Shown in pieces: positions 1 through 64,000 of a stretch of 64,000 nt of DNA (position 1 is the first letter of the stretch; each line of letters opens with the position of its first letter). Position numbers and translations under genes: made by a program. This stretch comes from Nitrospinota bacterium (GTDB lineage: Bacteria > Nitrospinota_A > UBA7883 > JACRGQ01): contig JACRGQ010000042.1 of assembly GCA_016217735.1 (NCBI GenBank), positions 1 through 64,000 of the forward strand, written 5' to 3'. Below the pieces are notes generated by a model that made no database searches, was not told the DNA's origin, and was given only the letters and a program-made list of their open reading frames with translations.

Positions 1-1088
1 TCCTCCTTGCGTTCGGCCAGCGATGGCATCTTTATCCGCACCACGTTGAGGCGGTAAAAAAGGTCTTCGCGGAACTTTTTTTCCTCGACCAGTTTTTCCA
101 AATCCTTGTTGGTGGCCGCCACCACGCGCACATCCACCTTTATCGGATGAATGCCGCCGACGCGGTTGAACGCCCCTTCCTGCAACACCCGCAGAAGCTT
201 CACCTGCATGCCCGGCGTTGTCTCGCCGATTTCATCAAGGAAGATGGTGCCGCCGTGCGCCGCCTCGAACAGGCCGGCTTTTTGGCTGTCCGCGCCGGTG
301 AAGGAGCCTTTTTCGTACCCGAAAAGCTCCGATTCCAGCAGCGTCTCGGTCAACGCGCCGCAGTTAACGGCGACGTAAGGGGAACTTTTGCGGGGGCTGG
401 TGTTATGGATGAAACGGGCGATCAGCTCTTTGCCGGTGCCGCTTTCGCCGGTGATCAGCACCGTGGCGGATGAGTGCGCCACTTTGCTGGCATCGCCGAC
501 CACCTTTTTCAACGCCAGGCTTTCCCCGATAATGGTGAATTTTTCACCTAGCTCTTCCTTGAGCCTCTTATTCTCCTGATTGACGTTGGTATACACCTGC
601 GCTTTCAGGATGGCCGCCGCGGCCACTTCGCTGAACGCAATCAGCATTTCCAGGTCTTCCTGGCCCAACACCTCGCCGTTGGCGCGGTCGATGATCTCGA
701 TCACCCCTAAAATCTTCTCTCCCACCTTCAGCGGAGCGCACGCGATGGAGTTGGTATCGAATCCGATGGCGGAAGATATCTTGTTATTCCAGCGGGGGTC
801 CTCCTTCACATCGGTCACCAGCAACGGCTTGCCGTTCTCCGCCACCCAACCGGCGATCCCTTCCCCCTTGTCCAGTTCGTACAGCTTTACTTCTTCCTTT
901 TTATCGCCCGTGACGATATGGAAAAAAAGCTTGCCGCTCTTATCATCCTTCAGGAGCAATGAACTCGCCTTTGCGTTCATTATTTTTGTGGCTGTAACGA
1001 TAATAACGTCCAACAGATTATCCAAATCGATCGTTGCCGTAACAATCTCGGATATATCCTTGAATATTTTTATACGATTGTCAGCCAT
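1..1088 (-). CDS. Sigma-54-dependent transcriptional activator, GAF + AAA+ (3' end outside window)
   Basis: Partial gene running off the left edge; 362 codons are visible. Residues about 1-160 read as a GAF sensor domain and a short linker follows. The AAA+ sigma-54 activator domain starts near residue 175, with Walker A GESGTGKE (about 204-211), the sigma-54 contact loop GSFTGA (about 241-246, a variant of GAFTGA) and Walker B TIFLDE (about 261-266). A C-terminal Fis-type DNA-binding domain is expected beyond the edge. Such proteins remodel sigma-54 RNA polymerase at enhancer-dependent promoters, and rpoN is in this window. The start is the ATG at 1088 with GGAGG 12 bases upstream, a long spacing. 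Family is certain; ligand and targets are unknown. Confidence 0.93.
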
Positions 1089-1121
1089 GAGCTTATTTTT
1101 CCTCCATTTGTGTGCATATTA

Positions 1122-2252
1122 TCACACCTTTGAGAATTCAAGGAGGACGTTATCCAAATAGTGTATCCCTTTTTTACTTAGCTTTAACGATGAATCGGTA
1201 ACTGTTATATACTTTTCTTCTCGAAGCTTGGCGAGAGGCTTTTCAAAGCGCTCCTTGAAATTCATATTTAATGCGTTACTTAACTCTTTAAATGTTACAT
1301 CATTGTTTATTAATCGCAAACGCATAAGCAAGTAATCGATTATGCGCGCCTTTTCATCTGTAAATATCTCCTTAAAAGCATATCCTTTGCTTTCGATAAG
1401 ATGCATATATTCTTCCACCTCGTCCGGGTTTGCCAGCCGTTTGCCGTTGATGAAAGAATGCGCCCCGCTCCCCAATCCCAAAAACGGTTTTCCCAGCCAG
1501 TAAGCGGTATTGTGGCGGCATTCGCGTCCGGGCAGGGCGTAGTTTGATATCTCATAGTGACGGTACCCGGCCTCTTCCAGCGCGGCGGTTATGGCTTCAC
1601 TCATTTCGTATGTTTCGTCATCATCCGGCAATCCCGCCGTTCCATCGCACACCATTTTTTCCAGCGGGGTTCCCTCCTCCAAAATCAGTTGGTAGGCGGA
1701 AATATGTTCCGGCCGCAGATCAAGCAACGTCCGCAAATCATCTTTCAAGCCGGCCATTGTCTGCCCCGGAAGGCCGTACATGAGGTCGAGCGAGACGTTA
1801 TCAAACCCCGCGGCCCGCGCCGTGGCAAAGGTCTCCCGCGCGGCGGCGGAGGTATGGCTTCGTCCAATGATTTTTAGCAGGTGGCCGCTGAAGCTTTGCA
1901 CGCCAATGCTCAATCGGTTTACCCCGTTCCGGCGCCACAGTTCAAAAAGTCCTTCCGAAGCCGCCCCGGGATTTGCCTCAACGGTAAATTCGGCCCCCTC
2001 CTCAATGCTAAAGTGTCCCGCTATCCCCCTCAGTACCCTTTCCATAAGCTGCGCGGAAAGGTAGGATGGCGTTCCGCCCCCTATATAGACCGTCGGCGCC
2101 GCCAACCGCGGGGCGGCGTCCATTTCCCGCTCCAAAGCAGCCGTATACGGCTCCATCAGGCGCTCAATTCCGGCAAACGAAGCAAAATCGCAATAAACGC
2201 ACTTGGAGCGGCAAAACGGGATGTGGATGTATAAGGACGCCTTTTCCAGCAT
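1122..2252 (-). CDS. hemW: HemW-type radical SAM protein (heme chaperone)
   Basis: Radical SAM enzyme of the HemN/HemW family. The [4Fe-4S] motif C-x3-C-x2-C is at Cys14, 18 and 21 and is followed by DF. The fourth cysteine typical of true HemN is absent, and the HNTAYW motif typical of HemW is present near residue 255. HemW is thought to deliver heme to membrane targets and is not itself a coproporphyrinogen dehydrogenase. The start chosen is the ATG at 2252, close to the conserved YIHIPFC. An open frame extends upstream to a TTG at 2294 and a GTG at 2291, behind AGGTGATC, so the N-terminus may be 13-14 residues longer. The leader there is a tandem duplication. The gene ends 33 bases from the start of the sigma-54 activator. 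Confidence 0.92.
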   Translation of the reverse strand: MLEKASLYIHIPFCRSKCVYCDFASFAGIERLMEPYTAALEREMDAAPRLAAPTVYIGGGTPSYLSAQLMERVLRGIAGHFSIEEGAEFTVEANPGAASEGLFELWRRNGVNRLSIGVQSFSGHLLKIIGRSHTSAAARETFATARAAGFDNVSLDLMYGLPGQTMAGLKDDLRTLLDLRPEHISAYQLILEEGTPLEKMVCDGTAGLPDDDETYEMSEAITAALEEAGYRHYEISNYALPGRECRHNTAYWLGKPFLGLGSGAHSFINGKRLANPDEVEEYMHLIESKGYAFKEIFTDEKARIIDYLLMRLRLINNDVTFKELSNALNMNFKERFEKPLAKLREEKYITVTDSSLKLSKKGIHYLDNVLLEFSKV

Positions 2253-2270
2253 CTGGTTAATATTTTCACC

Positions 2271-2320
2271 GATCACCCCAAAACCAGCCACCAATGATCA
2301 CCTGAAAACCAGCCAGTTAA
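2271..2320. repeat. 25-bp tandem duplication at the hemW start
   Basis: Two adjacent 25-bp units (2271-2295 and 2296-2320) agree in about 20 positions and share the core GATCACC-nn-AAAACCAGCCA. On the hemW strand each copy carries a ribosome-binding-like string (AGGTGATC or GGGGTGATC), so the duplication creates two possible initiation regions for hemW. Confidence 0.6.
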
Positions 2321-2348
2321 TGTGCAACGGTCTTGCGGCCGTCGTTTT

Positions 2349-3827
2349 TTAAACACCCTCGATAAACGCATCGCGGAGCAGTTTACTCTGCCTGTCAAAT
2401 GCCTGCCTGGGGTTCTTGGGATCTTTCATAAGGGCGATCTCTTGAGTGATTAGCCGGGCAAGGTTCAACGTATGGGTATCCGCCCTTGAGGACTCTCTCT
2501 TGTAAAGTGGATGGTCGCGGTTCAAATAAATTGTCGTGTCCTCGGTAAAAACTTCGGGGCCGTTCTCCCCGAAGCTGTCAACAACGCAAGAAACGCCGGT
2601 ATCCCCAAACTTTATTTTTTTTATGATGGCGTTTGGGGTAAGGCTTTTCACCTTTGGTTTCTTTTTTCTTTTCTTGGGGGGTTCCTTTTGTTGTTCCGCG
2701 GGAGTTACGTCTTGTGTGGAAACGCCCCCGTTCGTTTCGGGGGTTATGGCCGGGGTGCCGGATCCTTTCGTCCGCTCCCCGACGGGGAACGCGCCAAATG
2801 GCGACAGGTCCGGGTTTGCCGCAAGAGCCTTGTAAATCCTTTGTAAGGCATCCTTCAGCACCCTGCTGATCTTTCGACCCTCGGTTTTTGTGGTCAACTT
2901 GTGTATATAGGTTTTTATCCCCTCCATGACCACAAGCATGGCGCGGTTGAATTCTTTGTATTCGTCGGAGTCTTTTAAAAAACCCGTTCTATCGCTCGTA
3001 ATGGGAAGGAAATCGGCGTTGACTTCGCCCCTGACCCTGACAAAAACCTTTCCCCACGTTTCCATCCCGAAAAGCTCTCTCTTGACCGTAACCTGCTTGA
3101 CCTTGACCTCTATTCCAGGTTCGGTCGAAAGGATCGCCGTTTCCGCGACTATTATTATTTCTCCGGTAATGATTCCAAAGGAGGTTCCTTCGAGGACGGG
3201 AATTTTATGTCCCGACAAGCTCTTGGGCGTCACGGTGTTATTGTTTATTTTGACACGGAAATGCGGGGCTTTAATCGGAGTTCCCTCGACAATTTTCCCC
3301 TCTATGTCTTTCGGGTCGAACCTTTTTTCCATTCCGGACAGGATTACGGTGGTGCCGTTTTCCTTTCTGAAATCCGGGGGAAGTATCTCAAGGGGGAGTT
3401 TCCACTCGTTTTTGCCGCTTTCCCAAATTTCCTTGTCAAATACGACCCTAGCGACAAAATCGTCCTTTTTAGTGAGAACCTCGAAACGTTTGCAGACGGA
3501 AAGGCTTGCGAACTTTCCGATTCCGAACATTCCTATCCTGTCCCTCCCGTGTATGGGAGATTTTGGGGAATTTAATTTGTTCTGCGAACCAATGTTGAAA
3601 TACTGCGTTAGACCGTTCATGTCCATTCCGCTTCCGTTGTCCCTTACCTCAATGGAATCATCGCCGGTAATTACGTTGACCAAAGTCGCATCGGCATCAT
3701 AGGCGTTGTTGGCCAGTTCACGGACAAATTCGATACTTTCCGCGTACAGCCTTTCCCCTATGGTTGTGATGTGGCTTTTATCAATCGTTACGGGAACGAA
3801 TTGCGGCAGGTTGCCAGTGTCGCTCAT
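2349..3827 (-). CDS. GHKL (Hsp90/MORC-like) ATPase, orphan
   Basis: 492-residue protein with an N-terminal GHKL ATPase fold. The N box has RELANNAYDADA (about residues 36-47), with Glu37 as likely general base and Asn40/41 as Mg ligands. The G1 box is DNGSGM (63-68) and the G2-like loop is GMFGIGKFA (99-107). The middle region contains SDRTGFL, as in Hsp90/MORC-type S5 domains. A lysine-rich linker near residue 390 (KKRKKKPK) separates a C-terminal region I do not recognise. Prokaryotic MORC-like ATPases are often tied to restriction or other DNA-conflict systems, but no partner gene lies beside this one. By eye it is more AT-rich than its neighbours, which suggests acquisition. No strong ribosome-binding site precedes the ATG at 3827. 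Confidence 0.8.
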   Translation of the reverse strand: MSDTGNLPQFVPVTIDKSHITTIGERLYAESIEFVRELANNAYDADATLVNVITGDDSIEVRDNGSGMDMNGLTQYFNIGSQNKLNSPKSPIHGRDRIGMFGIGKFASLSVCKRFEVLTKKDDFVARVVFDKEIWESGKNEWKLPLEILPPDFRKENGTTVILSGMEKRFDPKDIEGKIVEGTPIKAPHFRVKINNNTVTPKSLSGHKIPVLEGTSFGIITGEIIIVAETAILSTEPGIEVKVKQVTVKRELFGMETWGKVFVRVRGEVNADFLPITSDRTGFLKDSDEYKEFNRAMLVVMEGIKTYIHKLTTKTEGRKISRVLKDALQRIYKALAANPDLSPFGAFPVGERTKGSGTPAITPETNGGVSTQDVTPAEQQKEPPKKRKKKPKVKSLTPNAIIKKIKFGDTGVSCVVDSFGENGPEVFTEDTTIYLNRDHPLYKRESSRADTHTLNLARLITQEIALMKDPKNPRQAFDRQSKLLRDAFIEGV

Positions 3828-3984
3828 TATTTCAATATTCTACCCCGATTTTTTCGCCCCAGAAAAGCTATTTGATGCCAACACTTACCAAGGAACTCGT
3901 TAGTATGTCTGGGTGCCGTACCCTTGCGGGGTATCTCCGTTCCTCCTTCCGCAGGCTTTGCCGCCGCATATTTATTCCGCCATT

Positions 3985-4080
3985 CCCGGGTCACCCCGTG
4001 CCGCGGCACTGGGCCGGCATGTTTGGCACATTGTGGCAATGGCAGGCAAAATTGCCTACCCTGCCGAAGTAAAATTGGAA
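3985..4080. repeat. Palindromic intergenic repeat in the 349-base gap 3828-4176
   Basis: The gap between the GHKL gene and the cyclase gene holds no convincing gene. It contains the perfect palindrome GTGCCGCGGCAC (3998-4009) and the hairpin AGGCAA-aa-TTGCCT (4044-4057). Read on the minus strand, the CGGCAGGGTAGGCAAT string matches one in the repeat at 26.4 kb, so this is probably a fragment of the same element family. A TATAAT at 4139-4144 could be the -10 box for the cyclase gene, but its -35 match is poor. Confidence 0.55.
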
Positions 4081-4176
4081 TCCGGGATAAAGCGGAGTCC
4101 CCCCAAAAAAACACTCACAGATAACGCCTGTTTATTTATATAATTCTTGGTTGATGGCTAATGTATATGGAATGGC

Positions 4177-5721
4177 ATGAGCGAAGAACCTAAGAAACCC
4201 GGCGACGGGGATATGGAGACCGACCCCACCGCGTCGATGTCCGGCGATCTTGGCCGTCTTCTGGAAGAGCGCGAACGGCTGGACGAGCTTTTACGCAACA
4301 AATACACGAAGAACATAACGGTGATGTTCACCGACATGAAGGGTTCCACCGCCCTCGCGGAAACCGAGGGCAACTTCGCGGCGCGTTTCTTGATCGAACA
4401 GCATAACAAAATCGTCTTCCCGATAATCGAGCAGCAACACGGCCATCTGGTGAAAACAATGGGGGACGGCACACTCTCCTGGTTCGACGCGCCGCAGGAC
4501 GCCGTCCGCTGCGGCATTCAAATCCAAAAAAGCGTCGCCGAGTTTAACAAAGCCAAAAACCCCAAAGTGCCGATCCAGGTGCGCATCGGGATACACATCG
4601 GGCAGGGGCTTGTGGAAAAAAAGGATATTTACGGCGATGTGGTGAATGTGGCTTCCCGCATAGAAACGCAGGGCAACCCCGGCGAAGTGTACCTTTCGGA
4701 GGATACCTACAACGCGCTGGCGGACAAAGACGAGATTTACTGCTCTTTCCAGAAACTTACTTCGCTCAAGGGTAAAAAGGAGCCGTTCAGGATTTTTAAG
4801 GCGTTCTGGATTCCGGAAGAGATCGCGGAAGACAAAAAAGCCCCTAAAGCGTTCACTGTGGAAGAGAAGAAAAAAGCGGCGTCCACCAGTTCCATACTCA
4901 CCCAGAGCCAGATGTTCAAATTCCAAAAAAGCTCGAAAGAGGTGGCTGCGGAAACCGGCGCCATCGGACCGAGCATCGTGATCGAAGAGGCCGACCGCGG
5001 CAAACGGATCGTTCACCTCAACCAGCCCGAAACGGTTATTGGCCGCGCGCCGGACAGCGATGTGGTGCTGGACGAAAGCTATATTTCCCGCCACCATGCC
5101 AAAATAACGCTGGAAAACGGAAAGTATTTTATCGAAGACCTCGGCAGCCGCATCGGCACCACCATCAACGGCGGGCAAGTGACGAAAAAGGAACTGGCCT
5201 TCGGCGATGAAATCTCGCTGGGGGAAATCCGCATCACCTTTGTGGCGCCCACCGGCGGCCATAAGGGAGCGGTTTCGCCGGACGGAGACGAGGCCGCCGC
5301 AACGATGGTCATGGGAGCGATGACAAAAAAATTCAAGCTCGTGGCCCTCGGGCCGGACAAGGAGTTCCATGAATTCCAGGTTTCCGGCGAAGAAAAGGTT
5401 ATCGGCCGCCACGAAGAGGCCCAGATACGCCTGAGCGACAACCTCGTAAGCCGCCGCCACGCCAAGATATGGGAGGAGAACGGCCAGGTATTCATCGAGG
5501 ATATGGGATCCAACAACGGCACGCTGGTGGACGGCCAAATCATTCCGAAAGCGGAACCGGTCATTCTGCACGAAAAAACGCTGGTCACCATCTGCTCGTA
5601 CCGGCTTGTGCTGCTGAATGTTCTCGACAAGCCGGTTCCGGAAATGTTCACCTCCACCTCTCCCACCGCCTCCCTGGTCAGCAAAATGAAGGGCCTGTGG
5701 GACAGCAAAGGCTCGAAGTAA
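4177..5721 (+). CDS. Class III adenylate cyclase with two C-terminal FHA domains
   Basis: 514 residues. A class III cyclase catalytic domain spans about 44-215: metal-binding aspartates in FTDMKGST (Asp53) and MGDG (Asp97), substrate-selecting Lys93 and Asp150 as in ATP-using enzymes, and transition-state residues Asn157 and Arg161 in VNVASR. This predicts cAMP synthesis. After a charged linker come two forkhead-associated domains, about 285-360 (IGRAPDSD, SRHHAKI) and about 395-475 (IGRHEEAQ, SRRHAKI, GSNNGT). FHA domains bind phosphothreonine peptides, so activity may respond to Ser/Thr phosphorylation, but no kinase gene is in the window. There is no signal peptide or membrane segment. The 3' end overlaps the next gene by 25 bases. 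Confidence 0.92.
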   Translation: MSEEPKKPGDGDMETDPTASMSGDLGRLLEERERLDELLRNKYTKNITVMFTDMKGSTALAETEGNFAARFLIEQHNKIVFPIIEQQHGHLVKTMGDGTLSWFDAPQDAVRCGIQIQKSVAEFNKAKNPKVPIQVRIGIHIGQGLVEKKDIYGDVVNVASRIETQGNPGEVYLSEDTYNALADKDEIYCSFQKLTSLKGKKEPFRIFKAFWIPEEIAEDKKAPKAFTVEEKKKAASTSSILTQSQMFKFQKSSKEVAAETGAIGPSIVIEEADRGKRIVHLNQPETVIGRAPDSDVVLDESYISRHHAKITLENGKYFIEDLGSRIGTTINGGQVTKKELAFGDEISLGEIRITFVAPTGGHKGAVSPDGDEAAATMVMGAMTKKFKLVALGPDKEFHEFQVSGEEKVIGRHEEAQIRLSDNLVSRRHAKIWEENGQVFIEDMGSNNGTLVDGQIIPKAEPVILHEKTLVTICSYRLVLLNVLDKPVPEMFTSTSPTASLVSKMKGLWDSKGSK

Positions 5722-6434
5722 CACTTCCCGCCGCGCTCGCCAACGTGGGAATCGTCCTGGACCGCACCCGCCACGCGGCCAACATCGGCGCGGTCTGCCG
5801 CGTGATGAAAAATCTCGGCTTTTCCAACCTGCATTTGGTGAACCCGACCGAATACGGTCACCTCGCCGCCATACGGATGATCCGGGGAGCGGAGGATATT
5901 CTGGAAAACGCCGCAATCAGCCCCGCTTTCCCCGAAGCGGTCGGCGGTTATCATATCGCCTTCGCCGCCAGCCACCGGATGAAGCGGGGGGAGTCGCTCG
6001 ACATTGCCGCCGCCGCGCGGGAAATCGCCGCCCTCGCGCGCGGCAACCGGGTGGCGGTGGTTTTCGGATCGGAAAAATTCGGGCTCACGCGCGAAGACCT
6101 TGACCGGTGCGGCAAAGTGCTCGCCATACCGTCCAATCCCGGCTTCCCCTCCATCAACCTCGCGCAGGCGGTGGCGATGGTCTGCCTTGAAGTGCGCCTT
6201 TGCATGGACGGCCAGCCGGGCCGCGAAACCGCCGCTCCAATAATCAACCTCCCCATCGCGGAACGGGACAGATTTTACCAGGAACTGTTCGCCCTCTTTG
6301 CCGAACTGGGCATGGGCGCGCCGTCCGTGCCGGAAAAGCTGAAGGACATCTTCGACCGGGCCAATCTCGACGCGCGCGAACAAAACCTTTTCTACGGACT
6401 GATAAAGGAAGTGCGGCGGCTCAAACGTAATTAG
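5697..6434 (+). CDS. trmJ: TrmJ-like tRNA 2'-O-methyltransferase (SpoU/TrmH superfamily)
   Basis: SPOUT-fold RNA methyltransferase of about 245 residues, the usual size for TrmJ, which 2'-O-methylates position 32 of tRNAs. Motif 1 is NIGAVCRVMKNLGF near residue 25. The SAM-binding knot is VFGSEKFGLT near 125, followed by IPSNPGFPSINLAQAV. The C-terminal helical extension fits the TrmJ group. The start is the GTG at 5697 (GAAGG four bases upstream), inside the end of the cyclase gene; a later GTG at 5742 would cut into the fold. Two tRNA genes follow directly. Assignment to TrmJ over other TrmH-family enzymes is likely but not proven. Confidence 0.85.
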   Translation: MGQQRLEVTLPAALANVGIVLDRTRHAANIGAVCRVMKNLGFSNLHLVNPTEYGHLAAIRMIRGAEDILENAAISPAFPEAVGGYHIAFAASHRMKRGESLDIAAAAREIAALARGNRVAVVFGSEKFGLTREDLDRCGKVLAIPSNPGFPSINLAQAVAMVCLEVRLCMDGQPGRETAAPIINLPIAERDRFYQELFALFAELGMGAPSVPEKLKDIFDRANLDAREQNLFYGLIKEVRRLKRN

Positions 6435-6438
6435 AATT

Positions 6439-6467
6439 TTGCCGTAACCGCCGTTATGCGTTATTGT
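6439..6467 (+). promoter_or_regulatory. Predicted sigma-70 promoter of tRNA-Pro
   Basis: TTGCCG (6439-6444), 17-base spacer, TATTGT (6462-6467). It ends 17 bases before the mature tRNA, a plausible spacing for a short 5' leader. Confidence 0.6.
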
Positions 6468-6484
6468 AATGCCTGCCACGGATA

Positions 6485-6561
6485 CGGGATGTAGCGCAGC
6501 TGGCTAGCGCACCTGCTTTGGGAGCAGGGGGTCGCCGGTTCGAATCCGGCCATCCCGACCA
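6485..6561 (+). tRNA. tRNA-Pro (anticodon TGG)
   Basis: 77-nt cloverleaf with encoded CCA. Acceptor CGGGATG (6485-6491) pairs with CATCCCG (6551-6557). The anticodon stem is CCTGC/GCAGG with loop TTTGGGA, giving anticodon TGG at 6519-6521. The T arm contains GGTTCGAATCC. Confidence 0.97.
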
Positions 6562-6700
6562 ATTCAGGCATTGTGAAAATTCAGGGGCGATTGGCCGTTC
6601 GTTCCAATTTTTTCCGCAGACAAAGCAAGTTTTTCGCCACGCGCCGCACCACCCAAGGGTTCTTCCGCAAAACTTCTCCGGCATGGACGAAGAAAAATGT

Positions 6701-6729
6701 TTGACAAGACAAACGTGTATCGTTACTCT
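6701..6729 (+). promoter_or_regulatory. Predicted sigma-70 promoter of tRNA-Ala
   Basis: Consensus TTGACA (6701-6706), 17-base spacer and TACTCT (6724-6729). Transcription would begin about 30 bases before tRNA-Ala. Confidence 0.75.
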
Positions 6730-6765
6730 GTAGCTTCGTTTCGTGAGAAGCGAAAATCGCTGGTT

Positions 6766-6841
6766 GGGGCTGTAGCGCAGTTGGGAGCGCGCTTGAATGG
6801 CATTCAAGAGGCCGGGGGTTCGATTCCCCCCAGCTCCACCA
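6766..6841 (+). tRNA. tRNA-Ala (anticodon GGC)
   Basis: 76-nt cloverleaf with encoded CCA. Acceptor GGGGCTG (6766-6772) pairs with CAGCTCC (6831-6837) with one G-T pair. The anticodon stem is CTTGA/TCAAG with loop ATGGCAT, giving anticodon GGC at 6799-6801. Its 3' end is repeated about 200 bases downstream. Confidence 0.97.
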
Positions 6842-6884
6842 TATTTTTACCATTGTTCATGCTAAATCCAACGACTTCGCTTTA

Positions 6885-7042
6885 CCCCCAATCAATGGGG
6901 GGGGATCGAAAGTGAGCTTGCTTACGCGACCGGCAAGGGAGCGTTTCCGTGCATGGAGGCACGGAAAGTAAGCGAATCGGGGCCGATGGAGCGGCAACGT
7001 GATGTTGCCGCGAACAGTGGCCATCCCCCCCAGATCCACCAT
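6885..7042 (+). other. Structured element behind tRNA-Ala ending in a copy of the tRNA 3' end
   Basis: This segment holds no gene but much base-pairing potential: TTTCCGTGC (6944-6952) with GCACGGAAA (6959-6967), enclosed by GCTTAC/GTAAGC; GCGGCAAC (6991-6998) with GTTGCCGC (7004-7011); and a G run (6897-6904) that can pair either with CCCCC (6885-6889) or with the C run at 7025-7031. It ends in CCCCCCCAGATCCACCAT (7025-7042), which repeats the last bases of tRNA-Ala and its flank (6826-6842) with one substitution and one extra C. This looks like a tRNA-end duplication as left by site-specific integration, or a processed structured RNA. No integrase is nearby. Confidence 0.5.
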
Positions 7043-7165
7043 TAATTTGTGGCCTGCTCCGGCTTTCGTCTTGAACCGTAAAATAAGGTTCGTATGGCCT
7101 CGGTTGATAGCCGAAGGATGGTTTGAGCAGCCACCTCAGGGGAGGGTGGTTGGGCGGCGTTTTTT

Positions 7166-7699
7166 TTAGATGGCGTCTTTAACGTAGGCGGCGAGATATT
7201 TCTGCCAGCTTTTGATGAAGCTTTCAGGCACGGTGGGGGGATGGTTCGAAAACGTGATGAACTTTGGCACATACGGTTTCCGGATAAGCCGCATGCCGGT
7301 GTCGCCGATCAGGCGGTTTCCTTTTTTCAGGTTGCACTTTTTGCAGGCAGCCACCACGTTCAGCCAACTGATGCCGCCGCCGAGCGAGCGGGGGACGATG
7401 TGATCCATGGTCATATCCTCTTCGGTCTGGCCGCAGTACTGGCAGGTGCGCCGGTCGCGCCGGAGGATGTTTTTTTTGCTGAACGCGACCATTCCCCAGT
7501 TGGGGATGCGGACATGGCGCTTGAGGCGGATGACGGTGGGGCAGGCCATTTGGCCGCTGAAGGAGCGGAGCACGACGCCGTCGCTTTCGATCTGCTCGGC
7601 GCGTTCGGCCAGCAGCATGCTCACGGCGCGGCGCGCCGGGGTAAAGTGCAGCGGCTCGAACGTGTTGTTCAGCACCAGTACCTTTAGCCGTTCAATCAT
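7166..7699 (-). CDS. HNH endonuclease family protein
   Basis: 177-residue HNH protein. The zinc-binding and catalytic core lies at about 85-125: CQYCG, then MDHIVPRSLGG (the conserved Asp-His), then NVVAACKKCNLKKGN. The N-terminus (VLNNTFEPLHF) is typical of a widespread free-standing bacterial HNH family, and it is not an intron- or intein-type nuclease. Biological role unknown. The start at 7699 lacks a clear ribosome-binding site. The 3' side faces the structured element behind tRNA-Ala. Confidence 0.88.
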   Translation of the reverse strand: MIERLKVLVLNNTFEPLHFTPARRAVSMLLAERAEQIESDGVVLRSFSGQMACPTVIRLKRHVRIPNWGMVAFSKKNILRRDRRTCQYCGQTEEDMTMDHIVPRSLGGGISWLNVVAACKKCNLKKGNRLIGDTGMRLIRKPYVPKFITFSNHPPTVPESFIKSWQKYLAAYVKDAI

Positions 7700-7799
7700 T
7701 GTGGCGTATGTCTTTCCCTCAAAAGTTATATCACCACGCAGAATTGTATTTTGACAGGGCCGCGCCTGTCAACGTCGGCGGGAAGGGGGGGCGGGGAGG

Positions 7800-8567
7800 T
7801 TACGGTTTCGGCTTGCGGGCCAGCGCCGTGTAGCCGAGGCAATCGTCGCCGCCGCCGAATGCCAGCGAAATATTGCCGAGGATGGCGAAGAAGAGGAACC
7901 ACGGCAGCATCAGCGCCCCTATCAACGCCAAAAGGAGCCGCTTGAACAGGCCAACCCCCTGCGGAATGAGGAATGGCAGGGCCAGCGCCATGCATTTATA
8001 GCTTGCCACGGTAACGGGGTTGCCGCGCGCGTAGATTTCCACGCCGGTGAAACCGCTTTCCGCCAGCAGCATCTTCAGGCCGGACGGCGTGTAGCGGAAA
8101 TAATCATGCGGGATGTAATGCCACCGCGCCGCAAAGGGAACCGTGAGGAGGAGGCGTCCGCCCCCTTTAAGGCAGCGGAACGCTTCGGCCAGAAAGAGCC
8201 GCGGATCGCGCAGGTGTTCCAGCGTTTCGGTGGCGAGCACGATATCGGCAACGCCGCTCTCCACCGGCCAGCGGTCTCCGGTGTAGTAGATGGTGCCGGG
8301 CGTCTTGTAGCCGAAATCGGCCTCCGCCGCCCGCTGGTCAATGCCGATGTAACGCACATCCGGCGGCAGCAACGGGCGGTAGGGCTGCGCGCCGCACCCG
8401 GCATCCAGCAGCGTTCCTTCCGCTTTTGTCAAAAACGGGGCGAGGTCGCTCCACACGGTGCCGGCCTGCAGATCGAAAAAGCGCCGCAGCCCGCTGAGCG
8501 ATGTGCAGGGGGGCGGCTGCCACCGTTCTTCCAGCCGGTTGGCCAGGTTTTCACGCATTTTTTCCAT
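7800..8567 (-). CDS. SAM-dependent methyltransferase with C-terminal membrane segment
   Basis: About 255 residues. A class I methyltransferase fold is shown by motif I LLDAGCGAQPYRP (near residue 55), an acidic motif II at IGIDQR, and the post-motif region ATETLEHLRDP followed by LKGGGRLLLTVPF. A hydrophobic stretch near residues 205-235 (LLLALIGALMLPWFLFFAIL) probably anchors it to the membrane. The substrate is unknown; similar proteins occur in surface-glycan clusters. The true start is the ATG at 8567. The open frame continues upstream only because it reads the antisense of tRNA-Asp. Confidence 0.85.
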   Translation of the reverse strand: MEKMRENLANRLEERWQPPPCTSLSGLRRFFDLQAGTVWSDLAPFLTKAEGTLLDAGCGAQPYRPLLPPDVRYIGIDQRAAEADFGYKTPGTIYYTGDRWPVESGVADIVLATETLEHLRDPRLFLAEAFRCLKGGGRLLLTVPFAARWHYIPHDYFRYTPSGLKMLLAESGFTGVEIYARGNPVTVASYKCMALALPFLIPQGVGLFKRLLLALIGALMLPWFLFFAILGNISLAFGGGDDCLGYTALARKPKP

Positions 8568-8610
8568 TATCGGCACTCTACCAAATGCGGGGGAATGGCG
8601 GGAATAAAAA

Positions 8611-8687
8611 TGGCGGGGTTGACGGGACTCGAACCCGCGACCTTCTGCGTGACAGGCAGACGTACTAACCAACTGTACTACAACCCC
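8611..8687 (-). tRNA. tRNA-Asp (anticodon GTC)
   Basis: 77-nt cloverleaf on the minus strand with encoded CCA. Acceptor GGGGTTG pairs with CAACCCC. The anticodon stem is TCTGC/GCAGA with loop CTGTCAC; the anticodon lies at 8651-8653. Confidence 0.97.
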
Positions 8688-8704
8688 AGCCGGATGAAGG
8701 GGTA

Positions 8705-8733
8705 ATGGTAATGTGGCCTGTCATGTTTGTCAA
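8705..8733 (-). promoter_or_regulatory. Predicted sigma-70 promoter of tRNA-Asp
   Basis: On the minus strand TTGACA (8728-8733), 17-base spacer, TACCAT (8705-8710), ending 17 bases before the mature tRNA. Confidence 0.7.
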
Positions 8734-8837
8734 CTTCAAATTGCCCGTTTTTCACTCTCCGTGGGCTGCAAACAAGGGGCGGGATATGTAATAAAACATC
8801 GGGTTGCCAGCCACGATGTAATAATCCAATTATGGAA

Positions 8838-8866
8838 TTGACTTTTGGGGCATGCCACGGTAACCT
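8838..8866 (+). promoter_or_regulatory. Predicted sigma-70 promoter of the zinc-ribbon gene
   Basis: TTGACT (8838-8843), 17-base spacer, TAACCT (8861-8866), about 90 bases before the start codon at 8954. Confidence 0.45.
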
Positions 8867-8953
8867 TCTCCACGTTTTGGCTCGTGGCCGGAAGAGTGCT
8901 GCTTGTCAAGCGCGTTTATTTTTCAGATTGTTTAGCGGGAAGGACATTAAGTG

Positions 8954-9190
8954 ATGATGGAAAACAACAAGGTTGTGACGATCTGCAATCACTGCGGCGG
9001 CAAACTGACCATGAACGGCGATATTCTCTCCTGCCTTATGTGCGGGCGCGAAGCGGATCACTTGTGTGATAACTGCCTGATAAAGCCGGGGCAAAACGCG
9101 GATAAGGACAAGAAAGAAACGAAAAAGGCGGCTGGAAAAAGCGTGCGCAAGGCAGCCCCAAGCAAGAAGCCGGTAAAAGCAAAGCGCTAA
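8954..9190 (+). CDS. Small zinc-ribbon protein with basic tail
   Basis: 78 residues. Three CxxC pairs (CNHC, CLMC, CDNC) in the first half predict one or two zinc ribbons. The second half is a lysine- and alanine-rich basic tail, suggesting nucleic-acid binding. AAGGA lies nine bases before the ATG at 8954; a GTG at 8951 is an alternative. Its stop overlaps the 3' end of the convergent panE gene by 4 bases. Function unknown. Confidence 0.7.
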   Translation: MMENNKVVTICNHCGGKLTMNGDILSCLMCGREADHLCDNCLIKPGQNADKDKKETKKAAGKSVRKAAPSKKPVKAKR

Positions 9191-10110
9191 CGCCGGTCTC
9201 CTCCCCCCGCCGCGTCGATTGCCGATACGGCGGCCCAGACCGCTTCATTATACGGCGTGGCGACGCCGTGTTTCTTTCCTTCTTCCACCACCGTTCCGTT
9301 CATGATGTCTATCTCGGTGCTCTTTCCCTGTTTCACGTCCTGCAGCGTGGAGGGGTAAACTTCCCCCCCTTTGAGGGTGTTCTCGATATACCTGTCCGGC
9401 AGCGCCGCATTCACCGGCACTCCGGCGGCGTGGGCGACCGCCACCAGTTCCTCCATCAGCTTTTTAATGATGACTCTCGTGGGGGGGTGGTTGAGAAGCG
9501 GATGCACCGGCAGGCGGGTGAGGGCGCTGAGGCCGTTGAACCCGGCGTTCCACATCAGCTTTTCCCATTTGTCTTTTTTGATGTTGGCGGAGAGGTTGCA
9601 TGTGATACCGGCCTCTTCAAACAGCTTTTTAAACGCCGCGGTCCGTTCGCTTGGCGCGCCGTCCAGTTCGCCGATGGTGATGACGCCGCGCGCGGTGTGG
9701 CTGATCTTTCCCGGCCCCTCCAGCGCCGCGCCGATGTGGGCGATGCCGCCGGCCACCTTTTCGGCTCCCACGGCATCGATGAAAAACCGCTCGCTGCCGG
9801 CGCCGTTCTGGAGGCTGATGACGGTGGTGGTTTCGCCCGCCTGTTCCTTCAGTTGCGGCAAGAGGGCGGCGGTATCTTTGTGTTTTACGCAGAGGAGGAT
9901 GAGGCCGAGGCCGGCAATCGGCCCAAAACGTTCGGCCGATTCGGGATGAACGGTAAAATCGCCCTGGCAGCTCCGCACCGAAAGGCCGTGTTCCCGCAGC
10001 GCTTTCAGATGCTCCCCGCGCGCGGTGAAAAAAACCTCGTGCCCGGCCAGCGCCAGTCTGCCGCCGAAATAGCCGCCCACCGCGCCCGCCCCCAACACCA
10101 GTATCTTCAT
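9187..10110 (-). CDS. panE: 2-dehydropantoate 2-reductase (ketopantoate reductase)
   Basis: 307 residues, the usual family length. The N-terminal Rossmann motif is GAGAVGG (7-13) after MKILVL, and the conserved KDKWEKLMWNAGFN region carries the catalytic lysine of the C-terminal helical domain. The enzyme reduces ketopantoate to pantoate with NADPH in pantothenate and CoA synthesis. The start is the ATG at 10110; the open frame runs further upstream (to 10434), but that part is antisense to tsaE and lies before the Rossmann strand. Related ApbA/PanE-family reductases with other substrates cannot be fully excluded. Confidence 0.88.
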   Translation of the reverse strand: MKILVLGAGAVGGYFGGRLALAGHEVFFTARGEHLKALREHGLSVRSCQGDFTVHPESAERFGPIAGLGLILLCVKHKDTAALLPQLKEQAGETTTVISLQNGAGSERFFIDAVGAEKVAGGIAHIGAALEGPGKISHTARGVITIGELDGAPSERTAAFKKLFEEAGITCNLSANIKKDKWEKLMWNAGFNGLSALTRLPVHPLLNHPPTRVIIKKLMEELVAVAHAAGVPVNAALPDRYIENTLKGGEVYPSTLQDVKQGKSTEIDIMNGTVVEEGKKHGVATPYNEAVWAAVSAIDAAGGGDRR

Positions 10111-10210
10111 GACCACGAATTTACCAGAACCGCATGGCGGCACAACAGGCATTTTATATGGGGCGGGGGGGGCGTTGTGTGTTTCAGGCCTTTTGCCGCA
10201 TAATTCAGGC

Positions 10211-10699
10211 ATGGCACATGAAATACCGGGGACGCCGGCGCCGTTTCCCGCGCGGCGGATCACCCGATCCGAAGAAGAGACCGTGGCTTTCGCGCGGGAA
10301 CTGGCCGCCGGACTCCGCGCGGGGGACGTGCTCTGCCTTTCCGGCGAACTGGGGGCCGGCAAGACCGCTTTTGTCCGCGGGCTGGTGGACGGCCTGCGGG
10401 GGGCGGGGGGCGGCGCGCCGGTGAAAAGCCCCACCTACACCATTTTGAACATATACGAAGGGGTTCCGCCGATCCACCATTTTGATTTCTACCGCGTGGA
10501 AAACGCCGGCGACATCACCGCCCTGGGGCTTGATGATTATTGGGGGAAGGGGATCAGCGTCGTTGAATGGCCCAAGTCATTCTGTTATTCTCTTCCCGGC
10601 AGAATAATTAATGTGACCATGGGAATAACCGGACAAAACGAACGTACCATCGAGGTAAGCGCGCCGCATGATAACCAGAACGTTTTACCATGCGCTTGA
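10211..10699 (+). CDS. tsaE: tRNA t6A biosynthesis ATPase TsaE
   Basis: 162-residue P-loop protein with Walker A GELGAGKT (45-52), then SPTYTILNIYEG and HHFDFYRV, the signature of TsaE (YjeE). It works with TsaB and TsaD in threonylcarbamoylation of tRNA A37. The start at the ATG 10211 removes a spurious upstream extension. The gene overlaps lptC by 32 bases and heads the long run through murJ. Confidence 0.92.
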   Translation: MAHEIPGTPAPFPARRITRSEEETVAFARELAAGLRAGDVLCLSGELGAGKTAFVRGLVDGLRGAGGGAPVKSPTYTILNIYEGVPPIHHFDFYRVENAGDITALGLDDYWGKGISVVEWPKSFCYSLPGRIINVTMGITGQNERTIEVSAPHDNQNVLPCA

Positions 10700-11270
10700 C
10701 AGGTTGCGGTTCGCGCTCCGTTTTGCCTTGTTGACCGCCATTGCCGGGGTGATCGTGGCGGGGGGGTATCACATCATGTCCCATCCGGGCGCCGTCAACG
10801 CGGGCAATGCGTGGATTGCGTCCGATGGGCTTGGCGGCGAAGGCGTGCGCGGCAGGATCAAGGCGTTCAAGATGTCCGAAAAAACCGCCGGCGAAGACCG
10901 GTGGAACATCACGGCCGACGTGGTCAGCATGAAGGATGATGTAAGGGAAATGACGGAGGTGCATATGCGCTATCTCCCCGCCGCGAAACGGGGGCTGATG
11001 GGGCTGGATCTTTCATCGCCCGCCGCCGTGGTGCAAAACGCCACCAGCGACATCGTATTCAGCGGCGGGGTGTCGGTAAAAACAAATGGGGCGCCGCCGG
11101 CCACCCTGCATGCCCAAACGCTCAACTGGAGCCAGAAAAAGCGCCAGATATTCACCGGCGACGCGGTGCGGCTGGAAAGCCGGACGGCCGTCATCACCGG
11201 CCGGGGGCTGGTGGTCGATATGGAACGGCAAACCTTCGCGGTTCTCGATGCGGTTCAGGCGACATTTTAG
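10668..11270 (+). CDS. lptC: LPS export protein LptC
   Basis: 200 residues with one N-terminal membrane helix (about 17-37) and a periplasmic beta-rich domain. Sequence conservation is low, as usual for LptC. The assignment rests on size, topology and position directly before lptA and lptB. LptC is the single-span subunit of the LptB2FG-C complex that passes LPS to LptA. Its 5' end lies within tsaE, suggesting translational coupling. Confidence 0.85.
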   Translation: MITRTFYHALDRLRFALRFALLTAIAGVIVAGGYHIMSHPGAVNAGNAWIASDGLGGEGVRGRIKAFKMSEKTAGEDRWNITADVVSMKDDVREMTEVHMRYLPAAKRGLMGLDLSSPAAVVQNATSDIVFSGGVSVKTNGAPPATLHAQTLNWSQKKRQIFTGDAVRLESRTAVITGRGLVVDMERQTFAVLDAVQATF

Positions 11271-11286
11271 GACGGAGGGATAAAGC

Positions 11287-11766
11287 ATGAAAGCCGTTTC
11301 CCAAGTCCTGTTTTTCTGCTTCCTCCTGCTGCCGGCGGTTTGCGGCGCTGAACCGCTGGATTTAAAAACCATCATCACCGCCGACCGGATGACCACCGAA
11401 AGCGGAACAAACCGCATCCTTTTCGAGGGGAACGTGGAAGCCAAGCACGGCAATATGGTGCTCAAGGCGGAACATCTGGAAGTGTACGGCGATGAGAAAA
11501 AAGAGAGTTTCACCAAAATCATCGCCATCGGCAATGTGCGGGTGACCAAAGGGGATCATCGCCTGGAAGGGGGACGCGCGGAGCTGACATACGAAGATAA
11601 AAAAGTGGTTGTTACCGATAATCCGGTTGTCTTTGAAAAGGAAAACAAAATCAGCGGGGAAAGGATCGTATATTCCTATGACAATGGGGGTATAATGATC
11701 GAGGGAGGTAGTGGACAGAAAGCCTCGGTGGAGCTTTCCAATACCAAGCCGCTAAAAAATAGATAG
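11287..11766 (+). CDS. lptA: LPS transport periplasmic protein LptA (OstA-like)
   Basis: 159 residues. A signal peptide (about 1-21, cleavage after GAE or CGA) precedes an OstA/LptA beta-jellyroll: ITADRMTTE, RILFEGNVEAKHGNMVLKAE, ERIVYSYD. LptA forms the periplasmic bridge for LPS. GGAGGGATAAAGC precedes the ATG, and only 16 bases separate it from lptC. Confidence 0.9.
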   Translation: MKAVSQVLFFCFLLLPAVCGAEPLDLKTIITADRMTTESGTNRILFEGNVEAKHGNMVLKAEHLEVYGDEKKESFTKIIAIGNVRVTKGDHRLEGGRAELTYEDKKVVVTDNPVVFEKENKISGERIVYSYDNGGIMIEGGSGQKASVELSNTKPLKNR

Positions 11767-11825
11767 TTATGGTGCGATGTCTTGAAGCTACATTATAGTT
11801 TTGTCACTGCCCGGAGGTTGGAGCT

Positions 11826-12551
11826 TTGCGGATTTTAAAGGCTGCGGGTTTGGTAAAGACCTACCGGGGCCGCAGGGTTGTTGACAGCGTTGATGTTGAA
11901 ATCCGCGAGGGCGAAGTGGTCGGTTTGCTGGGGCCGAACGGCGCCGGCAAGACAACCACTTTTTACATGATCGTCGGACTCACCCGCTCTGAAGGGGGTA
12001 CGGTTCGCGTGGATGACACGGATATTACGCTGATGCCGATGTACCGCCGGTCGCGGCTGGGGATCGGCTATCTTGCGCAGGAGCCGTCGATTTTCCGCAA
12101 ATTGACGGTAAAGGAAAATATAATGGCGGTGCTGGAGATGATGCCGCTTTCCCGGGATGAGCGGGAGCGGCGGGCCATAAGCCTGCTGGATGACTTGAAA
12201 ATCGGGCATTTGGCCGAAAGTTCCGCCTCGGCCCTTTCCGGCGGCGAGCGGCGGCGGTTGGAAATCAGCCGCACAATGGCGATAAAGCCGTCGTTTTTTT
12301 TGCTGGACGAACCGTTTGCGGGGATCGATCCGCTGGCGGTGATTGAGATACAGGGAATAATAAAAGAGCTGAGGGAAAAGGGGATCGGGATACTGATCAC
12401 CGACCATAACGTGCGTGAAACGCTGGAGATTGTCGACCGCGCCTATATCATCAACGAGGGGCGCATTATCGAAAGCGGTGCGCCGGACTGGATCGTCGCG
12501 TCGGAAAAAGCGCGCACCTTCTATCTGGGCAAAAATTTTTCAATGAGGTAA
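11826..12551 (+). CDS. lptB: LPS export ABC transporter ATPase LptB
   Basis: 241-residue ABC ATPase. Walker A is GPNGAGKT (36-43), the Q-loop is YLAQEPS, the signature LSGGERRRLEISR, Walker B FLLDEPFAGIDP and the switch histidine lies in ITDHNVRET. The length and the FAGIDP form are typical of LptB, which energises LPS extraction with LptF and LptG (not in the window). The start is a TTG at 11826 with GGAG upstream. Confidence 0.95.
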   Translation: MRILKAAGLVKTYRGRRVVDSVDVEIREGEVVGLLGPNGAGKTTTFYMIVGLTRSEGGTVRVDDTDITLMPMYRRSRLGIGYLAQEPSIFRKLTVKENIMAVLEMMPLSRDERERRAISLLDDLKIGHLAESSASALSGGERRRLEISRTMAIKPSFFLLDEPFAGIDPLAVIEIQGIIKELREKGIGILITDHNVRETLEIVDRAYIINEGRIIESGAPDWIVASEKARTFYLGKNFSMR

Positions 12552-12558
12552 TGGCTTG

Positions 12559-14025
12559 ATGGGCATGGATATGAAGCTGCAGATGAAGCTCTCGCAGCGC
12601 CTTATCATGACGCCGGCGCTGCAGCAGGCGATCAAGATGCTTCCCATGACGCGCATGGAGCTCATCAGCGCCATACGGCAGGAGATGGAGGAAAACCCGT
12701 TTCTGGAAGAGGCGGCGGCCGAGGACGACACCCAGGAGGTGGAAGCCGAAGCGGCGCGCGAAGCGAGCGAAGTCCCGGAGGAGCCGGTCCGCACCGAATT
12801 TCAGGAAGACGCCGTCATGAAGGAAGCCGTCCCGGAGAAAAGCCGGACCGATGAAATAGATTGGGATTCCTATCTTCAGGAAGAAGCCTATGATGGGGGA
12901 ACCGGCGAAGGGTATCAGGAACGGCCATCGCTGGAAAACACGCTCAAAGGGAGCGAATCGCTCTACGACCACCTGCTCTGGCAGCTTAACGTCACGGTGC
13001 TCCAGCCGAAACAAAACGAAATCGGCCAGCTTATCGTCGCCGACATCGACGACGACGGCTTTTTCAAGACGCCATTGGCCGAGATCGCCGAGGAATCGGG
13101 CGCCACGCTGGAAGAGGTGGCGGAGGTGCTGGCCATCATCAAGCGGTTCGATCCGACGGGCGTGGGCGCCGCCGACGTGAAGGAATGCCTCCAGCTCCAG
13201 GCCGAAGCGCTGGAGCCGGACGATCCGATCATCCGCGAAATCATCGCGGGGCATCTGGGCAACCTGACCGAACGCAACTACGCCAAGATCGCCCGCGATC
13301 TGGGGGTTGACGTGGAGCGCGTGATGGAGTCAATCGAGTTCATCCGCTGTCTCGACCCGGCGCCGGGCCGCACCATCAATCCCGAAAAGGCCCACTATGT
13401 GGAGCCGGACCTCTACCTCGTCAAGATGAACGACGACTACCATGTGCTGCTCAACGACGACGGCGTTCCGCGCCTGAAGATAAGCCCCTACTACCGCACC
13501 ATCCTGAAAGGGAAAGAGCAGGTGCAGGAATCGGCCAAGGAGTTTGTGGAGAGCAAATTCCGCGCCGCGGAGTGGCTTATCAAGAGCATCGAGCAGCGCC
13601 GCCAGACCATGCTGAAAGTGGGGCGGAGCATCGTGAAATTCCAGCGCGGGTTTTTGGACCACGGCATGTCGCATCTTAAGCCGTTGGTGCTCAAGGATGT
13701 CGCGGAGGATATCGGCATGCACGAGTCCACCATCAGCCGCGTTACGCGCAACAAGTACATTCACACGCCACAGGGAATTTTTGAGCTGAAGTATTTTTTC
13801 CACAGCGGCGTGGACAGCTATTTGGGCAATATGGTCTCTTCCGTCCGCGTGAAGGAGATGATCAAAAAAATCGTGATGGAAGAGGATTCGAAGAAGCCGG
13901 CGACGGACGATCAAATCGTGAAGATGCTGGAAATGCAGGACGTTAAAATTGCCCGCCGCACGGTGACCAAATACCGGAAGGAACTTAAAGTGCCTCCGGC
14001 ATCCAAACGTAAAAAGATATATTAA
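12559..14025 (+). CDS. rpoN: RNA polymerase sigma-54 factor
   Basis: 488 residues. Region I, with QKLSQRLIMTP-type helices (LQQAIKMLPMTRMEL), contacts activators. The acidic region II covers about 50-110, the core-binding and HTH regions follow, and the C-terminal RpoN box ARRTVTKYRKEL recognises the -24 element. The ATG at 12559 has GAGG ten bases upstream. The position between lptB and hpf is the common order in proteobacteria. The activator at the left edge is one likely client. Confidence 0.97.
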   Translation: MGMDMKLQMKLSQRLIMTPALQQAIKMLPMTRMELISAIRQEMEENPFLEEAAAEDDTQEVEAEAAREASEVPEEPVRTEFQEDAVMKEAVPEKSRTDEIDWDSYLQEEAYDGGTGEGYQERPSLENTLKGSESLYDHLLWQLNVTVLQPKQNEIGQLIVADIDDDGFFKTPLAEIAEESGATLEEVAEVLAIIKRFDPTGVGAADVKECLQLQAEALEPDDPIIREIIAGHLGNLTERNYAKIARDLGVDVERVMESIEFIRCLDPAPGRTINPEKAHYVEPDLYLVKMNDDYHVLLNDDGVPRLKISPYYRTILKGKEQVQESAKEFVESKFRAAEWLIKSIEQRRQTMLKVGRSIVKFQRGFLDHGMSHLKPLVLKDVAEDIGMHESTISRVTRNKYIHTPQGIFELKYFFHSGVDSYLGNMVSSVRVKEMIKKIVMEEDSKKPATDDQIVKMLEMQDVKIARRTVTKYRKELKVPPASKRKKIY

Positions 14026-14052
14026 CTAACAAAGGAAAGTGAGGGATTTGAG

Positions 14053-14391
14053 ATGCAAATACATATTCATGGCAAGCATGTGGAGGTTACTCCCGCCCTG
14101 AAAGACTACGCGATGGAAAAGGCCGGCGTTCTTAACAAGTTCATCGACTTCAACATCCGCGCCAACATCACCCTTTCGGTGGACAAATTCCGCCAGAGGG
14201 CTGAAGTGACGGTGACCGGCGGCGGCGTGGAGTTTCGCGGCGTCGAGGAGTCCGAGGACATGTATGCCTCTATCGACAAGGTGATGGACAAAATCGCCGC
14301 GCAAGCCAAAAAATACAAGGAAAAACTCAAGGCCCATCCGCATGTGCGCGGCACGGAAATCGCCCCCGATATGGGCGCGGTGGAAGAGTAA
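14053..14391 (+). CDS. hpf: Ribosome hibernation promoting factor, short form
   Basis: 112 residues of the HPF/YfiA fold: MQIHIHGKHVEVTPALKDY at the N-terminus and a conserved YASIDKVMDKIAAQ helix near residues 76-90. It binds the 30S decoding region in stationary phase. It lacks the long C-terminal domain that dimerises ribosomes alone. It sits between rpoN and ptsN and is followed by a strong terminator. Confidence 0.94.
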   Translation: MQIHIHGKHVEVTPALKDYAMEKAGVLNKFIDFNIRANITLSVDKFRQRAEVTVTGGGVEFRGVEESEDMYASIDKVMDKIAAQAKKYKEKLKAHPHVRGTEIAPDMGAVEE

Positions 14392-14410
14392 TATTCTTTA
14401 ATTCCGCACA

Positions 14411-14448
14411 AACCGGCGGCGGTTGACGCAACCGCCGCCGGTTTTGTT
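14411..14448 (+). terminator. Rho-independent terminator after hpf
   Basis: Perfect 14-bp stem AACCGGCGGCGGTT (14411-14424) and its complement (14430-14443) with loop GACGC, followed by TTGTTT. It lies 11 bases before ptsN, so it may partly separate rpoN-hpf from the PTS genes. Confidence 0.85.
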
Positions 14449-14458
14449 TGGGGTGCCG

Positions 14459-14917
14459 ATGGATCGGTATTTGTTTTCGGATATTCTGGATGCCCGCGCG
14501 GTTATCCCGTCGCTTAATGCCGCGACAAAGGACGGGGCGTTGCGCGAAGCGGCGCGGGCGCTGGCCGCCATCGGCGGCGGCCCCGAATTGATACACGGTC
14601 TTTTTACCGCCCGCGAGCGGCAGGCTTCCACCGCCATCGGCGATGGGGTTGCCGTTCCCCATATCAAGTGGGATGGGCCTTTTACGGCGGGACTGGCGCT
14701 CTCCCCGGCGGGGATCGAGTTCGGCGCGCTGGACGGCAAGCCGGTACATATCTTTTTCCTGCTGGCGGCGCCCCCCGCGCGCGCGGGGGAGCACCTTAAA
14801 ATTATGGCGCGGATATCGCGTCTGGCGTTGGACGAACGGCTGGCCGCCCGGCTAAAAGAAACCCATGACACCGCCGCGATAATGGGTATAATTAAGCATC
14901 TTGAAGGAGAGCTTTAA
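14459..14917 (+). CDS. ptsN: PTS IIA-Ntr (fructose-type EIIA domain)
   Basis: 152 residues with a single EIIA(Fru/Ntr) domain; the phosphorylated histidine is His68 in GVAVPHIK. As PtsN it takes phosphate from HPr and regulates rather than transports. The start is the ATG at 14459; a GTG at 14453 is possible. It lies downstream of rpoN and hpf as in many proteobacteria. The rapZ and hprK genes that often follow are missing here. Confidence 0.9.
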   Translation: MDRYLFSDILDARAVIPSLNAATKDGALREAARALAAIGGGPELIHGLFTARERQASTAIGDGVAVPHIKWDGPFTAGLALSPAGIEFGALDGKPVHIFFLLAAPPARAGEHLKIMARISRLALDERLAARLKETHDTAAIMGIIKHLEGEL

Positions 14918-14950
14918 GCCGCTTTCCGCGGGATTCTTAAGGGGGTATGA

Positions 14951-15358
14951 ATGGTCGGCATCGTTATTTGCGCCCACGGCAATTTGGCGCACGAATTCAT
15001 GAACGCCGCCAATTTCATCACCGGCCAGAACGGCATCCTGAATGCCGTGGCGGTGGATCATAACGTCGCGCCCGGCGAGGCGCGCACTATGGTGAAAGAG
15101 GCCATTCGCGCCGCCGACGACGGCAATGGCGTATTGGTGTTTACCGACATGTACGGGGGAACCCCTTCGAATATATGCATATCGTTGCAGGGGGACCTGC
15201 GGATGGAGATTATAGCGGGCGTGAACCTGCCGCAACTGGTAAAAGCCGTCAGCCTGCAAAAGACGCACGATATGGGGACGATGGCGAAGAAGCTGCGCGA
15301 CTACGGCAAGGAAAACATCTATCTCGCTTCGGATTTTCTTCGCGCCAAGGATGCGTAG
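14951..15358 (+). CDS. PTS EIIA, mannose family, stand-alone
   Basis: 135 residues matching the EIIA(Man) fold: MVGIVICAHG with phosphorylatable His9, FTDMYGGTPSNI near residue 62, and GVNLPQLVKA. No EIIB, EIIC or EIID gene is nearby, so it probably acts as a regulatory phosphoacceptor. The last 8 bases overlap the HPr gene. Confidence 0.88.
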   Translation: MVGIVICAHGNLAHEFMNAANFITGQNGILNAVAVDHNVAPGEARTMVKEAIRAADDGNGVLVFTDMYGGTPSNICISLQGDLRMEIIAGVNLPQLVKAVSLQKTHDMGTMAKKLRDYGKENIYLASDFLRAKDA

Positions 15359-15614
15359 CGGCGCCGTCACGCTGGCCAACCCGTGGGGGATGCATGCCCG
15401 CTTGGCCTCCCACTTCGCGGCTGAAGCCGCCCGGTTCCGGTGCGCGGTCCGCCTCAGCGGAAGGTGCGCCGCCGACGGCAAGGAGATCATGTCCCTCTTG
15501 ATGCTGGCGGCCATGCCGGGGGACGAATTGCGGCTGGAAACCGAAGGCGAGGACGAAGACGCCGCCTACGATGCGTTAACCCGTTTTTTGCTCAACGACG
15601 CCAAACTGCTTTAA
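15351..15614 (+). CDS. ptsH: Phosphocarrier protein HPr
   Basis: 87 residues. The active site is His15 in NPWGMHARLAS. The position equivalent to regulatory Ser46 of Firmicutes HPr is Glu45 (GKEIM), so HPr-kinase control is not expected, in keeping with the absence of hprK. It relays phosphate from EI to the two EIIA proteins just upstream. Confidence 0.92.
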   Translation: MRSGAVTLANPWGMHARLASHFAAEAARFRCAVRLSGRCAADGKEIMSLLMLAAMPGDELRLETEGEDEDAAYDALTRFLLNDAKLL

Positions 15615-15642
15615 CCGCTTTATTCCGTGAATAAAGCGGGTT
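15613..15642 (+). promoter_or_regulatory. Hairpin between ptsH and ptsI
   Basis: AACCGCTTTATT (15613-15624) and AATAAAGCGGGTT (15630-15642) form a 12-bp stem with loop CCGTG and one extra G. No T run follows, so it is not a classic terminator. It begins at the ptsH stop and ends 11 bases before the ptsI start, where it could affect mRNA stability or ptsI translation. Confidence 0.5.
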
Positions 15643-15653
15643 AAACTCATGCC

Positions 15654-17420
15654 GTGAAGATATACAAAGGCATTCTCGCCTCTCCCGGCATCGCCATTGG
15701 CAAGGCCTACGTCCTCAACCGGTTCCATCTCTCCGTGGTGGGGCACAACATAGGGCGGGCGGACGTCAAAAGCGAGACCGCACGCTTCATGGCGGCGGTG
15801 GAATCCACGCGCGGCAAGATGATCCATTCCATCGGCGCCGGCGTCAAGAACCTCACCAACAACCTGCGCGACATTCTGCACCCGCACCTGCAGCTGCTGA
15901 ACGATCCCACGCTCATCGACCAGACCAGGGACGCGATAGAGCGGGAACTGATGAACGCCGAATGGGCGCTGAAAACCACCTACGAAAAGCTGGCGCAGCG
16001 TTTTGAGAAAATCCGCGATCCGTATTTCAAGGAGCGGGTGCATGACATCGAAACGGTGGTGAACAAGCTGATGCACGAATTGATGGGGCGCGAAGAGGAA
16101 AACCTCGGCAATCTCAACGAGCCGGTGGTGGTGTTCGCCCACGACCTGACGCCTTTCGACACGGCGCAGATGTCCGGCAAATACGTGCTCGGCCTTGTGA
16201 CCGAAACGGGGGGGAAGACCTCGCATACCGGCATCATCGCCTCGTCGATGCGGATACCGGCGGTGGTCGGCATTCCGAAGATCACCAAGGCGGTGGAAAC
16301 CGGCGATTCCGTCATCGTCGACGCGCTTGCCAGCATGGTGCTGGTTGCGCCCACCGATCACCAGTTTCAAATATACAACCGCAAGCGCCAGCAGTTCTTC
16401 TACCACGACCAGGAACTGGAGAAGGAAGCGAAACTGCCCGCCGTCACGCTGGACGGCAAGGCCGTGCGGTTGATGGCGAATATCGAATCGTCGCAGGACA
16501 TCCATGCCGCGGGGGAGCACGGCGCCGAAGGGATCGGGCTGTACCGCACCGAGTTCCTGTTCGTGCGCGATAACCGGCTGCCGGATGAGGACGAACAGTT
16601 CGAGGATTACCGCAAAGTGGCCGAAAGCATCGCGCCGCATGCCGCCATTATCCGGACTCTCGACCTGGGGGGGGACAAGGTTCCTTCGGATTTTCACGAG
16701 GAGCCGGAAGACAACCCGGCGCTGGGATTGCGGGCCATCCGGTATTGCCAGCGCAATCCGGCCATTTTCCGCGCTCAACTGCGCGCCATCCTGCGCGCAT
16801 CGGCCCACGGCAGCCTGAAAATAATGTATCCGATGGTCAGCAGCATCGAGGAGATACGCAAGGCGCAGAACCTGCTGGCCGGCGTGATGCGCGAATTGGA
16901 AAAGGAAAACATCGATTTCAACCGCGATATCGAAGTGGGAATGATGATCGAAACCCCTTCGGCGGCGCTCATGGCGGAGGAGTTCGCGCACTACGTCGAT
17001 TTCTTCTCCATCGGCACGAATGACCTGATCCAATACCTGCTGGCCATCGACCGGGGCAACCAGAAGGTGGCCCACCTGTACCAGCCGTTGAATCCGGCGG
17101 TGATCCGCCTCCTGCATATGGTCATCAAGGCCGCCAACCAGAATAATATCGCCGTGAGCGTCTGCGGCAAAATGAGCGCCGACCCGTTTTATGCCTATCT
17201 TCTGCTCGGCATGGGGGACGTGGAGGCCCTCTCCATGGAAGCCCACTCCATCCCGAAGGTGAAGAAGTTCATCCGCGGCATCTCGGTGTACGACGCGCGC
17301 AGGCATGTGCAGAAGATACTGCAGCTCCATAATGTGCGCGACATCAAGAAGTACCTTATCACCCACATCTCGCCGTTGCTGGCGGAAGGGATGTTCTCCG
17401 AATTGACCGTGGAGGATTGA
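15654..17420 (+). CDS. ptsI: PTS enzyme I (PEP-protein phosphotransferase)
   Basis: 588 residues. The N-terminal HPr-binding and phosphohistidine domain has active-site His191 in TETGGKTSHTGI. The C-terminal PEP-binding barrel has GIGLYRTEFLF, MYPMVSSIEEI and the catalytic Cys504 in VSVCGKM (the following residue is usually Glu). The start is a GTG at 15654 with a weak ribosome-binding site behind the hairpin. EI transfers phosphate from PEP to HPr. With no sugar permease here, the system looks regulatory. Confidence 0.95.
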   Translation: MKIYKGILASPGIAIGKAYVLNRFHLSVVGHNIGRADVKSETARFMAAVESTRGKMIHSIGAGVKNLTNNLRDILHPHLQLLNDPTLIDQTRDAIERELMNAEWALKTTYEKLAQRFEKIRDPYFKERVHDIETVVNKLMHELMGREEENLGNLNEPVVVFAHDLTPFDTAQMSGKYVLGLVTETGGKTSHTGIIASSMRIPAVVGIPKITKAVETGDSVIVDALASMVLVAPTDHQFQIYNRKRQQFFYHDQELEKEAKLPAVTLDGKAVRLMANIESSQDIHAAGEHGAEGIGLYRTEFLFVRDNRLPDEDEQFEDYRKVAESIAPHAAIIRTLDLGGDKVPSDFHEEPEDNPALGLRAIRYCQRNPAIFRAQLRAILRASAHGSLKIMYPMVSSIEEIRKAQNLLAGVMRELEKENIDFNRDIEVGMMIETPSAALMAEEFAHYVDFFSIGTNDLIQYLLAIDRGNQKVAHLYQPLNPAVIRLLHMVIKAANQNNIAVSVCGKMSADPFYAYLLLGMGDVEALSMEAHSIPKVKKFIRGISVYDARRHVQKILQLHNVRDIKKYLITHISPLLAEGMFSELTVED

Positions 17421-17452
17421 ACCCGCCGCGCGGGTTTCAAGGCGGGGCCGTG

Positions 17453-19015
17453 ATGGAGCACAAGCCGAAAATCTCGATATTCCGCGCCGCTTCCACCGTT
17501 GCGCTGTTCACGCTCCTGAGCCGCGTTTTCGGCTTCGTGCGTGACATGGTGGTGGCGAATTACTTCGGCACGAAGTCGATGGCGGACGCCTTTTTCATCG
17601 CGTTCCGCATTCCCAATATGCTGCGCCAGCTCACCGCCGAAGGGGCGCTTTCGGCCGCCTTCGTGCCGCTGTTCGCCAAGACCGCCGTTGATGACCGGGA
17701 AAAGGCGTTCCGTTTCGCCAACAACCTGCTGGTGACGTTGAGCATCTTTCTCACCGCCATTACCGTGGCCGCCATTATTTTCACGCCGCTGCTGCTCAAA
17801 GGCATCGCCGTGGGGTTCACGGACGAGCCGGAAAAATTCCAGCTCACGGTGCATCTCACCCGGCTGCTGTTCCCCTATCTCATTTTAATCTCCCTGGCGG
17901 CGGTGTTCATGGGGATGCTCAATACCATGCACCATTTTTCCTCGCCCGCCGCGTCGCCGGTGATGCTCAACATCGCCATCATCCTCGCGGCCGTGTTTTT
18001 GCGCGATGCGTTTTCCCTGCCGGTGTATTCGCTGGTGGTGGGGGTGCTGGTTGGGGGATTCTTGCAGCTTGCCATCCAGATTCCGTTTGCCATCAAAGAG
18101 GGATGGGTTTTTAAATGGGTGTTCGATCCCGGACACGAGTTGATCAAGCGGATCGTCCTGCTCACCATTCCCGCCACGTTCGGCATCGCGGTGGCGGAGA
18201 TCAACCTCTTTGTCGATACGATGCTCGCTTCGCTGCTGAGCGAGGGGTCGGTTTCGTACCTCTATTACGCCCAGCGGCTGGTGCAGTTCCCGATGGGGGT
18301 CTTTGGCGTGGCGATGAGCACCGCGCTGCTCCCCGCGCTGTCGGTGCAGAGCGGCAAGCACCAAATCGGCCAGATGATCGAAACCATCTCGAAATCGTAC
18401 CGCGCCACGATGTTCCTCATCGTTCCGTCGATGGTGGGGCTTTTCGTGCTGCGTGAGCCGATCGTGCAGCTTATCTACGAGCGTGGCGAGTTCACCCATA
18501 TTTCCACACAGCAGACCGCCTTTACGCTCGCCTTCTTCTGCGTGGGGCTTTTGGGTTTTTCCGGCGTGAAGATTTTCGTTTCCGCGTTTTACGCCATGGG
18601 GGATACCAAAACCCCGGTAAAAATAGCGGCCGCGACGATGCTTCTCAATATCGTTTTCAACCTCATCCTGATGAAGCCGCTGCAGGCGGGGGGGTTGGCC
18701 CTCGCGACGTCATTGAGTTCCACCATCAATATGCTCACGCTGGTCTGGCTGCTGCGCAAGCGGCTGGGAGGGCTGGACGGCCCGCGCATCTGGAACTCGT
18801 TCGGACGTATAGGCGCGGCATCGCTGGCGATGGGGGCGGCGGTTTGGCTGGCGTGGGGCGTTCTTTTCGGCGGCGGTTACACGGTTGGCGGTTTGACCGC
18901 CATGCTGTTGCTGGCGGTGGCGGTGTATTTGGGGGCCGCCGCGTTGCTGAAGCTGGAAGAGATCGGTTACGTCACCGCCGCTTTGCGCCGGAAGATCTCG
19001 GCGAAAAAGGTCTAG
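17453..19015 (+). CDS. murJ: Lipid II flippase MurJ
   Basis: 520-residue MviN/MurJ protein with about 14 membrane helices. The N-terminus has LLSRVFGFVRDMVVANYFG, followed by ADAFFIAFRIPNMLRQLTAEGALSAAF split by short gaps, the family signature. It flips lipid II across the inner membrane for peptidoglycan synthesis. The start is the ATG at 17453 with GGCGGGG upstream. Its last 44 bases overlap the end of rluB on the opposite strand. Confidence 0.95.
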   Translation: MEHKPKISIFRAASTVALFTLLSRVFGFVRDMVVANYFGTKSMADAFFIAFRIPNMLRQLTAEGALSAAFVPLFAKTAVDDREKAFRFANNLLVTLSIFLTAITVAAIIFTPLLLKGIAVGFTDEPEKFQLTVHLTRLLFPYLILISLAAVFMGMLNTMHHFSSPAASPVMLNIAIILAAVFLRDAFSLPVYSLVVGVLVGGFLQLAIQIPFAIKEGWVFKWVFDPGHELIKRIVLLTIPATFGIAVAEINLFVDTMLASLLSEGSVSYLYYAQRLVQFPMGVFGVAMSTALLPALSVQSGKHQIGQMIETISKSYRATMFLIVPSMVGLFVLREPIVQLIYERGEFTHISTQQTAFTLAFFCVGLLGFSGVKIFVSAFYAMGDTKTPVKIAAATMLLNIVFNLILMKPLQAGGLALATSLSSTINMLTLVWLLRKRLGGLDGPRIWNSFGRIGAASLAMGAAVWLAWGVLFGGGYTVGGLTAMLLLAVAVYLGAAALLKLEEIGYVTAALRRKISAKKV

Positions 19016-20273
19016 CCGGTTTCCGGTTAGGCCCCGGCCCGCGTCCCTCAGATGGCCTGTCACGCCCTGCGGATTCCCTGCGGGGCGGCGCGAACGGTCT
19101 GCCGCGCTCAGCGGCATCCCTGCGGGGCGGCGCGAACGGCCTATCACGGCTTGCGTCATCCCTGCGGGGCGGTGCGAACGGTCTGCCGCGCTCTGCGGAT
19201 TCCCTACGGGGCGGCGCGAACGGCCTATCACGGCTTGCGTCATCCCTGCGGGGAGGCGCGAACGGTCTGCCGCGCTCAGCGGCATCTCTCCGGGGCGGCG
19301 CGAACGGTCTGCCGCGCTCTGCCGAATCCCTGCGGGGCGGCGCGAACGGCCTATCCCGCTCTGGGGGGCTGTAAGGGCGGGTTTCAAACCCGCCCCTACG
19401 GGGCGGCGCAAACGGTCTATCCCGCTCTGCGGCATCCCTGCGGGGCGGCGCGAATGGTCTATTACGGCCCGCAAAATCCTTTCGGGGGGGTGTTTTTCGT
19501 TCCGGCGCCGCTTTGTGTTGCTCAAGCGGAATGAATTTCGGTTTCGGTTTGGCCTTCGCGGCGGCCAGCAGCGCTTTCACTTCATCCCTGTCCAGATGGC
19601 GGTAGTCGCCCAATCCCAGGTTTCCCAGCTTTAGCGGGCCGTAGGCCACACGCGCCAGTTTCGCCACCGGATGTCCCAACGCCTGGCAGAGTATTTTAAT
19701 AATGAGGTTTTTTCCCTCGGTCAGTTCCACCATCAGAACGCTGTTTTTTCCGGTGACATGGTCAACGCGCACGTTGTGGAAACGGTATTTTTCCCCTTCG
19801 ATGGTGATTCCGCCGATCATTTTTTTTATCGTTTCGGGAGCCACCACGCCGCGCACTTTGGCCATGTATGTTTTCACCACGCCGTGCGACGGGTGCGAGA
19901 GCTTTTGCGAGAAATCGCCGTCGTTGGTGAGCAACAGCAGGCCGGTGGTGTTGTAATCGAGGCGGCCGATGGGGAATACCCGCTTCGCCATTTCTTCCGC
20001 CACCAGATCGATGACCGTTTTGCGTCCGCGGTCGTCGGCGCAGGAACAGATGACCCCGGCCGGCTTGTTCATTATCAGGTAGAATTTGCCCTGCGGCTCG
20101 ATGCGTGCGCCGTCGCAGACGATGACGTCCTTGTCCGGGTCGGCCCTGGAGCCAAGCTCGGTTACCACCTCGCCGTTCACGGTGACGCGGCCTTCGGTCA
20201 TGGCCTCTTCGGCTTTGCGCCGGGAGAAAAGCCCGGCATTGGCCAGGATTTTTTGAAGTCTAATTTTTTCCAT
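18972..20273 (-). CDS. rluB: Pseudouridine synthase RluB-like with long repetitive tail
   Basis: 433 residues. An S4 RNA-binding domain (about 1-60) is followed by the synthase domain with catalytic Asp in GRLDYNTTGLLLLTNDG near residue 105. RluB/RsuA-type enzymes modify rRNA. The tail from about residue 235 is highly basic and contains nine RPFAPPRR-headed units, mostly 14 residues long, and ends in a further basic stretch. One unit is interrupted by an RGGFETRPYSPPE stretch encoded by an intergenic-type palindrome. The tail may bind RNA. The start is the ATG at 20273, overlapping the end of scpB by 14 bases. The 3' end overlaps murJ antisense. Confidence 0.9.
   Translation of the reverse strand: MEKIRLQKILANAGLFSRRKAEEAMTEGRVTVNGEVVTELGSRADPDKDVIVCDGARIEPQGKFYLIMNKPAGVICSCADDRGRKTVIDLVAEEMAKRVFPIGRLDYNTTGLLLLTNDGDFSQKLSHPSHGVVKTYMAKVRGVVAPETIKKMIGGITIEGEKYRFHNVRVDHVTGKNSVLMVELTEGKNLIIKILCQALGHPVAKLARVAYGPLKLGNLGLGDYRHLDRDEVKALLAAAKAKPKPKFIPLEQHKAAPERKTPPRKDFAGRNRPFAPPRRDAAERDRPFAPPRRGGFETRPYSPPERDRPFAPPRRDSAERGRPFAPPRRDAAERGRPFAPPRRDDASRDRPFAPPRRESAERGRPFAPPRRDDASRDRPFAPPRRDAAERGRPFAPPRRESAGRDRPSEGRGPGPNRKPARPFSPRSSGAKRR
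19055..19500. repeat. 42-bp tandem repeat array inside rluB
   Basis: About nine imperfect 42-bp units with the recurring core CGGGGCGGCGCGAACGG. They encode RPFAPPRR plus a variable D/E-x-A-x-R-x part. Every unit keeps the rluB frame. The units contact each other directly, without spacers. Confidence 0.85.
19375..19395. repeat. Palindromic element in frame inside rluB
   Basis: Perfect 10-bp inverted repeat GGGCGGGTTT-c-AAACCCGCCC followed by CTACGG. Its form is that of intergenic palindromes of many genomes, but here it interrupts the protein repeat array without a frameshift. Confidence 0.7.
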
Positions 20274-20979
20274 CGGAGTCGTCCTCATCGGAAACGGTTT
20301 TCTCCGCTTTTTCGGTTTTCATTTCATCGGCTTCGGCGTCTTCGCCGTCGATAATCGCGTCGTAATCCTCTTCCGCCGGCTCCGGTTCCCCCTCAAACTC
20401 TTCATCGGCGATTGCGCCCTGGGGCGGGTTGAATTGCAGCGCTTCCTGCAGCACGGCCGCTTCGTCGCCGGGGAGGTCTCTAAGCGTGGGGAGGTCGGTG
20501 AGTTTCACCAGCCCGAAATATTCCAGGAACTTTTTGGTGGTGCCGAACGTGACCGGCCTGCCGGCCACCTTCTTGCGGCCAAACGCCTTGAGCAGGTTGC
20601 GGTCCAGCAGCGTTTTGATGACGCCGGAACAATCGACGCCCCGTATATCCTCTATCTCCTGCCGGGTGATCGGCTGGCGGTAGGCGATGATGGAGAGGGT
20701 TTCCAGCGCCGCCTGCGAAAGCTTGGTGCTGTGGTTAAGCTTGTGAAAACGCTTCACCACCTCGCCCAGTTCCGGCCGCGTGCGGAACTGGAACCCCTCG
20801 GCGATTTCCACCACCTGTATGCCGCGTCCCCCGTAGCGGGCGTCGAGTTCTTTCAGCAGTTCCCGGATTTCATCCACGCTGAAATGTTCGAGGACTTTAT
20901 GGAAATCCTCCAGCGTCACCGGCGCATCGGCGACAAAGAGAATCGCCTCCAGCGCTTTAAAAGCGGCTTCCCGTTCCAA
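20260..20979 (-). CDS. scpB: Segregation and condensation protein ScpB
   Basis: 239 residues. Two winged-helix domains are present (ALEAILFVADAPVTLEDF at the N-terminus; TLSIIAYRQPITRQEIEDIRG in two adjacent pieces in the middle), then an acidic tail rich in Glu and Asp from about residue 195. ScpB pairs with ScpA and SMC to compact chromosomes. It lies 3 bases downstream of scpA and overlaps rluB, the usual scpA-scpB-rluB order. Confidence 0.94.
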   Translation of the reverse strand: MEREAAFKALEAILFVADAPVTLEDFHKVLEHFSVDEIRELLKELDARYGGRGIQVVEIAEGFQFRTRPELGEVVKRFHKLNHSTKLSQAALETLSIIAYRQPITRQEIEDIRGVDCSGVIKTLLDRNLLKAFGRKKVAGRPVTFGTTKKFLEYFGLVKLTDLPTLRDLPGDEAAVLQEALQFNPPQGAIADEEFEGEPEPAEEDYDAIIDGEDAEADEMKTEKAEKTVSDEDDSDGKN

Positions 20980-20982
20980 ATC

Positions 20983-22008
20983 CTACTCCTTTCTTCCGTC
21001 CGCCGGGGTATCCGGTTCGGCGTCGGTGTGGGTCTGTTTTTCGCCCTCGGCGCCTGGCGCGCCGGATTCGGTTTCTTCCAGTTCGGCGGCCAAAGCCGTT
21101 TCAACGGCGTTGAGCGCCGCGTCGGTGTCATTATCCGCGGCGGTTGCCGGGGCGGCGCCATCCGCGTCTTCCCCGTCTTCGGCGGCGGGGAGGTCTTCTT
21201 CCTTAAATGCGTATGCGGACGGCTTGGGGAGCGTTTCGGAATCCCATGATTCCTCCGCCGGCGTTTCTTCGATGTCCGCCTCTTCGTTCTCCTCGATGCG
21301 GTGGAGCCATATCTGTCCCAGCGGCCCGTCCTGGATGGCGCGGATGAGCTGCTGCTTCATCAGCTCCAGCACGGAGAGGAACGTGCCGACGATCTCCATG
21401 CGCGACCGGGCGTTCGCAAAGACCTCTTCAAACATGAGGCGCGGTTTCCCCTCCAGCAGTTCCATGATCTCGGTCATCCGCTCGGTGACGGAGATGTCTT
21501 CCAGCGTCACCTCGTACAGATGGGGCATGGCGACGTTCTTCAGGATTTTGCGGAAGGCGCCCAAAAGCTGGAATACCGATACTTCCCGCAGATAGTCGGG
21601 GTCTTCAAGATTCAGTTCCATCACGGTGCCGCGGGCGAAGCTGCTCGATTGATTCACTTCACGTTCGCGCAGCGAAGCGGCCACTTCCTTGTATTTTTTG
21701 TATTCCACCAGTTTGCGCACCAGTTCCTCGCGGGGGTCCACGCCCGATTCGTCGTCCGGATTTTCCAGGGCGGGGGGCGAGGGGAGCAGCATGCGCGATT
21801 TGATGTAGATAAGCGTGGCGGCCATCACGAGGAATTCCCCGGCGATATCCATATTAAGCTGTTTCATCATCTCCATGTATTCGAAGTACTGCTGGGTGAT
21901 GCGGAAAATGGGGATATCGTATATGTTCAGCTCTTCCTCTTTAATGAGGTGGAGCAGGAGGTCCAAGGGACCCTCGAAGACTTCCAGTTTTACTTTATAT
22001 TCCGACAT
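20983..22008 (-). CDS. scpA: Segregation and condensation protein ScpA
   Basis: 341 residues. The N-terminal SMC-binding part reads KLEVFEGPLDLLLHLIKEEE and IYDIPI; the C-terminal winged helix is near residues 185-245 (ISVTERMTEIMELLE, FLSVLELMKQ). An acidic, low-complexity extension of about 100 residues follows, making it longer than typical 250-residue ScpA. It is the kleisin of the SMC-ScpAB complex and is first in an scpA-scpB-rluB operon. Confidence 0.94.
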   Translation of the reverse strand: MSEYKVKLEVFEGPLDLLLHLIKEEELNIYDIPIFRITQQYFEYMEMMKQLNMDIAGEFLVMAATLIYIKSRMLLPSPPALENPDDESGVDPREELVRKLVEYKKYKEVAASLREREVNQSSSFARGTVMELNLEDPDYLREVSVFQLLGAFRKILKNVAMPHLYEVTLEDISVTERMTEIMELLEGKPRLMFEEVFANARSRMEIVGTFLSVLELMKQQLIRAIQDGPLGQIWLHRIEENEEADIEETPAEESWDSETLPKPSAYAFKEEDLPAAEDGEDADGAAPATAADNDTDAALNAVETALAAELEETESGAPGAEGEKQTHTDAEPDTPADGRKE

Positions 22009-22087
22009 GGTTTTCAGGTTTTCCTAAGTGGGGAATTATACACTTTTAAAACCGGACATGTTAGGATAAATCCGGTTTATAGGAGAA

Positions 22088-22423
22088 TTGTTGGATATGG
22101 AAGGCTTTGATTTCAGTTCGTTTCTCAATACGTTCGATTTTGCCGCCCTGATGCGGTTTTTCCAGGCCGGTCAATATATGCAGGTATTGCAAAATCCGGT
22201 CGTGTTGGGGGTGGGGGGGGTGCTGCTGTTGCTTATCGCCATTCCGAAAACCCGCGAGTTCGGCACCATGCTTGCCGGCTATGGGGCGGTGGGGCTGATC
22301 TACGGCGTCGGGGGCATTGTGCTGAAAAACTCGGTTATCTCCCAGCCCGGCCCGTTTATCCTCATGGCCATTCTCGCTTTTGGCGCGGTCGGCTGGTTTA
22401 TCTGGAACAATATCTTAAACTGA
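22088..22423 (+). CDS. Small membrane protein of unknown function
   Basis: 111 residues at most. Three hydrophobic segments lie at about 40-55, 65-82 and 88-108, and the N-terminus is amphipathic with many Phe. AGGAGA at 22081-22086 supports one of the starts TTG 22088, TTG 22091 or ATG 22097. It is divergent from scpA and 39 bases before the permease genes. No family recognised. Confidence 0.6.
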   Translation: MLDMEGFDFSSFLNTFDFAALMRFFQAGQYMQVLQNPVVLGVGGVLLLLIAIPKTREFGTMLAGYGAVGLIYGVGGIVLKNSVISQPGPFILMAILAFGAVGWFIWNNILN

Positions 22424-22462
22424 CCGCCAACCGCACCAGGGGAAGGACGCGCCCGCAGCCCA

Positions 22463-23437
22463 ATGACCTCCTATTTTGCCCGTAAACTGGTTACGCTGGT
22501 TCCCACCTTGCTGGGGATCACGCTCATCACCTTTCTGGTCATCCATCTGGCGCCGGGCGAGCCGACCGACCGGATGATCGAGCTTAACCCGAAGATTTCC
22601 GCGCAGTCCAAACAGAAACTGCGCGAAATGTACCATCTCGACAAGCCGTTGCACGTGCAGTACTGGCTCTGGTTCAAGCGGTTCGCCGTGCTCGATTTCG
22701 GCAATTCCTTTTCCGCCGACAGCCGCCCCGTGCTGGATAAAATAAAGGAACGCCTGCCGATAACCATTTTGATTAACGCCGCTTCAATGGCGGTCATTTT
22801 CATCATCGCCATACCACTGGGGGTGATGAGCGCCGCCCGCCGGGGAAGTTCGTTCGACCGGTGGAGTTCCTTTTTCGTTTTCTTCACGTTTTCCATGCCG
22901 GCCTTCTGGCTGGCGCTGTTGCTGATGATGTTGTTCGGCATTCAGCTTGGGTGGCTGCCGGTTTCGGGCATCCGCTCGCTTGATTACCAGACGTTTTCCG
23001 CGCTGGGGCGGGCGTGGGATTACGCGCGCCACTTGGCTCTGCCGGTGCTCATTTCCTCGCTTACGTCGCTTGCCTATCTATCGCGGTTTGTCCGCCAGAG
23101 CATGCTGGAGGTGGTGCGGATGGACTACATCACCACCGCCAAGGCCAAGGGATGCGATGAAAACAGCGTCATTTACCGCCACGCGCTACGCAACGCGCTG
23201 TTGCCGATAGTCACCATTCTCGGCCTGAGCCTGCCGGGGCTGATCGGCGGTTCGGTGATATTCGAGACCATTTTCGCCATTCCCGGCATGGGGCAGCTTT
23301 TTTATGAATCGGTGATGATGCGCGACTATCCGCTGGTGATGGGTATCCTGATTATCGGCGCGGGACTCACGCTGGCGGGCAACATGCTGGCGGATTTCTG
23401 CTATGCGCTGGTCGATCCGAGGATACGCTATGAGTGA
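22463..23437 (+). CDS. Peptide/nickel-type ABC permease (DppB-like)
   Basis: 324 residues and six predicted helices. The N-terminus [20 protein letters not shown] is typical of DppB/OppB, and the EAA loop ([20 protein letters not shown]) near residue 230 contacts the ATPase. It forms a heterodimer with the next gene product for uptake of peptides or similar solutes. No binding protein or ATPase gene adjoins it, so partners must be encoded elsewhere. Confidence 0.93.
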
Positions 23438-24284
23438 ACAAAAAAAAGGGGGGTATTGGAGCGTCGTCTTCCGGCGGCTGCTTAAAAACGCCTTTGGCAT
23501 GGCGGGGCTGGTCATCGTGTTGTTCCTTTTCACGGTGGCGCTGGCCGCGCCTTTGCTGGCTCCGCACGATCCTTCGCACCTGGATACCACCAATATCCTC
23601 GCGGCCCCCGATGCCATGCACTGGCTTGGCACCGACGAGTTGGGGCGCGATGTGTTATCCCGCATGATACATGGCGCGCGGATTTCGTTGATGGTCGGTT
23701 TCATCGCCATCGGCATCGCCACGGTGATCGGCGTGGTGCTGGGGGCGGTCGCCGGTTATTACGGCGGCGCGGTGGACGAGGCGGTGATGCGTTTCGTCGA
23801 TGTGATGCTCACCATCCCGACCTTTTTTCTAATCCTCGCCGTGATCGCCTTTCTTGAACCCGATATTGTCAACGTAATGATCGTTATCGGCGTCACCGGC
23901 TGGATGAGCGTGGCCCGGCTGGTGCGGGCGGAGTTCCTTTCCCTCAAGGAGCAGGATTTCGTGGTGGCCGCGCGCTCCATCGGCCAGCGCGATGCCCGCA
24001 TCATCTTCCGCCATATTCTGCCAAACGCGATGGCTCCGGTTCTGGTCTCGGCCACCTTGGGAGTGGCGGGGGCCATTTTGACCGAATCGATGCTTTCGTT
24101 CCTGGGGATAGGCGTACAGCCCCCCACGCCGAGCTGGGGGAGCATCCTCACCGAAGGGAAAAACTATATAGAGTTTGCCTGGTGGCTGTCGGTATTCCCC
24201 GGCCTTGCCATACTGGTGACGGTGCTGGGATATAACCTGCTGGGCGAAGCGTTGCGCGATTCGCTCGACACCCGCCTGAACTAA
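23430..24284 (+). CDS. Peptide/nickel-type ABC permease (DppC-like)
   Basis: 284 residues with six predicted helices, the N-terminal OppC-like segment ([34 protein letters not shown]) and an EAA loop ([20 protein letters not shown]) near residue 190. The ATG at 23430 overlaps the end of the DppB-like gene by 8 bases, as expected for coupled subunits. Confidence 0.94.
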
Positions 24285-24326
24285 AGAGCGATAGGGTATT
24301 TTCCGGCATCATCATGGGAAAAAGAA

Positions 24327-24352
24327 CGGGGGCCTTGTTGCAAAGGCCCCCG
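24327..24352 (-). terminator. Terminator of the large lipoprotein gene, possibly bidirectional
   Basis: Perfect 10-bp stem CGGGGGCCTT (24327-24336) with AAGGCCCCCG (24343-24352), loop six bases. On the minus strand it is followed by TTCTTTTTCCC. It sits between two convergent genes and may also stop the permease operon. Confidence 0.75.
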
Positions 24353-24365
24353 GCGTTGCGAAAGA

Positions 24366-26141
24366 TCAGCGTTTCCCGGCGTGTTTTGGCGCGAAGCCGA
24401 ATGTGCCGCTATGCCACGGGTTGAGATTTGTGTCGGGCGCCAATATGTCCACCGTTTTGTCGGCGTTCACCCGCATATCGCGCACGCGGAACCAACCGCC
24501 CAAGGCAGTGCTATCCCCGGATGCGGCTGTGTAAGAGGCGGCATACGGCCCGTACGCGTTGCTTGCCAACTGCAAGGAGACCGCGTTGGTGGTATCGGCC
24601 GGGCAATTGTAATTGTTCATTGAGATGACGTAGTAGCCCACGGGCAGTTTTAATGCGATGAAGTGTTCCAGCCCGCCGGATTTATCGTCGGTCCACCCGC
24701 CGTTGATGTCCAGCCCCACGTCGCAGATGCCATCGGCATCTGCATCCACCGCCTGTTCAAAGGCGAAGTTGGTGGGGCTTGTGCATCCGCTCGAATGCCA
24801 GTCGACAACCCATGCTCCCGCGCTGGCGGCCGTCGGCGCGACGGTGTTATAGAAGTTCACATGCAGATCGGTGTAGCAGGTGGCCAGCGATCCCTTTGTC
24901 GCGCCCTCCTTCGACATCGAGGTCACGGTCATCGTGGAGGCGACAATCCCGGTGGTGCTGGCGCCGGAGTTTATTGGCGGTGCCGCTATATCGGTGTTCG
25001 GATCGGCGAAGGGGCACTGATTGCCCATATCGTATGGGCTGGCGTAGGCCGCGCTGGCCGTGCCATCGCTTACCGTCACAGTGCCGTCGCTGTTAAACGT
25101 GACGCTGGTTGTGGTGTTGACCGTGATATTCCCGGCAGTTGTTTTGCTGGTGGCGTTCACGAATGTAATAGGCGTCGTGGTGGCAACGGCCACCGTCATT
25201 GCTTTGCACGCGGTGGCGGGGGCGTATACGACGGACACCGTGCCGCTGGGGGAGAGCGTCGTATTAGTCCCGTCGTCGGCGCTGTCCACCTTGAAGTCCT
25301 TGAAGTATACGGTGATGGAATGCGGAACGGCCGCGTCGGTCCACGTTTCGGCGAATTTGCCATTGAGGGTGGAGGATAGCGCCGAGGTATTGCTCCAGAC
25401 AGTGGTGCTTGTGAAGTTGGTGAAGGTCATGCTGTAGGTGTTTATGTTCATATAGTCGATGAGGTTGATGGCGCCGGTGCCTTGCATCACGTAGGTGTAG
25501 GTCACGGGGGCGGCGCCGCTGGAACTCAAGGTATCGGTAAGCGTCAGGCTCATATCCATCTTCAACACTTCAACGTTGTAGTTGCCCGAGAATGCTTTGA
25601 TGGTGAATGTGGAGGTTGAATTGCCCCCGAACGTCATGGTGATATTGGCGGAGGTTGCCGATGTTGACACGGTTACGACGCCATCGTACATGTTGCCGTT
25701 TTCTTTGCAGTTGGTGAAGGTTACGGTAAAGCTGGTGGTTGAAACGGCGGCGCCAATGTAGTTGCCGCCGTCGGTGCATGCTGTCAGGGGGGCGACGGCC
25801 TTGGCGCCGGCTTTTGCCGACATGCGGGCTTTTTCAATAGCGCCTTTCATCATCGGGGAGTTGCCCATTTTGCCGGTAAGCGCCACGGTCATATCCAGCC
25901 CCTTGTCGCCGCTGGGAATGGAGGTCGACTTGAATTTTGGCGCCGCCACGCCCGATCCCGCCGCCGACATCGTGGAAATGTTCAGGAATGTGGTGGTGGT
26001 GCCGGTGCTGGTGGTTACGGTGGATACGCCGGCGGCGGAGTTTTGGGCGGCTGTGCCGCCAACGGGCGTTAAGCTATCGGCTTTTAGGCCGCACGCCGCA
26101 AGAAATACCGCCATGACAACCGCGAGCAACGCTTTTTTCAT
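24366..26141 (-). CDS. Large Thr/Ser-rich lipoprotein, unknown function
   Basis: 591 residues. The lipoprotein signal MKKALLAVVMAVFLAAC has lipobox LAAC (Cys17). The mature part is very rich in Thr, Ser, Ala and Gly with long beta-prone stretches. Near the C-terminus lies a DADADGICD sequence that looks like a calcium-binding loop, and an even number of cysteines could form disulfides. The start is the ATG at 26141 after AGGGGG. Probably attached to the outer membrane or surface-exposed. No family recognised. Confidence 0.8.
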   Translation of the reverse strand: MKKALLAVVMAVFLAACGLKADSLTPVGGTAAQNSAAGVSTVTTSTGTTTTFLNISTMSAAGSGVAAPKFKSTSIPSGDKGLDMTVALTGKMGNSPMMKGAIEKARMSAKAGAKAVAPLTACTDGGNYIGAAVSTTSFTVTFTNCKENGNMYDGVVTVSTSATSANITMTFGGNSTSTFTIKAFSGNYNVEVLKMDMSLTLTDTLSSSGAAPVTYTYVMQGTGAINLIDYMNINTYSMTFTNFTSTTVWSNTSALSSTLNGKFAETWTDAAVPHSITVYFKDFKVDSADDGTNTTLSPSGTVSVVYAPATACKAMTVAVATTTPITFVNATSKTTAGNITVNTTTSVTFNSDGTVTVSDGTASAAYASPYDMGNQCPFADPNTDIAAPPINSGASTTGIVASTMTVTSMSKEGATKGSLATCYTDLHVNFYNTVAPTAASAGAWVVDWHSSGCTSPTNFAFEQAVDADADGICDVGLDINGGWTDDKSGGLEHFIALKLPVGYYVISMNNYNCPADTTNAVSLQLASNAYGPYAASYTAASGDSTALGGWFRVRDMRVNADKTVDILAPDTNLNPWHSGTFGFAPKHAGKR

Positions 26142-26177
26142 AAAATACCCCCTGCTGAAAAGCACCCTTCCCACAAG

Positions 26178-26477
26178 CTATATATTATCCGAACATTGGA
26201 ACGTCTGGGCGCCCAATATTTTCCTCACAATCGGCCCGGCGGGCCGATGGTTGCCGTGTTGCGGCAATCGGCGGCAGTAGCCTACAGGCCATTTACACTG
26301 CGCGCCGAGGCGCTTGTGTGAAAAAGACGGAACAGTCCTGCGGACTGTCCGCTTTTTTCCGCCGCGGAGTAAAATCGTTCCGCGGCTCCCTGATTGCCTA
26401 CCCTGCCGAGGCAAAGAGTAAGAAGAAAAGAGAGCTTTGATGGTATTGCTGGGTCCCCGCCTTCGCGGGGATGACAA
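26178..26477. repeat. Composite palindromic repeat element in the 441-base gap 26142-26582
   Basis: No gene is seen in this gap. Its right edge is a 28-bp REP-like unit (26449-26476, stem CCCCGC-cttc-GCGGGG next to ATGACA). To its left, read on the minus strand, come ATCAAAGCTCTC and CGGCAGGGTAGGCAAT, both shared with the element at 54.9 kb. Further hairpins include CCGCGG pairs, ACAGTCC-GGACTGT, TTGCCG-CGGCAA (26251-26267) and ATCGGCCC-ggc-GGGCCGAT (26230-26248). Confidence 0.65.
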
Positions 26478-26582
26478 GATTAATGAACCGCCACATTTGC
26501 CGCGCTGCCAAACCCCCTATTGTTGTATGATTCCAGCTATGGGCGTTCAAGGGGAGCGCCCCTTGACGGATTGGGAGGTACG

Positions 26583-27038
26583 GTGATTTATCAGGTCAAT
26601 ACCAAGCAGCTGAAGATGGTGCCGGACGAGCGGGGGCGGCTCATGGAAATCCTCCGGTGCGACGATCCTTTCTACCAGAAATTCGGCCAGGCCTACGTTA
26701 CTTTCGTCTATCCCGGCGTGGTCAAGGCGTGGCATTTTCACAAAGTGCAGACCGACCACTTCGCCTGCCTGAAGGGGATGATAAAGCTGGTGCTGTACGA
26801 CGGCCGCCCCGGCAGCCCCACCAAAGGCGAGATAAACCAGTTCTTCATCGGTGAGCACAACAACCTGCTGGTGAGCATTCCGCCCCATATCCAGCACGGC
26901 TTCAAGGGCATCTCCGAGACCGAAGCGATGGTGCTCAACATCCCGACCGAGCCGTACAACGCCACGGAGCCGGACGAATTCCGGCTGGACGCGCACGACC
27001 CCTCCATTCCCTACGAATGGGCGCGCAAGGACGGCTGA
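26583..27038 (+). CDS. dTDP-4-dehydrorhamnose 3,5-epimerase-family cupin (RmlC-like)
   Basis: 151 residues, shorter than typical RmlC (about 180). Cupin features include VVKAWHFHKVQTDHFACLKG, with the active-site-type histidines, then LVLYDGR and an SIPPHIQHGF strand. The start is a GTG at 26583 with GGGAGG upstream; rfbB begins one base after its stop. It probably supplies the epimerase step for dTDP-rhamnose, but its divergence leaves room for a related sugar epimerase. Confidence 0.82.
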   Translation: MIYQVNTKQLKMVPDERGRLMEILRCDDPFYQKFGQAYVTFVYPGVVKAWHFHKVQTDHFACLKGMIKLVLYDGRPGSPTKGEINQFFIGEHNNLLVSIPPHIQHGFKGISETEAMVLNIPTEPYNATEPDEFRLDAHDPSIPYEWARKDG

Positions 27039-27039
27039 C

Positions 27040-28050
27040 GTGAAACTGCTGGTCACCGGCGGCGCCGGGTTCATCGGGTCGAACTTCGTCCGCTATTTCA
27101 TGGGGCGGCACGAAAGCGCCGTGGTGACGCTGGACGCGCTCACCTACGCCGGAAACCTCGCCAACCTGGAACCCGTCCTCAAAAACCACCGCCACACGTT
27201 CATCAAGGGGGATATTTGCGACCCGGCGGCGGTTGACATGGCGATGGCGGGGGCCGACGCGGTGGTTCATTTTGCGGCCGAATCGCACGTCGACCGGAGC
27301 ATTGAAAACGCCGGCGTTTTTCTTCAGACCAACGTGCTGGGCACCGGCGTTCTGCTGGAGGCGGCGCGGCGGCACAACATAAGCAAATTCGTGCACGTTT
27401 CCACCGATGAAGTATACGGCTCCATCGCGGAGGGGTATTTTACCGAGGCGAGCAACCTGCACCCCAACTCGCCGTACGCCGCCAGCAAGGCATCGTCCGA
27501 TCTTTTGGCGCTTTCGTATCACGCCACGTTCGGCCTGCCGGTCGTTGTCACCCGCTGCTCCAATAATTTCGGGCCGTACCAGTTCCCCGAAAAGCTGATA
27601 CCGCTCTTCATCACCAACGCGCTGGAGGATAAGCCGCTGCCGATCTACGGCGACGGCCTCTATGTGCGCGACTGGATTTATGTGGACGACCATTGCGCCG
27701 CCGTGGAGAAGGTTCTCTTCGCGGGCAAGGAAGGGGAGGTCTACAACATCGGCGGGACGAAAGACCGCACCAACCTCTCCATTACCGACCTCATTCTGCA
27801 AAAGCTGGGCAAGCCGCAGAGCCTCAAGAAGAATGTGCAGGACCGCCCCGGCCACGACCGGCGCTACGCCATCGACAGCGCGAAGATCGAGGCGGAGCTT
27901 GGCTGGAAGCCGGCCTTCCATTTCGACGAGGCGATGGAAAAGACCATCGCGTGGTACCTCAAAAACCGGGGATGGTGGGGCGCGATCAAAAGCGGCGAGT
28001 ACCGCGCCTACTACGAAAAGCATTACACCCGCCGCCTCGCGGAATCGTAA
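27040..28050 (+). CDS. rfbB: dTDP-glucose 4,6-dehydratase
   Basis: 336-residue extended SDR enzyme. The Rossmann motif is GGAGFIGSNF (7-16), the active-site region STDEVYG near residue 125, and YAASKASSDLL carries the catalytic YxxxK. It converts dTDP-glucose to the 4-keto-6-deoxy sugar. It starts with GTG just after the RmlC-like stop, within the dTDP-rhamnose operon. Confidence 0.95.
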   Translation: MKLLVTGGAGFIGSNFVRYFMGRHESAVVTLDALTYAGNLANLEPVLKNHRHTFIKGDICDPAAVDMAMAGADAVVHFAAESHVDRSIENAGVFLQTNVLGTGVLLEAARRHNISKFVHVSTDEVYGSIAEGYFTEASNLHPNSPYAASKASSDLLALSYHATFGLPVVVTRCSNNFGPYQFPEKLIPLFITNALEDKPLPIYGDGLYVRDWIYVDDHCAAVEKVLFAGKEGEVYNIGGTKDRTNLSITDLILQKLGKPQSLKKNVQDRPGHDRRYAIDSAKIEAELGWKPAFHFDEAMEKTIAWYLKNRGWWGAIKSGEYRAYYEKHYTRRLAES

Positions 28051-28054
28051 ACCG

Positions 28055-28900
28055 GTGCGGATCGCGGTGACCGGCGCGGCGGGGGGGCTGGGCGTCTCGT
28101 TGATGGCGCTGCTTTCCGGGCGCGAAAATACCGAAGCGCTCCCCATTACGCGCAAAGAGGCCGATCTGGCCGACACCGCCGCCGTGAAAGAGGCCATCCG
28201 CCGCCTCAAGCCCGGCGTGGTGGTGCATTGCGCCGCGCTGACCGCCGTCGACCGGTGCGAATCGGCCAAAGACCTTGCGTGGCAAATCAACGTGGAGGGA
28301 ACCCGCGCCGTGGCGGATGCCGCGCGCGGCGTGGGGGCGCGCCTTGTTTACGTATCCACCGATTATGTTTTCGACGGCGCGAAGAACGGCCCCTATGCGC
28401 CGGACGACGCGCCGCATCCGCTCAACGTCTACGGCGTCACCAAACGGGAAGGGGAGAAGATCGCCCTCGATACCCCCGGCGGATTGGTGGTGCGCTCTTC
28501 GTGGCTCTTCTCGCGCGGGGGGAAAAGCTTCGTCCGCACCGTGCTGGATCTGGCGGCCAAACAGCCCGAAATAAAAATGGTGAACGACCAGGTTGGCGCG
28601 CCGACGTACAGCAAAGACCTCGCCGCCGCGATACTGCTCTGCATCGAAAAAAACGCCGCGGGCATTTTGCATGTGGCAAACGCCGGGGCATGCACATGGT
28701 ACGAATACGCGAAAAAGATTTTGGCGCTCAAGGGGGTTTCCGGCGTGGCGGTGGCGCCGATCACCAGCGATGAGCTGGGCCGCCCCGCGCGCCGCCCGAA
28801 AAACAGCCGGCTTGATTGCTCGGCTTACGCGGCGCTGGCCGGCCGCCCGTTGCGCCCGTGGGACGAGGCGCTCGAAGAGATGCTCGAAACGCTGAGGTAA
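28055..28900 (+). CDS. rfbD: dTDP-4-dehydrorhamnose reductase
   Basis: 281 residues. The NAD(P)H motif is GAAGGLG near residue 7. VHCAALTAVDRCE, VYVSTDYVFDG and the catalytic YGVTKREGE (YxxxK) follow in order, all characteristic of RmlD. It completes dTDP-L-rhamnose. The start is the GTG at 28055, four bases after rfbB. Confidence 0.94.
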   Translation: MRIAVTGAAGGLGVSLMALLSGRENTEALPITRKEADLADTAAVKEAIRRLKPGVVVHCAALTAVDRCESAKDLAWQINVEGTRAVADAARGVGARLVYVSTDYVFDGAKNGPYAPDDAPHPLNVYGVTKREGEKIALDTPGGLVVRSSWLFSRGGKSFVRTVLDLAAKQPEIKMVNDQVGAPTYSKDLAAAILLCIEKNAAGILHVANAGACTWYEYAKKILALKGVSGVAVAPITSDELGRPARRPKNSRLDCSAYAALAGRPLRPWDEALEEMLETLR

Positions 28901-29004
28901 ATTGGAGATGTATGGGCCAGATTAATAAAGAAATTATTAGGGATGGATCGTACACTTATTGATGCCTTTATGAATAATGTCCTATCAGGAAATCCTGCAA
29001 AAGA

Positions 29005-29063
29005 TGTCATGCCCGTGCAGACGGGCATCCAGAGCCTGGATTCCCGCCTTCGCGGGAATGACA
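29005..29063. repeat. Inverted pair of 28-bp REP-like units in the 233-base gap
   Basis: TGTCAT-led unit (29005-29032, stem GCCCGT-ACGGGC, ending CCAG) faces a second unit in reverse (29036-29063, starting CTGGA, stem TTCCCGC-GCGGGAA, ending ATGACA), three bases apart. The rest of the spacer between rfbD and rfbA shows no gene that I trust. Confidence 0.75.
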
Positions 29064-29160
29064 ATTCGTTTCGTGCGGACATTGACCATGCAGGTATCAA
29101 TAGTTATTTGATAGTGACATTCAGGTTGGTAGAATGATTGCGAATGAAGGGGGGCGGACG

Positions 29161-30033
<873 letters not shown>

Positions 30034-30117
30034 AAGGCGGCGCGAAAAAAAATGCGCCTGCAACAGCCGTTAATACAGCGCGCTAGCCGTCATTTTAAAA
30101 AAATAAAAGATTCTTTG

Positions 30118-30144
30118 TAAAGATTTAAGTTTTCCTTCCGATAC
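30118..30144 (+). promoter_or_regulatory. Candidate sigma-28 (FliA) promoter, distal
   Basis: TAAAGATT (30118-30125), 11-base spacer, TCCGATAC (30137-30144), close to the flagellar sigma-28 consensus TAAAGTTT-N11-GCCGATAA. A terminator follows about 17 bases downstream, so transcripts from here may be attenuated. Confidence 0.5.
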
Positions 30145-30160
30145 CACAAATAGAGATGGT

Positions 30161-30190
30161 GCGGCGTAAATCGGCGCCGCCTCTTTTTTG
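30161..30190 (+). terminator. Rho-independent terminator between rfbA and fliD
   Basis: Stem GCGGCGT (30161-30167) with GCGCCGC (30174-30180), loop AAATCG, followed by CTCTTTTTTG. It probably ends the rfbA transcript. Confidence 0.75.
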
Positions 30191-30229
30191 GGAGCGTTGC
30201 GGGCGGGGTGCCTATGTACGCCCTATTAG

Positions 30230-30359
30230 GTTATCGGAGTGCAACACTTTAACTTGAGCGCAAAAAGAACGATAACCGGCTGATTTAGCTTTGAGTTGTT
30301 GGTGAAGCGGTACCGAACCTCCGCATTTACGTTATCGGTGGGGAAAAGTTTAACTTGAG
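30230..30359 (+). promoter_or_regulatory. Direct repeats and second sigma-28-like promoter before fliD
   Basis: Two 29-bp direct repeats (30230-30258 and 30331-30359), exactly 101 bases apart, share GTTATCGG at the left and TTTAACTTGAG at the right. The first is followed by CGATAACC (30270-30277), an inverted copy of its GGTTATCG. TTAACTTG (30249-30256), 11 bases and AACGATAA (30268-30275) form a second sigma-28-like promoter. The second repeat ends in the GAGG that serves as fliD ribosome-binding site. Confidence 0.55.
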
Positions 30360-30368
30360 GTTTTTGTT

Positions 30369-32186
30369 ATGGGGCTGAGCGTTATCACCTCGTCGCAAAG
30401 CCAGGGCTATTACAGTCTGGCTCCGGCCACTCCGGCGCGGCAGGGGGTTATCCCCTCGGCCGGCCAAGCCTCCGTGCAGGGAAGCCTCACCCTTACCGGC
30501 GGCGAAAAAGCGGTGACGCAGCAGTTTTGGTCCGCCCGCCGCAACGTGCCGGGGGTGGATATGACGCTGAACAGTCCGCTCAACGCGCTCAACGTGCAGG
30601 ACGTAGCCGCCACGCTGGAGGGGGGGCGGCACGGCACCGCGTTTGACTACAAACTTCAGTTCGGCAGCCGCTTTCTCGCCGAGCAGGGGCGGCAGTTGGG
30701 CAACATTTATTCCACACTGCTTACGTTGCGCGCCAATGCCGGCGGCATCCAGAACTCCGCCGCGTACAACATCAAAAAAGCGCAAAGCCCGGATAGCGCC
30801 GTTGTATCCGCCGCGGCGGGGCAAAACGCCCCCGTCGGCGGCTACGCCGTGACGGTTACCCGGCTGGCGCGGCGGGAGCAACTTGCTTCCACCCCGGCAA
30901 CCGATCCCGGCGCCGCGTTGGGGCTTTCCGGCACGTTCAAGCTGAACGGCTGGCAGAGCGCGGTTGCCCCGTCCGACAGCCTTATCAGCATCCGCGACAA
31001 GATCAACCACGGTGAAGATGCCAACCACAACGGAAAGCTGGATTACCCGGCCGACGTAAACGGCGACGGCACGCTGCAAACCTTCACCGCCCCCGGCACG
31101 TGGGACGGGCGGCAATACATCCCTTCGTTTTATCTGGATGAAAATCTGGTGGGGCAGGGGAGCCTTTCCCCCGATGAGGACACCAACGGCAACAGGCGGC
31201 TTGACGGCGTTCCGGCGCAGACCGGCGTGTTTGCCACCGTGGCCGGGGGGCAGTTGGTGCTGGAAAGCATGAACGGCGGCAATATCGATTTGCGGATGGA
31301 AGACCCGAACAGAATACTGGAGGCCATCGGCATCATCGCCCGCAACCCGGAAAACAACGCCACCGCGCCGAATTTTCTCAACGCGCAATCGGCGCCGCCG
31401 CGGACCTCCGAGTTTTCGGTGAACGGCCACTCCAACACCGCCGCGTCCAATGTCGTCACCAACGGCGTGGGGGGACTCACGCTCACCCTGAACGGCACGG
31501 GGAGCGCCACCGTGAACGTGACCGCCGATCCCGCCGCCGCGCTCACCCCCATCACGGCCTTTAGCGACAGTTTTAATCAGGCGCTCGATCTGCTCAATAC
31601 GGCCATCTACTCGGGCGGCGCTCTGGCCGAAAACACGCGCTTGCAGGATATTTATACCGATACGGTCCGGTCTTTTCTCACGCCGCCCCCCGATCCGGTG
31701 GGCGGCTTCGGCTCGGTGGCCGATGTGGGCGTCGGGGTGCAAAACGAACCGCCCCGGATCGCGCAGCTTGCGCTGGATCAATTGCCGGCCATGCAAGACC
31801 GCGGTTCCCTGCCCGGCACGGGGCCGCAATCGATGCTTTCCGAAACGCGGCATGTGAACGTGAGCGGCCGGGACGATTTCAAAATAACGCTGGATGCCGC
31901 GGCGATGGGCAAAGAACTGGCGCGCAACAACAGCGGCGTGAAAGAGATCATGGCGCTGGGCGCCGGCCGCCTGCAACAAAAGCTGGACCGCCATTTGCAG
32001 CCCGAATACGGTACAATCAGGCTGCAACAGGAGGTTATGGCCTACTATGCAAGCAACCAGCGGATGGTGGAGAACCTGATGGCCCAAAGCGCGCAGGTAC
32101 CCGCCACCGAGCTTAAAATTCAACGGCAAAACCTGTTGTTCACATCGCTTGCCGGACAAAAAAACAGCTTTAGCGCCGTGGGGTAG
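30369..32186 (+). CDS. fliD: Flagellar hook-associated protein 2 (FliD) homologue, divergent
   Basis: 605 residues. The FliD_N-type segment GGYAVTVTRLARREQLAS lies near residues 158-175, followed by LSGTFKLNG and SLISIRDKIN, as in filament caps. A FliD_C-like part (AFSDSFNQALDLLN, near residue 397) and a C-terminal helical region complete it. About 150 residues precede FliD_N, longer than usual. Three EF-hand-like acidic loops (DANHNGKLD near 217, DVNGDGTL near 230, DTNGNRRLD near 271) lie inside it. FliD caps the flagellum and folds flagellin. It is first in a three-gene flagellar operon, after sigma-28-like promoters. Confidence 0.78.
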   Translation: MGLSVITSSQSQGYYSLAPATPARQGVIPSAGQASVQGSLTLTGGEKAVTQQFWSARRNVPGVDMTLNSPLNALNVQDVAATLEGGRHGTAFDYKLQFGSRFLAEQGRQLGNIYSTLLTLRANAGGIQNSAAYNIKKAQSPDSAVVSAAAGQNAPVGGYAVTVTRLARREQLASTPATDPGAALGLSGTFKLNGWQSAVAPSDSLISIRDKINHGEDANHNGKLDYPADVNGDGTLQTFTAPGTWDGRQYIPSFYLDENLVGQGSLSPDEDTNGNRRLDGVPAQTGVFATVAGGQLVLESMNGGNIDLRMEDPNRILEAIGIIARNPENNATAPNFLNAQSAPPRTSEFSVNGHSNTAASNVVTNGVGGLTLTLNGTGSATVNVTADPAAALTPITAFSDSFNQALDLLNTAIYSGGALAENTRLQDIYTDTVRSFLTPPPDPVGGFGSVADVGVGVQNEPPRIAQLALDQLPAMQDRGSLPGTGPQSMLSETRHVNVSGRDDFKITLDAAAMGKELARNNSGVKEIMALGAGRLQQKLDRHLQPEYGTIRLQQEVMAYYASNQRMVENLMAQSAQVPATELKIQRQNLLFTSLAGQKNSFSAVG

Positions 32187-32196
32187 GGGACGGGGT

Positions 32197-32607
32197 ATGG
32201 ACAGGGAACTGGAATCGCTTCTGGAAAAACAGCGGCGGCTCTTCGCCGCGCTGCTGGCGCTGGCCCGCAAACAGTGCAATGCCATCCGCGCGGAGATACC
32301 GGAGGAGCAGCTCGCCGCGTTGCTGGCAGACCGTGGCCGGCTGCTGCAACAATCCGCCGCGGTGGATGACCGCCTGCGCGCCCTGGCCGGGGGAATAACG
32401 CCGGAGAGCGAGCCGCGCATCGCCGAGTTACAGGAAATGTTGCGGGAAATTCTGGAGCTGGACGCCGAGAGCGGCCGCCTGCTGCAAAACCGCAAGGGGG
32501 GCATCGTGGATCAGTTGGAAGCGATGAACCGGTCAGCCGCCGCGCTGAAAGGATATGGCGATAAAAAGGACGGCGGCCAAGGGCGCTTCGTCAGCAGGAA
32601 GGGGTGA
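32197..32607 (+). CDS. FlgN-like flagellar chaperone candidate
   Basis: 136 residues, almost entirely helical and charged, with heptad-like leucines (LLEKQRRLFAALLALA; IAELQEMLREILELDAE). FlgN chaperones the hook-associated proteins FlgK and FlgL and has this size and composition. The identification rests on helix pattern and position behind fliD, so it is tentative; FliT-type chaperones are an alternative. The start is the ATG at 32197. Confidence 0.55.
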   Translation: MDRELESLLEKQRRLFAALLALARKQCNAIRAEIPEEQLAALLADRGRLLQQSAAVDDRLRALAGGITPESEPRIAELQEMLREILELDAESGRLLQNRKGGIVDQLEAMNRSAAALKGYGDKKDGGQGRFVSRKG

Positions 32608-32858
32608 GCGGGATGATCGGCGGCGTGGGACCGGTCAATGCGGCGCGGCAGGCGACCCGCCTGTACGATACGCAGAAAGTCTACGGCGAACGGCTGAAAA
32701 CCTACGCCTCCGCCCAGCCCGTGGTGCAGGGGCAGACCGATGCGGTCAGCATCAGCCGCGCCGCTTCGACGAGCTTTGTGCTTCACCGCGCCGTGGCGGA
32801 AGAGGCGCTACCGCTGGCCTATGGCAACCCGCGTGTGGATAACAACCGCAAGCGGTAA
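32604..32858 (+). CDS. Small protein of the fliD operon, FlgM-like motif
   Basis: 84 residues, beginning with GTG inside the stop of the preceding gene (or ATG at 32613). The only recognisable feature is TDAVSISRAAS near residue 48, like the D-x-V-x-x-S-x-x-A segment of FlgM and other flagellar axial or export proteins. The C-terminus (NPRVDNNRKR) is basic and lacks the full FlgM sigma-28-binding helices. Function unknown, but a flagellar role is likely from context. Confidence 0.55.
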   Translation: MSGMIGGVGPVNAARQATRLYDTQKVYGERLKTYASAQPVVQGQTDAVSISRAASTSFVLHRAVAEEALPLAYGNPRVDNNRKR

Positions 32859-32872
32859 TCCTCCGCGTTTCC

Positions 32873-32938
32873 TGTCATCCTGAACGCAGTGAAGGAACTC
32901 TTTCCGGAAAGGGATTCTTCGCTACGCTCAGAATGACA
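32873..32938. repeat. 66-bp imperfect palindrome
   Basis: Begins TGTCATCCTGAACG and ends CTCAGAATGACA, with the central hairpin CTTTCC-GGAAAG. Such TGTCATCCTGA repeats are widespread between bacterial genes. It lies downstream of the fliD operon and before the convergent FmdE-like gene. Confidence 0.7.
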
Positions 32939-33010
32939 AAACCCGCTTATCATTCTTCCCGTATTTTCTTTTTGTGCTCTTCGTGCCATTCGTGGTTGTT
33001 CTTGCCGGGG

Positions 33011-33646
33011 TCAGACGCGCGTTATGGTGAAAACGCCGGGGTGTTCCTCCAGCAGGAGTTTCCGGTTCTTTCCCTGCCAATAGAGATAAAATTTTTCCCG
33101 CTCCTGTGCGGTGGCGGTTCCCCGCACAACCTTGGGCATGTATTGCGCCCCTTCTTCTTCAGCGGCGGTCAGGGGCAAGGCTCCGGGGTTTGCCACCGCT
33201 TCCACCGCCGCGCCCGTATCGGTCCGCTTATAGCGTACGGTTATTCCCTCAAGGTCCCTGCCGTCATCGAGGAAAACAAACCTGTCGGCACGGACGTATC
33301 TGCCGCCCAGTCCGTGAAAGCCGGTCTCCGTGGCGGCGCCGGTGAGGAACTGGATCACCTGCCCAATCGGTCCGTTCGCCCCTTGGTCGCGCTCGCCGTA
33401 GTAGACGACGTCAATCTCTCCCCGCACGGGAATCGCGTCGCCGTACAGCGCTTTCAGCGCCAGTTTGGTCATTTGAAAGGCCGACGACACGGAGGCGCAG
33501 GCATGGCCGGCCGCCTTTATGCAATCGGTGTAATGGTAATAGATGGGGGCGTCATCCGCCACGGCCCCCAGTACGGCGGCCAGCGGATCGCGCATCGCGA
33601 TGGGCGCGACGTCGGCGTAAAAGTCCTGTTTCCATTTTGTGTGCAT
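33011..33646 (-). CDS. FmdE-like protein, tentative
   Basis: 211 residues. The region YTDCIKAAGHACASVSSAF with LALKALYGD, and later GANGPIGQVIQFLTGAATETGFHGLGG (in two parts here), resembles the FmdE family (His and Cys in a GHxC context, then a glycine-rich T-G strand). FmdE proteins occur with molybdenum enzymes or bind metals, but their role is poorly known. The start is the ATG at 33646 with AGGAAG upstream, six bases after the DUF542 gene, so the two are co-transcribed. Confidence 0.5.
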   Translation of the reverse strand: MHTKWKQDFYADVAPIAMRDPLAAVLGAVADDAPIYYHYTDCIKAAGHACASVSSAFQMTKLALKALYGDAIPVRGEIDVVYYGERDQGANGPIGQVIQFLTGAATETGFHGLGGRYVRADRFVFLDDGRDLEGITVRYKRTDTGAAVEAVANPGALPLTAAEEEGAQYMPKVVRGTATAQEREKFYLYWQGKNRKLLLEEHPGVFTITRV

Positions 33647-33652
33647 AGCTTC

Positions 33653-33850
33653 CTACTTTTTGCTTTCAGTCACAGTGTTGAGTTCCACCAGCAGTTGGCG
33701 CACGTCGGCCCCCGCGACGGCGGCCGCGGCCGCGATGCTTTGCGCGCCGCCGCAGCACGAATCCACTTTGTGCTTGTTGAACACCTTCATCGTTCCGGGG
33801 TGGAGCTTGATTACTTCGTTTATGGTCATGTTTTCCGTTATTGCCGGCAT
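33653..33850 (-). CDS. DUF542 (ScdA/RIC N-terminal) protein
   Basis: 65 residues forming a stand-alone DUF542 domain: NMTINEVIKLHPGTMKVFNKHKVDSCCGG, given here only as a family hallmark by its ends MTINEV and DSCCGG, with the vicinal cysteines near residue 32. In full-length RIC/ScdA proteins this domain precedes the di-iron hemerythrin-like domain that repairs iron-sulfur clusters after nitric oxide or oxidative damage. That second domain is missing here. AAGGA lies seven bases before the ATG at 33850. Confidence 0.85.
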   Translation of the reverse strand: MPAITENMTINEVIKLHPGTMKVFNKHKVDSCCGGAQSIAAAAAVAGADVRQLLVELNTVTESKK

Positions 33851-33957
33851 GGCGGTTTCCTTTATGCGTGTTTGTTCAGTACCGTTCACCGCAGTTTATT
33901 GCCGCGCCGCCGTTACGCATATGACTTTTGTAATGCCGCCGCCGGTTGCTGGGGAGG

Positions 33958-34977
33958 TCAGGCGAGGTCGGCGGGGGTGATCGGGTCTTGTTCGTTCACG
34001 TCGCGCGCGAGTTTTTTGCCGATCACGCCGTCCCATTCAGCCACGGAAATCCCGCGCACGGGGCGCAGCGCTATCAGCATATCGGGGGTTATGGTTTCTC
34101 CCGCGCGCAGGGCGCGGCCGGCGAAAAGGCCGCGGCGGAAGTTGGCGCGGTTTTCGGCTTCGTTTTTGGAAAGGACTTTCTCGCCGTTCCCCTGCATCGC
34201 GCGGAGGGAACGGCAGTAGAGCGCGAGTTCTTCCAGTTCGTCCGGTTCGATGGAGATGGCGTGATCCGAAAAGGGGAAAATCTTCGCCATTTTCCGGTCC
34301 ATCGTGAAATGCCGCTCGATCACCGCGGCTCCCATCGCCGCCGCCGCGAACGAGGCGTGCAGCCCTTCGCTGTGGTCGCTCAATCCCACCGGCGCGTCAA
34401 AACGCTCCGCCAGCGTCCGCATGACGTTGAGGTTCATCTGCCTGATGTTCGTCGGATAGTCCGACACACAGTGCAGCAGTATCAGCTGTTCGTTTCCTTC
34501 GCCGCGGACGGCCCGCACCGCCGCGTCCACCTCTTCCATGTCGGCCATCCCGGTGGCGAGTATCACCGGCTTTCCTTTTTTCGCGACGTGCCGCAGCAAC
34601 GGCAGGTTGTTGCAGTCCATCGACGCGATTTTGAAGGCGGGCGCCCCCATCTGGTCGAGGAAATCGGCTGTGGCGGTGTCGAACGCGGCGCTGAAAAGCC
34701 TTGCGCCGGTTTTTTGCGCGAAGGCGAAGAGTTCTTCATGTTGCTCGAAACTGAACGAAAGGCGGCGGATGTTGTCGTGGTAGGGGAGGTCGGATTTCAT
34801 GAAGTTTTCGGGCTGGAACGACTGGAGCTTCACCAGCGCGGCTCCGGCGCGGCGGGCCGAATCGATCATCCGCTTGGCGTGTTCCAGGTCGCCGTTGTGG
34901 TTTATGCCGATCTCGGCGATCACCAGCGGCGGCGCGTCCCCGCCGGCGGGAAGTCCCCCGATACTAATTGGGCGCAT
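33958..34977 (-). CDS. neuB: N-acetylneuraminate synthase family protein (NeuB/PseI-like)
   Basis: 339 residues. A TIM barrel with [12 protein letters not shown] (18-29), [25 protein letters not shown] and GLSDHS is followed by a C-terminal SAF (antifreeze-like) domain from about 275 ([17 protein letters not shown]). These enzymes condense PEP with an amino sugar to make sialic, legionaminic or pseudaminic acid. Which acid is made cannot be told from sequence alone, and other steps of the pathway are not in the window. Such acids decorate flagellin or LPS. Confidence 0.9.
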
Positions 34978-35077
34978 GGAGGGATTATACCACCGCTTTC
35001 ACGGGAATGGGGAAAATTGCCGTCGCCGGCCTCAACACGCGGTTCCGCCATCCGCCCTCCAGGCGTATAATGATGTC

Positions 35078-35590
35078 ATGAAACGGCGGTATCCCGGAAT
35101 TATATCCGTATTGATTGGAGTAACGGCGATTATGGCTGACGCGGCGGATTATAAGGCTCCATCGAAAGAGCGGTTACGCTCCATCCTCACGGCGGAGCAG
35201 TACCATGTAACGCAGGAGAACGGCACCGAGCGCCCCTTCGCCAACGCCTACTGGGATAACAAAGGGGATGGCATATATGTGGACATCGTCTCCGGCGAGC
35301 CGCTCTTCAGCAGCCGCGACAAGTACGATTCCGGCACCGGTTGGCCCAGCTTTTCCCGGCCGCTGGAAAAAGAAAACATCGTCGAACGGCTCGATAAGGG
35401 CATTTTTGGCGCCCGCACGGAGATACGCAGCAAGCATGGCAACAGCCACCTCGGCCATGTATTTGAAGACGGCCCGTCACCGACCGGCCAGCGCTACTGC
35501 ATGAACTCCGCCGCGCTCCGCTTCATCCCGGCGGCCAACATGGAAAAGGAAGGGTACGGAGCGTACCTGAAACTCTTTGGGCGTAAGTGA
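35078..35590 (+). CDS. msrB: Peptide-methionine (R)-S-oxide reductase MsrB, exported
   Basis: 170 residues. An N-terminal hydrophobic signal (about 7-23) precedes the MsrB domain: [28 protein letters not shown] and the catalytic Cys in RYCMNSAAL. The four zinc-binding cysteines found in many MsrB proteins are absent, so it is the zinc-free form. It probably repairs oxidised methionine in the periplasm together with the msrA product encoded five bases downstream. Confidence 0.93.
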
Positions 35591-35595
35591 CGGCA

Positions 35596-36231
35596 ATGAA
35601 AGTAACGGCTGTTTTCGCCGCGTGCCTTGTGCTGGTTTTTGCCGGCGCGGGTTTTGCGGCGGGTAAAGGAGAACCTCGCATGGAGCAGGCAACTTTTGCG
35701 GGGGGCTGTTTCTGGTGCATGGAGCCGCCATTCGAGAAAACGGCGGGCGTGACGGAAGTTATCAGCGGATACACCGGCGGGCACAAGGCGAATCCCACCT
35801 ATGAAGAGGTTTCATCCGGCACGACCGGCCACCTTGAAGCGGTGCGGGTGACATACGACCCCGCGAAGGTGACGTATGAAGCGCTGCTGGAAATCTTTTG
35901 GCGCAACATCGATCCGACCAATCCCATCGGCCAGTTCGCCGACCACGGAGAGCAATACAAGCCGGCCATTTTCCACCACAACGACGCGCAAAGGCGCCTT
36001 GCCGAGGAATCCAAAAAGCGGTTGCAGGCATCGGGCCGCTTCAAAAAGCCGATAGTGGTGGAGATACGGAAGGCGGCGGAGTTCTACCCCGCCGAAGAGT
36101 ATCACCAGGATTTTTACAAGAAAAGCGCCGAGCGCTACAAGCGGTACCGCATCGGCTCCGGCCGTGAGCGTTTCCTCAACGAAACGTGGAGCGGCGAAGA
36201 GGTTCCGAACGCCTCCCCCGGCAAGAAGTAA
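35596..36231 (+). CDS. msrA: Peptide-methionine (S)-S-oxide reductase MsrA, exported
   Basis: 211 residues. The signal peptide (about 1-22) precedes the catalytic GGCFWCMEPPFE motif, then SGYTGGHKANPTYEEV and HQDFYKKS. Both Msr proteins carry export signals, indicating a periplasmic repair pair. The start is the ATG at 35596; a GTG at 35587 overlapping the msrB stop is an alternative. Confidence 0.95.
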   Translation: MKVTAVFAACLVLVFAGAGFAAGKGEPRMEQATFAGGCFWCMEPPFEKTAGVTEVISGYTGGHKANPTYEEVSSGTTGHLEAVRVTYDPAKVTYEALLEIFWRNIDPTNPIGQFADHGEQYKPAIFHHNDAQRRLAEESKKRLQASGRFKKPIVVEIRKAAEFYPAEEYHQDFYKKSAERYKRYRIGSGRERFLNETWSGEEVPNASPGKK

Positions 36232-36271
36232 GGCTCCGCCCCGGCGGCCACCGGCAAGCGGCGGTAATGGC

Positions 36272-36300
36272 TTGCGATAACCGGGCAATTTACCTATAGT
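36272..36300 (+). promoter_or_regulatory. Predicted sigma-70 promoter of the cNMP-ferredoxin operon
   Basis: TTGCGA (36272-36277), 17-base spacer, TATAGT (36295-36300). It would leave a leader of about 100 bases before the GTG at 36408. Confidence 0.5.
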
Positions 36301-36407
36301 TTAACGATGGATGCGTTGGTGGAAAAAGTCACGCGGACAACCGCCGCGGCAATACGCCCCGGAGCAATCGTTTTTTTCCGCCGCCGCCTTGCGCGCGGAC
36401 GATCGGC

Positions 36408-37832
36408 GTGGCCATGTCCCGCGATCTGATACCCCGCATCGCCGGAATACCCCTGTTTGACGGGCTTGACCCCGATCAGGTGTTTGCCGCCCTCCATGAA
36501 GTCAAAATCGTGGATTACAAGGCCGGCGGTTTTATTTGCCGCCAGGGTGAATACGAGGAAGCGTGCAGCATCATCCTTGAAGGCTCCGCCTCGGTTCTTC
36601 TTCCCGATATGGGCGCGGGGGCGCCGAAACGGATTCCCGTCAACGCCGGCGAAATCTTCGGGGAGATTGCCGCCATGTCGGGCACGCCGCGCACGGCGGA
36701 CGTTGTGGCCGAGACCGACGTGAAGCTGCTGCGCATTTCGCGCGATGACATTTTCAGCGTCATCGACAAATTCCAGGCGGTCAAGGAACGGTTGGATGCC
36801 ATATACCTCCAGCGCGCGCTCAGCACCCATCTTTCCAAAGTGCCGATTTTCGCCCCCCTCCCGGAAGAAATGATAGGGAAAATCCGCGGCGCGGCCACGC
36901 TGCAAACGTTCCGGCAGAACGAGGTTATTTTCAGCGAGGGGGACGAGGTGGACGCCTTCTACCTGATCCGGTACGGCTTCGTCAAAGTATCGCGGCGCGA
37001 CGCCAGGATGGGGGAGCGGGTGCTTGCCTACCTGAATGAAGGCAGCTACTTCGGCGAGATGGCGCTGATGGAAAAGGGAAAAAGAACCGCCACCATATCG
37101 GCCCTTAACCGCGCCGAAGTGATCAAGATAGCCAAGGCCGATTTCGACCATATCCTCGAAATGAACGAGCCGGTGCGGGCGGCTTTCGAGATGGTGATAC
37201 GGAAGCGGCGCGAGCGCAACGAGCAGATCGGCGCCAGCGGCGTCATGGCCCGCAAGCTTTCCGCCATGACCGAAGGGGGGTTGATCCAGTCCAAGGCGCT
37301 CCTCCTTATGGACCTCACCAAATGCGTTCAGTGCGATAGCTGCGTGAAGGCGTGCGCCGCGCTGCACGGGGGGGATTCCCGCCTGATACGCAAAGGGATG
37401 AAGCTCAACGATTATATCCTGCTTCCCACGTCGTGCCGGAATTGCGCGGACCCGGTCTGCATGTCGAGTTGCCCCACCGGCGCCATCAAGAGAAACCTGC
37501 AGGGGGAGATTTACCACGAGGATTATTGCATCGGCTGCGGCGGCTGCGCGCGGCTCTGCCCGCACGGGAACATTGCCGTGGTGATCCGGCAGGACGGGAA
37601 TGCGCGGCGAAGCCCGTGGACCCATCTTCTCGGCCCGCTGGGGCGGTTTAAGCGTGCCGCGCCGGCCGGGGAGGCCGGCCCGGACGGCGTGCCGCGCGTA
37701 AAGAGGCAAGCGGTGAAATGCGATCTCTGCAAGGATTATGAATTCATGGGGTGCGTGTATAACTGTCCCACCGGCGCGGCGCGCCATGTGAATCCGACCG
37801 AATATTTCCTCGATTTCAAGGCGATCACATGA
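36408..37832 (+). CDS. Two cyclic-nucleotide-binding domains fused to a four-cluster ferredoxin
   Basis: 474 residues. Two cNMP-binding domains (about 10-125 and 140-255; phosphate-cassette-like GEIFGEIAAMSG and GSYFGEMALMEKG) are followed by a ferredoxin region (about 300-460). It has sixteen cysteines in four clusters: CVQCDSCVKAC, CRNCADPVCMSSCP, CIGCGGCARLCP and CDLC-x7-CVYNCP, the layout of NrfC/DmsB-type electron-transfer subunits. There is no DNA-binding domain, so it is not a CRP-type regulator. Ligand binding may gate electron flow. The start is GTG 36408 or ATG 36414. A membrane protein and a nine-heme cytochrome gene follow in the same operon. Confidence 0.88.
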   Translation: MAMSRDLIPRIAGIPLFDGLDPDQVFAALHEVKIVDYKAGGFICRQGEYEEACSIILEGSASVLLPDMGAGAPKRIPVNAGEIFGEIAAMSGTPRTADVVAETDVKLLRISRDDIFSVIDKFQAVKERLDAIYLQRALSTHLSKVPIFAPLPEEMIGKIRGAATLQTFRQNEVIFSEGDEVDAFYLIRYGFVKVSRRDARMGERVLAYLNEGSYFGEMALMEKGKRTATISALNRAEVIKIAKADFDHILEMNEPVRAAFEMVIRKRRERNEQIGASGVMARKLSAMTEGGLIQSKALLLMDLTKCVQCDSCVKACAALHGGDSRLIRKGMKLNDYILLPTSCRNCADPVCMSSCPTGAIKRNLQGEIYHEDYCIGCGGCARLCPHGNIAVVIRQDGNARRSPWTHLLGPLGRFKRAAPAGEAGPDGVPRVKRQAVKCDLCKDYEFMGCVYNCPTGAARHVNPTEYFLDFKAIT

Positions 37833-37859
37833 GGCCGGCGGTGATTGCGGGAGGGTGTT

Positions 37860-38696
37860 ATGGAAACTGAACTCCTAAAGCATAAGCTCGATCTTCAGAT
37901 CATCCGGGGGCGGTGGCCCCTTGTCTTCACGGCGGCCGCCGCGCTTTTGCTGGCGTGGTACTGGATATATGCCGGCCGCGCGTTGCCGCGGGGCGGCACG
38001 TTCTCCGGCATGGCGTTCGGCATTTTGGCGTTTCTCACCATTGTGTTTTTGATGGCGTACAAGGTGCGCAAGCACATTTACCATGTCCGCCTTGGTCCCA
38101 CGAGTTCCTGGCTCACGGCCCATGTCTATCTGGGGGTGGTCGCCGGGGTATTGGTGTTCATGCATATGGGGTTCCACCTGTCCGGCGGCTTCGGCGGCGT
38201 CATGTTCGCCCTCTTCGCGTTCACCGTGGCGGGCGGCGCGGCCGGTTCCCTTATTTTCAAGCTCACGCCGATCTCCCTTATGAAGGACGGCAGGGAGATG
38301 ATGACGCGGGACATGCTGCGGGAGAAAATCGCCAAATGCCTTCACGATGCCGATAGCGATTTGCAATCGGCGTCGGAGCAGTTTAAAAAACTGTACCGGG
38401 AAGAGATACGGCCGTTCCTCGAATTGCGGCGGATACCCTGGAGCTACCTCTTGAAGGAGGAGCGAACGCTGATCCGGCAGCGGCGGCGCGCGCTGGAATC
38501 GCTGATGCCCCGGGTTTCCAACGATGAAAAGTACCATCTCAGGCTGTTGCAGCTTGTGGTGGTGGAAAAAGAGCGCTTCACCATGCGCCTGGTAAAGCTT
38601 GAGCTTTTCGATTTCTGGCTCTGGTTCCATCTGCCGGTGTCGTTCGTTGTTTTCGTGATGATCCTGTTTCATGTATTTATGGTGTCGTACTACTGA
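37860..38696 (+). CDS. Membrane protein with cytochrome b-like histidines
   Basis: 278 residues. Five predicted helices (about 22-40, 48-66, 85-107, 113-135 and 247-275) enclose a charged, helical cytoplasmic-type loop of about 110 residues. Histidines lie in AHVYLG and FMHMGFH of helix 3 (14 apart) and in FHLPV and LFHVF of the last helix (12 apart), spacings compatible with b-type heme ligation. It would link the cytoplasmic ferredoxin to the periplasmic cytochrome. GGGAGGG precedes the ATG at 37860. The heme assignment is inference; no named family was recognised. Confidence 0.7.
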   Translation: METELLKHKLDLQIIRGRWPLVFTAAAALLLAWYWIYAGRALPRGGTFSGMAFGILAFLTIVFLMAYKVRKHIYHVRLGPTSSWLTAHVYLGVVAGVLVFMHMGFHLSGGFGGVMFALFAFTVAGGAAGSLIFKLTPISLMKDGREMMTRDMLREKIAKCLHDADSDLQSASEQFKKLYREEIRPFLELRRIPWSYLLKEERTLIRQRRRALESLMPRVSNDEKYHLRLLQLVVVEKERFTMRLVKLELFDFWLWFHLPVSFVVFVMILFHVFMVSYY

Positions 38697-39505
38697 TGGG
38701 CAACAACACTATCCGGTTTGTCGCGTCCGTGTTCCTGGCGCTGCTGACGTTGGCGGGGCTGGTGTTGGTGAAAAGCGGCGACGTCCGCCGGTTTATGGGC
38801 GGCGGCCTCTCGCTCAAGCACCAGGCGCTGGCCACCGATTGTACGGTGTGCCACACGCCGTGGCGCAACGTGAGCGATGATAAATGCAAGAAGTGCCATG
38901 ACCGGGCGGGATCGCACCTTGCGCCGTCGGCGGAGGAGGATAAACGGAAGGCCGTGGAAGGGGTGGTCTGCATGGATTGCCATGTCGAGCACAAAGGGCC
39001 GGACATCCGCGTGTCCTTCCCCGGCTCGGTGATGTGCGGTTCTTGCCACGATCATGCCGTCCACCCGGAAATAAAAAAGCGGCCCATCATGAAGAAGCCG
39101 GAGCCGAACAGGGCCTTTCCCCACAGCATCCACAAGGACCGGGCTCCCTCGATGAAGATGGAAAAATGCGGCGATTGCCACATCGATACGGACGGGAAGG
39201 GGACGCTTGGGTACAATGCGGCGCAGCTTAACGCCGGCAACTGCCGCCCGTGCCACTACGGAAACGCCGAGCTGGGCGAGAACGCCGTGCCGGTTCATTA
39301 CGTCAACAAAGCGGTTTTCAAGCACGCCCGGCATGGCGGTTTCGATTGCCTCCGGTGCCACAAGGATATTTTGAATATTCCCGAGTTGAGCGAAGAGAAC
39401 CTCCCCTCGGTGGCGAAGTGCATGGAGTGCCACAACGCGCGGACGGGAACCACCTGCGTCAAGTGCCACGGTTTCCATCTCGTGGCGGTGAAGAAGAAGG
39501 GATAA
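38696..39505 (+). CDS. Nine-heme cytochrome c
   Basis: 269 residues with nine CxxCH heme-binding motifs: CTVCH, CKKCH, CMDCH, CGSCH, CGDCH, CRPCH, CLRCH, CMECH and CVKCH. An N-terminal hydrophobic segment (about 7-24) acts as uncleaved anchor or signal, so the hemes face the periplasm. Its ATG overlaps the stop of the membrane-protein gene by one base, which indicates a single functional unit. Its electron partner is unknown. Confidence 0.9.
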   Translation: MGNNTIRFVASVFLALLTLAGLVLVKSGDVRRFMGGGLSLKHQALATDCTVCHTPWRNVSDDKCKKCHDRAGSHLAPSAEEDKRKAVEGVVCMDCHVEHKGPDIRVSFPGSVMCGSCHDHAVHPEIKKRPIMKKPEPNRAFPHSIHKDRAPSMKMEKCGDCHIDTDGKGTLGYNAAQLNAGNCRPCHYGNAELGENAVPVHYVNKAVFKHARHGGFDCLRCHKDILNIPELSEENLPSVAKCMECHNARTGTTCVKCHGFHLVAVKKKG

Positions 39506-39570
39506 GCCCGGGGGGCGGGCAATTTTCGCTGTCCGCTTAAGTGTGCGTCATCCGGTCTCTTTTTCGGTGG

Positions 39571-39649
39571 GTACACAATTTATTGTGTACATCGGCCCGT
39601 GGGCCGACCTGCTTGGCGCGGGCGCGCCAATGGGCGAATGAATTCGCCC
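39571..39649. repeat. Array of four perfect hairpins
   Basis: Four consecutive perfect inverted repeats, each with a two-base loop: GTACACAAT-tt-ATTGTGTAC (39571-39590), TCGGCCC-gt-GGGCCGA (39592-39607), TTGGCGCG-gg-CGCGCCAA (39613-39630) and GGGCGAAT-ga-ATTCGCCC (39632-39649). It fills the space between two convergent genes (cytochrome and lysS). Confidence 0.85.
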
Positions 39650-39663
39650 CTGCCTGGCCGGAG

Positions 39664-41148
39664 CTACTTCGGCAGGTTTTTCAACTGCGGGAACAATATG
39701 ACTTCGCGGATGGAATCCTGGCCCGTCAGCAGCATCGTCAGCCGGTCGATGCCTATCCCTTCGCCGGCGGTGGGGGGCATTCCGTATTCCAGCGCCGTCA
39801 CATAGTCTTCGTCCATCGATTGCGCTTCCATGTCGCCGCTTTCCTTCATAGCCACTTGGCCCATGAAGCGGTTGTGCTGGTCTTCCGCGTCGTTCAGCTC
39901 GGTATAGGCGTTGGCGATCTCCTTGCACCCGATGTAGAACTCGAAGCGCTCGGTCAGCGCCGGATTATCTTCCTTCTTTTTCGCCAGCGGGGAAAGCTCC
40001 ACCGGGTAGTCGTAGATGAAAGTCGGCTGCACCAGCTTTGGCTCCACCGCCACCTCGAAAAGCTTTTCCAGCACCTTCGCCCCCTTGTCGGCCTTGTCGG
40101 TATGCACTTCTTTTTGGCGGAGCCACTCTTTCCCTTTTTCCCAATTATGGATGACGTCCGCCGGCACGCCGCCGATTCTCCCTATCGCTTCGTAGAAGGG
40201 GAAACGCGCGTACTTGCCCGAAAGCTCGATGTCGTGCCCCATCCACTTGAGCGATGTGGCGCTGCGGACTTCCAGCGCGAGTTTGTTCAGCAGGTCCTCG
40301 GTGAGGTCCATCAGGTCGTGGTAATCGGCGTAGGCCATATAGAACTCCAGCATGGTGAACTCGGGGTTGTGCATGGTGGAGATGCCTTCGTTGCGGAAGT
40401 TCCGGTTGATCTCGTACACCCTGTCGTAGCCGCCGACGATGAGCCGCTTGAGGTATAGTTCCGGCGCCACGCGCAGGAACAGCTTCATGTCCAGCGCGTT
40501 GTGATGCGTTTCGAAGGGGCGGGCGTTCGCGCCGCCCGGTATCGATTGCATCATCGGGGTTTCCACTTCCAGAAAGCCGCGCTCGTCGAGGTAGCGGCGG
40601 ATGGCGCTGATGGTCTTGGCCCGTTTCACGAATATGTCCTTCACCTCTTCGTTGGAGATGAGGTCGACATACCGCTGGCGGTAACGGGTTTCCACGTTGG
40701 TGAGTCCGTGCCACTTTTCCGGCAGCGGTTGCAGGCTCTTGGCCAGCAGGGTGATCTTTTCCGCCTTGACGCTCAGCTCGTTGGTGCGCGTGTAGAAGGC
40801 GGTTCCTTCCACGGCGGCGATGTCGCCGATGTCGAATTTTTTAAAGGCTTCCAGCCCCGCTTCGCCGAGGCCGTTCTTGCCCGCCATGATCTGGATTTTC
40901 GCGGTACCGTCGCGCAGGTCGGCGAAGATGGTTTTTCCCATGTCGCGTATGGTCATCAGGCGTCCCGCCACCGAGGTGCGGAAGGGGGCGGACTCCAGTT
41001 CTTCTTTCGTTTTGGCTTCACAGGCGGTGCGCACCTGACCTATGCGGTGCTGCGGCTTGTAGCGGTTCACATACGGGGTGGGGCCGTTTTTGCGCATTTC
41101 GGCCAGTTTGTCCCGCCGTATTTTTACCTGCTCGTTATCCTCAACCAT
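39664..41148 (-). CDS. lysS: Lysyl-tRNA synthetase, class II
   Basis: 494 residues. An N-terminal OB-fold anticodon-binding domain (about 55-140, [19 protein letters not shown]) is followed by the class II catalytic core with motif 1 near residue 180, motif 2 ([19 protein letters not shown]) near 255 and motif 3 ([14 protein letters not shown]) near the end. It charges tRNA-Lys. It is transcribed divergently from the second flagellar operon. Confidence 0.97.
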
Positions 41149-41232
41149 TCATGTTTCTCCATAATAATCCGATACGTAGATGCATGGGTTCCAAGTATAG
41201 CCTATTTTGAACCTTGGGCCGGAGGGGAAAAC

Positions 41233-41262
41233 TTGACCCCCGGCGGGCGATTACCGTACACT
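41233..41262 (+). promoter_or_regulatory. Predicted promoter of the second flagellar operon
   Basis: TTGACC (41233-41238), 18-base spacer, TACACT (41257-41262), 34 bases before the ATG at 41296. Confidence 0.5.
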
Positions 41263-41295
41263 ATATTTATTAAGGGATGTTAAGGAGATTGTGCG

Positions 41296-41637
41296 ATGCA
41301 ATCGGTAGGCCTTCAGACGGTTTTGCAAATGAGCAACGTCGGGGAGCGTGTACACCAAAATGCCCTTACCCACGGTGCGGTTGTTTCCGAGCAGTTCAAG
41401 GATATCATCGAAAAGCAGAACGAGGCGAAGAAGACCGAGGTGCAGGAGATCAGCCAATCGGCCATCGTTGAGATTCGTCCGGACGATGAACGCGGCCGCC
41501 GGCAGCGGCAGGAACAGGAACGCCAAGCGCAGGGTAAGGCCGTAACGAAAGAGGAACATGCCGAACAAGCAGCTCCGGCCAAGCCGTTGCCCGTGGACGC
41601 CGTCCCCCAAGGGCGTCTGCTCAACATCAAGGTCTAA
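41296..41637 (+). CDS. Hypothetical protein of the second flagellar operon
   Basis: 113 residues, hydrophilic, Gln- and Glu-rich with a central helical stretch (EEKQNEAKKTEVQEI-like, about 38-55) and no signal peptide. AAGGAG precedes the ATG. It resembles small uncharacterised proteins located at flagellar loci, but no family was recognised. Confidence 0.6.
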   Translation: MQSVGLQTVLQMSNVGERVHQNALTHGAVVSEQFKDIIEKQNEAKKTEVQEISQSAIVEIRPDDERGRRQRQEQERQAQGKAVTKEEHAEQAAPAKPLPVDAVPQGRLLNIKV

Positions 41638-41661
41638 TATCCCCGCATCGCGGTGGGGCCT

Positions 41662-42069
41662 ATGAACTGGATGCTCTTCCAGCTCATCTTCGATATTATT
41701 CTTTTCGCGTTCATCATCTACGTCGTCATGCTTGTCGCGCGGCGGAAGCAATCCACGCCGGACGAATTGCGCCAACTTTTAGCCGAATTCAACAACGCCG
41801 TTGAACGCGGCGAGGCGGCCGCCCGCGAATTGGATCGCCAGATACAGGCGCGGCGCGCCATGCCGGTGGGGGATGTCCCCGGCCAAAAAGAAGCCGCCGC
41901 GCCGGAGGGGTTTAATCCAGCCGCCAGCGAGAGTAAGATGGCGGAAGACAAGCGCAAGGTGGCGGCGTTGCGCAAGCACGGGCTGGCGGCGGACGAAATA
42001 AGCCGCCGGCTGGCGCTGCCGCTTGCCGAAGTGGAGCTTATCATGGCGATGCTTGAAGGCGGCGAATGA
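41662..42069 (+). CDS. DUF2802-like membrane-anchored protein
   Basis: 135 residues. One N-terminal membrane helix (about 4-25) is followed by a helical region and a C-terminal HTH-like part (VAALRKHGLAADEISRRLA, LPLAEVELIMAMLEGG), as in DUF2802 proteins found with fliK and fhlB. The start is the ATG at 41662; a GTG at 41653 is also in frame. It overlaps the FliK-like gene by 4 bases. Confidence 0.7.
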   Translation: MNWMLFQLIFDIILFAFIIYVVMLVARRKQSTPDELRQLLAEFNNAVERGEAAARELDRQIQARRAMPVGDVPGQKEAAAPEGFNPAASESKMAEDKRKVAALRKHGLAADEISRRLALPLAEVELIMAMLEGGE

Positions 42070-43118
42070 TAAATCAGTTGGAAAATGTCCCGGCTCTTTT
42101 CAAGGCGTTGTTCCAGCCGCGGAGTCCGGGATTCGAGACCCGCTTCACGCAGGGCGAAACGCTGCAGGGCCATGTCGTGAAAAATCTTTCGCCCACCACC
42201 GCCATTGTCCGCCTGCGCGGGCTGGAGATGGCCGCCAACACCCCAAAGCCGCTGGCCGAGGGGCAGCGGATCATGGTGAAGGTGGAGCAGCTTAAGCCGC
42301 AGTTCATTGTTTCGCTCCTGCCGTTCGATGCCCCCGTCAAGGAAAAGACCGCCGCCTTGCTGCGGATGTATCTCTCTTCCGCCGCGCCGGCGGGCGCGAC
42401 GCTGGACGAGCTGCTGGCGCTGGTGAAGGATATGCCCCCCGCCGCGTGGCGCGGCACCGGCCTCGAAAAGATGCTTGATACCATCGCCAAGTCGGCCAAA
42501 AAACCGGAGGCGGATAAAAACGTTTTCCAGCTTATGGGGCTTTTCCATGAAAGCGAAGTGGCGCACGGGCAAAAAGGGGAGAACCTGAAAAAAGCGCTGA
42601 TGCTGGCGCGGCAGAACCTGGAGAAACTGGTGGAGAAACACCCGGCGCAGTACCGCGAGGCGCTCAAGAAGGTGAACGACGCCCTGGGAAACATCGAACT
42701 GCGGCAACTCATCAACAGCCAGGAGAACAAAGAGGTGAAAAGCTGGCAGTTCCCGTATTGGAACGGCGAACAGCTTGATACCGCGCGGCTGTATGTGGAG
42801 CGGGACGAGCAGGGGAACAAACGGACGAAGAACGAGGAAACGGTGCGTCTGACGATGCTGTTGCGGATGAGCCGCCTGGGGGACTTGCGCGTGGAGGTGC
42901 TGGCGTTCAAGGGGCGCATCGAGGGCACCATTTACGCGCAGACCGACGGAGCGGTGATGGAGATGGAAAAGCACCTGCACGAGGTGGAAGAAATCCTCGG
43001 CGCCGCCGGTTTCATCGCCAACATGAACGCCGAAAAAGCGAGCCTGGAGTTCATCACCCGGCAGATAGAGCCGGATAACACGCTTCCCCCGAAGAGCCTG
43101 TTGGATTTGCGGGCGTGA
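42066..43118 (+). CDS. FliK-like flagellar hook-length control protein
   Basis: 350 residues. The C-terminal part (about 255-335: TMLLRMSRLGDLRVEVLAFKG then IEGTIYAQTDG) matches the Flg_hook domain of FliK-type proteins; the N-terminal part carries an OB-like segment (GETLQGHVVKNLSPTTAIVRL). FliK measures hook length and switches export specificity through FlhB. The next gene encodes an FlhB C-terminal-like protein, which supports the assignment. Confidence 0.72.
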   Translation: MINQLENVPALFKALFQPRSPGFETRFTQGETLQGHVVKNLSPTTAIVRLRGLEMAANTPKPLAEGQRIMVKVEQLKPQFIVSLLPFDAPVKEKTAALLRMYLSSAAPAGATLDELLALVKDMPPAAWRGTGLEKMLDTIAKSAKKPEADKNVFQLMGLFHESEVAHGQKGENLKKALMLARQNLEKLVEKHPAQYREALKKVNDALGNIELRQLINSQENKEVKSWQFPYWNGEQLDTARLYVERDEQGNKRTKNEETVRLTMLLRMSRLGDLRVEVLAFKGRIEGTIYAQTDGAVMEMEKHLHEVEEILGAAGFIANMNAEKASLEFITRQIEPDNTLPPKSLLDLRA

Positions 43119-43402
43119 CCGTGAAAAAAGAAAAGCCGAAAAAAGCGGTCGCCCTCAAATACGAGAAGGAGAAGGATCGCGCACCGCGGGTCGCCGCCAA
43201 GGGGCGCGGCGAGGTGGCGAAGCGGATCATGGAGATCGCCAAAGAGCACAACATCCCGATCCGCGAAGACGCCGACCTGGTGGAAGTGCTTTCAAAGCTC
43301 GACCTTGAAGAGGAAATACCGCCGCATCTCTACCGCGTGATCGCCGAAGTGCTGTCGTTCATCTACCGAATAAATTCCGGCAACTCCAGCGCGAAACCGT
43401 AA
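43115..43402 (+). CDS. fhlB: FhlB: FlhB C-terminal-domain protein
   Basis: 95 residues (GTG 43115, or GTG 43121) matching the cytoplasmic domain of FlhB/YscU: AVALKYEKEKDRAPRVAAKG, then EDADLVEVLSKLDLEEEIPPHLYRVIAEVLSFIY. It lacks the membrane part and the NPTH autocleavage site, as in FhlB, which can substitute for the FlhB tail in type III flagellar export. Confidence 0.88.
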   Translation: MTVKKEKPKKAVALKYEKEKDRAPRVAAKGRGEVAKRIMEIAKEHNIPIREDADLVEVLSKLDLEEEIPPHLYRVIAEVLSFIYRINSGNSSAKP

Positions 43403-43423
43403 CTCCGGCACGGCAGCGGAGAT

Positions 43424-43453
43424 AAAAAAAGGGGGCCGGTTGAATGGCCCCCT
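43424..43453 (-). terminator. Terminator of trxA
   Basis: On the minus strand GGGGGCC-attcaacc-GGCCCCC is followed directly by seven T residues. The hairpin is also positioned 20-odd bases after the stop of FhlB on the other strand, but there it has no T run. Confidence 0.85.
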
Positions 43454-43474
43454 GGAAGATCGATAAAAACGCGG

Positions 43475-43801
43475 TTACTTCTTCGCGTCGATCAGCCCCT
43501 GTATTTCGCCTTTGCTCCGGACGCCGACAACCTGTTCCTGCACTTTGCCGTCCTTGAAGAAGAGCAGCGTCGGGATGCCCCGGATGCCGTACTTGGTGGC
43601 GGTTTTGGGGTTTTCGTCAACGTTCAGCTTGCCCACATTCACGCTCCCTTTGTTTTCCTCCGCGAGCTGTTCGACAATCGGGGCGAGCATCCGGCATGGG
43701 GCGCACCACTCGGCCCAGAAATCGACGATGGTGAGGGTGGACGATTTTTCGACCTTTTCGCCAAAATTGGCGTCGGTGAATTGATCTACGGAACCAGCCA
43801 T
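43475..43801 (-). CDS. trxA: Thioredoxin
   Basis: 108 residues with the redox motif WCAPC (Cys33 and Cys36) in FWAEWCAPCRML and the cis-proline loop RGIPTLLFF near residue 75. No signal peptide, so cytoplasmic. AAGGAGG precedes the ATG, a consensus-like promoter lies upstream and a strong terminator follows, making it a single-gene unit. It reduces disulfides and can supply MsrA and ribonucleotide reductase. Confidence 0.96.
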   Translation of the reverse strand: MAGSVDQFTDANFGEKVEKSSTLTIVDFWAEWCAPCRMLAPIVEQLAEENKGSVNVGKLNVDENPKTATKYGIRGIPTLLFFKDGKVQEQVVGVRSKGEIQGLIDAKK

Positions 43802-43853
43802 GTAAAACCTCCTTGGATTGCTTCAGGCTTTCGTCATTCTTCTTATAAAAGCC

Positions 43854-43882
43854 AGTCTAAACCGCACAGCGGCATTTATCAA
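43854..43882 (-). promoter_or_regulatory. Predicted promoter of trxA
   Basis: On the minus strand TTGATA (43877-43882), 17-base spacer, TAGACT (43854-43859), about 50 bases before the trxA ATG. Confidence 0.6.
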
Positions 43883-43920
43883 TAGTAGAGATGCAAACGG
43901 CGGAAAGGGTTCACCGCCGG

Positions 43921-45153
43921 TCAAAGCTTGTCAAAATTCCCCGCCCGCAACGCGTCCAACAGCGCCGATACATCCTTCCCGCCGTTGATGGCCGCCAGCA
44001 CCTTTTGCTGGCCCGCCGTGTCGCCGTAAAAAATCGCGCCGATGATCCGGTTGTTTTTCAGCACCAGCTTCCGGTAGGCGGAGCCGGTTTCCGCCACGAT
44101 TGATTGCTCTTTGCCGTCCGCGTCGATATCCCCCGCGGCGGTGAGGCTCACCCCGGCGACTTTGAGGGTGTTGCTTATGGTGGTTCCCGCATAGCGGTCT
44201 TTGCCGCCGGCCATATTGTTCCCGGCGATCTCCCCCTGCTTTTCGGCGGCGGGCCAGATGCCGTACGAAACGCCGAAAAACTCTATCGGGTCACCCGCCG
44301 CGTAGATGTTCGGGATGCCGGTCTCCATCCGGTCGTTCACCACGATTCCCTTGTTGAGGGTGATGCCGGGATGCCGTATCGCCGACTGGTAGGGGGTGGC
44401 GCTGATGGCGGAGGAGGTCATCGCCAGCGCCGTGTCCGGCCGTATGCCGGCGGAGATCAGCGCCATGCCGCAGGGGATGTTCGTCCCGTCTTCCAGCGTC
44501 ACGCCGGATACGCCGTCGCCGCCGGTTATTTCCTTTGTTTTCGCGCCGAGGTGGAAGCGGAACCCCATCGATTCCAGCCGCCGTTGCAGCACCGCCGCGC
44601 CGGCCGCGTCCATCTGGCGCGGCAGCAGGCGGGGGAAAAATTCCACCACGTTCACCGTGCAGCCCGCTTTGATGAGGTTGCTTCCCGCTTCCAGCCCCAG
44701 CAGGCCGCCGCCGATGATGGTTACCGCGCGGTGTGTTTTGGCGTATTCCACGATCCGTATCGCGTCGGCCATCGTGCGGAGCGAAAAGACCCCCGGCCGC
44801 TGCACGCCGGGTATCGGCGGGATGAACGGCGTCGCGCCGGTGGCGATCAGCAATTTGCCGTAGGGGAGATCCTCGCCCCCTTCCAGGGTTACGGTTTTGA
44901 GGGCGGGGTTGATCTTCACCGCGCGGGCGTTCGTGCGCAGGGTGATCCCCTGTTCGCCGTACCACTCCGGTTTTTTGAGGAAAAGCTGTTCCGGCTTGAG
45001 GTCTCCCGCGAGGAAATCGATCAGGCGTATCCGGCTGTAGAAGGGATACGGCTCGCCGGTGACGATGGTGAGCGCGCCGTACGGGTCGAGCTTCCGTATG
45101 GCCTTCGCCGCCGTTGTTCCGGCCACGCCGCCGCCGATGATCAGGTAATTCAT
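43921..45153 (-). CDS. FAD-dependent NAD(P)H oxidoreductase (NirB/rubredoxin reductase-like)
   Basis: 410 residues, two-dinucleotide-binding-domain flavoprotein. FAD motif GGGVAGTTAA (7-16), central ATGATPFIP, NAD(P)H motif GGGLLGLEAGSNL near 148 and the second FAD motif IYAAGDPIEF near 285. This resembles the N-terminal part of NAD(P)H nitrite reductase and rubredoxin or ferredoxin reductases. The siroheme/Fe-S domains of NirB are absent, so it is a stand-alone reductase of unknown electron acceptor. No vicinal Cys redox pair of disulfide reductases was seen. Confidence 0.85.
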   Translation of the reverse strand: MNYLIIGGGVAGTTAAKAIRKLDPYGALTIVTGEPYPFYSRIRLIDFLAGDLKPEQLFLKKPEWYGEQGITLRTNARAVKINPALKTVTLEGGEDLPYGKLLIATGATPFIPPIPGVQRPGVFSLRTMADAIRIVEYAKTHRAVTIIGGGLLGLEAGSNLIKAGCTVNVVEFFPRLLPRQMDAAGAAVLQRRLESMGFRFHLGAKTKEITGGDGVSGVTLEDGTNIPCGMALISAGIRPDTALAMTSSAISATPYQSAIRHPGITLNKGIVVNDRMETGIPNIYAAGDPIEFFGVSYGIWPAAEKQGEIAGNNMAGGKDRYAGTTISNTLKVAGVSLTAAGDIDADGKEQSIVAETGSAYRKLVLKNNRIIGAIFYGDTAGQQKVLAAINGGKDVSALLDALRAGNFDKL

Positions 45154-45209
45154 GCCGTCATTCTACTCCGCCCGCCCGCGTCCTTTCAAAGAAGTTTATC
45201 CCGTTTCCG

Positions 45210-45236
45210 TTGCCATTTCTTGTCCTATGGTATAAT
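45210..45236 (+). promoter_or_regulatory. Predicted promoter of the phoH operon
   Basis: TTGCCA (45210-45215), 15-base spacer and TATAAT (45231-45236) preceded by TGG, an extended -10 box that can compensate for the short spacer. Transcription would begin near 45243. Confidence 0.6.
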
Positions 45237-45254
45237 TGCCGCTGAAATAACCGG

Positions 45255-45344
45255 ATGATGAGAACGCAATTGAGTGCCGCAAGTTTCCCGTTTTTGGCCC
45301 CTCCTGCGTCCGGCATCCCCCATTCCACCGCGGGAGGCCGATAA
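45255..45344 (+). CDS. Short leader ORF before phoH (29 codons, tentative)
   Basis: ATGATG start at 45255 and stop TAA at 45342-45344. The peptide shows no known motif. Its TAA overlaps the ATT at 45344 where the phoH reading frame seems to begin, similar to TAATG stop-start overlaps in translational coupling. No ribosome-binding site is visible for the leader, though the mRNA would begin about 12 bases before it. Could be chance. Confidence 0.3.
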   Translation: MMRTQLSAASFPFLAPPASGIPHSTAGGR

Positions 45345-46369
45345 TTAGCGCCGGCCACCAAGCCGTTGGCGGCGAGGCCGCCGAACGCCGCACCGTCGAG
45401 ATCGCCCATTTTTCGCACTTTCGCGAAATCTGCGGGGTCAACGACGACCGCTTGAGAACCATCGAACGGCTTTTCCAGGTGAGCATCGTGGCGCGCAACG
45501 ATTCCATCTTCATCACCGGCGCGCCGGCCGAAGCGTTGCGGGCGGCCGATCTGCTGGGGCAGCTCAACGAGCTGATCGAGCGGGGAACGGAGGTCGGCAA
45601 CGACGACCTGAGGTTCATTTCCCGGTATTTTCACGAAAACCGCGGCATCATTTCGGTGGCGGAGATTTTCTCCGGCGAGGTTCGCGTTCAGACCGTCCGC
45701 AAGGCGGTGGTGCCGCGCACCCTGGCGCAGCGGAGCTATATTTATTCACTCACGCACACCGATGTGGTGGTCGGGGTGGGGCCGGCCGGCACCGGCAAGA
45801 CCTATCTGGCAATGGCCGTGGCGGTTTCCGACCTGTTGAAGAAGAAGGTCAGCCGCATCGTTCTCACCCGCCCGGCGGTGGAGGCGGGGGAGAGCCTCGG
45901 CTTCCTTCCCGGCGATCTTAACGAAAAGATCACCCCGTACCTGCGGCCGCTCTATGACGCCATGTACGAGCTGCTGGGGCCGGACAAGCTGGCCGCCATG
46001 ATGGAGCACGGCCAGATAGAAGTGGCTCCGCTGGCCTATATGCGGGGACGCACGCTCAACGATTCCTTTATCATCCTCGATGAGGCGCAAAACTGCACCA
46101 CGGAGCAGATGAAGATGTTCCTCACGCGGCTGGGCGCCAACAGCAAGGCGGCCATCACCGGCGACGTCACGCAGATAGACCTGCCGCGCGGCCGGGGCAG
46201 CGGCCTGGTGCAGGCGGAAAAGGTGCTTGCCGGCATCGAAGGGATCGATATCGTTTATTTCAGCAAGAGGGACGTGGTGCGCCATTCGCTGGTGGAGAAA
46301 ATCATCGGCGCTTACGAGATACACGAGGAACAAAACGCGCGGGAGAAGGGGGATCATGCCGGAGAATAG
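45344..46369 (+). CDS. phoH: PhoH-family ATPase
   Basis: About 341 residues from the chosen start. The Walker A motif is GPAGTGKTYLA and Walker B DEAQN; the PhoH hallmark GYMRG-type segment is AYMRGRTLNDSFIILDEAQN. An N-terminal KH-like region (RTVEIAHFSHFREICGVNDDR) is in frame upstream of the first ordinary start codon (TTG 45452). From 45251 to there no ATG, GTG or TTG is in frame. The best candidate is ATT 45344 (or ATA 45341), six bases behind GGGAGG. PhoH (YbeZ) works with YbeY in RNA metabolism. The end overlaps pgpH by 14 bases. Confidence 0.85.
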   Translation: MSAGHQAVGGEAAERRTVEIAHFSHFREICGVNDDRLRTIERLFQVSIVARNDSIFITGAPAEALRAADLLGQLNELIERGTEVGNDDLRFISRYFHENRGIISVAEIFSGEVRVQTVRKAVVPRTLAQRSYIYSLTHTDVVVGVGPAGTGKTYLAMAVAVSDLLKKKVSRIVLTRPAVEAGESLGFLPGDLNEKITPYLRPLYDAMYELLGPDKLAAMMEHGQIEVAPLAYMRGRTLNDSFIILDEAQNCTTEQMKMFLTRLGANSKAAITGDVTQIDLPRGRGSGLVQAEKVLAGIEGIDIVYFSKRDVVRHSLVEKIIGAYEIHEEQNAREKGDHAGE

Positions 46370-48884
46370 CGGCGCGTCAAATCCCCCCCAAACCCCGCCT
46401 CCCCCCAGTAAAGGGATCGAAGAACTGAAGAAGGTTTTTCAGGGGCGCGGCAGGCTGGTGGAAAACCTGCGGGACGGCTTGGCCGATTTTTTCGCCGGCA
46501 ATAAACGCTTCCACACCGCGGTGCTGCTGGCGGTGTTTTGCACGGGACTGGCAATATTCATAAAGCCGAACCGGGTGGCCACCGAAGAGTACCGCGAAGG
46601 GGAAATCGCGCGGCGCAACATCTATGCCCCGCGCGACCAGGTAATCGACGACGCCGCCGGCACCGAAGCCCGGCGCACACGCGCCCAGGAAGAGGTTCGT
46701 GACGTTTACATGCTCGACACCGCGCCGCTCAAGGCCGCCACGGGCCGCATCCGGAACGCATTCGGGGCGATGAAGCAGGGCTACCTGAAAAACCTTCCCC
46801 AGCCCTATAAGGCCGTGATGAAAGAGATCGACGAGCGGGAGGCGATGGATGTCACTCCCTTGGGCGGCGAAGCCGCCGCCCGCCGCGCGGCGAACCACGA
46901 GGCGCTGCGGCAGTTCGAGGCGGCTCCCCGTTTCGCGGCGCTGGAGCGGCAGTTCCGCGACACGCTGGGGCTTGAGATGCTCTCCCCTGAAACGCTCGCC
47001 ATGTTGCGCGCCAACCACTACCGTCCGCTGATAGCCGAGTGGCTCGCCGCCGTGCTGACCGAGGCGATGCAGGGGGGGATCGTGCCGCAGAAGGATATCA
47101 TGCCCGTCACCGCCAAGGGGGGAATCGATACGGTGGACGCCGAAACCGGTGCGCGGCTGGGCAAGGTGGATTACCGCGACGTGATGGATCTCAAAGGGGC
47201 GCAGGCTTTCGCGCGGCGGCGGTTGGGCGAGATGATGATGGCGCAGCCGCTTTCGCTGCAACGCGCCGTGGAGGAGATGACGGCGGGCTTTCTGGGGCCG
47301 AATATGGCCTATAACCGGATGATGACGATGGATATGCGCAAGAGCGCCGTCGATGCGGTGGCGCCGGTGCAATACCGCATTCAGAAGGGGGAACTGCTCC
47401 TGCGCGAAGGGGAGCGCGTCACGCCCGATCACCTCATCAAGGTCGCGGGCCTCAAGCGCGGCCTCGCGGCGGGGGGGAGCGCGCAGGCGGGGGCCGCGTC
47501 GGCCGCCTTCCTGATGCTGATTATCGCGGCCACGGCGTTTTACATGAAAAATTACATGGGGGAATTCGCCGCACGGCGCTCCAACGTGGCGTTGCTGGGG
47601 CTTTTTTTCATCACGCAGGCGTTGCTGCTCCGGATATTTCACACGCTGGCCGGGGTCTTCTCCGCGCACAACCCCGATATCGCGCTCGATTCGTACCTCT
47701 ACGCCGCGCCGTTCGCTTTCGTGCCGCTGATGGGGGCCATCTTTTTCACGCGCGAGGTGGCGATGATACTGGTGATACTCGTCTCGCTTTCCGCGGGGAT
47801 TATTTTCAATCCGGCGCCGGATTTCATCTTCTTTTCGTTTTTCACCGGGCTGGTGGCGGTGTTCCATGTGGGGCACATCAAGCGCCGTTCGGATGTCTGG
47901 AAGGCCGGGGTGCGGCTCATCGCCGCCGCCATCGCCGCCATCGCGGTGCTGGAAATGGCCGACGGCGCGTTTTTCACCGCCGAATGCCTCAACAACATGC
48001 TCTTCGCCATTCTGGGCGGGATGTTCGTGGTGGCGCTCACGCTGGCGTTGCCGCCGCTCATCGAAAGCTGGTTCCCGGTGGTCTCGGACATCAGATTGCT
48101 GGAGTTGCAGGACCTCAACCACCCTTTGCTGGCGCGGATGGCCATGGTGGCGCCCGGCACGTATCACCACAGCATCGTGGTGGGCAATCTGGCCGAAGAC
48201 GCCGCCGAGGTCATAGGGGCGAACCCGCTGTTGGCCCGCGTCGGTTCCTATTTCCACGACATCGGCAAAATGCACAAGCCGGAATATTTCATCGAAAACC
48301 AGCGCGAAGGGGTAAACCGGCACGACAGCCTGACCCCCTACATGAGCGTACTCATCATCACTTCCCACGTCACCAAAGGGCTGGAGTGGGCGCGCGAATA
48401 CCGGCTCATCCCGCAGATACAGGACATAATCGCCGAACATCACGGTACACAGGTGATTCAGTATTTCTATCACCGCGCGAAGGAGCAGGAGGGCGCGGCC
48501 ATCAGCGAGCAGAACTTCCGCTATCCCGGCCGCAAGCCGCAAAGCCGCGAGAGCGCCATCGTGGCCCTGGCCGACGCAGTGGAGGCCTCGTCGCGCACGC
48601 TGAAAAACCCCACGTCGTCACGCCTGCGGGCGCTTGTTTCCAAAATCATCAACGACAAGTTCGTCAGCGGCCAGCTTGACGAATCGCACCTCACGCTGCA
48701 CGATCTCAATAAAATTGGCGATAGCTTTGTGCGCATCCTCCACGGTATATTCCACTACAGGATCGAATATCCGGGGGATAAGGATGAAGACGACGCTGAC
48801 GATGACCGCAAGACCGGGGGTGAAGGGTCCGAACCTAAGCCGCCTCCGGAAAAGACTGGCCCCAATCTTCGCCGCATTGGCTGA
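46356..48884 (+). CDS. pgpH: 7TM-HD phosphodiesterase, PgpH-like
   Basis: 842 residues. The first membrane helix (about 52-70) is followed by a large extracytoplasmic 7TMR-HDED region (to about 370), then seven membrane helices (about 378-590) and a cytoplasmic HD domain with TYHHSIVVGNLAE, HDIGK near residue 634 and IIAEHHGT. PgpH proteins hydrolyse c-di-AMP. The architecture and the phoH-pgpH-ybeY order are typical; c-di-AMP as substrate is inferred. The tail is acidic and proline-rich, and 101 bases of it overlap ybeY. Confidence 0.92.
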   Translation: MPENSGASNPPQTPPPPSKGIEELKKVFQGRGRLVENLRDGLADFFAGNKRFHTAVLLAVFCTGLAIFIKPNRVATEEYREGEIARRNIYAPRDQVIDDAAGTEARRTRAQEEVRDVYMLDTAPLKAATGRIRNAFGAMKQGYLKNLPQPYKAVMKEIDEREAMDVTPLGGEAAARRAANHEALRQFEAAPRFAALERQFRDTLGLEMLSPETLAMLRANHYRPLIAEWLAAVLTEAMQGGIVPQKDIMPVTAKGGIDTVDAETGARLGKVDYRDVMDLKGAQAFARRRLGEMMMAQPLSLQRAVEEMTAGFLGPNMAYNRMMTMDMRKSAVDAVAPVQYRIQKGELLLREGERVTPDHLIKVAGLKRGLAAGGSAQAGAASAAFLMLIIAATAFYMKNYMGEFAARRSNVALLGLFFITQALLLRIFHTLAGVFSAHNPDIALDSYLYAAPFAFVPLMGAIFFTREVAMILVILVSLSAGIIFNPAPDFIFFSFFTGLVAVFHVGHIKRRSDVWKAGVRLIAAAIAAIAVLEMADGAFFTAECLNNMLFAILGGMFVVALTLALPPLIESWFPVVSDIRLLELQDLNHPLLARMAMVAPGTYHHSIVVGNLAEDAAEVIGANPLLARVGSYFHDIGKMHKPEYFIENQREGVNRHDSLTPYMSVLIITSHVTKGLEWAREYRLIPQIQDIIAEHHGTQVIQYFYHRAKEQEGAAISEQNFRYPGRKPQSRESAIVALADAVEASSRTLKNPTSSRLRALVSKIINDKFVSGQLDESHLTLHDLNKIGDSFVRILHGIFHYRIEYPGDKDEDDADDDRKTGGEGSEPKPPPEKTGPNLRRIG

Positions 48885-49227
48885 GCCGCAAGGGGAGCTT
48901 TCCGTTCTCTTCACCGGCGACGCCGAAATGAAGCGGCTCAACCGGCGCTACCGCGGCAAAAACAAAACCACCGACGTGCTTTCATTCCCGGCGGGCGATG
49001 CGCCCGGCCCGGCCATGCTGGGGGATGTGGCGGTGTCGGTTCCCGTGGCGCGGCGGCAGGCGCGGCTGGCGGGATGGTCGTATGAGAAGGAATGTTTTTT
49101 CCTGTTGCTGCACGGCATTCTGCACCTGTTGGGGCACGACCACGAACGGAGCGCGAAAGAGGCCCACGCGATGGCCGCCTTGCAGCGCAAACTTATGGAC
49201 ATCGGTTACAAACGGGGAAAGAAATGA
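48784..49227 (+). CDS. ybeY: Endoribonuclease YbeY
   Basis: 147 residues. The zinc-binding motif HGILHLLGHDHE (HxxxHxxGHDH) lies near residue 110, preceded by RGKNKTTDVLSFP. YbeY takes part in 16S rRNA maturation and ribosome quality control. The ATG at 48784 with GGGGGATAAGG upstream places the start 101 bases inside pgpH. A second ATG at 48802 is possible, but an overlap of more than 80 bases remains either way. Confidence 0.94.
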   Translation: MKTTLTMTARPGVKGPNLSRLRKRLAPIFAALAEPQGELSVLFTGDAEMKRLNRRYRGKNKTTDVLSFPAGDAPGPAMLGDVAVSVPVARRQARLAGWSYEKECFFLLLHGILHLLGHDHERSAKEAHAMAALQRKLMDIGYKRGKK

Positions 49228-49250
49228 TAATGATCGGATTGCTCCATCCC

Positions 49251-49355
49251 TGTCATGCCGGGCTTGACCCGGCACCCAGAAATATTATCCAAGCTCTTAT
49301 TATTTTCTCTGGTGGGTACATGCTCTTAGCATGTACATTGGCCCATGAGGGCCAA
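49251..49355. repeat. Composite palindromic element, truncated copy
   Basis: A TGTCAT-led hairpin unit (GCCGGG-cttga-CCCGGC, 49251-49280), then AATATTATCCAAGCTCT, then the hairpins GTACATGCT-ctt-AGCATGTAC (49316-49336) and TTGGCCC-atga-GGGCCAA (49338-49355). The order matches the element at 54.9 kb, but the right end is missing. It lies between ybeY and the HIT gene; the gap (158 bases) contains no gene. Confidence 0.75.
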
Positions 49356-49385
49356 CCGCTTCGCACTTGATTTGGGGAGAACACA

Positions 49386-49871
49386 ATGGACACATTATGG
49401 GCGCCGTGGCGGATGAAGTATATCCTCGATCCCGATAAAAAAGCCGGGGGCTGCGTTTTCTGCGTTGATGCAAAAACGGATGGCGACAAGGAACGCCTCA
49501 TCCTGCATCGCGGCAAACTCTGTTTCGTCATTCTCAACCTTTATCCTTACAACAACGGTCACATGATGGTGGTGCCGTACCGCCACATATCCCTGCTGGA
49601 CGAGCAGACGCCTGAAGAGAATGCCGAAATGATGACGCTCACCCAAAAATGCGTGGCGGTGCTGGGCGCTGCGTTCAAGCCGAACGGTTTTAACATTGGC
49701 ATGAACCTCGGCCAAGTGGCGGGCGCGGGCATCGACGACCATCTGCACATGCACATCGTTCCCCGCTGGAGCGGCGACTGCAATTTCATGCCGGTCATCG
49801 GCGAAACAAAAGTGATGCCGCAGCACCTCGACACCACCTATGCCGCGCTGGTGGATGGCTTTGCCACTTAG
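49386..49871 (+). CDS. HIT-family hydrolase
   Basis: 161 residues with the histidine triad HLHMHIVPRW near residue 120 and the N-terminal WAPWRMKYI plus CVFC of the diadenosine tetraphosphate (Ap4A) hydrolase-phosphorylase-like branch. It probably cleaves dinucleoside polyphosphates or related adenylates. It closes the conserved block before the AT-rich island. Confidence 0.92.
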   Translation: MDTLWAPWRMKYILDPDKKAGGCVFCVDAKTDGDKERLILHRGKLCFVILNLYPYNNGHMMVVPYRHISLLDEQTPEENAEMMTLTQKCVAVLGAAFKPNGFNIGMNLGQVAGAGIDDHLHMHIVPRWSGDCNFMPVIGETKVMPQHLDTTYAALVDGFAT

Positions 49872-49895
49872 TGGGCATTGTGGAATACTAGGCGT

Positions 49896-50423
49896 ATGTC
49901 AAAACTTGAAATATCCAAGATTGATGCTGCAAAAAGACAGCTTGAAACCGCGATAGAACTTTATTTCCATCGTGGCGATGAAGTTTCAATCCACACACTT
50001 GCGGCGGCGGCATGCAATGTTATGAGAGACATAAATAAGCAACCGGGTAATGAATTTTCTTGGAGGGAAGAATTAACTAAACTGATTGTGCCTGAAATGC
50101 AAAAAGAGTTTCTTGATAAGCTCAAAGAAGCCGAGAATTATTTCAAACATGCGGATAGAGACCCAAACACGGTGTTAGGTTTTAGTCCGAAACAAACCGA
50201 ATTTATTGTTTGGGAGGCGGGAGAATTATATGAAAAATTGTCTGGTGAAAATGTTCCATTAATACACTTATTTAGGGGGTGGTATATTCTTCAAAATAAA
50301 ACTGCCTTTGTTGCCGTACCGGGTATTAAGCCGTATCTGGAATTTTTTAATGATAAGGAGATAGATCGTTCGGGCTATTTTAAGAACTGTCTCCCGTTGC
50401 TTATGCGGCAACCTGCTCGATAA
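49896..50423 (+). CDS. Conserved-looking hypothetical protein in AT-rich island
   Basis: 175 residues, mostly helical, no signal or membrane segment. The N-terminal part (DAAKRQLETAIELYFHRGD, then VSIHTLAAAACNVMRD) looks like a widespread uncharacterised family; no catalytic motif is evident. It is clearly more AT-rich than the chromosome around it, suggesting recent acquisition, and stands 13 bases before the nuclease-domain gene. Confidence 0.7.
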   Translation: MSKLEISKIDAAKRQLETAIELYFHRGDEVSIHTLAAAACNVMRDINKQPGNEFSWREELTKLIVPEMQKEFLDKLKEAENYFKHADRDPNTVLGFSPKQTEFIVWEAGELYEKLSGENVPLIHLFRGWYILQNKTAFVAVPGIKPYLEFFNDKEIDRSGYFKNCLPLLMRQPAR

Positions 50424-50436
50424 GGAATCCTACGAC

Positions 50437-51621
50437 ATGGAACATGCTGCAAGCAATATTCAGGAGTTTTCAGGTTTTATCTCTGGATTGAAAGCTCGAG
50501 ATTTGACAGGTCTTAATGAGGCCGCGATCAAGCAGACGGTGATTCTTCCCTTTTTCAGCAAATTGGGCTGGAATACTCATGAACCTAATGAAGTGCATCC
50601 TGAACATACAATTGGCAGTAAGCGGGTTGATTTCGCTCTAATTGTAAACGGGAGCAAAAAGGTTTTTATCGAGGTAAAAAAGTCGGGAATTGATTTGTCA
50701 GAACATGAAGAACAGATTTTGCAGTATTCCTTCCAGGAGGGTATTGAACTTGCCATTCTAACAAACGGCTTATTATGGTGGTTTTATTTGCCGCTAATGT
50801 CTGGGAATTGGGCAAAACGCCGGTTTCTTACACTGGATATCTCCCGCACCGACGATGATGCCGTGGCGGCCTCTTTTTCACTGCTTTTGGGCAAAGAAAA
50901 ACATGTTTCCGGCGACTTTCTTTTAACAGCCAAATTTCTTTACGAATTGGGTATTTGCAGACATACAGCAGTTCCAAAGAAAAAGCCTGATAGCGTGGAG
51001 GTGTCTAAGAATCTTGATATTGATGAGACTCTTTCAAGCATGCTCGCTACTTTAAAGCCAACAACGGATGTGCAGTATCCATGGCTAGTGAAACATGAGG
51101 GAAAGGCAATTAGGCTGACTGCTGACGATCTCATGAATTTTAAAAAGTTCAGCGCAATCTGCATGGAGCAGTTAAGGTTTCTGCCAGCCCAAATGAATAA
51201 GGATGCATGGAGAAATCTTATCGTGGACAAATTAAATCAGGTAAAGGATGTTCCGCCTGAACAGTTTGTTGACGACTTGAATGACATCACCGACAACTAC
51301 AAATTTCGTTATTTGCTGGAACAGTTTTTCACCAAGAATCCGGCCCGCAAAGTTAATGAAATCACATTGGGCCGGGCGTTCCTGTCCCGTGATGTGGGGT
51401 ATCAATTCCAGTTAAAGGATTTTGCGGCTTATCTCGCTTCGCATGGATTTAAGAGCTTGTCGTCGAGGGATTTGACGCCGATGTTGAGGAAGCTGGGCGG
51501 GGACAACAAGCAGCGGATATGGGATGGACATAAGACGTTGAACGTCTGGTCGATGCCGGCTAATCTATTTGAAAAACATGGAACGGTGGAACCGGCGGAG
51601 ATGGAAGGGGAGGGGGAATAG
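50437..51621 (+). CDS. HsdR-N-like PD-(D/E)xK nuclease-domain protein
   Basis: 394 residues. The N-terminal domain (about 20-140) matches the type I restriction HSDR_N fold. It has a nuclease core with Asp in RVDFAL near 69 and FIEVKKSG near 83 (the ExK), and then QILQYSFQEG and LAILTNGLLWWFY. The C-terminal 250 residues have no recognised motif; there is no helicase domain. It is AT-rich and is followed directly by the stump of a DNA methyltransferase gene, so it may be part of a decayed restriction system. Confidence 0.8.
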   Translation: MEHAASNIQEFSGFISGLKARDLTGLNEAAIKQTVILPFFSKLGWNTHEPNEVHPEHTIGSKRVDFALIVNGSKKVFIEVKKSGIDLSEHEEQILQYSFQEGIELAILTNGLLWWFYLPLMSGNWAKRRFLTLDISRTDDDAVAASFSLLLGKEKHVSGDFLLTAKFLYELGICRHTAVPKKKPDSVEVSKNLDIDETLSSMLATLKPTTDVQYPWLVKHEGKAIRLTADDLMNFKKFSAICMEQLRFLPAQMNKDAWRNLIVDKLNQVKDVPPEQFVDDLNDITDNYKFRYLLEQFFTKNPARKVNEITLGRAFLSRDVGYQFQLKDFAAYLASHGFKSLSSRDLTPMLRKLGGDNKQRIWDGHKTLNVWSMPANLFEKHGTVEPAEMEGEGE

Positions 51622-51622
51622 T

Positions 51623-51697
51623 GTGGATAATTCCGAAGAATTTACAGCCATCGAACTGTGCGCCGGATGCGGCGGCATACATCTCGGACTTAAATGA
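51623..51697 (+). pseudogene. Truncated DNA cytosine-5 methyltransferase (N-terminus only)
   Basis: GTG-initiated frame of 24 residues with EFTAIELCAGCGGIHLGLK, the motif I (SAM-binding) start of a C5 DNA methyltransferase, followed at once by TGA. The rest of the gene is missing, and mutS begins 43 bases later. It starts one base after the nuclease-domain gene stop. Confidence 0.7.
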
Positions 51698-51740
51698 GTT
51701 ATCCCAGATATCCCCGCAGTTTTGTTGTAAATTATAAAAA

Positions 51741-54335
51741 ATGAGTCAACTCACCCCCCTCATGCGCCAGTATATGGCGATAAAGAAAAACTACCCGGAC
51801 TGCGTGCTCTTTTTCCGCATGGGGGATTTTTATGAGATGTTTTTTGAAGACGCGGTGGCGGCCAGCCGCATCCTGAACATCGCGCTCACCAGCCGCGATA
51901 AGGGGGCCGACGGAAAAGAAAAAACCCCGATGTGCGGCGTGCCGTATCACGCGCTGGAAGCGTACCTCGGCAAAATGGTGAAGCACGGCCAGAAAGTCGC
52001 CATCTGCGAACAGATGGAAGACCCGGCGTTGGCGAAAGGGATCGTCAAACGCGAGGTTGTCCGCGTGGTAACGCCCGGCACGCTCACCGAGGACTGGCTG
52101 CTGGACGAAAAGAGTTCAAACTTCCTCGCCGCCGTCGCGCCGGGGGAGAAGGGGATCGGATTTGCCGCCGCCGACCTTTCCACCGGCAACTTTACCGCGC
52201 GGGAGTTTGAAGGTCCCCGCGCCGTCGACGCGTTGATGGACGAGTTGGCCCGCCTGATGCCGAAAGAGGTGCTGGTGCCGCACGACGCGGGGGGCGGCCT
52301 GCTTGAAATGCTCGGCGACTATCGCGTCGAGAAACTCGATTTCCTCGCGTTCGACACCGATGAATCCACGCGCCGCCTGCAAGAACAGTTTGATGTAAGC
52401 ACCCTTGAAGGGTTCGGCCTGCACGGGCGCGGCCTCGCCGTGAGCGCGGCGGGCGGCATTGTCCACTATGTAAAGAAGAATGCCGCCGAGGTACTGGCGT
52501 CGCTTCACACCATCCGCTGGGTGAAGAGCGGCGGCGAGATGGAGCTGGACGCCGCCACGCTGCGCAACCTGGAGATATTGCAAAACATCGGCGAGGGGAG
52601 CGTGGACGGCACGCTGGTGGCGGTGCTGGATAAAACCCGGACGGCGATGGGGGGGCGGCTGTTGCGCGAGTGGATGGTGAAGCCGCTCAAAGACCGCGAA
52701 ACAATATTGCAACGTCAGGCGGCGGTTACCGCTTTTTTCAGTGATCCGTCCACCGCCGAAAATTTCCGCGCGCGGCTTGCCAATGTGGACGACTTCGAAC
52801 GCGCCATCACCCGCATTGCGGGAAAGAGCTTTAACCCGCGCGATTTTTCATCGCTCCAGCGGTCTTTGGCGGCGCTCCCCGCATTGCGGGAAGAGGCGGC
52901 GAAACTGCCGGGTTATGCGATAGCCGCGATTTTAGCGGAGTGGGATGATGTGGCGGAACTGGCCGACCTTCTGGACCGCGCGGTTTCCCCCTCGCATCCC
53001 GCCACGTTCAAGGATGTCGGATTCATGCGCGAGGGGTTTAGCAAGGAACTGGACGAATTGCGCGGCTTCCGCGATAACGCGACAGAATCCATCCGCAAGC
53101 TGGAAGAAAAAGAACGCGCGGCGACCGGTATCAGCACCCTCAAGGTCGGCTACAACAAGATCTACGGCTACTACATCGAGATCACCCACCGGAATATCGA
53201 CAAAGCGCCCGCGAACTACATCCGCAAGCAGTCGCTGGTAAATTGCGAACGGTTTGTCAGCCCGGAGCTGAAAGAGATAGAGGAAAAGCTGCTGAGCTCC
53301 GACGAACGCGCCAAGCAGCTTGAAGCGAAGCTGGTGGAAGAACTCCGCGCCGCCGCCGCCGGTTACATCAAGCGGGTGCGGGGCGCCGCCGGCGTCATCG
53401 CGCGGCTTGATGTGGCATCGGCGTTGGCCGAAGGGGCGCGGCTCTACGGCTATTGCGCCCCGGAGATGCTGGATACCGATGAACTGGCGCTGGAGGAGAG
53501 CCGCCACCCGGTCATCGAGCGGTTGATGACGGAAGAGAACTTCGTGCCGAACAACATCGCGATGGAAGGGGAGCGCGAACGCCTGATGGTGATTACCGGC
53601 CCCAACATGGCAGGCAAGTCCACGTATCTGCGGCAGGTGGCGCTTGCCGTCCTCATGGCGCAGATGGGGGGATACGTCGCGGCCAAGAGCGCGCGTATCG
53701 GCATCGCCGACCGCATCTTCACCCGCGTCGGCGCGCAGGACCGCCTGCAAAAAGGGCTTTCCACGTTCATGGTGGAGATGGTGGAGACCGCGAACATCTT
53801 GAACAACGCGACCGGCCGCTCGGTGGTCATTCTGGACGAAATAGGACGGGGCACCAGCACGTTCGACGGCATCTCCATCGCCTGGGCGGTGGCGGAATTT
53901 TTGGCGCGGCTGAAGGCCCGCACCATTTTTGCCACGCATTACCACGAGCTGACCGATCTGGCGTTCACCGAGCCGGGCGTGGCGAACTACAACGTTACGG
54001 TAAAGGAGCAGCGGGAGCGTTTGGTCTTTTTGCGCAAGGTGGAGCCGGGGCCGGCCGACAAAAGTTACGGCATACAGGTGGCGCGGTTGGCCGGTTTGCC
54101 GAAAGAGGTGCTCAAGAGGGCAAAGGCGGTTTTGAAACAATTGGAAAAAATGGAGCTCGATGCCGATGGCAGGCCCGCGCTGAAGGGGGCCGACATGGGG
54201 GAGGGGCTTCAGGTGCCGCTTTTCACCGCTCCCATTCACCCGGTGGTGGAAGGCCTGCGGGAAACCGACATCGACAACATGACCCCGCTCGACGCGCTCA
54301 ACTATCTGCACCACCTCAAAGAAAAACTGGAATAG
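51741..54335 (+). CDS. mutS: DNA mismatch repair protein MutS
   Basis: 864 residues. The N-terminal mismatch-binding domain contains FFRMGDFYEMF with the mismatch-contacting Phe-x-Glu. The ATPase domain has Walker A GPNMAGKST near residue 620, Walker B VVILDEIGRGTSTFDG and the ATHYHELT motif. It recognises mispairs and recruits MutL. No strong ribosome-binding site precedes the ATG at 51741, and its upstream region was probably reshaped by loss of the methyltransferase gene. Confidence 0.98.
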   Translation: MSQLTPLMRQYMAIKKNYPDCVLFFRMGDFYEMFFEDAVAASRILNIALTSRDKGADGKEKTPMCGVPYHALEAYLGKMVKHGQKVAICEQMEDPALAKGIVKREVVRVVTPGTLTEDWLLDEKSSNFLAAVAPGEKGIGFAAADLSTGNFTAREFEGPRAVDALMDELARLMPKEVLVPHDAGGGLLEMLGDYRVEKLDFLAFDTDESTRRLQEQFDVSTLEGFGLHGRGLAVSAAGGIVHYVKKNAAEVLASLHTIRWVKSGGEMELDAATLRNLEILQNIGEGSVDGTLVAVLDKTRTAMGGRLLREWMVKPLKDRETILQRQAAVTAFFSDPSTAENFRARLANVDDFERAITRIAGKSFNPRDFSSLQRSLAALPALREEAAKLPGYAIAAILAEWDDVAELADLLDRAVSPSHPATFKDVGFMREGFSKELDELRGFRDNATESIRKLEEKERAATGISTLKVGYNKIYGYYIEITHRNIDKAPANYIRKQSLVNCERFVSPELKEIEEKLLSSDERAKQLEAKLVEELRAAAAGYIKRVRGAAGVIARLDVASALAEGARLYGYCAPEMLDTDELALEESRHPVIERLMTEENFVPNNIAMEGERERLMVITGPNMAGKSTYLRQVALAVLMAQMGGYVAAKSARIGIADRIFTRVGAQDRLQKGLSTFMVEMVETANILNNATGRSVVILDEIGRGTSTFDGISIAWAVAEFLARLKARTIFATHYHELTDLAFTEPGVANYNVTVKEQRERLVFLRKVEPGPADKSYGIQVARLAGLPKEVLKRAKAVLKQLEKMELDADGRPALKGADMGEGLQVPLFTAPIHPVVEGLRETDIDNMTPLDALNYLHHLKEKLE

Positions 54336-54397
54336 GCGCTGTTTTTTGGTACAATTTTTGGGCAGTCACTGATTTCAACCTGAACGAGGCACAAACG

Positions 54398-54871
54398 ATG
54401 TTTGATGAAGCGATAAAGAAACTCGAAGCGGAACTGACCGAAATCAAGAAGGCGCTTGCGCGGGATATTCCGAACGAAATCAACAAGGCCGCGCAACTGG
54501 GCGACTTCAAGGAAAACGCCGAGTACCACGCCGCCCGCGAGAAGAAACGCAACTTCGAGTCGCGCGGCGCGCAGATCGTCGAACGGATAAAAGCGATGCG
54601 CTCCATTGATCTCACAAAGATTTCGCGGGATGTCGCCGGCCTGTTCAGCGTGGTCACGCTGGAAGACCTCAACAGCGGCCAGACCGTCACCTATGAACTG
54701 GTGGTGGCGGATCTCGTCGATGTGCCGAACGGCAAGATCTCCATTGCCGCTCCCATCGGGAAGGCGATCATGGGGAAGAGGGTGGATGACGAATTCAAGG
54801 TTGTGCTCCCGTCCGGGCCGAAGGAGTACATGATCACCAAGCTCCAGACCATCCACGAACGCAAGCTCTAG
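54398..54871 (+). CDS. greA: Transcription elongation factor GreA
   Basis: 157 residues. The N-terminal coiled coil (about 1-75) contains GDFKENAEYHAAREKK with the acidic tip, and the C-terminal FKBP-like domain ends in SIAAPIGKAIMGKRVDDEF. GreA stimulates cleavage of backtracked RNA in RNA polymerase. It lies 62 bases after mutS. Confidence 0.96.
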   Translation: MFDEAIKKLEAELTEIKKALARDIPNEINKAAQLGDFKENAEYHAAREKKRNFESRGAQIVERIKAMRSIDLTKISRDVAGLFSVVTLEDLNSGQTVTYELVVADLVDVPNGKISIAAPIGKAIMGKRVDDEFKVVLPSGPKEYMITKLQTIHERKL

Positions 54872-54880
54872 CCATTTCCC

Positions 54881-55058
54881 TGTCATCCCCGCGCAGGCGG
54901 GGATCCAGCATATTATCAAAGCTCTCCCTATTTTCCCCGGTAGGGGAGGCAATCGTGCCTTCCATTGGCCCGTAAGGGCCAAGAGATTTCGGCCCCTCGG
55001 GCCGATGAGGGAAGCTTCGATAATATTTCTAGGTGCCGGATCGGTGTCCGGCATGACA
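54881..55058. repeat. MITE-like composite palindromic element, complete copy
   Basis: The left end TGTCATCCCCGC...CCAG (54881-54908) and right end (55031-55058, ending GGCATGACA) are inverted. Next to them ATATTATCAAAGCT and AGCTTCGATAATAT repeat the inversion, giving terminal inverted repeats of roughly 50 bases. Inside are AGGCA-atcg-TGCCT (54947-54960), TTGGCCC-gtaa-GGGCCAA (54965-54982) and TCGGCCC-ctc-GGGCCGA (54989-55005). It contains no ORF and fills the gap between greA and ppiB. Confidence 0.8.
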
Positions 55059-55098
55059 GAAATTCAGATAATATCTCCCGTTCCCTATCCAGGTAATT

Positions 55099-55593
55099 TC
55101 AGGCTTCGACGATTGAGACTTTGATCATCTCGATCTTTTCTTTCGGGTTGTCGCGCGCGTCGCGCGGGGCGCTCACGATGGCGTCCACCACTTCCATCCC
55201 CTCGATCACTTCGCCGAAGGCGGAATACTGCTTGTCGAGGAAGCGGGCCGGGGCAACGCAGATGAAGAATTGCGATCCGGCGCTATCCGGGTCCTGCGCG
55301 CGGGCCATCGAGAGGGTGCCGCGGTTGTGGGGGCGGTCGTTGAACTCGGCGGGGATTTGGTAGCCGGGTCCGCCGGTGCCGTGGGCGTGGCGCGTTTCGT
55401 AATCTTCCTTCGTATTCGGGCAGCCTCCCTGAATCATGAAGCCGGGGATGACACGGTGAAAAGTGGTGCCGTCATAGAATCCCTTTTGCGCCAGCTCCTT
55501 AAAGTTCGCCACATGACCCGGCGCGTCGTCTTCGTAAAACTTCAGTTTGATGGTTCCCTTGCTCGTCCCTAGTATCGCGATTTCTTCAGCCAT
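55099..55593 (-). CDS. ppiB: Peptidyl-prolyl cis-trans isomerase, cyclophilin type
   Basis: 164 residues with the cyclophilin active site FHRVIPGFMIQGGCP, SMARAQDPDSAGSQFFI and FGEVIEGM. No signal peptide, so cytoplasmic. The ATG at 55593 with AAGGA upstream is preferred over an upstream frame extension. It is 56 bases downstream of recN on the same strand. Confidence 0.95.
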   Translation of the reverse strand: MAEEIAILGTSKGTIKLKFYEDDAPGHVANFKELAQKGFYDGTTFHRVIPGFMIQGGCPNTKEDYETRHAHGTGGPGYQIPAEFNDRPHNRGTLSMARAQDPDSAGSQFFICVAPARFLDKQYSAFGEVIEGMEVVDAIVSAPRDARDNPKEKIEMIKVSIVEA

Positions 55594-55649
55594 TATTGAT
55601 TCCTTTTGATAAGAGATTAACATCCATCCCATATTGGGACGTCGCTTGG

Positions 55650-57344
55650 TTATTTTTTTATCAGTTCTTTGGCGTGTTCGCGGGCGGCGTCGGTGATGGT
55701 TTTGCCGGCGCCCATGCGCGCCAACTCTTCCACGCGGCCGTCGTCGTCCAGCTTGCGGATGTTCACGGTGGTCTGGCCTTTCACGCTCTTTTTTTCCACC
55801 ACATAATGGTGGTCGGCCTGCCGCGCGATTTGGGGCAGGTGGGTGATGCAGATGATCTGACAGCTCTTCGCCAGCTTCTTCAGCTTTTCGCCGACCATGT
55901 CGGCGGTCTTGCCGCCGATGCCGGTGTCGATTTCGTCGAACACCAGCACCGGCACCGGCTGCACCTTGCCGATGGCGGTTTTCAGGGCCAGCATCACGCG
56001 CGATACTTCGCCGCCCGACGCGATTTTGATCAGCGGGCGCGGCTCCTGCCCTTCGTTGGCGCTGATGAGAAACTGGAACTCGCCGAATCCGTGCGCGAAA
56101 ACTTTTGTCTTTTTGCCGTCCAGATCAAGGCCATCGGCATCTTCGGCCAGCGTGATTTCCACCTCAAATCGCGCGCCGGCCATATTGAGGTCGGCCAGTT
56201 CCTTCGCCACCTCTTTTTTGAAAGCGGCGATTCCCTTGACGCGCTTTTTGTGCAGCGTGGCGGCTTTTTCTTGCAGCTTTTTCCGCGCGGCGGCGAGTTC
56301 CGCTTCCAGTTTTTTCCGGTCTTCCTCGGCAAACTCGATACCGTCGAGTTCTTTCCGCGCTTCGGCGGCCATCTTCACGAGGCCGGCCAGATCGGTGCGG
56401 TACTTGCGTTTGAGCTTTTCGATGAGCGCGAGGCGCGATTCCACTTCTTCCATCCGGGCCGGATCGTCCTCGATGCCGGTGCAGAAAGAGTTGACCTCCA
56501 GCGCCGCTTCCTGAACCTGCGCGGCGATGTCTTTGAACAGCGCGGCGTATTTTTCAAAAAAGGGATCGATGGCCTTGAGCTTGTCCATCTCTTTGGCCGC
56601 TTCGCCCAGTGTGCCGCTTGCATTCGATTCGCCGTCGTAAAGGTCATTAAAAACTTTCGCGCCGCTTTCGCGCAGCTTTTCCGCCCCGGCAAGGCGCTTG
56701 AGTTCGGTTTCAAGCACCGCTTCTTCATTTTCCTTGAGCGCCGCTTTTTCCAGTTCGTCCAGCTTGAATTGCAGGAACTCGCGCTGCGCCTCGCTTTCCC
56801 GCTGGCGGCGGATTGTTTCCTTCAGCGCCGATTCGAGGCGGCGCGCGTCAGCTCCCAGGGCGGCGGTTTCGCCGCGCTCGTCTTCCAGCGCGAGGTAGCC
56901 GTCCAGCCAGTCGAGATGCGTGTCCTTGTTCAGCAACGATTGGTGCTCGTGCTGGCCGTGGATATCGACCATGCTTTCGCCCGCGGTTTTTAAGTCGGAT
57001 ACGTTGAGTTGGCAGCCGTTGACGAGCGCCTTGGTTTTACCCTCTTTTTGCAGTGTGCGGCGGACTATCAGCTCGCCATCCTGCGCGAAGATGCCCTGCG
57101 CTTCGAGCGTTTTAAGGGCCGCTTTCAGCCGCGCGGCGTCGAAGACCGCTTCGGCCAGCGCGTTGTCCTCGCCCTGACGGACGGTGTCGTTGTCGGCGCG
57201 CCCCCCCAGCACCAGGTTGAGTGACGAGAGAACCATCGATTTGCCCGCGCCGGTTTCGCCGGTGAGGATGTTGAGCCCTTCGCCGAACTCAACGGAGAGG
57301 CCGGTGATGATGCCGATATTTTTTATGGAGAGCGCCTTAAGCAC
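55650..57344 (-). CDS. recN: DNA repair protein RecN
   Basis: 564 residues, SMC-like. Walker A GETGAGKS (29-36) near the N-terminus, long coiled coils in the centre (about 150-370), and the C-terminal half of the ATPase with ASGGEVSRVMLALK and LVFDEIDTGIGG. RecN assists double-strand break repair. It is the last gene of the operon starting with the slipin gene; the nadK-recN proximity is common. Confidence 0.97.
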   Translation of the reverse strand: MLKALSIKNIGIITGLSVEFGEGLNILTGETGAGKSMVLSSLNLVLGGRADNDTVRQGEDNALAEAVFDAARLKAALKTLEAQGIFAQDGELIVRRTLQKEGKTKALVNGCQLNVSDLKTAGESMVDIHGQHEHQSLLNKDTHLDWLDGYLALEDERGETAALGADARRLESALKETIRRQRESEAQREFLQFKLDELEKAALKENEEAVLETELKRLAGAEKLRESGAKVFNDLYDGESNASGTLGEAAKEMDKLKAIDPFFEKYAALFKDIAAQVQEAALEVNSFCTGIEDDPARMEEVESRLALIEKLKRKYRTDLAGLVKMAAEARKELDGIEFAEEDRKKLEAELAAARKKLQEKAATLHKKRVKGIAAFKKEVAKELADLNMAGARFEVEITLAEDADGLDLDGKKTKVFAHGFGEFQFLISANEGQEPRPLIKIASGGEVSRVMLALKTAIGKVQPVPVLVFDEIDTGIGGKTADMVGEKLKKLAKSCQIICITHLPQIARQADHHYVVEKKSVKGQTTVNIRKLDDDGRVEELARMGAGKTITDAAREHAKELIKK

Positions 57345-58395
57345 CGGCCGGCAGATCCTTTTCGGTTTTCACGTTGTTGCGGCCGCTCTTCTTGGCGAGG
57401 TACATGGCGGCATCGCCCCGGGCGATTACGTCTTTGACCGGATCGTCCTTCCGTATCGACGCGAGGCCGATGGAAATGGTGACATCGATATCTTTGCCGC
57501 GCACGGTGAAGGCGATTTCCTCGATGGCCTTGCGGATTTTCTCGGCCGCGGCCGCGGCGGCATCGAACGGGCCGGAAAAGATCACCGCGAATTCCTCGCC
57601 GCCGTAGCGGCAGGGTGTGGCGTTGGAGGGGCATGCCCCCCGTATTTCCTTCGCCACATGCCGAAGCAGCTTGTCGCCGATCAGGTGGCCGCATTCGTCG
57701 TTGAACTTTTTGAAGTGGTCGATGTCCAGCATCAGCAGGCAGAAGGGGCGTCCCTGCCGCGCCAGTTCAACGGTCTCGGCCATCTTTTCGTCGAAGGCGC
57801 GGCGGTTGGCGAGAGTGGTGAGGTTGTCGGTACGGGCCTCCATGCGGGCGCTGACCAGGGCGGCGTTGAGCGTTTCCAATTCTTCGCTGCCGTTTTCCAG
57901 TTTTTTGTGGACGGTAAAGGTCTGGGTGGCGGTTTCCCGCGTGTCGCGCAGCACGTTTTTGAGCACGTTCTGCACGTCTTCCAGCCGGTTGGCTTTGTCC
58001 ATGTCGTCCATGTAGCCTTTGAGTTTGTCGCCGTACATACTGGTGTTTTCGGCGGATCCCAGGATGTCCTTCATGATGTTGACGATCAGTTCGCTCGCCT
58101 TGCGGCTGACGCTGTCGGCCGTTTCCATCTCTATTCTGAGCTTTTGGGTGTCTTCTTCGACGAGGTCGCGCACGAAAAACCTTTTGTAAAGCCCTTCGCT
58201 GACCTCCGACGTGAAAACAGTGTCGGACTCCAGCATTTCGTCCAGCGTTTTTTTGATCTCTTCCTTGCGGCCGAGAAAATACTCGAACCAGATGCGGTAG
58301 TTCTCCGGCGTGATCGGTATTCCCTTGCGGGAGAGAAACGGCACCAGTTGCCGGACCACCTCTTTGGTGGCCGAATTATCTATCGGTTCTGCCAT
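57337..58395 (-). CDS. Diguanylate cyclase (GGDEF), soluble
   Basis: 352 residues. An N-terminal helical region (about 1-170) has no recognised sensor domain. The GGDEF domain follows, with LDIDHFKKFND (metal site) near 228 and active-site RYGGEEF near 268. The inhibitory RxxD site upstream of the motif is not present (SNAT instead), so product inhibition by c-di-GMP is unlikely. It overlaps recN by 8 bases and nadK by 20, so it is translated with housekeeping genes. Confidence 0.93.
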   Translation of the reverse strand: MAEPIDNSATKEVVRQLVPFLSRKGIPITPENYRIWFEYFLGRKEEIKKTLDEMLESDTVFTSEVSEGLYKRFFVRDLVEEDTQKLRIEMETADSVSRKASELIVNIMKDILGSAENTSMYGDKLKGYMDDMDKANRLEDVQNVLKNVLRDTRETATQTFTVHKKLENGSEELETLNAALVSARMEARTDNLTTLANRRAFDEKMAETVELARQGRPFCLLMLDIDHFKKFNDECGHLIGDKLLRHVAKEIRGACPSNATPCRYGGEEFAVIFSGPFDAAAAAAEKIRKAIEEIAFTVRGKDIDVTISIGLASIRKDDPVKDVIARGDAAMYLAKKSGRNNVKTEKDLPAGA

Positions 58396-59275
58396 GATTC
58401 GCGGCGGCTCCTCCCCACCCCAGTTTACTGCGCAATGTGTCGAAATGGGTACGCTCCGGCACTTTCACAACGCGGGTGGTATTGGCCGAGCGCGACACGG
58501 TTATATGATCCAGCTTGTTCACTTCGATGGTGATCTGCCCGTCGAGCGTGGCGACGACTATTTCCTGCCGGGGGCTGATGTCTATTTCCATAATGTAATT
58601 ATGCGGCACCACAATCGGCCGGTTGGTCAGGGTGTGGGGGGAAATGGGGCATATCAGGATCGCCTCGATGGTCGGGTAGAGTATCGGCCCGCCGGCCGAG
58701 AGCGCGTAGGCGGTGGAGCCGGTGGGGGTGGAGATGATGAGGCCGTCGGCGCGGTAGGTGGTCACATGCTGGCCGTTGACCGATACGGTGAGCTCCACCA
58801 TTTTGGCCGCATGGCCGCCGCTGAAAACGATTTCGTTGAGCGCCACTTCGCGGCGGGTTCCCTTGTCGTTTTCTATTTTGAGGTCCAGCATCATGCGCTC
58901 TTCGGTGTCATATTGCCCTTCGTACATTTCATCCAGCGCCGTATCGATCTCTTCCAGCGCCACTTCGGTCATGAAGCCGAGGCTTCCCAGGTTCACCCCC
59001 AACAAGGGTATGTTGTACGCAGTGGCCATGCGGGCGGCCCCCAGAAAGGTGCCGTCCCCGCCCAGCACGATGAGTGCGTCGATGGAGGTGAGCAGCTTGG
59101 CATGTTCCACTCCTTCGGTCTTGAATTCTTTGGCCACCTTGGCGGCGGTGCGGTCCAGCAGGATTTCCACCTTGCGGCGTTTTCCCCATTTCAGCACCTT
59201 GGTGATGGCCTCGCGGGCGAGGGCGCTTTGCGGTTTTGCCACCACGCCGATCCGTTTAATGTTTATCTTGGGCAT
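58376..59275 (-). CDS. nadK: NAD kinase
   Basis: 299 residues. The diacylglycerol-kinase-like GGDGTFLGAAR motif lies near residue 75, the NE-type pocket near 160 and the conserved PTGSTAYALSAGGP near 195. It phosphorylates NAD to NADP. It overlaps the GGDEF gene by 20 bases. Confidence 0.96.
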   Translation of the reverse strand: MPKINIKRIGVVAKPQSALAREAITKVLKWGKRRKVEILLDRTAAKVAKEFKTEGVEHAKLLTSIDALIVLGGDGTFLGAARMATAYNIPLLGVNLGSLGFMTEVALEEIDTALDEMYEGQYDTEERMMLDLKIENDKGTRREVALNEIVFSGGHAAKMVELTVSVNGQHVTTYRADGLIISTPTGSTAYALSAGGPILYPTIEAILICPISPHTLTNRPIVVPHNYIMEIDISPRQEIVVATLDGQITIEVNKLDHITVSRSANTTRVVKVPERTHFDTLRSKLGWGGAAANHGRTDR

Positions 59276-59293
59276 AGGCCGGTTATTATCGCA

Positions 59294-60283
59294 CTACTCG
59301 TCCAATAAGGAAATGACCCAATCGGCCCAGGGGGAGAGGTCTTCAAAAAGCGGAAGATTGCGGCGGACGTAGCCCACCGTGTCCGGCACGAAGCGGAGGT
59401 AGAGGCCGTTTCCTTTCCGCGACGTCTGGAAACCGAAGGTTCCCAGCGCTTTGAGGTTGCGTTGCAGCGCCACCCGCAGAAACATCCAGTAAAAAGTCCG
59501 CCGGTTTGCCGCCGTGCCGGTGGCGCGGTCCAGCGCGTCGACGTAGTGGTGGAACAGTTCGTCGCGGAAGGCGTCGCCCAGTTTTACATAGCTGTCGAAA
59601 AGGAGCGAGGCGAGGTCGTATTGCAGCGGCCCCATGCGGGCATCCTGAAAATCGAGCACGATGTAGCCGCGGTGATCCATCAGCAGGTTGCGGGAGTGGT
59701 AGTCGCGGTGGGTGAACCAGAGCGGCTCCTTGAGGATGGGGGCTATCAGGGCGGCGAAGAATTCGCGCAGCCGCGCCCGTTCGGTTCCGGAGAAGGTTTT
59801 CTTGCGCAAGCCGCCCAAAAAGTGTTCGGCGAAAAAGTCAAGCTCCCAGAGGTACTTCGCGCCGTCAAAACTGCGTCCCGCCGCGGGGTGTTGCGGGGTG
59901 AGCCGTTTGGTTCCCTCAACCTGCATGAGCGTCAGCAGGTCAAGAGCCGCGTGATAGGCCTCCAGCACCTCTTCGCACGAGGCGTTTTTTACATGATGCT
60001 CCAGCAGGCGGTCGCCGCCGTCCTCGATGTAGAGCGTTCCCTGTTCCGGCTCGGCCCAGTAAAGCCGCGGTACCCGCGCGCCGCATTCGTCAAGGTAAGA
60101 GCGCATCACCAGCCAGTCGTCCGTGGCGGCATCAAACGGGTGATGCACGTTCATCATCACGGCGCTTTCGGGGGTGTGTCCCTCCATCCAAAGGCGGAAG
60201 TATTCGCGTCCCGATGCGTCTCCCGCCAGTTTGGAGAGCGGCGCCCGGTGTGCGCGTTTTTTGAGCGCCTCAAGGTTTGTCAT
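59294..60283 (-). CDS. amgK: Aminoglycoside phosphotransferase-fold kinase (AmgK-like)
   Basis: 329 residues. The APH-fold catalytic loop is HRDYHSRNLL near residue 195 and the DFG-equivalent VLDFQDARMGP near 210. The N-terminus (DASGREYFRL) matches AmgK, the anomeric N-acetylmuramate/N-acetylglucosamine kinase of a peptidoglycan recycling shortcut. The partner MurU gene was not seen here, so AmgK is likely but not proven. Position among LPS and cell-wall genes fits. Confidence 0.8.
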   Translation of the reverse strand: MTNLEALKKRAHRAPLSKLAGDASGREYFRLWMEGHTPESAVMMNVHHPFDAATDDWLVMRSYLDECGARVPRLYWAEPEQGTLYIEDGGDRLLEHHVKNASCEEVLEAYHAALDLLTLMQVEGTKRLTPQHPAAGRSFDGAKYLWELDFFAEHFLGGLRKKTFSGTERARLREFFAALIAPILKEPLWFTHRDYHSRNLLMDHRGYIVLDFQDARMGPLQYDLASLLFDSYVKLGDAFRDELFHHYVDALDRATGTAANRRTFYWMFLRVALQRNLKALGTFGFQTSRKGNGLYLRFVPDTVGYVRRNLPLFEDLSPWADWVISLLDE

Positions 60284-60290
60284 ATGCCCC

Positions 60291-61541
60291 TTATTGTAAT
60301 AAACTATCTATGGCGGCGGCGGTTTTTTGCAGGGCGCCGCTGTTTTGGATTAAAAGCTCCCGCCCGCGCGCTCCCGCCTCGCGGGCGGCGGCGGGGTTTC
60401 GCAGCCAGCGGCGGAGAGCGTCTTTCAGCGCGTCGGCATCGGCTGCGCTGACGGCCGCCCCGGCGTTCAGGAAAAGGGAGGAGATTTCGCGGAAATTTTC
60501 CATGTGCGGGCCGAAGACGGCCGGCACTTCCCATCCGGCCGGCTCCAGCGGATTTTGCCCTCCGTGGGGAACAAAGCTTCCACCCATCACGGCTATCGCC
60601 GCGCCGCCGTAAAGCCGGGCCAACTCGCCTATGGTGTCGAGGATAAGGAGGCCGCCGCCGGTGTCCCTCTCGGTTCGCAGCCGGGGGAGAAAGCCCGCCT
60701 CGCGGCAGAGCGCCGCCACTTTTTGCGCCCGTTCGATATGGCGTGGCACGATGACCGGGAAGAGGGAAAGCCCCTCGGCGATCAGCTCCTTTGTTACACG
60801 GCAGAATATCGCATCTTCCCCCGGATGGGTGCTGGCGAAGATGACGGCGGGGATGTTTTCCGGCAGGCCGAATCCGGCGGCGATGGTTTGCTTTTCTGAA
60901 AGGTCTGGCAACGGGCGGTCGAATTTTATGTTGCCGCCAACACGCACCGCCCCGGGTAACGCCCCCAACGCGGTGATCCGTCCGGCATCGTCGGCCGATT
61001 GCATCAGCAGCAGGTCGAAATCGCGCAACACGGGGCCGAGGAACCGTTTCATTCGCCGATAGTTGCCGAAGGAGCGGTCGGATATCCGCCCGTTTATCAG
61101 CACGGTTTTCACCCCCCGGCGGCGGGCTTGGCGCATAAAATTGGGCCATATCTCCGTTTCCATGAAAACCGCGGCGGCGGGGGCGAAGAGGACGAGGGCG
61201 CGCGCCACCGCGAAGGGGAAATCAAAGGGGAAATAGACGCAAAATGCTTTCCCGGCAAGGCGGGTTTGGGCCACCTTCATCCCGGTTTGGGTGCTGACGG
61301 AGAAGACGATGGGGCGTTTTTGGCTTCGGGCCAGCAGCTCCACCAGCGGCACGGCGGCGTTGGTTTCCCCCACGGAGACGGCGTGTATCCAGATGCCGCC
61401 GGTGGGCGGGTTTTCAAAAAGGTATGCGCCAAATTTTTGCCGGAGGCTTTCGGCGGTCTCTTTGCCGGTGACAAAGCGCCAGAGGAGAAAGGGGATGATG
61501 AGCGGCATCGCCAATAGCAATGTGAGATTGTAAAGGATCAT
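60291..61541 (-). CDS. waaA: Kdo transferase WaaA (KdtA)
   Basis: 416 residues. A membrane-anchoring N-terminal helix (about 1-22) is followed by a GT-B glycosyltransferase: IWIHAVSVGETNAAVPLV, FMETEIWPNF and, in the C-terminal half, ASTHPGED and GGQNPLEPAGW. WaaA adds Kdo to lipid A precursors on the cytoplasmic face. It overlaps the DUF374 gene by 4 bases. Confidence 0.95.
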   Translation of the reverse strand: MILYNLTLLLAMPLIIPFLLWRFVTGKETAESLRQKFGAYLFENPPTGGIWIHAVSVGETNAAVPLVELLARSQKRPIVFSVSTQTGMKVAQTRLAGKAFCVYFPFDFPFAVARALVLFAPAAAVFMETEIWPNFMRQARRRGVKTVLINGRISDRSFGNYRRMKRFLGPVLRDFDLLLMQSADDAGRITALGALPGAVRVGGNIKFDRPLPDLSEKQTIAAGFGLPENIPAVIFASTHPGEDAIFCRVTKELIAEGLSLFPVIVPRHIERAQKVAALCREAGFLPRLRTERDTGGGLLILDTIGELARLYGGAAIAVMGGSFVPHGGQNPLEPAGWEVPAVFGPHMENFREISSLFLNAGAAVSAADADALKDALRRWLRNPAAAREAGARGRELLIQNSGALQKTAAAIDSLLQ

Positions 61542-62182
61542 CCCGAAAAACCGTCCGCCTCCGCGGTCACCCGCAGCAGAGCCGCCTCCAGTTCCTTGCG
61601 TTTATCCTCCATTCCTTCCTTCGTGATGTCTTTCGGGACTTCAATCGGATCGCCGTAAACCACATTCACGCGGGAGAAGGGGAGGGGGAAGATGGTTTTA
61701 TCCCACGAGTTGAGATTCTTTTTCCATTCGGCTCCCCACGCCAACGGCACGATCTTGAGGCCGGTGAGTTTCGCCAGGTAGATCGCGCCGGACTGCGCGA
61801 TGAGGGCCGGGCCGCGGCTGCCATCGGCGATCATGGCGGCGGTTGCCCCCCCGCGGAGTTTTCTGGCCAAGGCGATGAGTGCCCGCGCCCCATGCCGGAA
61901 CGACGAGCCGCGGACGGTGAAATAACCGAACAGCCGCAGCGTGCCGTGAATGATTTCGCCGTCGCCGCTGGGGGAGACCAGCGCGTGGAGGTTGCGTTGC
62001 CGCCGCAGGTGCCACGGCATATAAAAGATGCGGTTGTGCCAGAAGACGAAAATGCAGGGATTTTCGGAGGCGTACTTTTGCGTATCGGCGCCGAAGACGC
62101 GGGGGCGGAGCGTGATTGAGGTCAGCAACAACCACCAGTACGCGAGGAACGGAACAACCGTTCCGTTAAGGAACCGCTTCAT
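61538..62182 (-). CDS. DUF374 lysophospholipid acyltransferase-like protein
   Basis: 214 residues with an N-terminal hydrophobic stretch and the DUF374 pattern: CIFVFWHNRIFYMPW, SPSGDGEII, then IADGSRGPALIAQSGAIYLA. These are acyltransferase-fold proteins found next to lipid A or Kdo genes, and the adjoining waaA supports a role in lipid A or LPS assembly. Substrate unknown. Confidence 0.88.
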   Translation of the reverse strand: MKRFLNGTVVPFLAYWWLLLTSITLRPRVFGADTQKYASENPCIFVFWHNRIFYMPWHLRRQRNLHALVSPSGDGEIIHGTLRLFGYFTVRGSSFRHGARALIALARKLRGGATAAMIADGSRGPALIAQSGAIYLAKLTGLKIVPLAWGAEWKKNLNSWDKTIFPLPFSRVNVVYGDPIEVPKDITKEGMEDKRKELEAALLRVTAEADGFSG

Positions 62183-62197
62183 TCCCCGCGATCCGCC

Positions 62198-62965
62198 TCA
62201 ATCCTTGTCCGCCCGCGCGTTTTTGAGGAAGGAACTGATCATGTCGATCGGGACGGGGAAGATGGTGACGGAGTTGTTTTCGGTGGCGATCTCGCTCAGC
62301 GTTTGGAGATAGCGCAGTTGCAGGGTGGAAGGATGCCGTCCCATCATCTCGGCCGCGGCCAGCAGTTTTTCGGCCGCCTGCAGCTCGCCTTCGGCGTTGA
62401 TGATCTTGGCGCGGCGCTCGCGTTCCGCCTCGGCCTGTTTGGCCATGGCGCGTTTCATTTCCTGCGGCAGGTCCACATGTTTGATGGCGACGGAGGTCAC
62501 CTTGATGCCCCACGGGTCGGCCTGCTGGTCCAGCAGTTCCCGCAGGCGGGCGTTAAGCTGCGCCTGATCCGCCAGCACATCGTCCATTTCGTGCTGGCCG
62601 ATGGTGGCGCGCAGGGTTGTTTGGGCCATCAGCGAGGTATTGTAATGGTAGTCCCCCACGGTGAGCACCGCTTTCTCGGCATCCACCACGCGGTACATCA
62701 CCACGGCGTTCACCGCCATCGATACGTTGTCGCGGGTGATGATGTCCTGCGCCGGCACGTCGAGGGCGATGATCCGCATATCCACCCGCACCATTGTCAT
62801 GACGCCGGGGAGGAGCAGTTTCAGCCCCCCGTCGTAGGTGGCGAAGTATTTGCCGAAGAAGAACACCACGCCGCGCTGGTATTGATATATGATTCTGATT
62901 GAACTGGAAATAACCATGGCCAGCAGGATGCCAATCGCGATCAGGGTAACCATATTGTTCTCCAT
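62198..62965 (-). CDS. SPFH-domain membrane protein (slipin/stomatin family)
   Basis: 255 residues. One N-terminal membrane helix (about 5-24) is followed by a band-7/SPFH domain (QYQRGVVFFFGKY, VDVPAQDI-type strand, VYRVVDAEKA) and a C-terminal coiled coil (AEAERERRAKIINAEGEL). Slipins organise membrane microdomains, often with an NfeD partner, which is absent here. It is the first gene of a seven-gene minus-strand operon. Confidence 0.92.
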   Translation of the reverse strand: MENNMVTLIAIGILLAMVISSSIRIIYQYQRGVVFFFGKYFATYDGGLKLLLPGVMTMVRVDMRIIALDVPAQDIITRDNVSMAVNAVVMYRVVDAEKAVLTVGDYHYNTSLMAQTTLRATIGQHEMDDVLADQAQLNARLRELLDQQADPWGIKVTSVAIKHVDLPQEMKRAMAKQAEAERERRAKIINAEGELQAAEKLLAAAEMMGRHPSTLQLRYLQTLSEIATENNSVTIFPVPIDMISSFLKNARADKD

Positions 62966-63151
62966 AAATGAAACTTCATATTAACACAGTCCATCGCCTT
63001 CCCGCCGGGGCAATGACGGTAAAATTCCCCGGAGAACGCCGGGTTGCTCCCGCCGCATGAGCCTGTCACGGCTATACCGGTAAACCGTCTTATCTGGAAA
63101 TAGGTGGATGCAAATCAACATTTGATAAGCTTGCGGCAAATCCCTATAATC

Positions 63152-63766
63152 ATGAAAATGAAAATGAACGTCCGTTTTCTGGCTCTGGGCTTGCTGCTCA
63201 TCATCGCCGCGGGGTGCGCGGGAAAAAGCACGAGAGTCGATTTTTCCATGGCGCACGATAAGATACTGGACGACGTGAAGCGGAACGTCCGCACCGGGAA
63301 GATCTACCGTGACCTCGATACCATCCTCATCGCCGATGTTTTCCATTACGATCAGCGGATAAAGCGGGACTTTATCGCGGCCATCCGCGGCGAAGGGCGG
63401 GTCGACGCCGAGCAGGCCGATAAAATGCTGGCCGAATCGCAAGCCAACGAACAGAAGGAATTGGAATTTCTGGCTGGCGTGTATACGGGCGACAAGCGGT
63501 GGAACGATCTGGAAAAGAAAGACTCCATGTGGAAAGTGGCGCTGCAAGCGCCCGATGGCCGGTGGATAGCTCCGTCATCCATTGAAAAGCTGAAGCTGGA
63601 CAAAATGCAGGATGCATGGCTTTTTCCGTTTCTTACGGAGTGGAAGTTCATCTATCGCATCACCTTTCCCAGGCAGGAGCTTGCCGGTGCCGCCAACTAC
63701 ACGCTTCGCTTTACCTCCGTGGTGGGGGAAGCCGCTTTTACCTGGGATATTGGCGGCAAGCAATAG
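63152..63766 (+). CDS. Hypothetical lipoprotein
   Basis: 204 residues. The N-terminus has a lipoprotein signal with lipobox IAAGC (Cys near residue 22). The mature part is charged and mixed alpha/beta with no recognised domain. Three ATG codons follow each other (63152, 63158, 63164). It has no clear ribosome-binding site and no partner gene. Function unknown. Confidence 0.7.
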   Translation: MKMKMNVRFLALGLLLIIAAGCAGKSTRVDFSMAHDKILDDVKRNVRTGKIYRDLDTILIADVFHYDQRIKRDFIAAIRGEGRVDAEQADKMLAESQANEQKELEFLAGVYTGDKRWNDLEKKDSMWKVALQAPDGRWIAPSSIEKLKLDKMQDAWLFPFLTEWKFIYRITFPRQELAGAANYTLRFTSVVGEAAFTWDIGGKQ

Positions 63767-63826
63767 GGCGGAAATGCGTTTCCGCCGTTCTCCCGCCGAT
63801 GGCGGGGGGAAAGGGTTTTCGTGGTA

Positions 63827-64000
63827 ATGCCTGAACCACACAAGAAAAAGATTGCCATCATCGGGCCGCCGAACGTCGGCAAGAGCACGCTCTTCAACAA
63901 ATTTTCCCGCTCTTACAGCGTGGTGGCGAATTACCCGCAGACCACCATCGAGACCTTCCGCAAGGAGGTCTCCTTCGCCGGCGGGCGTTACGAGCTGATT
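63827..64000 (+). CDS. FeoB-like GTPase, N-terminal fragment
   Basis: 58 codons before the right edge. The P-loop GPPNVGKST (14-22) with LFNKFSRSY and VVANYPQTTIET resembles the G1 and G2/switch I region of FeoB-type ferrous iron transporters. Not enough is present to tell FeoB from other TRAFAC GTPases. GGGGGAAAGGG stands upstream, about 15 bases before the ATG. Confidence 0.7.
   Translation, partial: MPEPHKKKIAIIGPPNVGKSTLFNKFSRSYSVVANYPQTTIETFRKEVSFAGGRYELI

Follow-up and report, generated by a model that had tools for sequence, protein, structure and literature searches.

A conserved three-gene locus of Nitrospinota predicted to encode a cyclic-nucleotide-responsive transmembrane electron conduit

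Organization of the locus

The analysed stretch of DNA, 64,000 nt from a bacterium of the phylum Nitrospinota, is referred to as the window. It contains three tightly packed genes, here called FD, MEM, and CYT, with the following features (positions within the window):

36272-36300, + strand: promoter, TTGCGA-17 nt-TATAGT, conserved in two congeners
36306-36366, + strand: minimal-nucleotidyltransferase (MNT) gene remnant in the leader, corresponding to the 5′-end of the gene, 82% identity over 67 bp
36414-39505, + strand: coding region of FD, MEM, and CYT; host phylum Nitrospinota
36414 (ATG) to 37832 (stop), + strand: FD, soluble protein of 472 aa, tandem cNMP-binding domains and 16-Cys polyferredoxin
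36648-36704, + strand: phosphate-binding cassette 1 of FD (GEIFGEIAAMSGTPRTADV), Glu84 and Arg93
37041-37097, + strand: phosphate-binding cassette 2 of FD (GSYFGEMALMEKGKRTATI), Glu215 and Arg224
37311-37778, + strand: HycB/DmsB-like ferredoxin domain of FD, 16 Cys, four [4Fe-4S] motifs
37860-38696, + strand: MEM, putative diheme b cytochrome of 278 aa with five transmembrane helices, ATG start at 37860
38696-39505, + strand: CYT, membrane-anchored nine-heme cytochrome c, nine CXXCH motifs and N-terminal membrane anchor

Gene calls, Pfam searches, and counts of Cys residues and CXXCH motifs confirmed the packing of the genes and the encoded parts, as given in the original prediction. An alternative start codon of FD is GTG at 36408, and the stop codon of MEM overlaps with the start codon of CYT (TGATG).

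The proposed promoter is the sole consensus match. Shuffled sequences gave an expectation of 1.4 matches, and a chance match was at first suspected. This was dropped when an alignment of the upstream region with those of two congeners revealed that TTGCGR...AATTTAyyTATAGTT is preserved amid otherwise diverged sequence, which supports the promoter despite the chance expectation. The same alignment showed that the MNT remnant is absent from the leaders of the two congeners; a longer copy of the MNT gene is located at G000:C27. A repeat match at 36289-36361 was considered as a regulatory repeat and rejected, because it represents the remnant of the MNT gene start.

Composition of the three proteins

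FD contains two stretches matching PF00027, with a whole-protein E value of 2.9e-39 and a score of 133.4 bits (cut-off 27.5). The 16 Cys residues of its ferredoxin domain are invariant in 143-145 of the 145 FD proteins of our set. Profiles for DsrO and HmcB score below their cut-offs with FD, as for a generic ferredoxin.

The five transmembrane helices of MEM are predicted by an AF2 model (mean pLDDT 89) and by hydropathy, and the distribution of positive charges in the loops places the long loop of residues 135-250 in the cytoplasm. Two of the helices carry His pairs, H88/H102 and H257/H271, in both of which the residues are 14 positions apart; such pairs with a like spacing of 14 are found in diheme b cytochromes. 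All four His residues are invariant across 128-130 MEM homologues. The window MEM has no Pfam match at the gathering score, including cytochrome b561 (PF01292) and ferric reductase (PF01794), and a fold search with the model retrieved no PDB entry at E ≤ 0.001. The placement of haems in MEM thus rests on its sequence. Of 33 MEM relatives, 15 are matched by PF01292 (best E 8.7e-7). Weak MEM homologues in Nitrospinota were rejected as members of the trio; they belong to a different pair devoid of cNMP domains, i.e. a MEM-like cytochrome b and a Fer4/Pyr_redox protein (e.g. L114:10399-12652).

CYT matches PF14522 (42.6 bits, cut-off 24.8) and PF02085 (42.9 bits, cut-off 22.9). In many lineages, CYT additionally carries FHA domains.

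Co-inheritance of FD, MEM, and CYT

To characterize the conservation of the trio, 136 independent FD loci with sufficient flanking sequence were inspected. In 124 of them, a MEM homologue and a multiheme cytochrome c gene directly adjoin FD on the same strand, and at 19 loci FD and MEM are fused into a single polypeptide. The hosts include Nitrospinota, Acidobacteriota, Alpha- and Gammaproteobacteria, and others, a distribution indicating that the trio is ancient and widespread. A local coincidence can be rejected in view of this co-inheritance across phyla. The original prediction had named a lack of co-inheritance as a refutation, and it is not refuted on this count. FD is absent from 9 of 24 Nitrospinota genomes.

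Thirteen FD proteins that are fused to a flavin domain have no MEM gene nearby, suggesting that FD can act apart from the membrane part. They would be compatible with FD being an independent regulated oxidoreductase, with which the neighbouring cytochromes are loosely associated. Yet these 13 cases are scattered in the tree and are apparent secondary losses, and both the frequency of the complete trio and the FD-MEM fusions make this explanation very improbable.

A quinone-linked respiratory module is a further possibility, in which MEM would oxidize or reduce quinone and pass electrons to FD and/or CYT, instead of conducting them straight through. Quinone sites are frequent in b-type four-helix cytochromes, relatives of MEM have weak scores to cytochrome b561 and DUF4405, and ferredoxins of the DmsB/HycB kind often have partners that face quinone. 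However, the predicted haem ligands are near both faces of the membrane and a multiheme c gene is almost always alongside, so that a direct path is possible, and we regard the quinone-linked module as somewhat unlikely.

Flavoproteins as putative redox partners

The window FD lacks the N-terminal pyridine nucleotide-disulphide oxidoreductase domain that is present in its relatives of the flavin-fused clade. Such a Pyr_redox domain is found at the N-terminus of 74 of the 145 FD proteins and at the C-terminus of about ten CYT proteins, and 13 loci contain a gene for an NqrF-like FNR within the cluster. One cultivable relative with the flavin-fused form is Cognaticolwellia sediminilitoris KCTC 52213 (L054). 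No linked NAD(P)H flavoprotein was detected for the trios of Nitrospinota. The fused or linked flavoproteins of the relatives are the likely cytoplasmic redox partner, which had been missed in the original prediction, and suggest that electrons are exchanged between the periplasmic haems and NAD(P)H or ferredoxin.

The chain is in principle reversible, and Nitrospinota include chemolithotrophs. An inward flow from periplasmic donors via CYT to ferredoxin or NAD(P)+, i.e. reverse electron transport, would fit with such a lifestyle. The step from a typical c haem to NAD(P)+ is uphill, however, and would need an energy-coupling subunit, none of which was recognized; inward flow is thus distinctly unlikely.

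Conservation of the nucleotide-binding cassettes

Both copies of the canonical Gly-Glu ... Arg-x-Ala cassette are intact in the window FD. Rather than being lost in all homologues, the residues of the pocket are widely retained: of the 13 Nitrospinota loci, all 13 have a complete Glu...Arg cassette in domain 1 and 12 have one in domain 2. In the whole set of 145 diverse FD proteins, the ligand Glu of cassette 1 is kept in 140 and the Arg in 130 (90-97%). Cassette 2 is kept in Nitrospinota and in the flavin-fused forms and is often lost elsewhere, in whole clades; it is degenerate in about one third of the FD proteins and in all 19 FD-MEM fusions, suggesting that two-site binding is not essential. 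The co-inheritance of the trio and the retention of the pocket residues mean that the transmembrane electron conduit of the original prediction is well supported at the sequence level.

The tandem domains of FD are closest to the regulatory domains of PKA and PKG, with which they share the tandem CNB fold and the cassette residues (Foldseek E values down to 3e-20, profile E values of 1e-30 to 1e-50). In contrast to PKA and PKG, FD has a ferredoxin as its output domain instead of a kinase or kinase inhibitor.

Cyclases and the case for cyclic-nucleotide control

The original prediction had pointed to a cyclase gene about 32 kb away from the trio. The gene (4177-5721) indeed encodes a class III cyclase (PF00211), which has two FHA domains and the Lys...Asp pair of the adenylyl type. 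Its distance to FD is uninformative and has no weight as an argument for cAMP control, because the host genome contains eight cyclases, including this one, and a cyclase is expected in a stretch of about 33 kb to either side of FD with a probability of ~0.19. Control by cAMP can consequently not be deduced from this gene.

Cyclase adjacency was also rejected as a general rule, because a cyclase gene is near FD at only 13 of 145 loci, partly from a single clade. A better argument comes from some of the Gammaproteobacteria, in which a cyclase gene is located no more than about 4 kb from FD. A same-strand cyclase at <4 kb was found at loci L050, L053, L056, L057, L154, and L157, and cyclases are also near FD genes without MEM (L065 and L156). 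Class III cyclases are present in 16 of 17 Gammaproteobacteria with FD and in 220 of 352 without FD (Fisher p 0.008). The Nitrospinota genomes, with or without FD, all contain cyclases with one exception.

The cNMP domains could alternatively be structural or docking elements of the same conduit, or bind another ligand, and have no role in nucleotide sensing. Domains of the CNB fold are well known to sense other ligands in, e.g., CooA, CprK, and NtcA; the loss of cassette 2 in whole clades and the small number of FD genes with an adjoining cyclase would also be compatible with this explanation. Against it stand the conservation of both ligand residues of cassette 1, the cAMP- and cGMP-binding domains as closest solved relatives, and the cyclases alongside FD in some relatives. 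We therefore view an absence of sensing as unlikely, and regard control of the complex by cAMP or cGMP as plausible but unproven.

Proposed mechanism

We slightly favour the reading that the trio forms a single inner-membrane complex, which would be a second-messenger-controlled transmembrane reductase. FD would contribute four [4Fe-4S] clusters in the cytoplasm. MEM would span the membrane with two b haems, one per face, which are predicted to be ligated by His88-His257 on the cytoplasmic side and His102-His271 on the periplasmic side. The membrane-anchored CYT would expose nine c haems to the periplasm. The electrons would most probably move outward, entering the chain of FD, MEM, and CYT from NAD(P)H or reduced ferredoxin and leaving it to a periplasmic acceptor. 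The NAD(P)H flavoprotein would be a part of FD, a part of CYT, or the product of a nearby gene in many relatives, and a separate protein in the host genome. The tandem cNMP domains, which precede the ferredoxin, would bind a 3′,5′-cyclic nucleotide, probably cAMP, and binding would alter how the clusters are coupled to their donor, flavin or ferredoxin.

At a little under even chances, we tentatively propose a widespread bacterial class in which a 3′,5′-cyclic nucleotide directly switches electron transfer across the inner membrane, with NAD(P)H or ferredoxin as the donor and periplasmic multiheme cytochromes as the acceptor. Phospho-threonine is perhaps an additional switch in many lineages, acting via the FHA domains of CYT. 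The known targets of second messengers are transcription, channels, kinases, and exchange factors. If true, direct allosteric control of transmembrane electron transfer would be a new output of cyclic-nucleotide signalling and a new means of controlling respiration or electron export, and the ligand-gated electron conduit would do for electrons what a cyclic-nucleotide-gated channel does for ions. Because the module is also kept in Alpha- and Gammaproteobacteria and in Acidobacteriota, all of which have cultivated members, the idea can be tested beyond the uncultured Nitrospinota.

Comparison with known systems

A literature search retrieved no published description of this three-gene operon or complex. 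The Hmc, Tmc, and Dsr complexes of sulphate reducers combine cytoplasmic Fe-S proteins, a membrane cytochrome, and a periplasmic multiheme cytochrome c encoded in one operon. By analogy, the trio would have the same three-part layout; in contrast to these complexes, it carries a second-messenger sensor, and the window MEM has no Pfam or NCBIfam match to their NrfD, NarI-like, or HdrD-like subunits.

The ferredoxin of FD belongs to the same four-cluster family as the 16-Cys subunits of the DmsB/HycB type, e.g. HycB3/4 of HDCR (7qv7; 7z0s), with profile E values of 1e-27 to 1e-30. Unlike these subunits, it is fused to cNMP domains, and no adjoining molybdopterin enzyme or hydrogenase was recognized in the window.

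In the flavin-fused clade, FD has a pyridine nucleotide-disulphide oxidoreductase domain at its N-terminus in addition to the tandem CNB domains. This architecture corresponds to the 'Bact_Pyrredox' CNB subfamily, for which Kannan et al. 2007 (PMC2246266) tabulated a flavin and tandem-CNB architecture. The cassette consensus of this subfamily (GEMGLISGRRRGATVRA) matches the motif in FD. A text search of the paper found no mention of ferredoxin, 4Fe-4S, or FHA, and neither the flavin-less form of Nitrospinota nor the membrane system of three genes was found in it.

Lastly, the proposed path resembles that of the eukaryotic NADPH oxidases Nox and Duox, in which electrons pass from NAD(P)H via FAD and two stacked b haems to the far side of the membrane under regulatory input. 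The likeness is one of analogy between unrelated proteins; in contrast to Nox and Duox, the trio would have a multiheme c acceptor, four Fe-S clusters, and cNMP or FHA inputs instead of Ca2+ or Rac.

Organization of the operon and its leader

The three genes, FD (cNMP-binding domains and ferredoxin), MEM (membrane protein) and CYT (multiheme cytochrome c), have the content of the original prediction and are tightly packed, with 27 bp between FD and MEM and a CYT start that overlaps the MEM stop. They lie on contig C42 of a 2.53 Mb genome, which named relatives assign to the phylum Nitrospinota. The features are:

34799-36231: MsrB and MsrA genes
36272-36300: promoter match
36306-36366: 5' remnant of a minimal-nucleotidyltransferase (MNT) gene in the FD leader, between the −10 box and FD
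36414-39505, forward strand: three-gene operon
FD, forward strand, 472 aa: two PF00027 domains followed by a ferredoxin whose 16 Cys form four motifs
MEM, forward strand, 278 aa: no Pfam match
CYT, forward strand, 269 aa: membrane-anchored at the N-terminus, with nine CXXCH motifs

For the predicted promoter, 1.4 such matches are expected by chance, yet a three-genome comparison showed that its elements TTGCGR and AATTTAyyTATAGTT are kept in two congeners amid diverged flanks. Over 67 bp the MNT remnant shares 82% identity with a gene elsewhere in the genome (G000:C27:45273-45345) that adjoins a HEPN-like ORF; it was not found in the FD leaders of the congeners compared.

The MsrB and MsrA genes lie directly upstream of the operon, and both products apparently have signal peptides (periplasmic). 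In congener G005 they are also within ~4 kb of FD, in the opposite orientation. In congener G006 (L122:734-5074), ORFs recognized by eye as Cas9-like and Cas1-like precede the operon by a few kb.

Conservation of the three-gene module

A scan of genome contigs revealed FD in Acidobacteriota, Alpha-, Gamma- and Deltaproteobacteria, Nitrospirae, and Kofleriaceae. In even samples, FD was present in 34 of 297 Acidobacteriota, 39 of 289 Alphaproteobacteria, and 22 of 369 Gammaproteobacteria, of which 17 were retained (E < 1e-60 and ferredoxin half present). Among 24 Nitrospinota genomes, 15 contain FD and 18 a MEM homologue.

We scored 145 non-identical FD neighbourhoods and counted adjacency in those whose downstream sequence reaches 2.5 kb or more (136). 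At 125 of these loci MEM is either fused to FD or begins no more than 300 bp away in the same orientation; at 126 a c-type cytochrome with at least five CXXCH motifs is encoded no farther than 1.5 kb off, again on the strand of FD; and 124 have both. Because FD was the sole search key in the samples, these neighbours are independent evidence. The module proposed from the window alone is thus real and widely conserved. The commonest haem count of the neighbouring cytochromes is ten (93). The closely examined loci have the order FD-MEM-CYT, except for a second clade, with a ten-heme CYT, in which it is CYT-FD-MEM. The FD tree comprises flavin-fused, NqrF-linked/Acidobacterial, Nitrospinota, and FD-MEM-fused groups; the Nitrospinota FDs form one group, with a single outsider (support 0.84).

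In two Nitrospinota genomes (L115, L116), CYT-FD-MEM adjoins genes that, on inspection of the sequences by eye, resemble those of a microcompartment (EutN-like shell protein, aldehyde dehydrogenase, PduS/RnfC-like). At L115 (G019:C15) the cluster is inversely duplicated on the contig, probably an assembly artefact.

Putative nucleotide pockets of FD and putative haems of MEM

The 16 Cys of FD are invariant across 145 proteins, save 0–2 gapped rows. In the phosphate-binding cassette of the first cNMP domain, Gly83 (142/145), Glu84 (140/145) and Arg93 (130/145) are retained; in that of the second, Glu215 (105/145) and Arg224 (94/145). Cassettes 1 and 2 are intact in 13 and 12 of 13 Nitrospinota FDs, respectively, and in 58 and 57 of 61 flavin-fused FDs; FD-MEM fusions keep them in 16 and none of 19. 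A structure model and profile comparison placed the tandem domains of PKA/PKG closest to FD. Together, these patterns indicate that site 1 resembles a functional nucleotide pocket that selection has long maintained and that site 2 is, judging from the alignment, dispensable in some clades. The Thr following the Arg in both sites is compatible with either cAMP or cGMP.

Across 130 MEMs, four His (two rows gapped at the C-terminus), G129 and P137 are invariant. The His form pairs with a spacing of 14 in TM3 and TM5, a pattern that matches a two-haem b cytochrome, and we infer haem binding. Positive charges place the N-terminus, the TM2-TM3 loop and the long 135-250 loop on the cytoplasmic side, so that H88/H257 would lie towards the cytoplasmic face and H102/H271 towards the periplasmic one. 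The structure model (pLDDT 89) had no match among the solved structures searched; MEM relatives match cytochrome b561 weakly (15 of 33 members, best 8.7e-7).

A second conserved Nitrospinota pair, at L114:10399-12652 (G000:C41), L018, L020 and L028, combines a cytochrome b that resembles MEM and has four His with a Fer4 and Pyr_redox protein that lacks a cNMP domain. This pair may be a constitutive relative of the complex.

Probable electron input and possible onward path

A FAD/NAD(P) oxidoreductase domain is N-terminal to the cNMP domains in 74 of 145 FDs. At about ten loci (L039, L048, L059, L063, L197, L199, L201-L203, L246) such a domain is instead in CYT, in L063 C-terminally, behind a ferredoxin, and 13 flavin-less loci have an NqrF-like gene (PF00175, PF00970, Fer2) in the cluster. 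That an NAD(P)H flavoprotein has been attached by three distinct routes suggests NAD(P)H as the cytoplasmic partner. No linked gene of this kind was found at the Nitrospinota trios. An FHA domain is present in the CYT of 78 of the 124 trios and may provide a second input, through phospho-threonine.

The trio very probably forms a conduit across the membrane, of the known kind of Fe-S / b / multiheme-c transmembrane redox complex. A link to NAD(P)H/ferredoxin is likely, and outward electron flow is moderately favoured. Alphaproteobacterial-type clusters (L230-L240, L073-L075) have extra c554-like cytochromes, tetraheme and pentaheme, together with a protein of ~500 aa that has no Pfam match and looks porin-like by eye; these hint that the path might continue towards the outer membrane.

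Cyclases and the proposed cNMP ligand

The cyclase ~32 kb from the operon is:

4177-5721: class III cyclase with two FHA domains

Its Lys...Asp pair is of the adenylyl type, but its distance from the operon carries no weight: it is one of eight class III cyclases in the genome (2.5 Mb), and cyclases are present in 23 of 24 Nitrospinota genomes. In the sampled Gammaproteobacteria, a cyclase lies within ~8 kb at 4 of 17 FD loci, versus ~2–3% each expected (binomial p 3e-4 to 1.4e-3, with loci treated as independent despite their relatedness). Class III cyclases occur in 16 of these 17 genomes, versus 220 of 352 without FD (p 0.008). Six loci have a cyclase at most 4 kb from FD on the same strand; that of L050 is CHASE2-type (Pfam), and the other five cluster with it. 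FDs without MEM (L065, L156) are also flanked by cyclases. Proximity and enrichment both lend support to a cNMP ligand but fall short of proof.

Of the originally predicted cNMP-gated conduit, the conduit is well supported by the 124 complete trios and the invariant Cys and His; the gating we infer, and control by a cNMP seems slightly the better reading. If true, gating would make the module categorically new. Full-text searches of open-access journal papers turned up nothing that describes the operon, the complex or its function. The architecture of the flavin-fused FDs is probably that of "Bact_Pyrredox", which Kannan et al. 2007 (PMC2246266) list with tandem cNMP-binding domains and, at the N-terminus, a pyridine nucleotide-disulphide oxidoreductase.

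In Steroidobacteraceae-like genomes, an aquaporin (MIP) with a fused C-terminal cNMP-binding domain (L047:164-1267) is encoded ~3.7 kb upstream of FD.
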